This document shows, piece after piece, positions 1 to 16,817 of a DNA stretch of 16,817 nucleotides (its first letter is position 1; every line of letters begins with the position of its first letter). Under the pieces are notes generated by a model that worked only from the letters and a program-made list of their open reading frames with translations, was not told where the DNA came from and searched no databases. Made by a program: the position numbers and the translations under genes. Origin of the DNA: Nitrosotalea sp. (GTDB lineage Archaea > Thermoproteota > Nitrososphaeria > Nitrososphaerales > Nitrosopumilaceae); NCBI GenBank assembly GCA_031296345.1, contig JARLFW010000003.1, positions 1-16,817 on the forward strand, in the 5' to 3' direction.

Positions 1-1
1 C

Positions 2-631
2 TCTCCCTATACCAGAGAAATTAACAGAGCAGTAGAATTACTTGGTGGAAAAACAGAAGTTCTTGTTTTAGATCCTAGTAACTTGGATGATATATTACAA
101 AACATAATTGAAGTAGGAAATAAAGTAGGAAAACAAGAAAAGGCAAGAGATTTTGTAGTACAGTTACAAAAGAGAATAGATTACATCAAAAATATTCCAA
201 AAATATCAAGACCCAAAGTTGTTTGTATAGAATGGCTAGATCCACTGTTTACAGCCGGTCATTGGGTTCCTCAGATGGTAGAGATAGCAGGTGGTACAAA
301 TGGAATAAGCTCTACAGGAGATAAATCAAGAAGAATGGAGATTGACGAGATAGTAAAATTTGCCCCTGATATTCTAGTACTAATGCCATGTGGATTTGGT
401 GTCAAGAGAACTATACTTGAATATGAAAAGTTACTTGAAAATAAAAATTGGAGTTCACTCAAAGCAGTAAAACAAGGTAAAGTCTATGCTGTAAATTCAA
501 ATGAATACTTTAGCAAACCAGGACCAAGAACTGTTGTAGGTCTTGAGATTTTGGCTAAAATAATTCATCCAGATACATTTCGAGATTTATCCATTCCAAA
601 ACAATCTATTCAAAAAATTGATCCCGAATAA
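2..631 (+). CDS. ABC transporter substrate-binding protein, BtuF-like (5' end outside window)
   Basis: The reading frame is open from base 2 and runs off the left edge, so only the C-terminal about 209 residues are present. A TTG at 83 could be taken as a start, but the 27 codons before it continue the same fold (PYTREINRAVELLGG), so it is internal. The text resembles the periplasmic-binding fold of cobalamin or Fe-siderophore receptors (BtuF/FepB class): a long linking helix, then VVCIEWLDPLFTAGHW, a helix with EIVKFAPDILVLMPCGF, and an ending with the GPRTVVGLEILAKIIHP pattern typical of archaeal BtuF-like proteins. Its role would be capture of a corrinoid or chelated metal outside the membrane for an ABC importer. 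The permease and ATPase genes are not in view and the signal sequence is outside the window, so the ligand is inferred from similarity only. Confidence 0.75.
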   Translation, partial: SPYTREINRAVELLGGKTEVLVLDPSNLDDILQNIIEVGNKVGKQEKARDFVVQLQKRIDYIKNIPKISRPKVVCIEWLDPLFTAGHWVPQMVEIAGGTNGISSTGDKSRRMEIDEIVKFAPDILVLMPCGFGVKRTILEYEKLLENKNWSSLKAVKQGKVYAVNSNEYFSKPGPRTVVGLEILAKIIHPDTFRDLSIPKQSIQKIDPE

Positions 632-639
632 TAAAACGG

Positions 640-675
640 TTGCATCCTCACAGGGTAGCTGTAATGAGGATGCAA
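640..675. repeat. Perfect 11-bp inverted repeat after the binding-protein gene
   Basis: TTGCATCCTCA at 640-650 is repeated inverted as TGAGGATGCAA at 665-675, with a 14-base gap. Inside the gap CAG (651-653) can pair with CTG (659-661). The element begins 8 bases after the stop codon. No T-run follows on the plus strand, so a classic intrinsic terminator is not clear. It may be a 3' UTR or processing hairpin. Confidence 0.5.
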
Positions 676-714
676 GCTATGATGTTGATAATTATACCAA
701 ATTTGATTTATTTA

Positions 715-755
715 TCTAGGATCTAACTTTTACCTTCTTATTCTAAAATCCTAGA
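715..755. repeat. 8-bp inverted repeat in the 632-857 intergenic region
   Basis: TCTAGGAT at 715-722 and ATCCTAGA at 748-755 are perfect inverted copies separated by 25 bases. With the 640-675 hairpin it is the only structure I see in this 226-bp gap. The remainder is AT-rich, with a possible TATA element near 810-823 for the next gene. In such AT-rich DNA an 8-bp match may be chance. Confidence 0.3.
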
Positions 756-857
756 ATCAGTTGTATGGAGATACCTAAAACAATAATTCAAAATACTGTT
801 GAAATGAATTTTATAGCATAAAAAATTTCAAATTAGGCTTAAACATTAGATAGTGTA

Positions 858-1697
858 TTGGACCTAGTATTTTCTGATATTCATGCTGATATTAATGCGC
901 TTAACCTGATAATTGATACTGTATCAAGTGATGAATTTATAAAAAAATATGGCTCTTTCTCTAGAATCATCAATCTGGGTGATTTGCTTGAGCGTGGCAT
1001 TAATCCAAAAGAAGTAATTTCAAAACTAAAATCACTTCAAAAAAATTATCCAATTTTTTCTGTAATAGGAAATCATGATGAAGGATTCTTGAGCAGAAAA
1101 AAAGTCGCTGCCAGTTCTTTTGAAAGTATGGATGCACATGAAAGGCTTAGTGATGAAGATCTTTCATTCTTTAAACAGAATAACAATGGAACATTTGGTA
1201 ATCAAGAATATGTTGATACAAAAAATGGTCTTTTTTGCGTTCATGGAGGACCATTGGACCCAAAGAAAATAACTCCTAAAAATGCTGACAGTGAAGCCTG
1301 GCTCTATCAAAGAAACTGGCAGCGACTTACTGATGAAGGCTTTGAATTCTTTAGCTATCACGGATATCATTACAAGGCGTCATCTGCTTTTGGTGAGGTT
1401 GGAAAACATGTTAACAATCACATCATACTATGTGGACATCAGCATATGGAGACAGCAATAACTCATCGAGGAGGTAAAATTCATGAAATATACTCTAAGA
1501 TTAAACCAAAAAATGAAAAGATATCTGGACATGTATTAGAAAGTAAAGAAATTGAGATAGATCAAACCAGTGACTACCTAATCAGACTAGGTTTGGGAGG
1601 ACCTGCAGGATATTATGGTGTAGGTTCATCTGTTCCACACTTTGCTGTAATACAATACAATCCAAAAAAAGTAATACTATTTACAGTAAACCCTTGA
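858..1697 (+). CDS. Calcineurin-like metallophosphoesterase
   Basis: This 279-residue protein carries the full two-metal motif set of calcineurin-like phosphoesterases: D-x-H at D7/H9 (SDIHAD), GD at 41-42 (NLGDLLERG), GNHDE at 71-75, a metal-ligand H near 129 (VHGG) and GHQH at 193-196. LGDLLERG and GNHD also resemble PrpE/ApaH-type serine/threonine phosphatases and diadenosine-polyphosphate hydrolases, so a phosphoester hydrolase is secure and the substrate is not. It has no signal peptide and is probably cytosolic. The start is TTG at 858. A stop lies in frame at 840-842 and no ATG or GTG is available between, so this start is nearly forced. The hemerythrin-like gene follows 22 bp downstream on the same strand, which suggests co-transcription. 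Confidence 0.85.
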   Translation: MDLVFSDIHADINALNLIIDTVSSDEFIKKYGSFSRIINLGDLLERGINPKEVISKLKSLQKNYPIFSVIGNHDEGFLSRKKVAASSFESMDAHERLSDEDLSFFKQNNNGTFGNQEYVDTKNGLFCVHGGPLDPKKITPKNADSEAWLYQRNWQRLTDEGFEFFSYHGYHYKASSAFGEVGKHVNNHIILCGHQHMETAITHRGGKIHEIYSKIKPKNEKISGHVLESKEIEIDQTSDYLIRLGLGGPAGYYGVGSSVPHFAVIQYNPKKVILFTVNP

Positions 1698-1719
1698 GAG
1701 ATATTAACAGAAATCTGAT

Positions 1720-2262
1720 ATGAGTGGAACTGAGACACTAAGAAACGATCACAGACAAATACGTAGACTAGAAAGAGTAATTGTCAAATGTTATACCCAC
1801 CTCTATGAGGATAAAGATATTCCATTTTCTGATATTGAAATAATGGTTTTGATCATGTCAGAGTTTATGGATGCAATACATTATGCAAGAGAAGAAGATC
1901 AGTATTTTCCATGTGTTGCAACTTATGATTCTCTAAAACAAGAGATTAAAGCATTTATGATTGAACACGAGTTTGGAAGAAGAATAGCGTCCAATGTTTC
2001 AAAATATTTACAACAATGGAAGTCTGGAGAAAATCAAAGAGAGCCAGTTGCAAGATTTCTAAAGGCATATGCAGTATACCTTGATGAACATCTAACTAAA
2101 GAAGACAAATTCTTTGATATTGCAGAAAAGCAAGTTCTATCACAAGATGAAGAAAAAATGATGTATGAAGAATTTAGAGCAGTTACTGCAGTTGTGACAA
2201 AACTTGATGAGATGATAAAGTCAATAGATTATCTAGAAACTAGACCTTGGATGAAGGACTAG
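1720..2262 (+). CDS. Hemerythrin-like (HHE) domain protein
   Basis: This 180-residue all-helical protein has the ligand pattern of hemerythrin-like di-iron domains: H11 in NDHRQI, H54-x3-E58 in HYAREED, H83 in EHEFGRR, and H124-x3-E128 in EHLTKED. These six residues fit the four-helix bundle that binds a diiron centre and, in relatives, senses or carries O2, NO or iron. There is no signal peptide, so it is probably cytosolic. A C-terminal helix after residue 130 extends slightly beyond the core domain. The gene follows the phosphoesterase by 22 bp and precedes a hairpin with a T-run, so the two may form one transcript. An oxygen- or iron-related role in an aerobic ammonia oxidiser is inference. 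Confidence 0.88.
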   Translation: MSGTETLRNDHRQIRRLERVIVKCYTHLYEDKDIPFSDIEIMVLIMSEFMDAIHYAREEDQYFPCVATYDSLKQEIKAFMIEHEFGRRIASNVSKYLQQWKSGENQREPVARFLKAYAVYLDEHLTKEDKFFDIAEKQVLSQDEEKMMYEEFRAVTAVVTKLDEMIKSIDYLETRPWMKD

Positions 2263-2293
2263 TTCTCAAAAACTGATCTTACTCTAGGATAAA

Positions 2294-2326
2294 CAGAGAC
2301 TTCGGTTTGCTCTGATGTGAATTTTT
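2294..2326 (+). terminator. Hairpin with UUCG tetraloop and T-run
   Basis: CAGAG at 2294-2298 pairs with CTCTG at 2310-2314, and AC/GT closes a C(TTCG)G tetraloop at 2301-2304. A 3-base bulge sits on the 3' side. ATTTTT follows at 2321-2326. It lies 32 bp after the hemerythrin stop and before the next promoter, as a terminator would. Confidence 0.5.
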
Positions 2327-2352
2327 GTTGCATATTTATTCATGGAATACAT

Positions 2353-2366
2353 AATTATTATATATC
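2353..2366 (+). promoter_or_regulatory. TATA box of the CARF regulator gene
   Basis: ATTATTATATATC lies 33-46 bp before the ATG at 2399. An archaeal start site about 26 bp after this box would fall near 2387, inside the longest open frame. This argues against the upstream ATG at 2342. Confidence 0.45.
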
Positions 2367-2398
2367 ATCACCATAGTATGATAACTATACATACTAAT

Positions 2399-3142
2399 AT
2401 GAGTAAAATAGTAAATCTTCGTATACACATAGCACCTGTAGGCTTTGAGATTGATAGGATTGCAATTCCTGCCAAACAGATGAAAGCAGACCGAGTATGG
2501 CTTATCATGCATGAAGAACCGTCAAAGGATCGCGCACAAGGTTTTATGGAGAAAATTAAAACTCAGCTAAAAAAAGAAAAGATCGAAGTGCAAACTGCAC
2601 ACTCTAACAGATTTGATCTCTTCAAAATCTTAAGGGCACTAAAAGAAATTGTACAAAAAGAGGAAGGTAATGATATTTTTGTAAACTGTTCTTCGGGTTC
2701 AAAAATACAGGCAATTGCATGCATGATGGCATGCATGATGTTTCAGGGAAAGACAAAACTTACACCATATTATGCAGAACCAGAAAGCTACTCTAGTGTA
2801 AAAGGGGAACAATTATCATCAGGTCTTAAATCAATTGTCAAATTACCAGCCTATGAAATTCATACACCAAAACCAGTTTTGGTCCAAGCTTTGAAAATTA
2901 TTCAAGAAAATGGAGGGAAAATCACTAAAAAAGAAATGGCAAAGATCGCCTATGAAAAAAAACTCATTGTCGTAAATGCAAGAGAAGAGAATTTTCAGCA
3001 AGCCAGATTTGCAAGTCTTGACAAAAACATTATCCAACCACTTCTAAATGAATGGAAGTTTGTAGAAGTTGAAAGAATTGGAAGGACTAGGTGGATAAAA
3101 ACAACACCTGAGGGACTAGGAGCGGTAGAGTTTCTTGGCTAA
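2399..3142 (+). CDS. CARF-like sensor with C-terminal winged helix (HFX_2341/DUF6293-type regulator)
   Basis: This 247-residue protein has two parts. Residues 1-150 form a Rossmann-like domain with a CARF-type ligand loop, NDIFVNCSSGSKIQAIA at 91-107, after alternating strands and helices. Residues about 157-245 read as a winged helix (KPVLVQALKIIQENGGKITKKEMA, then a wing ending TRWIKTTPEGLGAVEFL). This layout matches the HFX_2341/DUF6293 family of CARF-related regulators in archaea. The open frame extends 19 codons upstream to 2342, but that segment is low-complexity, contains the TATA box and is probably not translated. The gene overlaps the small membrane-protein gene tail-to-tail at CTAA. 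CARF domains bind cyclic oligoadenylates or related nucleotides. No CRISPR or Cas gene is nearby, so the ligand here is unknown. Confidence 0.75.
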   Translation: MSKIVNLRIHIAPVGFEIDRIAIPAKQMKADRVWLIMHEEPSKDRAQGFMEKIKTQLKKEKIEVQTAHSNRFDLFKILRALKEIVQKEEGNDIFVNCSSGSKIQAIACMMACMMFQGKTKLTPYYAEPESYSSVKGEQLSSGLKSIVKLPAYEIHTPKPVLVQALKIIQENGGKITKKEMAKIAYEKKLIVVNAREENFQQARFASLDKNIIQPLLNEWKFVEVERIGRTRWIKTTPEGLGAVEFLG

Positions 3143-3357
3143 CCGCGCGTAGTAAGTTCAGGTTTGAGGGTCCAAGCAATACCCATTGCAATAAATGGTA
3201 TGGAAATCAAAGCAGCTATTTCCAGATAGGTTTTGAACTGCTCAGATTGCTGAGGGCTTGGATTAGACCATATGAAAGGTACTGGTAATGCCGCAGCAAA
3301 CCAAATAATTGAAAGCATGATAATTATCTTAAGTGCACTTTTCCTTTTTGGTGTCAT
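3139..3357 (-). CDS. Small two-helix membrane protein, unknown function
   Basis: This 72-residue protein has a basic N-terminus (MTPKRKSALK), a first hydrophobic helix at about 10-29 (IIIMLSIIWFAAALPVPFIW), a short polar loop SNPSPQQSEQ, and a second helix at about 45-63 (IAALISIPFIAMGIAWTL) followed by a polar end. I do not recognise a family. An AATTAAT stretch at about 3381-3390 is placed as a TATA box for a nearly leaderless transcript. Its stop codon overlaps that of the CARF regulator (CTAA at 3139-3142). The broken dehydrogenase lies 42 bp upstream on the same strand. The hydrophobic pattern and promoter spacing support a real gene. Confidence 0.65.
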   Translation of the reverse strand: MTPKRKSALKIIIMLSIIWFAAALPVPFIWSNPSPQQSEQFKTYLEIAALISIPFIAMGIAWTLKPELTTRG

Positions 3358-3399
3358 GTTATAGTCTTGGATTAGGTTCTATTAATTTGATTAGGGTAT

Positions 3400-4143
3400 T
3401 CATTTTGTGATGACACCGCCATCTACAGGTAGAATTGCACCCGTAATCCACGAGGAATCTTCTGAAACAAGATAAAGTATGGCCTTTGCAACATCTTCTG
3501 GCATTCCTATTCTTCCAATTGGATGCTCTGCAACTGCCATTGATCTATCAATTTCATTTTCAAGATATGGTTGTGTCATATCGGTCTCCACAATTCCAGG
3601 ACAAACACAATTTACGCGTATCTTGTACTTGGCATACTCTATTGCCCATGCCTTTGTAAGTAATACCATTGCACCTTTTGAGGCAGTATACGCATCTGCT
3701 TCAAAATTTTCAAATGATTTCAATCCTGCATCTGATGAAACATTAACAATGCAACCGCTGGTTTTCATCAAATGTGGTATCACAGCTTTTGTAAAACGAA
3801 ATTGTCCAGTTAAATTTACATCAATTACTTCATTCCATTCTTCTTCGGAGATTTCATGTAGCGGTTTTACTTTAGGAAAAATACCTGCATTATTTACTAG
3901 AATATCGATTTTACCAAAATGCTAAAGGGTATTTTTTATAACATTTTCTACATCAGTTTTCTTTCGAATGTCGCCAGCAATTGCTACAGCATTTTTTATT
4001 TCTTTTACTGCATTTTCAAGATTTGTTTTATTCTTTGATGTAATTACTACATCTGCACCATGTTGTGCAAGTAGTATTGCAGTAGCTTTTCCAATTCCCC
4101 TACTACCGCCTGTAACAATTGCGACCTTACCAGAAAGTTTCAT
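3400..4143 (-). pseudogene. Short-chain dehydrogenase/reductase (FabG-like) interrupted by one in-frame TAG
   Basis: Two segments in the same frame make one normal-length SDR of 247 codons if the TAG at 3922-3924 (codon 74) is ignored. The first part has the Rossmann motif TGGSRGIG at 11-18. Past the TAG the text resumes at once as HFGKIDILVNNAG (NNAG 84-87), with N110 in DVNLTG, the catalytic S136/S137 in NVSSDAG, Y152-x3-K156 in YTASK, and an ending GAILPVDGG. There is no frameshift, and every catalytic residue is intact. It is therefore either a recent nonsense mutation, a sequencing or assembly error, or a recoded codon. The reaction would be NAD(P)H-linked ketone or alcohol interconversion. 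SKNK after the second strand may favour NADPH. A TATA box upstream suggests it is still transcribed. Confidence 0.8.
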
Positions 4144-4162
4144 CTAATCTAAATTCAAACAT

Positions 4163-4170
4163 CGTATAAG
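4163..4170 (-). promoter_or_regulatory. TATA box of the dehydrogenase, inside an inverted repeat
   Basis: On the minus strand CTTATACG lies 20-27 bp before the ATG at 4143, the spacing of a leaderless transcript. It is enclosed by CTAATCT at 4144-4150 and AGATTAG at 4169-4175, a 7-bp perfect inverted repeat. Confidence 0.4.
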
Positions 4171-4339
4171 ATTAGTTTGTCGAGGATAAGACCTTAAAAT
4201 CTTCATTATTGGCGGATCTTCAAAAAGGCATACATATTGATACTGTGATCGTAAGTTATGCAAGAGTTTTTTATAATATTTTAGTAAAATGTTATAGAAA
4301 TATGAAAAAATATATATAAAATAATAAATATGATGATGT

Positions 4340-4355
4340 ATTATATCGTATAATG
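4340..4355 (+). promoter_or_regulatory. Possible TATA element for the 4387-4475 RNA
   Basis: TTATATCGTATAATG at about 4340-4355 would place a start site near 4375-4380, just before the first paired base of the foldable element. A second AT-rich box lies at 4309-4320. The DNA here is very AT-rich, so this is a weak call. Confidence 0.3.
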
Positions 4356-4386
4356 CAGAAAGATGTAAAATCTACTGCTTAAACGA

Positions 4387-4475
4387 GCGTGGCTCCGTAG
4401 ACTGAAATAATAGAATCCGCACTTGGGTGCGAATAAAAGAGGTAATCTCTACTTGTCTACGAACAAGGGCCACGC
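4387..4475 (+). ncRNA. Candidate structured RNA, four-helix fold
   Basis: A GC-rich island in AT-rich DNA folds well. GCGTGGCTC (4387-4395) pairs with GGGCCACGC (4467-4475). CGTAGAC (4396-4402) pairs with GTCTACG (4455-4461), leaving only a 5-base bulge AACAA at 4462-4466. Inside are two hairpins, CGCAC/GTGCG at 4418-4431 with loop TTGG, and AGAG/CTCT at 4438-4450. CTTGT (4452-4456) and ACAAG (4463-4467) offer a competing hairpin. One pair (4394 with 4468) is G-U only if the plus strand is transcribed, which is slight evidence for strand. It is not a tRNA, since there are no D or T arms, and I see no SRP, RNase P or 5S signature. The rest of the 4144-4569 gap holds AT-rich DNA and promoters. 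Confidence 0.5.
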
Positions 4476-4569
4476 CATTAAATTTTCAAAATACTGTCAA
4501 GTAAAAATTAATTTTAAAAAAATTGAATGATTTTTAATTCAAAATATTGAAAATAATTTTATAAAAATT

Positions 4570-5484
4570 TTAGAGCTTAAGAGATTCTTTCAATCCCTTG
4601 TATCTGTTTCTGATTGTTACTTCAGTTACCCCAGCAGCTTGTGCAACATCTTTCTGCGTTTTATTTTCTCCATTCATGACACATGATAGATACAATGCAG
4701 CAGCTGCAAGTCCCATTGGATCCTTTCCAGCAGAAATCTCCATCTCTGCAGCATCTTTTAAGATCTGTAGAGCTCTTCTTTTTGTTTTTTCACTCAAGCC
4801 AGCTTTGCTTGCAATTCTTGCGACACATTTTATTGGATCAACAACTGGCATTTTCAAATCAAGTTCTCGTAATAAAAGTCTGTAACATCTTGCAACATCT
4901 TTTCGTTTTATGTTAATTCCATTTGCAACATCAGTAAGTGTTCTTGGTGTTTCAGTATCTCTACATGCTGCATACAATGCAGCAGCCACAAGTCCTGGAA
5001 TTGATCTGCCTCTAACAAGGCCTTTGTCAAGTGCCTTTCTGTAAATATAAGCAGTTTTTTCAATTACTGCATCAGATAATGCAAGTTTATCTTTTAATCT
5101 ATCAAGCTCACTGAAAGCCTGTCTAAAGTTTCTATCTACTGGTTCATGTACTTGACTTCTACTATCCCAAGTTCTCAATCTCTCAATTGTACTTTTCATG
5201 GATGCAGAAAGTGGTTTTCCAGATGCATCTTTGTCAGCAGGACCAATTATTGTTGCAAGTCCCATATCATGCATTGCAAGTGAAGTTGGAGTTCCAGTTC
5301 TACTTCGATCTTCATGTTCTTCTTTAGAAAATGATCTCCATTCTGGACCAGATTCTTCTACACGTTCAGTAAGTACAAAACCGCAACCTCCACAAAACAT
5401 TTCTCCTGTAGTATTATCAGTTACCATCGGACCTTTTCCACAACGAGGACAACGTCCACCGCCACCGAAAGATTCGCGCGCCAT
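4570..5484 (-). CDS. tfb: Transcription initiation factor TFB (TFIIB homologue)
   Basis: This 304-residue protein is a complete archaeal TFB, which bridges TBP on the TATA/BRE element to RNA polymerase and helps open the promoter. A zinc ribbon uses C12, C15, C31 and C34 (CPRC and CGGC). The B-reader/linker segment follows (GPEWRSFSKEEHEDRSRTG), then two cyclin repeats at about 115-205 and 210-300; GLVAAALYAACR and GLAAAALYLSC mark the equivalent helices. The frame can be extended to an ATG at 5514, but the extra ten residues (MLTEILIRYN) are encoded by TATA-like DNA, and MARESFGGGG is the usual kind of N-terminus. Thaumarchaea often hold several TFB paralogues, so this may be one specialised copy. 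Two 23-bp direct repeats lie upstream. Confidence 0.96.
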   Translation of the reverse strand: MARESFGGGGRCPRCGKGPMVTDNTTGEMFCGGCGFVLTERVEESGPEWRSFSKEEHEDRSRTGTPTSLAMHDMGLATIIGPADKDASGKPLSASMKSTIERLRTWDSRSQVHEPVDRNFRQAFSELDRLKDKLALSDAVIEKTAYIYRKALDKGLVRGRSIPGLVAAALYAACRDTETPRTLTDVANGINIKRKDVARCYRLLLRELDLKMPVVDPIKCVARIASKAGLSEKTKRRALQILKDAAEMEISAGKDPMGLAAAALYLSCVMNGENKTQKDVAQAAGVTEVTIRNRYKGLKESLKL

Positions 5485-5573
5485 ATTATATCTTATAAGA
5501 ATTTCGGTTAACATAGATAAAAAGGTTTAACTATGAGTAGGAATTGTATGATTTATTAAAATTTAATTAGAAT

Positions 5574-5627
5574 TTTATAGAAATTATAATATTTATGCTA
5601 TTAATTTATAGAAATTACAATATTTAT
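5574..5627. repeat. Two 23-bp direct repeats upstream of tfb
   Basis: TTTATAGAAATTAYAATATTTAT occurs at 5574-5596 and 5605-5627 with one mismatch (22 of 23 identical). The copies start 31 bp apart, close to three helical turns. They lie 90-143 bp upstream of the tfb start. The DNA from 5515 to 5780 otherwise shows only AT-rich sequence with poly-T tracts. Confidence 0.5.
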
Positions 5628-5783
5628 CCATTTCATTTTTTTGAAATAATCTATTTTTTGAATTATGATTGCTCAGAATTTTCAAAATTAAATCTTTTCA
5701 AATATCATTTTTAATTATTAGAGGAAAATTACTAAATTATTTTTTGAAAATTTATTTTTAAAATTTTTTAGCGGTCTGATGCA

Positions 5784-5796
5784 AAACCTTAAATAC
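5784..5796 (+). promoter_or_regulatory. BRE/TATA promoter of the micro zinc-finger gene
   Basis: AAACCTTAAATAC has the purine-rich BRE plus TATA form of strong archaeal promoters. A start about 26 bp downstream of its centre falls near 5818, giving a 9-base leader before the ATG at 5827. The same 12 bases, AAACCTTAAATA, occur on the minus strand at 8315-8326. Confidence 0.6.
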
Positions 5797-5826
5797 ATTT
5801 TCTTTGAAGAAGCCGCATTAAATAAA

Positions 5827-5937
5827 ATGGAACAATGTCCACTTTGTTGTGAGTTTCAGCAGTCTAATCAGGCTCTGACAATTCACCTAAAGAAAATCCA
5901 TCCACAGAGAAATACTGCAATTCAGATAATGCAATAG
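5827..5937 (+). CDS. 36-residue single C2H2 zinc-finger microprotein
   Basis: The protein has 36 residues and is almost entirely one zinc finger: C4-x2-C7-x12-H20-x4-H25, with the hydrophobic core residues F10 and L17 at the canonical places (L-x2-H). Text: MEQCPLCCEFQQSNQALTIH, then LKKIHPQRNT and a short tail to Q36. It has a well-placed strong promoter, an ATG start and a hairpin/T-rich end, so it looks like a stand-alone gene. Single C2H2 fingers of this kind occur as small DNA- or RNA-binding or protein-contact modules in archaea. The actual target is unknown. It lies between the divergent tfb gene and cdvB. Its length puts it below most gene-finder cut-offs, so it may be missing from annotations. 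Confidence 0.72.
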   Translation: MEQCPLCCEFQQSNQALTIHLKKIHPQRNTAIQIMQ

Positions 5938-5949
5938 AACTCTGTGCGG

Positions 5950-6002
5950 GGATAGGCGTAGGATATATCCAATCAAGGTTATCCACGAATTTTTAGTTTT
6001 TT
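5950..6002 (+). terminator. Probable terminator of the zinc-finger gene
   Basis: GGATA (5950-5954) can pair with TATCC (5980-5984), with a smaller GGA/TCC hairpin at 5961-5970 inside. T-rich sequence follows at 5990-6002 (two T-runs separated by AG). It starts 12 bp after the zinc-finger stop. The stem is short, so confidence is moderate. Confidence 0.35.
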
Positions 6003-6052
6003 ATTAAAAATAGGAACAAAGCGTAGGCTAAATTGAAGGAAATGGTTAGTCA

Positions 6053-6086
6053 GCTAAATTTAGCATCCTGTGAACCGTATTTCACA
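6053..6086 (+). promoter_or_regulatory. Paired palindromes upstream of cdvB
   Basis: GCTAAATTTAGC at 6053-6064 is a perfect 12-bp palindrome. TGTGAA-CCGTAT-TTCACA at 6069-6086 is a 6-bp inverted repeat only 4 bp further on. A half copy of the first, GCTAAATT, occurs at 6027-6034. They lie 36-69 bp before the cdvB ATG, just upstream of an AT-rich TATA candidate (TTAAAAA near 6093), as an operator pair would. Confidence 0.45.
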
Positions 6087-6121
6087 CCTGAAATTAAAAA
6101 CCAATAATTTTACTGGTAACC

Positions 6122-6760
6122 ATGACAACATTTGCAAACAACTGGCAAAAGCCACAAACACCAAGCATTGGTGAAAAATTTAATGATGTAATGAAGCCAA
6201 AAGGTGCTTTAAAACCAAGATTAGAGAATGGCATTAAAAGACTCCAGACTCAAATTGGAAAAACTGATGGAATGATTACAAAGCTAAAACAAAGAGATGA
6301 AAAGTTATTCAAGAGAATTGTAGTTGCAACACAGAATCATGATATAACTACAAGTAAGGTTTTATCAAAAGAATTATCTGAAGTTAGAAAAGTAACAAAA
6401 CTTTTAGGAAATGTTAGAATTGCTCTAGAACAGATTGAGCTTAGACTTAGCACATTCCATGACCTAGGAGATACTGTGGTAACTATCATGCCGACAATAG
6501 GCTTGATGAAGAACCTAAGATCTTCGCTTATTAGATTCATGCCAGAAGCTGACCGTGAGCTAACTGGAATGACTGAAATGTTAGGTGGTCTTATGACCGA
6601 TACATTCCATAGTGGAGACTTTGGAATTGACTCCGAGGCTACAAGCGAAGAATCAGAGAAGATTCTTCAAGAAGCTTCAGCAGTTGCAGAGGCAGCAATT
6701 AATGATAGATTGCCATCTACTCCTGTTGGTCAATCTTCCTCCTCAACCCGTTACGTCTAG
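6122..6760 (+). CDS. cdvB: CdvB-family ESCRT-III-like cell-division protein
   Basis: This 212-residue protein has the Snf7/ESCRT-III layout: a basic N-terminal helical hairpin (residues about 25-110, KPRLENGIKRLQTQIGKTDG followed by KLKQRDEKLFKRIV), a middle helix with the VRIALEQIELRLSTFHDLGD pattern, then an acidic region with a C-terminal helix (EESEKILQEASAVAEAAIND) and a Ser-rich tail. CdvB proteins polymerise at the membrane and are remodelled by the Vps4-like ATPase CdvC to constrict the division site in Thaumarchaeota and Sulfolobales. The sequence after the core is short, and no winged-helix domain of the Sulfolobus CdvB type is visible. cdvA and cdvC are not adjacent, and several CdvB paralogues are usual, so the exact paralogue is not assigned. 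It overlaps the MFS gene tail-to-tail at CTAG. Confidence 0.9.
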   Translation: MTTFANNWQKPQTPSIGEKFNDVMKPKGALKPRLENGIKRLQTQIGKTDGMITKLKQRDEKLFKRIVVATQNHDITTSKVLSKELSEVRKVTKLLGNVRIALEQIELRLSTFHDLGDTVVTIMPTIGLMKNLRSSLIRFMPEADRELTGMTEMLGGLMTDTFHSGDFGIDSEATSEESEKILQEASAVAEAAINDRLPSTPVGQSSSSTRYV

Positions 6761-8022
6761 ACTTTCTTTTGAGATAGTTTGTAGCGGAAGTATACCTGGA
6801 ATAAGACTAGTGACACTACTAGTATGACTGAGGCAGTTAGGAACATAGTCACATAACCTAGGGATTTTGTTAGCTCACCAGTTACAATTGAACCGACAAA
6901 TATTCCTAAACCTGTTACTGCACTATTTACCCCTAGATACTTTCCTTCAAATCCCTGTGGAATGCTCTTGAAAAATATCACCGAACTAGATGTACTAAAA
7001 ATTGAAAATCCGATTACCATTAGACAAGCTGATGCTATTGTCATTGGAAATCCTGATACTCCCGTCATGAAAAGTAATGAAATAGCAGGGATAGTTACAG
7101 CCAAAATTCTTGGTATGTATGCTATTATCGTTGATCTTTCTTCTCCAAACTTTGATATTATTTTTGGAGCAATAAAAAAAATCAATAACATAGTTGCCGT
7201 TTGAATCATGTAATTTAGAAAGACATCAGAGTTTGAATAATTCTGATTCTTCAAAAATGGTGTCCAGGCAGTAAAGTAAATGTTGCTTCCAAAATAGAAA
7301 AAGAATGATGCTAGATAAAATATGCCAATCTCATGACTAATTCTTCCTCTAAATATTGTAATTATGTGTCTAAAATCATATGCCTCCAAGGCCTTTGGAA
7401 AGACAAAATGGTAATTGCTAATTGAATAACGCAGACCATGTAAAGAATGTGCAATACTGCTTCTCTCAAGATGGATTCCATCACCTTTTACAGCTGTACT
7501 TAAAATCATTGATGCACCACTTGATGCAGCACATATTAGAAAATATGGTCTAATATCAAAATTAAAACTTCCAACTGTTCCAATAGCCATAGCTACTAAC
7601 ATTCCGATAGTACCGATAACTGATGTACGTGCAAATAACCAACTCCAGAGATTTTTTTGTACTGATTCCATCACAAGAAGCTGTGTTACTGGGCTTTTTG
7701 CTACTAGAAAAAAACCAAGAATTATTGCTAATCCATAAAGAATGTAAATTGAATTGGTAAAATACATTCCAATACAACAAAGTAAAACAGAAAAGGATGA
7801 GAGGATAAGTATTGATCTCTTAGCATGAAATCTATCGATTATTCTACCCCAAGCAAGTGAACCTATTGCTACAGATCCGTTCTGAAGCGCAGATATTATG
7901 GCTACTTCACCTATGTTGCCACCAAGAAAGATCACATATAGTGGAATTACAGTACTTAATCCTTGAGCAGTTATCTGAGATGGTAACAAATACCATATCC
8001 ATCGTTTAGCTTGAAGTCGCAT
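6757..8022 (-). CDS. MFS transporter, 12 transmembrane helices
   Basis: This 421-residue protein is hydrophobic throughout, with about twelve membrane helices in two halves joined by a polar central stretch (KGDGIHLERSSIAHSLHGLR to the AYDFRH region). The MFS signature after helix 2 is clear: AWGRIIDRFHAKRS (G-x3-D-R-x3-K-R). It is therefore a secondary transporter of the major facilitator superfamily. The substrate cannot be read from sequence. A multidrug or small-metabolite exporter is the commonest role for this type. The start at 8022 is supported by the TATA box and palindrome just upstream. Its end overlaps cdvB by 4 bp. The candidate RNA at 8105-8294 lies directly upstream on the same strand. 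Confidence 0.88.
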   Translation of the reverse strand: MRLQAKRWIWYLLPSQITAQGLSTVIPLYVIFLGGNIGEVAIISALQNGSVAIGSLAWGRIIDRFHAKRSILILSSFSVLLCCIGMYFTNSIYILYGLAIILGFFLVAKSPVTQLLVMESVQKNLWSWLFARTSVIGTIGMLVAMAIGTVGSFNFDIRPYFLICAASSGASMILSTAVKGDGIHLERSSIAHSLHGLRYSISNYHFVFPKALEAYDFRHIITIFRGRISHEIGIFYLASFFFYFGSNIYFTAWTPFLKNQNYSNSDVFLNYMIQTATMLLIFFIAPKIISKFGEERSTIIAYIPRILAVTIPAISLLFMTGVSGFPMTIASACLMVIGFSIFSTSSSVIFFKSIPQGFEGKYLGVNSAVTGLGIFVGSIVTGELTKSLGYVTMFLTASVILVVSLVLFQVYFRYKLSQKKV

Positions 8023-8036
8023 CTTTCTAGATAATC

Positions 8037-8060
8037 AACGGCTAGCCGTTATTGTATAAT
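8037..8060 (-). promoter_or_regulatory. TATA box with 14-bp palindromic operator for the MFS gene
   Basis: AACGGCTAGCCGTT at 8037-8050 is a perfect palindrome. On the minus strand the TATA element ATTATACAAT (8051-8060) directly precedes it, and the MFS ATG is 15 bp past it. The palindrome thus sits between TATA box and expected start site (about 8029), where a bound repressor would block polymerase. Confidence 0.6.
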
Positions 8061-8104
8061 GCATTTGAAAAATCTCCATGGTTTTGTCTATCTTTGTTAC
8101 AGGT

Positions 8105-8294
8105 GAAAAAATTCTATCATGCAAGAGTGTGGAGACCACACATGGTGAGTGTGATACACTCAAAGCATTGAGATGACCTTTGTCATCTTCTCCTTCGGGG
8201 GTACCTTGGGATGCTTGTGTTGAAAGATTTGACCTTGCAACATCACACATTGCTTGCATGATTCCTATCTAAGGAGGATGCCTTTAGGTAGGGA
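8105..8294 (-). ncRNA. Candidate multi-hairpin structured RNA (unknown family)
   Basis: A 10-bp perfect closing stem, ATCATGCAAG (8116-8125) with CTTGCATGAT (8253-8262), encloses a series of perfect hairpins: GTGTGG/CCACAC (8127-8141), GAGTGT/ACACTC (8147-8161), AGATGAC/GTCATCT (8171-8188), and weaker ones at 8190-8201 and 8218-8242. Another hairpin at 8264-8292 (about 11 bp, one bulge) lies outside. On the minus strand a strong TATA box (8315-8322) predicts a start near 8292, the first base of this outer hairpin, and T6 at 8105-8110 follows the closing stem. Three pairs are G-U only on the plus strand, which points the other way, so the strand is not settled. A 74-codon open frame (8035-8259, minus) overlaps it and is probably spurious. 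I recognise no tRNA, SRP, RNase P or known riboswitch core. Confidence 0.6.
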
Positions 8295-8314
8295 ATAATA
8301 GTACGTGAATAAAA

Positions 8315-8326
8315 TATTTAAGGTTT
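8315..8326 (-). promoter_or_regulatory. Strong BRE/TATA promoter for the 8105-8294 RNA
   Basis: Minus-strand AAACCTTAAATA is identical to the zinc-finger gene promoter core at 5784-5795. It is flanked by imperfect inverted copies, TACGTGAA (8302-8309) and TTTACGTA (8324-8331), which could be a regulator site. The rest of 8331-8446 is AT-rich, with a TATA-like TCTATATG at about 8407-8414 for the next gene. Confidence 0.5.
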
Positions 8327-8446
8327 ACGTATAATTTGATACTAAAACTCTAGATTTATGTAAATAAGCAAAGTTATAACATAATTTTAAAAATATCTTG
8401 AAATTTCTATATGAAAGCTTTTATGATGCGATGATGTAATTTAGTC

Positions 8447-8785
8447 ATGAAAAAGAGTGGGGATGTGTATCAACTTATTTACGAATCAAATCTAGACAGC
8501 AAATTGGAACAGATTCTAATTGGATTGGTAAAAGATAATCCTTCTCCAAAGATTGAATCAATAATTCAAAAATTCCTTTTGTACGTTCAGCACTCCACAG
8601 AAAATTTCTGGACAACATACTATAGCGCAAGAACATATGAGGAAAAACTGGATTGTTACTATCAATATTCTAAGAATCAATGTCTTGCAACTAAAGTACT
8701 GGTAAGAGATCTAAGTTCATTATCTTCTGATGATGAAATAAAGGAAAATCTAGACGCCTTGGTAAAAGAGAGTTTTACATTCTAA
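8447..8785 (+). CDS. Hypothetical helical protein, 112 residues
   Basis: I do not recognise a family. The text is predicted mostly helical, soluble and without a signal peptide, with alternating charged and hydrophobic residues, aromatic-rich in the middle (STENFWTTYYSARTYEEKLD), and a few cysteines (DCYYQ and NQCLATK). The ATG at 8447 sits 33-40 bp after TCTATATG, a fitting promoter distance. Codon use is ordinary for the window, and the stop shares CTAA with the converging coiled-coil gene (8782-8785). That precise junction supports both reading frames as real. Confidence 0.65.
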   Translation: MKKSGDVYQLIYESNLDSKLEQILIGLVKDNPSPKIESIIQKFLLYVQHSTENFWTTYYSARTYEEKLDCYYQYSKNQCLATKVLVRDLSSLSSDDEIKENLDALVKESFTF

Positions 8786-9375
8786 GTTAGAGAAGACTCT
8801 GTCTTTGGTCTAGTCTCTTTGAATTTTGCAATCTTGTTACCTTCCTCGTTTACAACCTGATCAATACTGATTAGTCTTTCTCGAAGGTTAGTAATCATGA
8901 TTGCAACATCATCTGCTTCTTTTTCAACCTCGCCTCTTTTTTGTTGCAATGTTCTAATACCTTGTTTTTCTTCTTCTATGTATTGACCTACTTTAACTAG
9001 TTTCTCCTTTAGATTTTTGATATCTACTGATTCATCTTCGATGCTTTTTTCTAGGTTAGTTCGCTTGTCTTTGAGGTCCTTGATCATTAGACCTACATAG
9101 TCAATTGCTTCTTCTAACTTGGTTCTCTTATCCATTAATGCCTTAATTCCTATGTCCTCGCCTGATGTGCTCATACGAGTTTGTTGAATAGGTTCGGGTA
9201 TTTTTACTTGTTCTGAAGGGCGAAAACGTGATTCTTCTATGACTTCTGATGTTTTTGCGCTCTCTGTTTTTGGTTCATATTGAAAAGTCTTACCTGACGA
9301 ATCAGTCACATTATCTTTTGCTCCTGAGGAAATCGATTCAAACTCATCTTTTTTCTTTCGAAACTTGTCAAACAT
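8782..9375 (-). CDS. Coiled-coil protein built of 21-residue tandem repeats
   Basis: The 197-residue protein starts with a basic segment (MFDKFRKKK) and a polar, probably disordered region to about residue 74. The rest is a long coiled coil made of near-perfect 21-residue units beginning at residues 77, 98, 119, 140 and 161, with a partial unit at 182-197. Each unit opens I-K/R/T-x-L-x-x-K/R with further hydrophobics about positions 11 and 15 (IKALMDKRTKLEEAI, IKDLKDKRTNLEKSI, IKNLKEKLVKVGQYI). Twenty-one is three heptads, so the units fit one continuous coiled coil. No cysteine or membrane segment is present. A scaffolding, filament or partner-binding role is likely but unproven. A TATA box TTTTTATATATTAAAA lies 24-40 bp upstream. 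It overlaps the 8447-8785 gene at its end. Confidence 0.75.
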   Translation of the reverse strand: MFDKFRKKKDEFESISSGAKDNVTDSSGKTFQYEPKTESAKTSEVIEESRFRPSEQVKIPEPIQQTRMSTSGEDIGIKALMDKRTKLEEAIDYVGLMIKDLKDKRTNLEKSIEDESVDIKNLKEKLVKVGQYIEEEKQGIRTLQQKRGEVEKEADDVAIMITNLRERLISIDQVVNEEGNKIAKFKETRPKTESSLT

Positions 9376-9529
9376 ATCGCTAATGGGATATGTTATTTTT
9401 AATATATAAAAAGTTAATAAATGAAAAATTAATCCTTTTGGCTAGATTTTGTGTTTATTTTAAATCAAAAACCTGTAAAAGCATTGGATTGAGATATATT
9501 TAGAGAATAGAATCTTTGGTTCGAGTCAC

Positions 9530-9907
9530 TTGAAAAATAACAAAGTCGACCTTCTTCCAATTGTTGAAGACATCATAGGATTAGATCCAATGATGAGATT
9601 TGCAGCAATTATAGACCTAAAAGGAAACATATCTGAGGCAATAATGAAGGAAGGCAAGACTTCGCTCAAGTCACAAAAGGAAGAAGAACACTTTTGTAAA
9701 CAGGTTGCCATGAGGAGAAAAATTAGACAACAATTCGACAAGAGTCTTGGACCCGTAAATTATGTACATATTGAACGTCAAAAGATTACTCAGATTGTTA
9801 TCTATCCTAAACGTAAGACTGTCTATGTGACAATGGAGCCAAATATGGATATAAAACGAAAACTAGAGATTGTAGAATCAATCAAAAAGAAAACTACAAA
9901 ATTATAA
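9530..9907 (+). CDS. Small conserved-looking thaumarchaeal protein, possibly DUF6659 family
   Basis: This 125-residue protein starts at TTG 9530, with ATATATTTA at about 9493-9501 placed as TATA box for a short-leader transcript. It opens with a helix (VDLLPIVEDIIGLDP), then RFAAIIDLKGNISEAIMKEG, which reads as two strands of a roadblock- or PAS-like sensor fold. Next is the charged helix SQKEEEHFCKQVAMRRKIRQ, then strands YVHIERQKITQIVIYP and KTVYVTMEP. The pattern matches my memory of the thaumarchaea-restricted family called DUF6659, but I cannot check it. There is no signal peptide or membrane helix. A dimerising sensor or signalling adaptor is a guess from the fold. Confidence 0.7.
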   Translation: MKNNKVDLLPIVEDIIGLDPMMRFAAIIDLKGNISEAIMKEGKTSLKSQKEEEHFCKQVAMRRKIRQQFDKSLGPVNYVHIERQKITQIVIYPKRKTVYVTMEPNMDIKRKLEIVESIKKKTTKL

Positions 9908-9944
9908 AAAATTAAGGAAAATACATTTTTCCAGATTACTAGAT

Positions 9945-10061
9945 TTACTCTGTTACTGGCTGAGGTATGCCTTCACCTAATACGTCTACAATAGCAAAAG
10001 CATCACCATCGTTATAGCTCGCCATTGCACCTTCTTCTGAGCAAATTACTTTTTTTATCAC
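9945..10061 (-). CDS. Possible small ORF, 38 residues (GTG start)
   Basis: In the gap between 9907 and 10201 the minus strand has an open frame from GTG 10061 (or ATG 10025, 26 residues) to a stop at 9945-9947. The peptide has a protein-like, acidic composition: MIKKVICSEEGAM then ASYNDGDAFAIVDVLGEGIP and PQPVTE at the end. An in-frame stop lies just upstream. No clear TATA box precedes it. It could be a true small protein, or the remnant of a larger gene. Confidence 0.3.
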   Translation of the reverse strand: MIKKVICSEEGAMASYNDGDAFAIVDVLGEGIPQPVTE

Positions 10062-10137
10062 ATAAAATTGCTACTTGATTATCTTCCCCCGCTTCTCAAT
10101 AATTGAAAAATTACCCATTTCGCAGTCTAAAACAGCC

Positions 10138-10160
10138 GTTCCGCTATGTGTTCCGCTATG
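10138..10160 (+). repeat. Two tandem 11-bp repeats before the winged-helix gene
   Basis: GTTCCGCTATG occurs at 10138-10148 and 10150-10160, a period of 12 bp, close to one helical turn. They lie 41-63 bp before the start of the winged-helix regulator, just upstream of where its TATA/BRE must be (TGATAAAACATC at about 10168-10179). This is the usual place for autoregulatory or activator sites. Confidence 0.5.
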
Positions 10161-10200
10161 GAATTTCATGCTGTCCCTGATAAAACATCGATACTATAGT

Positions 10201-10494
10201 ATGTCCATGTCAAAACAACAATACAGATCAGAAATGGGTATCATAGCCGATATTCTTGGTGTAACTATGGATGGAGGAACACAAGGAGTAATTGTCTCAG
10301 CCATATCTAGAAGGGCAAATCTATCGCATTATGCGGTTCTTGAGAAATGCCAGAAATTGATAGATGCTGGATTGGTAGAGTCAATGAAAGCCGAAAGAAA
10401 CAGGCTGTTTAGAGTTACAGAGAAGGGAATAAGATTCTTCCAAGAATTCCAAAGATTCCAAGGCGTGATGCTGGGACTAAACCTTAGGTATTAA
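10201..10494 (+). CDS. Winged-helix DNA-binding protein
   Basis: The protein is one winged helix: helix 1 (YRSEMGIIADILGVT), the T/G-rich turn, helix 2-3 (VIVSAISRRANLSHYAVLEKCQKLIDAGLVE) and the wing (MKAERNRLFRVTEKGIRFFQEF). This is the COG3432/ArnR1-like type, abundant in thaumarchaea. The frame is open upstream to 10075, but that stretch contains the tandem repeats and reads as unstructured, so ATG 10201 (MSMSKQQYRSE, 97 residues) is the better start; ATG 10207 is equally possible. No other domain is present, so it is probably a dimeric local regulator. Its stop is 91 bp before the start I prefer for the membrane-anchored regulator, which may belong to the same transcript. Confidence 0.75.
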   Translation: MSMSKQQYRSEMGIIADILGVTMDGGTQGVIVSAISRRANLSHYAVLEKCQKLIDAGLVESMKAERNRLFRVTEKGIRFFQEFQRFQGVMLGLNLRY

Positions 10495-10585
10495 GCAAAT
10501 GCCTCAGGAATATCAGATGATTGCGGTACAAGAAGTATTACCGGAAGGAATGCTTTTTGTAAGGATCAATTGTATTCTCACAACA

Positions 10586-11695
10586 ATGGTTAGAGCACCA
10601 GTTATAGCAGCATGTTTTGTTTTACTTGTTCTCTCTTCATTTGTTCAGTATGCTGTAGGCAGTCCCAAAGTTCTTGATTTTACAATCTATACAGATGGAA
10701 CTACTCATGTTTTTTATCAAACTGATGTAGACTCACAATCCCCAGATTCTGCTCTAAATCTCTATGGCAATAGTATTGAAAATCTTGTTGTACAAGATGA
10801 AAATGGAACATTGCTTTCAAGTAGAGTAAATCAAAGTACTGCAACAGTTGAAACCTTAGGATCTTCTACAATTAAAGCAGATTATGATACTCCTGATTTG
10901 ATCTCAAAGAATGGAAAAACATGGACTTTTCATGTGAATTCTACAATTGATTATTCCATACTTTTACCAAAAAATTCAGTGATTGTTGGAATGAGTGTAT
11001 CTCCATTAAATATGCAAATAGTTGATGATCAGTCACTTATTTCATTACCTAGTGGTTCAGCTGAGATCAACTATATTATTGGTGTATTAGGAACAAGTCA
11101 GACCGCTACTTTAGCAATACAAAAAGCTCAGGATTTTATTAATACCCTAACATCTACAGGTGTAAAAACTCCAATGGCTCTTGCAAAGCTTGAGGAAGCT
11201 AAATTAGACTTTAATCAAGGCAAGTACTCTGATGCTGAATCTCTTGCAGCAGCTGCCAAGAGTCTTGCACTTCAGGAACAACAAACTACCAATTCTGTAT
11301 CCAATATATCCTCTGATAATTTACCAATTTCTGTTTTAATTGTAGGAGGCATTATCGCAGCGGGTGCAGCTGGATTTATGATAATGAAAAGAAAAAGATC
11401 AAGTAATTCTATAACTCCAAATGTTATCACAAAGAACAACTACATTGCACCAGACAAGGAAACAATTTACAAACTCAAACCAGAATTACGCCAGGATGAT
11501 AAGGATATTGTAGCATTTATCTCTGAAAAAGGGGGTCAAGTATTTGAAAGTGAACTACGAAAGAAATTCTTGATGCCACGTACAACAATGTGGCGTGCTG
11601 TTAAACGACTTGAAAGAGAAGATGTAATTGAAATAGAAAAGGTTGATCAACAGAATCTCATTAAACTTCGAAAACCTGAGGAGACTGAAAAATGA
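10586..11695 (+). CDS. Membrane-anchored winged-helix regulator with extracellular sensor domain
   Basis: From ATG 10586 (369 residues) the order is: signal peptide (MVRAPVIAACFVLLVLSSFV), an extracellular beta-rich domain at about residues 27-170 (strand repeats such as FTIYTDGTTHVFYQTDVD), a helical segment at about 195-235 (MALAKLEEAKLDFNQGKYSD), a single membrane helix at about 246-267 (LPISVLIVGGIIAAGAAGFM) followed by KRKR, and a cytosolic winged helix at 300-363 (RQDDKDIVAFISEKGGQVFE, then SELRKKFLMPRTTMWRAVKR). This is the layout of COG2512-type membrane-bound regulators: outside signal, inside DNA-binding. The frame is open to 10499, but the added 29 residues lie before the signal peptide, so the shorter start is preferred. 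It overlaps the next gene by ATGA, suggesting translation coupling. Confidence 0.82.
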   Translation: MVRAPVIAACFVLLVLSSFVQYAVGSPKVLDFTIYTDGTTHVFYQTDVDSQSPDSALNLYGNSIENLVVQDENGTLLSSRVNQSTATVETLGSSTIKADYDTPDLISKNGKTWTFHVNSTIDYSILLPKNSVIVGMSVSPLNMQIVDDQSLISLPSGSAEINYIIGVLGTSQTATLAIQKAQDFINTLTSTGVKTPMALAKLEEAKLDFNQGKYSDAESLAAAAKSLALQEQQTTNSVSNISSDNLPISVLIVGGIIAAGAAGFMIMKRKRSSNSITPNVITKNNYIAPDKETIYKLKPELRQDDKDIVAFISEKGGQVFESELRKKFLMPRTTMWRAVKRLEREDVIEIEKVDQQNLIKLRKPEETEK

Positions 11696-12519
11696 AGGCT
11701 TTGGCAATTATTTTCTTGGCTTTAGTTGGAACATTGATCATAAATGGCCCAATTCAATCCTATGCAGATCCCCAACTTGATGCATTACTACAAATTGCCA
11801 CACAAGCAAGAGAAAATCTGAAGATGAACATTTCACAAATTAATAATGTTCCTGATGAAATTACACGTCTCTTTAAACAAGGCTCTGATGAAACCGATGC
11901 ACTATCTAATGCAATAGATAAGAAAGATGTTGTATCAGCAAGACAACATTTCCTCTCTGCCATGAATTTCTTTAAAACTACAAATGATAAGATAAATTCT
12001 CTTAATGTAACTCAAGTAAATAATCAACAACAAACAGACACATTACAATTACAAAGTGAAATTACAAGATTAGCAAAGATTGGTGAAACATTAAAGACAA
12101 TAGCAATAACAAACCATGCAAGTTTTGATTTTACACAATTTGATCAACTGATTCAGAAAGCAAAACAAGATCTTGATAATGGTAATATTAGTGAGGCATC
12201 AAAATCAATTGAAGAAGCAAACCATATTGTAATTGATGCTCATCAATCTCTTACAAACGTTGCAAAACAAAGGACTCCTGATAGGGCAAAGGACTTTACA
12301 GAAAAACAGATTGAGAGACTTGACAAAATGGGAAGTACATCTACTCAAAATTCTATGACGCAGGCTCCAAAAGTTTCAACCACATCTAAAACTAGTTCTA
12401 ATTTTACATCCTATGAAAATCCAAAAGATACGGTTGCAAAGCTAAAGAAACTTGCCGCCGCAGGAAAAGTTGATGAAGCCTTGAAAGTGATAAAATCATT
12501 TGAAGCACATCAAAAATAG
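11692..12519 (+). CDS. Secreted helical-repeat protein, partner of the membrane regulator
   Basis: This 275-residue protein begins with a signal peptide (MKALAIIFLALVGTLIINGP, cut about SYA|DPQ). The remainder is soluble, mostly helical and rich in Lys, Gln and Ala, with sections such as ARENLKMNISQINNVPDEIT and ASKSIEEANHIVIDAHQSLT that resemble helical-bundle or TPR-like repeats. Residues 213-245 are Ser/Thr-rich (possible linker or glycosylated stretch), followed by a short final helix pair (DTVAKLKKLAAAGKVDEALK). I do not recognise a family. ATG 11692 overlaps the stop of the membrane regulator (ATGA), so the two are co-expressed. The neighbour's own extracellular helical section (LEEAKLDFNQGKYSDAESLA) is of the same type, which suggests that the two interact. 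That is inference. Confidence 0.72.
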   Translation: MKALAIIFLALVGTLIINGPIQSYADPQLDALLQIATQARENLKMNISQINNVPDEITRLFKQGSDETDALSNAIDKKDVVSARQHFLSAMNFFKTTNDKINSLNVTQVNNQQQTDTLQLQSEITRLAKIGETLKTIAITNHASFDFTQFDQLIQKAKQDLDNGNISEASKSIEEANHIVIDAHQSLTNVAKQRTPDRAKDFTEKQIERLDKMGSTSTQNSMTQAPKVSTTSKTSSNFTSYENPKDTVAKLKKLAAAGKVDEALKVIKSFEAHQK

Positions 12520-12606
12520 AAATCAAAAACTGGCAAGAATCTGTAATTCCAGTGTTGTATGATGCTTACATAAAATTCATATAGATTTTTACTAGAATCA
12601 AAGCAG

Positions 12607-12804
12607 ATGGCTTCAAAGCAAATTTCTGCAGGCATAGGAATTCCAATGATCATAGTTGGTGTAATACTTGCTTTCCTTGTAGCGCCTATTCAAGCCAACC
12701 TAAAAGATACTGTAGAATTTGTAGGAAGTCTTATTGGAATTCTTGGAGTCATAATTTTCATAGTAGGATTATTCTCAAGAAAGGTAACCGCAATTACATC
12801 CTAA
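12607..12804 (+). CDS. Small two-helix membrane protein
   Basis: This 65-residue protein has two membrane helices, IGIPMIIVGVILAFLVAPI at about 10-28 and FVGSLIGILGVIIFIVGLFS at about 38-57, joined by a short loop (QANLKDTVE) and ending in RKVTAITS. No family is recognised. An AT-rich box (ACATAAAATTCATATAG at about 12568-12584) lies 23-39 bp before the ATG. It runs toward the NHL protein gene and shares CTAA with it (12801-12804). Its size and helix pair recall the small membrane protein at 3139-3357, but I see no sequence similarity between them. Confidence 0.62.
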   Translation: MASKQISAGIGIPMIIVGVILAFLVAPIQANLKDTVEFVGSLIGILGVIIFIVGLFSRKVTAITS

Positions 12805-15161
12805 ACTTTCATAATTCCAATTGATATGAGATGTTGAATGGATGCCCAGAATGTATTATCATCAATCTGACCTGAAGACCATTTCTCTACATTTCCTTTT
12901 AACCAATTTGGAATTTGTACATTATCATTTTGATTTATTGATGGTGTTTTGATCAAGCCCTGATTTATCATGTACCTAATTGCTTGGGAAAGATCCTTCT
13001 TATCTAAAGCCCCCTCTGACCACCAAATTGCTGTATTTCTTACCCAACTAGGTAAAACATTCTTGTCCATTCCACCATAAAGTGCAAATTTTTGTATGTT
13101 GTTGTTTTTCTTATCAACAACATAGATGTTATCTAAAGCGTCAATTGCAAGACCTACTGGCTGTTCAAACTGACCTTGCCCCGTTCCTTCTGTACCCCAA
13201 CTCAAAAGGAAATTTCCATTAACATCAAACTTTTGGATCCTATGATTATCAGTATCTGCTACATAGATATTATTTTTAGAATCAATGGCTATTGCTGATG
13301 GATTGTTAAATCTACCTTCTTCAGTTCCACTGGAACCATAAAAGTTTAGAAATTTTTCAATATTGGAATATTTCAATATCTTGTTATCTGTAGAAACTGC
13401 AAATAGATTATCTTGTGAGTCAAATGCTAATGCCCTAATGCCAGAGAAACTTGCTCCTTCCGTAAGTGATGAGTCTATTTGTTCTCTATAGTTACCTTTG
13501 GTATCAAATAATTGAATAGAATTTTTTTCTGCATCTGCCACAAAAAGTTCATCATTGTGATTTGAATTTATTGAGACTGGCATTTGGAACATTCCATGAT
13601 TGTCACCGTATGTTCCCCAGGAATAAACAAAATTTCCAGTTTTGTCAAACATGTTTATTCTTGTATTTCCTGTATCTACTACATACACATATTTTTCATT
13701 AACAAATATGCCTAATGGATTTTTGAATTGCCCCATCGACAAGCTTGTATCGCCCCAAAAAAGGAGCAGATTTCCACTCTCATCAAACTTCTTTACTTTA
13801 GAATTTCCGGAATCTATTACGTATGTACTATTATCTGAATCAACAGTAATACCCGTTGGAGACTTGAATGTTGTTGAATTAATTACTGAAACAAAAGTGG
13901 GAACACTATACTGAACAGCATCTAATACCTCACTGTCTTCAACAGGAGGACCACCTACATAAAATGAGGAAGATATTACAATCCCATCATAATTTACATA
14001 TAGATTCCACTGTCCATTACTGTCATTTTTAGCAATCTTGTGAGGTATGATAATTTCAGTTGTATCTAATGGTAATGATATCTCTGGACTAGTTTTTCCA
14101 TCAGGATTTGTAACCCATGTACTTATTGAATTTGTAATAACCTCAGATGTATGTATTTCAAAGTTAGCAATTTCTCCTGGTCTATAATTTAACTTATTTG
14201 GTAAGATTTCTAATTTAATATTTGGTAGCTCATGAATATTTTTAATCACATTAAAGGAACCTGTGGTTGTAGTACCAGCATAATGTACCTCATATTTGTA
14301 TGTACCAATCTTCTTGGAAAAATTCTTCAGTACTAGTGTATCATGTATAGAACGTGGATGAAATTGATTACTAGTTGTATTTCCTAAAGGATCTGTTATC
14401 TTCAAAGTTGCAGTTGACTGTGTTAATCTTGTTAAAATTATATCGATAGTTACATCACTTCCCTGATAATATGTAGCCGAAGTTTGTGCTGATATTTCCA
14501 TTAGTTTGTGTATGTCACCCAAAAGAAATGGTACTTCGATAAAAGAATTAAAGTATTGAACTTTTAACTTGTATAAACCCGGTGGATTGTAATTAGAAAG
14601 TTCAAACATTGGGAAATGGTATAATACACTAGGTCTATCTGCTAATACTTGGATTTCTTGTGAACCTACTGCAAGATTTCCATCTCTGTCATAAAAATTC
14701 AAATAATAGTATTTTGCATATTTGGCCTCGGGATTGTAATAAGATGAAGTGATGTTGATGTTCATTATGTTGGGTTCATAGTAAGTTACTTTATCCATGA
14801 ATACTGCTAAATTAAGAGGAATCACATCAAAGTGAACTGTCTGATTAATGCCTCGATATTGATAATTAATTGACCATGGGCCAAACTCATTATCAGATGC
14901 ATCACGTATTATTTGATGCACTGTTTTTCCAAACTTTAATTGACTATCAACCGCTCCTGATAATACTGAATTATCAGGTCTATGAGCTACCCAATTGATG
15001 TTACCACCATCATATCCATCAATTGCAAGATTGATCTTTATCCAATCATTTGCTGTAAAATTTTGTTTTTGGGGAACAGCACTTAGTGTAAACGCACTTG
15101 CATTTTGACATGTAATAAAGACTAGAATCATAAATAGAAACAAAGGAATTAGTTTTTTCAT
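12801..15161 (-). CDS. Large secreted protein: Ig-like domains, six-bladed NHL propeller, W-rich C-terminal repeats
   Basis: This 786-residue protein starts with a signal peptide (MKKLIPLFLFMILVFITCQN, cut about ASA|FT). Residues about 25-403 make four beta-sandwich units of roughly 90-100 residues (boundaries near 115, 214 and 307). A six-bladed NHL propeller covers about 433-697, with repeats near 435, 482, 528, 575, 621 and 668 (for example PSAIAIDSKNNIYVADTDNH, then RIQKF). Two W-rich C-terminal repeats of about 37 residues follow at 703-740 and 750-786 (PSWVRNTAIWWSEG and PNWLKGNVEKWSSG), a module I associate with exported thaumarchaeal proteins. NHL propellers bind proteins, sugars or RNA; this one probably acts in a surface or S-layer-associated complex. 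It has no membrane helix or visible active site. A palindrome and TATA box precede it. Confidence 0.85.
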   Translation of the reverse strand: MKKLIPLFLFMILVFITCQNASAFTLSAVPQKQNFTANDWIKINLAIDGYDGGNINWVAHRPDNSVLSGAVDSQLKFGKTVHQIIRDASDNEFGPWSINYQYRGINQTVHFDVIPLNLAVFMDKVTYYEPNIMNINITSSYYNPEAKYAKYYYLNFYDRDGNLAVGSQEIQVLADRPSVLYHFPMFELSNYNPPGLYKLKVQYFNSFIEVPFLLGDIHKLMEISAQTSATYYQGSDVTIDIILTRLTQSTATLKITDPLGNTTSNQFHPRSIHDTLVLKNFSKKIGTYKYEVHYAGTTTTGSFNVIKNIHELPNIKLEILPNKLNYRPGEIANFEIHTSEVITNSISTWVTNPDGKTSPEISLPLDTTEIIIPHKIAKNDSNGQWNLYVNYDGIVISSSFYVGGPPVEDSEVLDAVQYSVPTFVSVINSTTFKSPTGITVDSDNSTYVIDSGNSKVKKFDESGNLLLFWGDTSLSMGQFKNPLGIFVNEKYVYVVDTGNTRINMFDKTGNFVYSWGTYGDNHGMFQMPVSINSNHNDELFVADAEKNSIQLFDTKGNYREQIDSSLTEGASFSGIRALAFDSQDNLFAVSTDNKILKYSNIEKFLNFYGSSGTEEGRFNNPSAIAIDSKNNIYVADTDNHRIQKFDVNGNFLLSWGTEGTGQGQFEQPVGLAIDALDNIYVVDKKNNNIQKFALYGGMDKNVLPSWVRNTAIWWSEGALDKKDLSQAIRYMINQGLIKTPSINQNDNVQIPNWLKGNVEKWSSGQIDDNTFWASIQHLISIGIMKV

Positions 15162-15168
15162 TGATTTC

Positions 15169-15192
15169 TGTCAGTTTCTGACAAATTAATTA
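15169..15192 (-). promoter_or_regulatory. TATA box with 6-bp inverted repeat for the NHL gene
   Basis: TGTCAG-TTT-CTGACA at 15169-15183 is a perfect 6-bp inverted repeat, 8 bp before the NHL ATG on the minus strand. AATTAATTT at 15184-15192 directly upstream is the likely TATA box, giving a nearly leaderless start. As with the MFS gene, the palindrome lies between TATA box and start. Confidence 0.5.
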
Positions 15193-15222
15193 CTTTGGCA
15201 GAAAATCATTCATAAGAAGATC

Positions 15223-15234
15223 CAATTAAATAAA
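15223..15234 (+). promoter_or_regulatory. TATA box of the queE-folE operon
   Basis: AATTAAATAAAT lies 26-37 bp before the TTG start at 15260, so transcription would begin a few bases before it. This supports TTG rather than the out-of-frame ATG at 15237. Confidence 0.5.
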
Positions 15235-15259
15235 TAATGAACAAGTACAGATCGAATAC

Positions 15260-15973
15260 TTGAACGTAAGACTTTATGAAATATTCACGTCTGTTGAAGG
15301 AGAGGGAATCTTGTATGGTACAAAAACTCTCTTTGTAAGATTATCAGGTTGTCCTTTCAAGTGTTTTTATTGCGATACCAAAGGGGCACTCCCAATGAAT
15401 TCTGGAAAAGAATATTCAATTAGTAAAGCAAAAGAGATAATCAAGAAGAATCTTAAGAAAAATACATACAAAGTCAATTTTACAGGTGGAGATCCACTTG
15501 CTCAATCTAAAGCCGTTGCAGAACTAGCAAAGTTTGTTCAAGGAAAAAAAATTCCTACATATCTAGAATCATCTTGTTACGATTCTTCAAAATTCACAGA
15601 AGTTATTCCTTATATCGATTTTATAAAAATTGAATTTAAAACTCCAGAATCAGGTTTTGTTGATACAAAACATTATTCTAAACTTTTAGAAAATGAACTT
15701 GAATGCCTTAGAATTGCTAAAAAATCAAAGAAAATTACATACATCAAAGTAGTAATAAGTTCAAAAACTCAGCTGGATTCATTTAAGAAACTTCTTAGAC
15801 AAATATTCAAAATTATATCCAAAGTAGAACTTGCAGGATTTATAATACAGCCTACGTATGGTATTTCAGAGCCTAGTTTGGAACAGCTATTCAGCTTTTA
15901 TGATGCAGTTTATACTTATTATGATCAAGTTAGAATAGTACCACAACTACACAAATTCATAGGTGCACCATGA
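15260..15973 (+). CDS. queE: 7-carboxy-7-deazaguanine synthase (radical SAM)
   Basis: This 237-residue protein carries the radical SAM cluster motif C31-x3-C35-x2-C38 (SGCPFKCFYCD). It is preceded by the QueE signature FTSVEGEG (9-16), with the SAM-contacting GGDP at 76-79 (NFTGGDP) after the first strand. The family converts 6-carboxy-5,6,7,8-tetrahydropterin to 7-carboxy-7-deazaguanine, an early step toward archaeosine in tRNA. It is slightly long but normal for archaeal QueE. The start is TTG 15260, with NVRLYEIFTSVEGEG the expected N-terminus. The last bases overlap folE (ATGA, 15970-15973), so the two are translationally coupled. QueD and QueC, which complete the route to preQ0, are not in view. 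Confidence 0.9.
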   Translation: MNVRLYEIFTSVEGEGILYGTKTLFVRLSGCPFKCFYCDTKGALPMNSGKEYSISKAKEIIKKNLKKNTYKVNFTGGDPLAQSKAVAELAKFVQGKKIPTYLESSCYDSSKFTEVIPYIDFIKIEFKTPESGFVDTKHYSKLLENELECLRIAKKSKKITYIKVVISSKTQLDSFKKLLRQIFKIISKVELAGFIIQPTYGISEPSLEQLFSFYDAVYTYYDQVRIVPQLHKFIGAP

Positions 15974-16533
15974 TGAATAAAGATAGAGTAAGACGACTAA
16001 TTCGAGAAATAATTGCGGAGATAGGTGAAGATCCAACAAGAGAAGGTCTAGTTGATACCCCATCTAGAATAGCTGATATGTATGAAGAGATCTTCAAGGG
16101 TTATGAAGGAGAATCAGAACTCTCAGTAAAGTTTTCTGAGGATTCTGATATTGTAATTGCAAAAGACATTCAATTTTATTCAATGTGTGAGCATCATATG
16201 TTACCATTCTACGGAAAAGTAAGTGTGGCATACGCACCAGATGGTAAAGTATTTGGGATATCAAAATTGGTGCGTCTTGTAGAAAAATATGCTGCTAGAT
16301 TGCAGATACAAGAACGAATTACAAAGAATATAGCTGATGAACTATACTCTGAAGGAGTCAAAGGTGTAATTGTAATTGCAGAAGGTGAACATCTTTGTAT
16401 GAAGATGCGAGGAGTAAGAAATGATGCTATAGTAACAACAATAGCTTCAAGAGGAATTTATGATAAAAAAGAAGCTAGATCAGACGTTCTTAATTTGATA
16501 TACAGTGGAAAATCCAAGCCAAACATTATCTGA
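15970..16533 (+). CDS. folE: GTP cyclohydrolase I
   Basis: This 187-residue protein matches the tunnelling-fold GTP cyclohydrolase I. Motifs in order: EDPTREGLVDTPSRIADMYE (20-39), SMCEHHMLPFYGK (71-83) with Zn ligand C73 and catalytic/ligand H75/H76, FGISKLVRLVEKYA (95-108), RLQIQERIT (110-118), and the second Zn cysteine in EHLCMKMRGV (140-149). It makes 7,8-dihydroneopterin triphosphate from GTP. Adjacent to queE, its likely job is the first step of archaeosine/7-deazaguanine synthesis rather than folate. The start could be Met 1 or Met 2 (ATGATG at 15970). It is complete and no residue of the active site appears missing. Confidence 0.95.
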   Translation: MMNKDRVRRLIREIIAEIGEDPTREGLVDTPSRIADMYEEIFKGYEGESELSVKFSEDSDIVIAKDIQFYSMCEHHMLPFYGKVSVAYAPDGKVFGISKLVRLVEKYAARLQIQERITKNIADELYSEGVKGVIVIAEGEHLCMKMRGVRNDAIVTTIASRGIYDKKEARSDVLNLIYSGKSKPNII

Positions 16534-16572
16534 TCTAAAAAATTAAATAACAACATACAACGCTATATCGCT

Positions 16573-16817
16573 GTGGGAGTACACAACAACATCCATGTTC
16601 CAAGAGACTCTTGGCCTCTCTATATGTGGTATGTCATAGAATTTTTCATTGCACTTGGTGCTGGATTAGGAATTTCCTATATGTCAATGGATTATTTTAG
16701 GAAGATTGGTTTTAGCGATGCCATGACAACATGGGCTTTTTGGGGAATTGATGGTGCAGTGTTACTAGTCTACTATCTGATTATAAGACCACTCATAATG
16801 AAAAGACCGGTTCTATC
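16573..16817 (+). CDS. Membrane protein, 3' end outside window
   Basis: From GTG 16573 the frame is open to the right edge, with 81 codons present. The frame upstream meets only the folE stop at 16531-16533, and no ATG is available between, so GTG is the best start. A TTAAATAA stretch at about 16543-16550 is placed for a leaderless transcript. The protein shows a first membrane helix (WYVIEFFIALGAGLGISYMS, residues about 19-38) and a second (WAFWGIDGAVLLVYYLIIRP, about 54-73). I do not recognise it. The conserved look of DSWPLYMWYVIEFF suggests a thaumarchaeal membrane protein, possibly a subunit of a larger complex. Confidence 0.65.
   Translation, partial: MGVHNNIHVPRDSWPLYMWYVIEFFIALGAGLGISYMSMDYFRKIGFSDAMTTWAFWGIDGAVLLVYYLIIRPLIMKRPVL

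Follow-up and report, generated by a model that had tools for sequence, protein, structure and literature searches.

The stretch between two protein-coding genes of a soil ammonia-oxidising archaeon, Nitrosotalea sp., is very probably the gene for a folded RNA some 190 bases long. The window analysed here is the whole stretch of 16,817 nucleotides of contig JARLFW010000003.1, and positions 8106–8293 of its minus strand are read as an independent, freestanding, single-copy, trans-acting structured RNA, with a rough probability of 0.85. The region combines a conserved, covarying fold, promoter-like and terminator-like signals of its own and a non-coding character, as is found in freestanding non-coding RNAs. 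The RNA family is lineage-specific and new to Rfam. The RNA, its signals and its two neighbouring genes are placed as follows.

8106–8293, minus strand: the RNA, approximately 188 nt, with the 5′ end estimated from the TATA spacing and the 3′ end from the T run
8302–8322, minus strand: putative RNA promoter, CTTAAATATTTTATTCACGTA, with a TATA-like box and a CGTA element
8106–8111, minus strand: T run four bases after the outer stem P1, a likely transcription terminator
8050–8079, minus strand: conserved block before the MFS gene, ATGGAGATTTTTCAAATGCATTATACAATA, likely the MFS promoter and outside the RNA
6757–8022, minus strand: MFS transporter (Pfam MFS_1, E 1.5e-30), a downstream neighbour and not a required partner
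8447–8785, plus strand: g112, the divergent neighbour, coding for a 112-aa protein predicted to be all-helical

The preliminary description of this DNA had proposed a multi-hairpin RNA enclosed by a perfect 10-bp long-range stem, and this stem (8116–8125 with 8253–8262; ATCATGCAAG and CTTGCATGAT) is real, as are the perfect small hairpins at 8127–8141, 8147–8161 and 8172–8187. The minus-strand fold is more stable than expected by chance (z −4.04, none of 200 dinucleotide shuffles being as stable). Comparison of the homologous loci resolved the fold into the following elements, where the counts of pairs changed on both sides and of paired cells refer to the alignment A5 described below.

8264–8292, minus strand: P0, hairpin at the presumed 5′ end, with CAAAGGA..AUCCUCC conserved in most species; 4 of 6 pairs changed on both sides, 96.1% of cells paired
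8253–8262, minus strand: 5′ strand of the outer stem P1, AUCAUGCAAG; 99.6% of cells paired
8116–8125, minus strand: 3′ strand of P1
8243–8249, minus strand: 5′ strand of the inner long-range stem P2, with its partner at about 8142–8148, weak in the window itself; 6 of 6 pairs changed on both sides, 85.3% of cells paired
8218–8242, minus strand: P3 hairpin; 8 of 8 pairs changed on both sides
8163–8216, minus strand: P4 domain, a stem (8212–8216 with 8163–8167) around P4a and P4b; 5 of 5 pairs of P4 changed on both sides
8192–8210, minus strand: P4a, inside the P4 domain
8172–8187, minus strand: P4b hairpin, GAUGACAAAGGUCAUC, with GACAAWGGUC nearly invariant
8147–8161, minus strand: P5 hairpin, variable; 5 of 5 pairs changed on both sides, 87.9% of cells paired
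8127–8141, minus strand: P6 hairpin; 3 of 6 pairs changed on both sides, 94.1% of cells paired

Covariation of the stems among homologues had been named as a check, and the stems were found to covary in three alignments. In a MAFFT alignment of 23 sequences, 90.4% of the cells were paired and 23 of 62 pairs had changed on both sides; the 47 cells with double changes compare with 12.7 after shuffling and with 5–16 in slid controls, and none of 500 shuffles reached the observed value. Two further alignments, A3 (32 Nitrosotalea copies, the 33rd, L066, being omitted as it looks near-identical to L064) and A5 (34 of the 43 copies, from five genera), were fitted by a model to a structure that was itself drawn from the same sequences, so that their absolute numbers flatter the structure: A3 showed 91.2% of cells paired, 33 of 62 pairs changed on both sides and 134 double-change cells (43.3 shuffled; 8–30 in slid controls), and A5 showed 93.0%, 46 of 64 pairs and 226 cells (73.6 shuffled; 21–37 in slid controls), with none of 500 shuffles reaching the observed value in either. 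Even so, the slid versions fall far below the observed counts, and in A5 double changes were present in all 12 helices. Plain RNAalifold on the 23 sequences gave a sparser consensus of 40 pairs, 12 of them with changes on both sides. An alignment A2, containing six weak reverse-strand matches (14–18 bits) and misaligned sister-genus rows, was used for no count.

The most conserved letters of the RNA lie in P1, in the P0 loop and in the P4b hairpin. P1 contributes little covariation as its sequence is nearly invariant. P2 is clear in L021, L022 and L023. P5 is missing or reduced in L010, L014, L016, L017 and L019, and what was once its 3′ strand appears to have become the P2 partner in L010 and L014; P5 thus looks peripheral and exchangeable. 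In plain sequence, the RNA (identity 0.72) is no better conserved than the 26 bp past the T run (0.74; 22 loci); the case for the RNA rests on structure and signals and not on plain sequence identity.

The preliminary description had left the strand open, with three G-U pairs said to favour the plus strand. The count of such pairs is not decisive in either alignment (81 G-U vs. 65 A-C in A5, binomial p 0.21; 73 G-U vs. 66 A-C cells in A3, binomial p 0.61). Folding energy alone cannot decide the strand either, since the fold is stronger than chance on the plus strand as well (z −3.71, 0 of 200 dinucleotide shuffles as stable), and RNAalifold on both strands and single-strand energies brought no decision. 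The strand is instead given by the flanking signals: a TTAAATA box lies upstream of all 43 RNA copies, 16–17 nt ahead of the model start in the six copies measured, and a T run lies a few bases after P1 in all 43 (T5 in 25, T6 in 16 and T4 in 2). From these two signals we infer that the RNA is transcribed from the minus strand. The promoter block has a mean pairwise identity of 0.86 vs. 0.63 in the spacer beyond it (22 Nitrosotalea loci); its CGTA element reads TGTA in two copies and is absent in G068. A transcription start had been predicted near 8292, which fits with CTTAAATA at 8315–8322, about 26 nt upstream of this putative start. The T6 expected after the closing stem is found at 8106–8111, following the four bases AGAA in the minus-strand sense. 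A comparison by eye of the flanks of the RNase P and SRP RNA genes with the RNA promoter revealed no evident common motif.

On these grounds, a single-copy RNA gene with a product of approximately 170–220 nt can be proposed. Minus-strand transcription would start from the RNA's own TATA promoter and would end at the U run a few bases past the closing stem. The transcript would have the hairpin P0 at its 5′ end and, next to it, a closed multi-branched domain (P1, P2, P3, P4 with P4a and P4b, P5 and P6), and would act in trans as an RNP scaffold or a regulator.

The distribution of the RNA was established by a series of searches. BLASTN with 8090–8310 found matches in 23 of 61 genomes, including that of the window. 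A covariance model built from these 23 sequences (R1) matched 42 of 200 genomes of the family with one copy each at E ≤ 0.001, namely 33 of the 37 genomes of Nitrosotalea (g1) and 9 in the genera g26, g28 and g41. A second model (R2), built from the 9 sister-genus copies, added G068 of the genus g29 (48.3 bits, E 3.3e-14); within the order it matched 38 of 400 genomes, none of them outside g1, g26, g28, g29 and g41. The single, diverged copy of G068 scored 73.3 bits with the joint model R3, which by then included it. Together, the carriers are 43 distinct genomes, 33 of Nitrosotalea and 10 in four sister genera. R3 on 398 genomes of the phylum gave 12 matches at E ≤ 0.05, ten in g1 and g26 and two weak and partial, and with lax filters on 40 selected genomes (G068 and 39 without a confident match) it found only G068, all other scores being ≤ 16.8 bits. 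Matches outside the lineage (20.4, 15.2 and ≤ 16.8 bits; 17.6 bits in G043) were short, with the model largely deleted, and were taken as chance. An exact-pattern scan of named GTDB genomes retrieved 35 contigs, each of which carried Thaumarchaeota, Nitrosopumilales, Nitrosopumilaceae or Nitrosotalea in its title. Four Nitrosotalea genomes gave no RNA match: the contig of G027 breaks off within g112, next to the locus; the assemblies of G025 and G033 are incomplete, at 86% and 70%; and in G013 (96% complete) neither the RNA nor g112 nor the MFS gene was found. The RNA hence seems dispensable in G013.

The conserved letters occupy the closing stem and short loops and form no long open seed, and hence the RNA is most likely bound by a protein. 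That the most conserved letters lie in P1, the P0 loop and P4b suggests that the RNA is protein-bound or tertiary-folded and acts in trans, as an RNP scaffold or regulator, instead of being an MFS leader. A small base-pairing regulator, in which the P0 loop AUCCUCC would mask Shine–Dalgarno-like GGAGG sites of mRNAs, would account for the conservation of AUCCUCC in most copies. The loop reads AUCCUUCC in three of the five g26 copies, though, and CUUCCC in G068, and the motif is absent in G022. A short GG-CC pairing is kept where the motif changes, so that it is the P0 pairing rather than a seed which is conserved, and a regulator of this kind is considered unlikely.

The preliminary description had weighed an independent RNA against a leader of the MFS gene. 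The independent RNA is upheld, while the leader is opposed by RNA copies without an intact MFS gene at the locus, by G068 and by the promoter-like block before the MFS gene. A riboswitch-like leader would fold as an aptamer, P1 and the U run would terminate transcription, and a ligand or protein would decide on read-through into the MFS gene. Terminator-type riboswitches have a closed multi-branched fold whose closing stem is followed by a U run, and the RNA shares with them its multi-branched fold, its stem and U run (P1 with T4–6 could serve as a conditional terminator) and a downstream transporter gene in most species. It lies on the MFS strand and ends 84 bp ahead of the MFS start (measured from the T run to 8022), close to the 80 bp estimated earlier. 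A leader always lies 5′ of the gene it controls, however, and the MFS coding sequence comes next on the same strand in only 38 of the 43 carriers. At the locus only MFS fragments were found in G017, and no MFS gene in G016 (strain TS; one 13-residue match, E 0.057), G020, G034 and G068, and yet the RNA is intact in G016, G017, G020 and G034. As a leader acts in cis, an MFS gene missing from the locus counts against this reading regardless of MFS genes elsewhere.

In a tree including 38 of the 41 supplied loci, G016, G017 and G020 form one clade with G034 branching beside it, so that these four Nitrosotalea loci need only one or two losses. Among three of these four genomes, three comparisons revealed one double-sided change, with 2–3 pairings lost or gained in each; with so few informative pair changes, covariation does not prove continued selection after the loss. 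The 30-bp block at 8050–8079, which ends in CATTATACAATA, has an identity of 0.89 (22 loci) vs. 0.86 for the TATA block of the RNA; such a conserved promoter-like block directly ahead of the MFS gene argues against co-transcription with the RNA. It is retained in G034, where the MFS loss may therefore be recent.

The copy in G068 (93% complete) also differs from the riboswitch arrangement, as no credible gene was found on the RNA strand in the 2.9 kb following it. The larger frames there are on the opposite strand, and the same-strand frames, of 73 and 76 codons with TTG starts, overlap them. The RNA of G068 is preceded by a TATA-like box and located about 290 bp after a gene which by eye resembles RNA 3′-phosphate cyclase, and a search of the whole genome revealed neither MFS nor g112. 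The gene order g197-g112-RNA-MFS-CdvB, moreover, is conserved across 12 further loci (11 with g197 and g112, one cut by the contig end), so that the adjacency of RNA and MFS gene needs no functional link. A leader of the MFS gene is accordingly regarded as very unlikely.

The other neighbour, g112, adjoins the RNA in 41 of the 43 carriers, one of the remaining two being cut by the contig end and the other, G068, being without a match. It is strongly conserved, with 232 homologues at E ≤ 0.001 (the best 120 of the 232 being listed). AlphaFold predicted five helices with a mean pLDDT of 84.8, and no Pfam match was found for g112. Homologues of both MFS and g112 exist in other genera where the RNA was not found. 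Since neither was found in G068, where the RNA occurs, and both occur in genera without a match to the RNA, neither is a required partner.

The hairpins could also have arisen as a by-product of an element that codes for protein or works at the DNA level, as a 74-codon frame overlaps the region and P1 is almost invariant, which would be expected of a palindrome bound by a protein. Clear protein conservation of this frame had been set out beforehand as evidence against an RNA. Compared from the same ATG across 30 loci, the frame varies from 1 to 74 codons and reaches 74 in two; a conserved protein-coding frame was rejected. Along with this lack of conservation, the changes on both sides in all 12 A5 helices and an upstream box and T run in register make a by-product extremely improbable. 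Equally hard to credit is a Y-RNA-like RNA bound by Ro: Y RNAs have an invariant terminal stem and an oligo-U tail, which the nearly invariant P1 and the following U run recall, but in the present RNA a 5′ hairpin stands before P1, and TROVE (PF05731) was found in none of seven genomes, six of them carriers (1 of 14 control genomes positive), so that this identity is largely refuted.

The comparison with Rfam that had been recommended yielded no family matching the RNA region. Searches of Rfam 15 gave no match at the gathering threshold in the whole window, none at E ≤ 5 for 8106–8293 and its surroundings (7950–8500), and the loci of six carriers gave none at E ≤ 1. The archaeal RNase P RNA (RF00373) and SRP RNA (RF01857) are likewise freestanding and structured; they were searched for in five genomes, three of them carriers (G000, G005 and G035), in which both lie at other contigs or positions, and were rejected as identities for the RNA. 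In the genome of the window they are located elsewhere, and neither matches the region in Rfam. Tan1, which Hou et al. (2016, PMC5069720) describe for marine group II Euryarchaeota, is an abundant ncRNA with a length of 229 nt; by this description, it resembles the present RNA in being archaeal, non-coding, about 200 nt long, complex in its predicted fold and without an assigned function, and differs in belonging to another archaeal lineage. OLE RNA, going by partial accounts, is likewise a lineage-restricted structured RNA class and works as an RNP, but it is a large bacterial ncRNA class of about 600 nt, and no Rfam match to it was found here. No such RNA is described among the matches listed in the literature search, most subscription journals being outside its scope. 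The genome paper of N. devanaterra, as far as its available text goes, counts seven unnamed small RNA genes (PMC4836417), one of which may be the RNA of 8106–8293.

To our knowledge, few structured archaeal RNA families are known beyond rRNA, tRNA, RNase P, SRP and guide RNAs. According to the accessible part of a 2012 survey, Rfam was then without archaeal-specific RNA functionality (PMC3486863). The present RNA adds a well-supported family without an Rfam 15 match, from a group to which acid-soil ammonia oxidisers belong. A dedicated RNP core or trans regulator specific to the Nitrosotalea lineage and tied to its low-pH lifestyle is a speculative and rather doubtful extension of the reading as a freestanding RNA. 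The carriers include N. devanaterra, N. okcheonensis, N. sinensis and Nitrosotalea sp. TS and FS. We take these named carriers to include cultures, and hence the expression of the RNA and its partners would be directly testable.

Some minor observations concern the surroundings of the RNA. Downstream lie a Snf7/CdvB-like ESCRT gene (6122–6760, plus strand), whose Pfam match (E 3.4e-4) stays below the curated threshold, and a TFIIB gene (4570–5514, minus strand); TFB was present in 9 of the 12 further loci. In Nitrosotalea sp. FS (L014:1–3214), the MFS alignment spans 477 columns for 403 query residues, which probably reflects an insertion, a frameshift or masked sequence in this gene.
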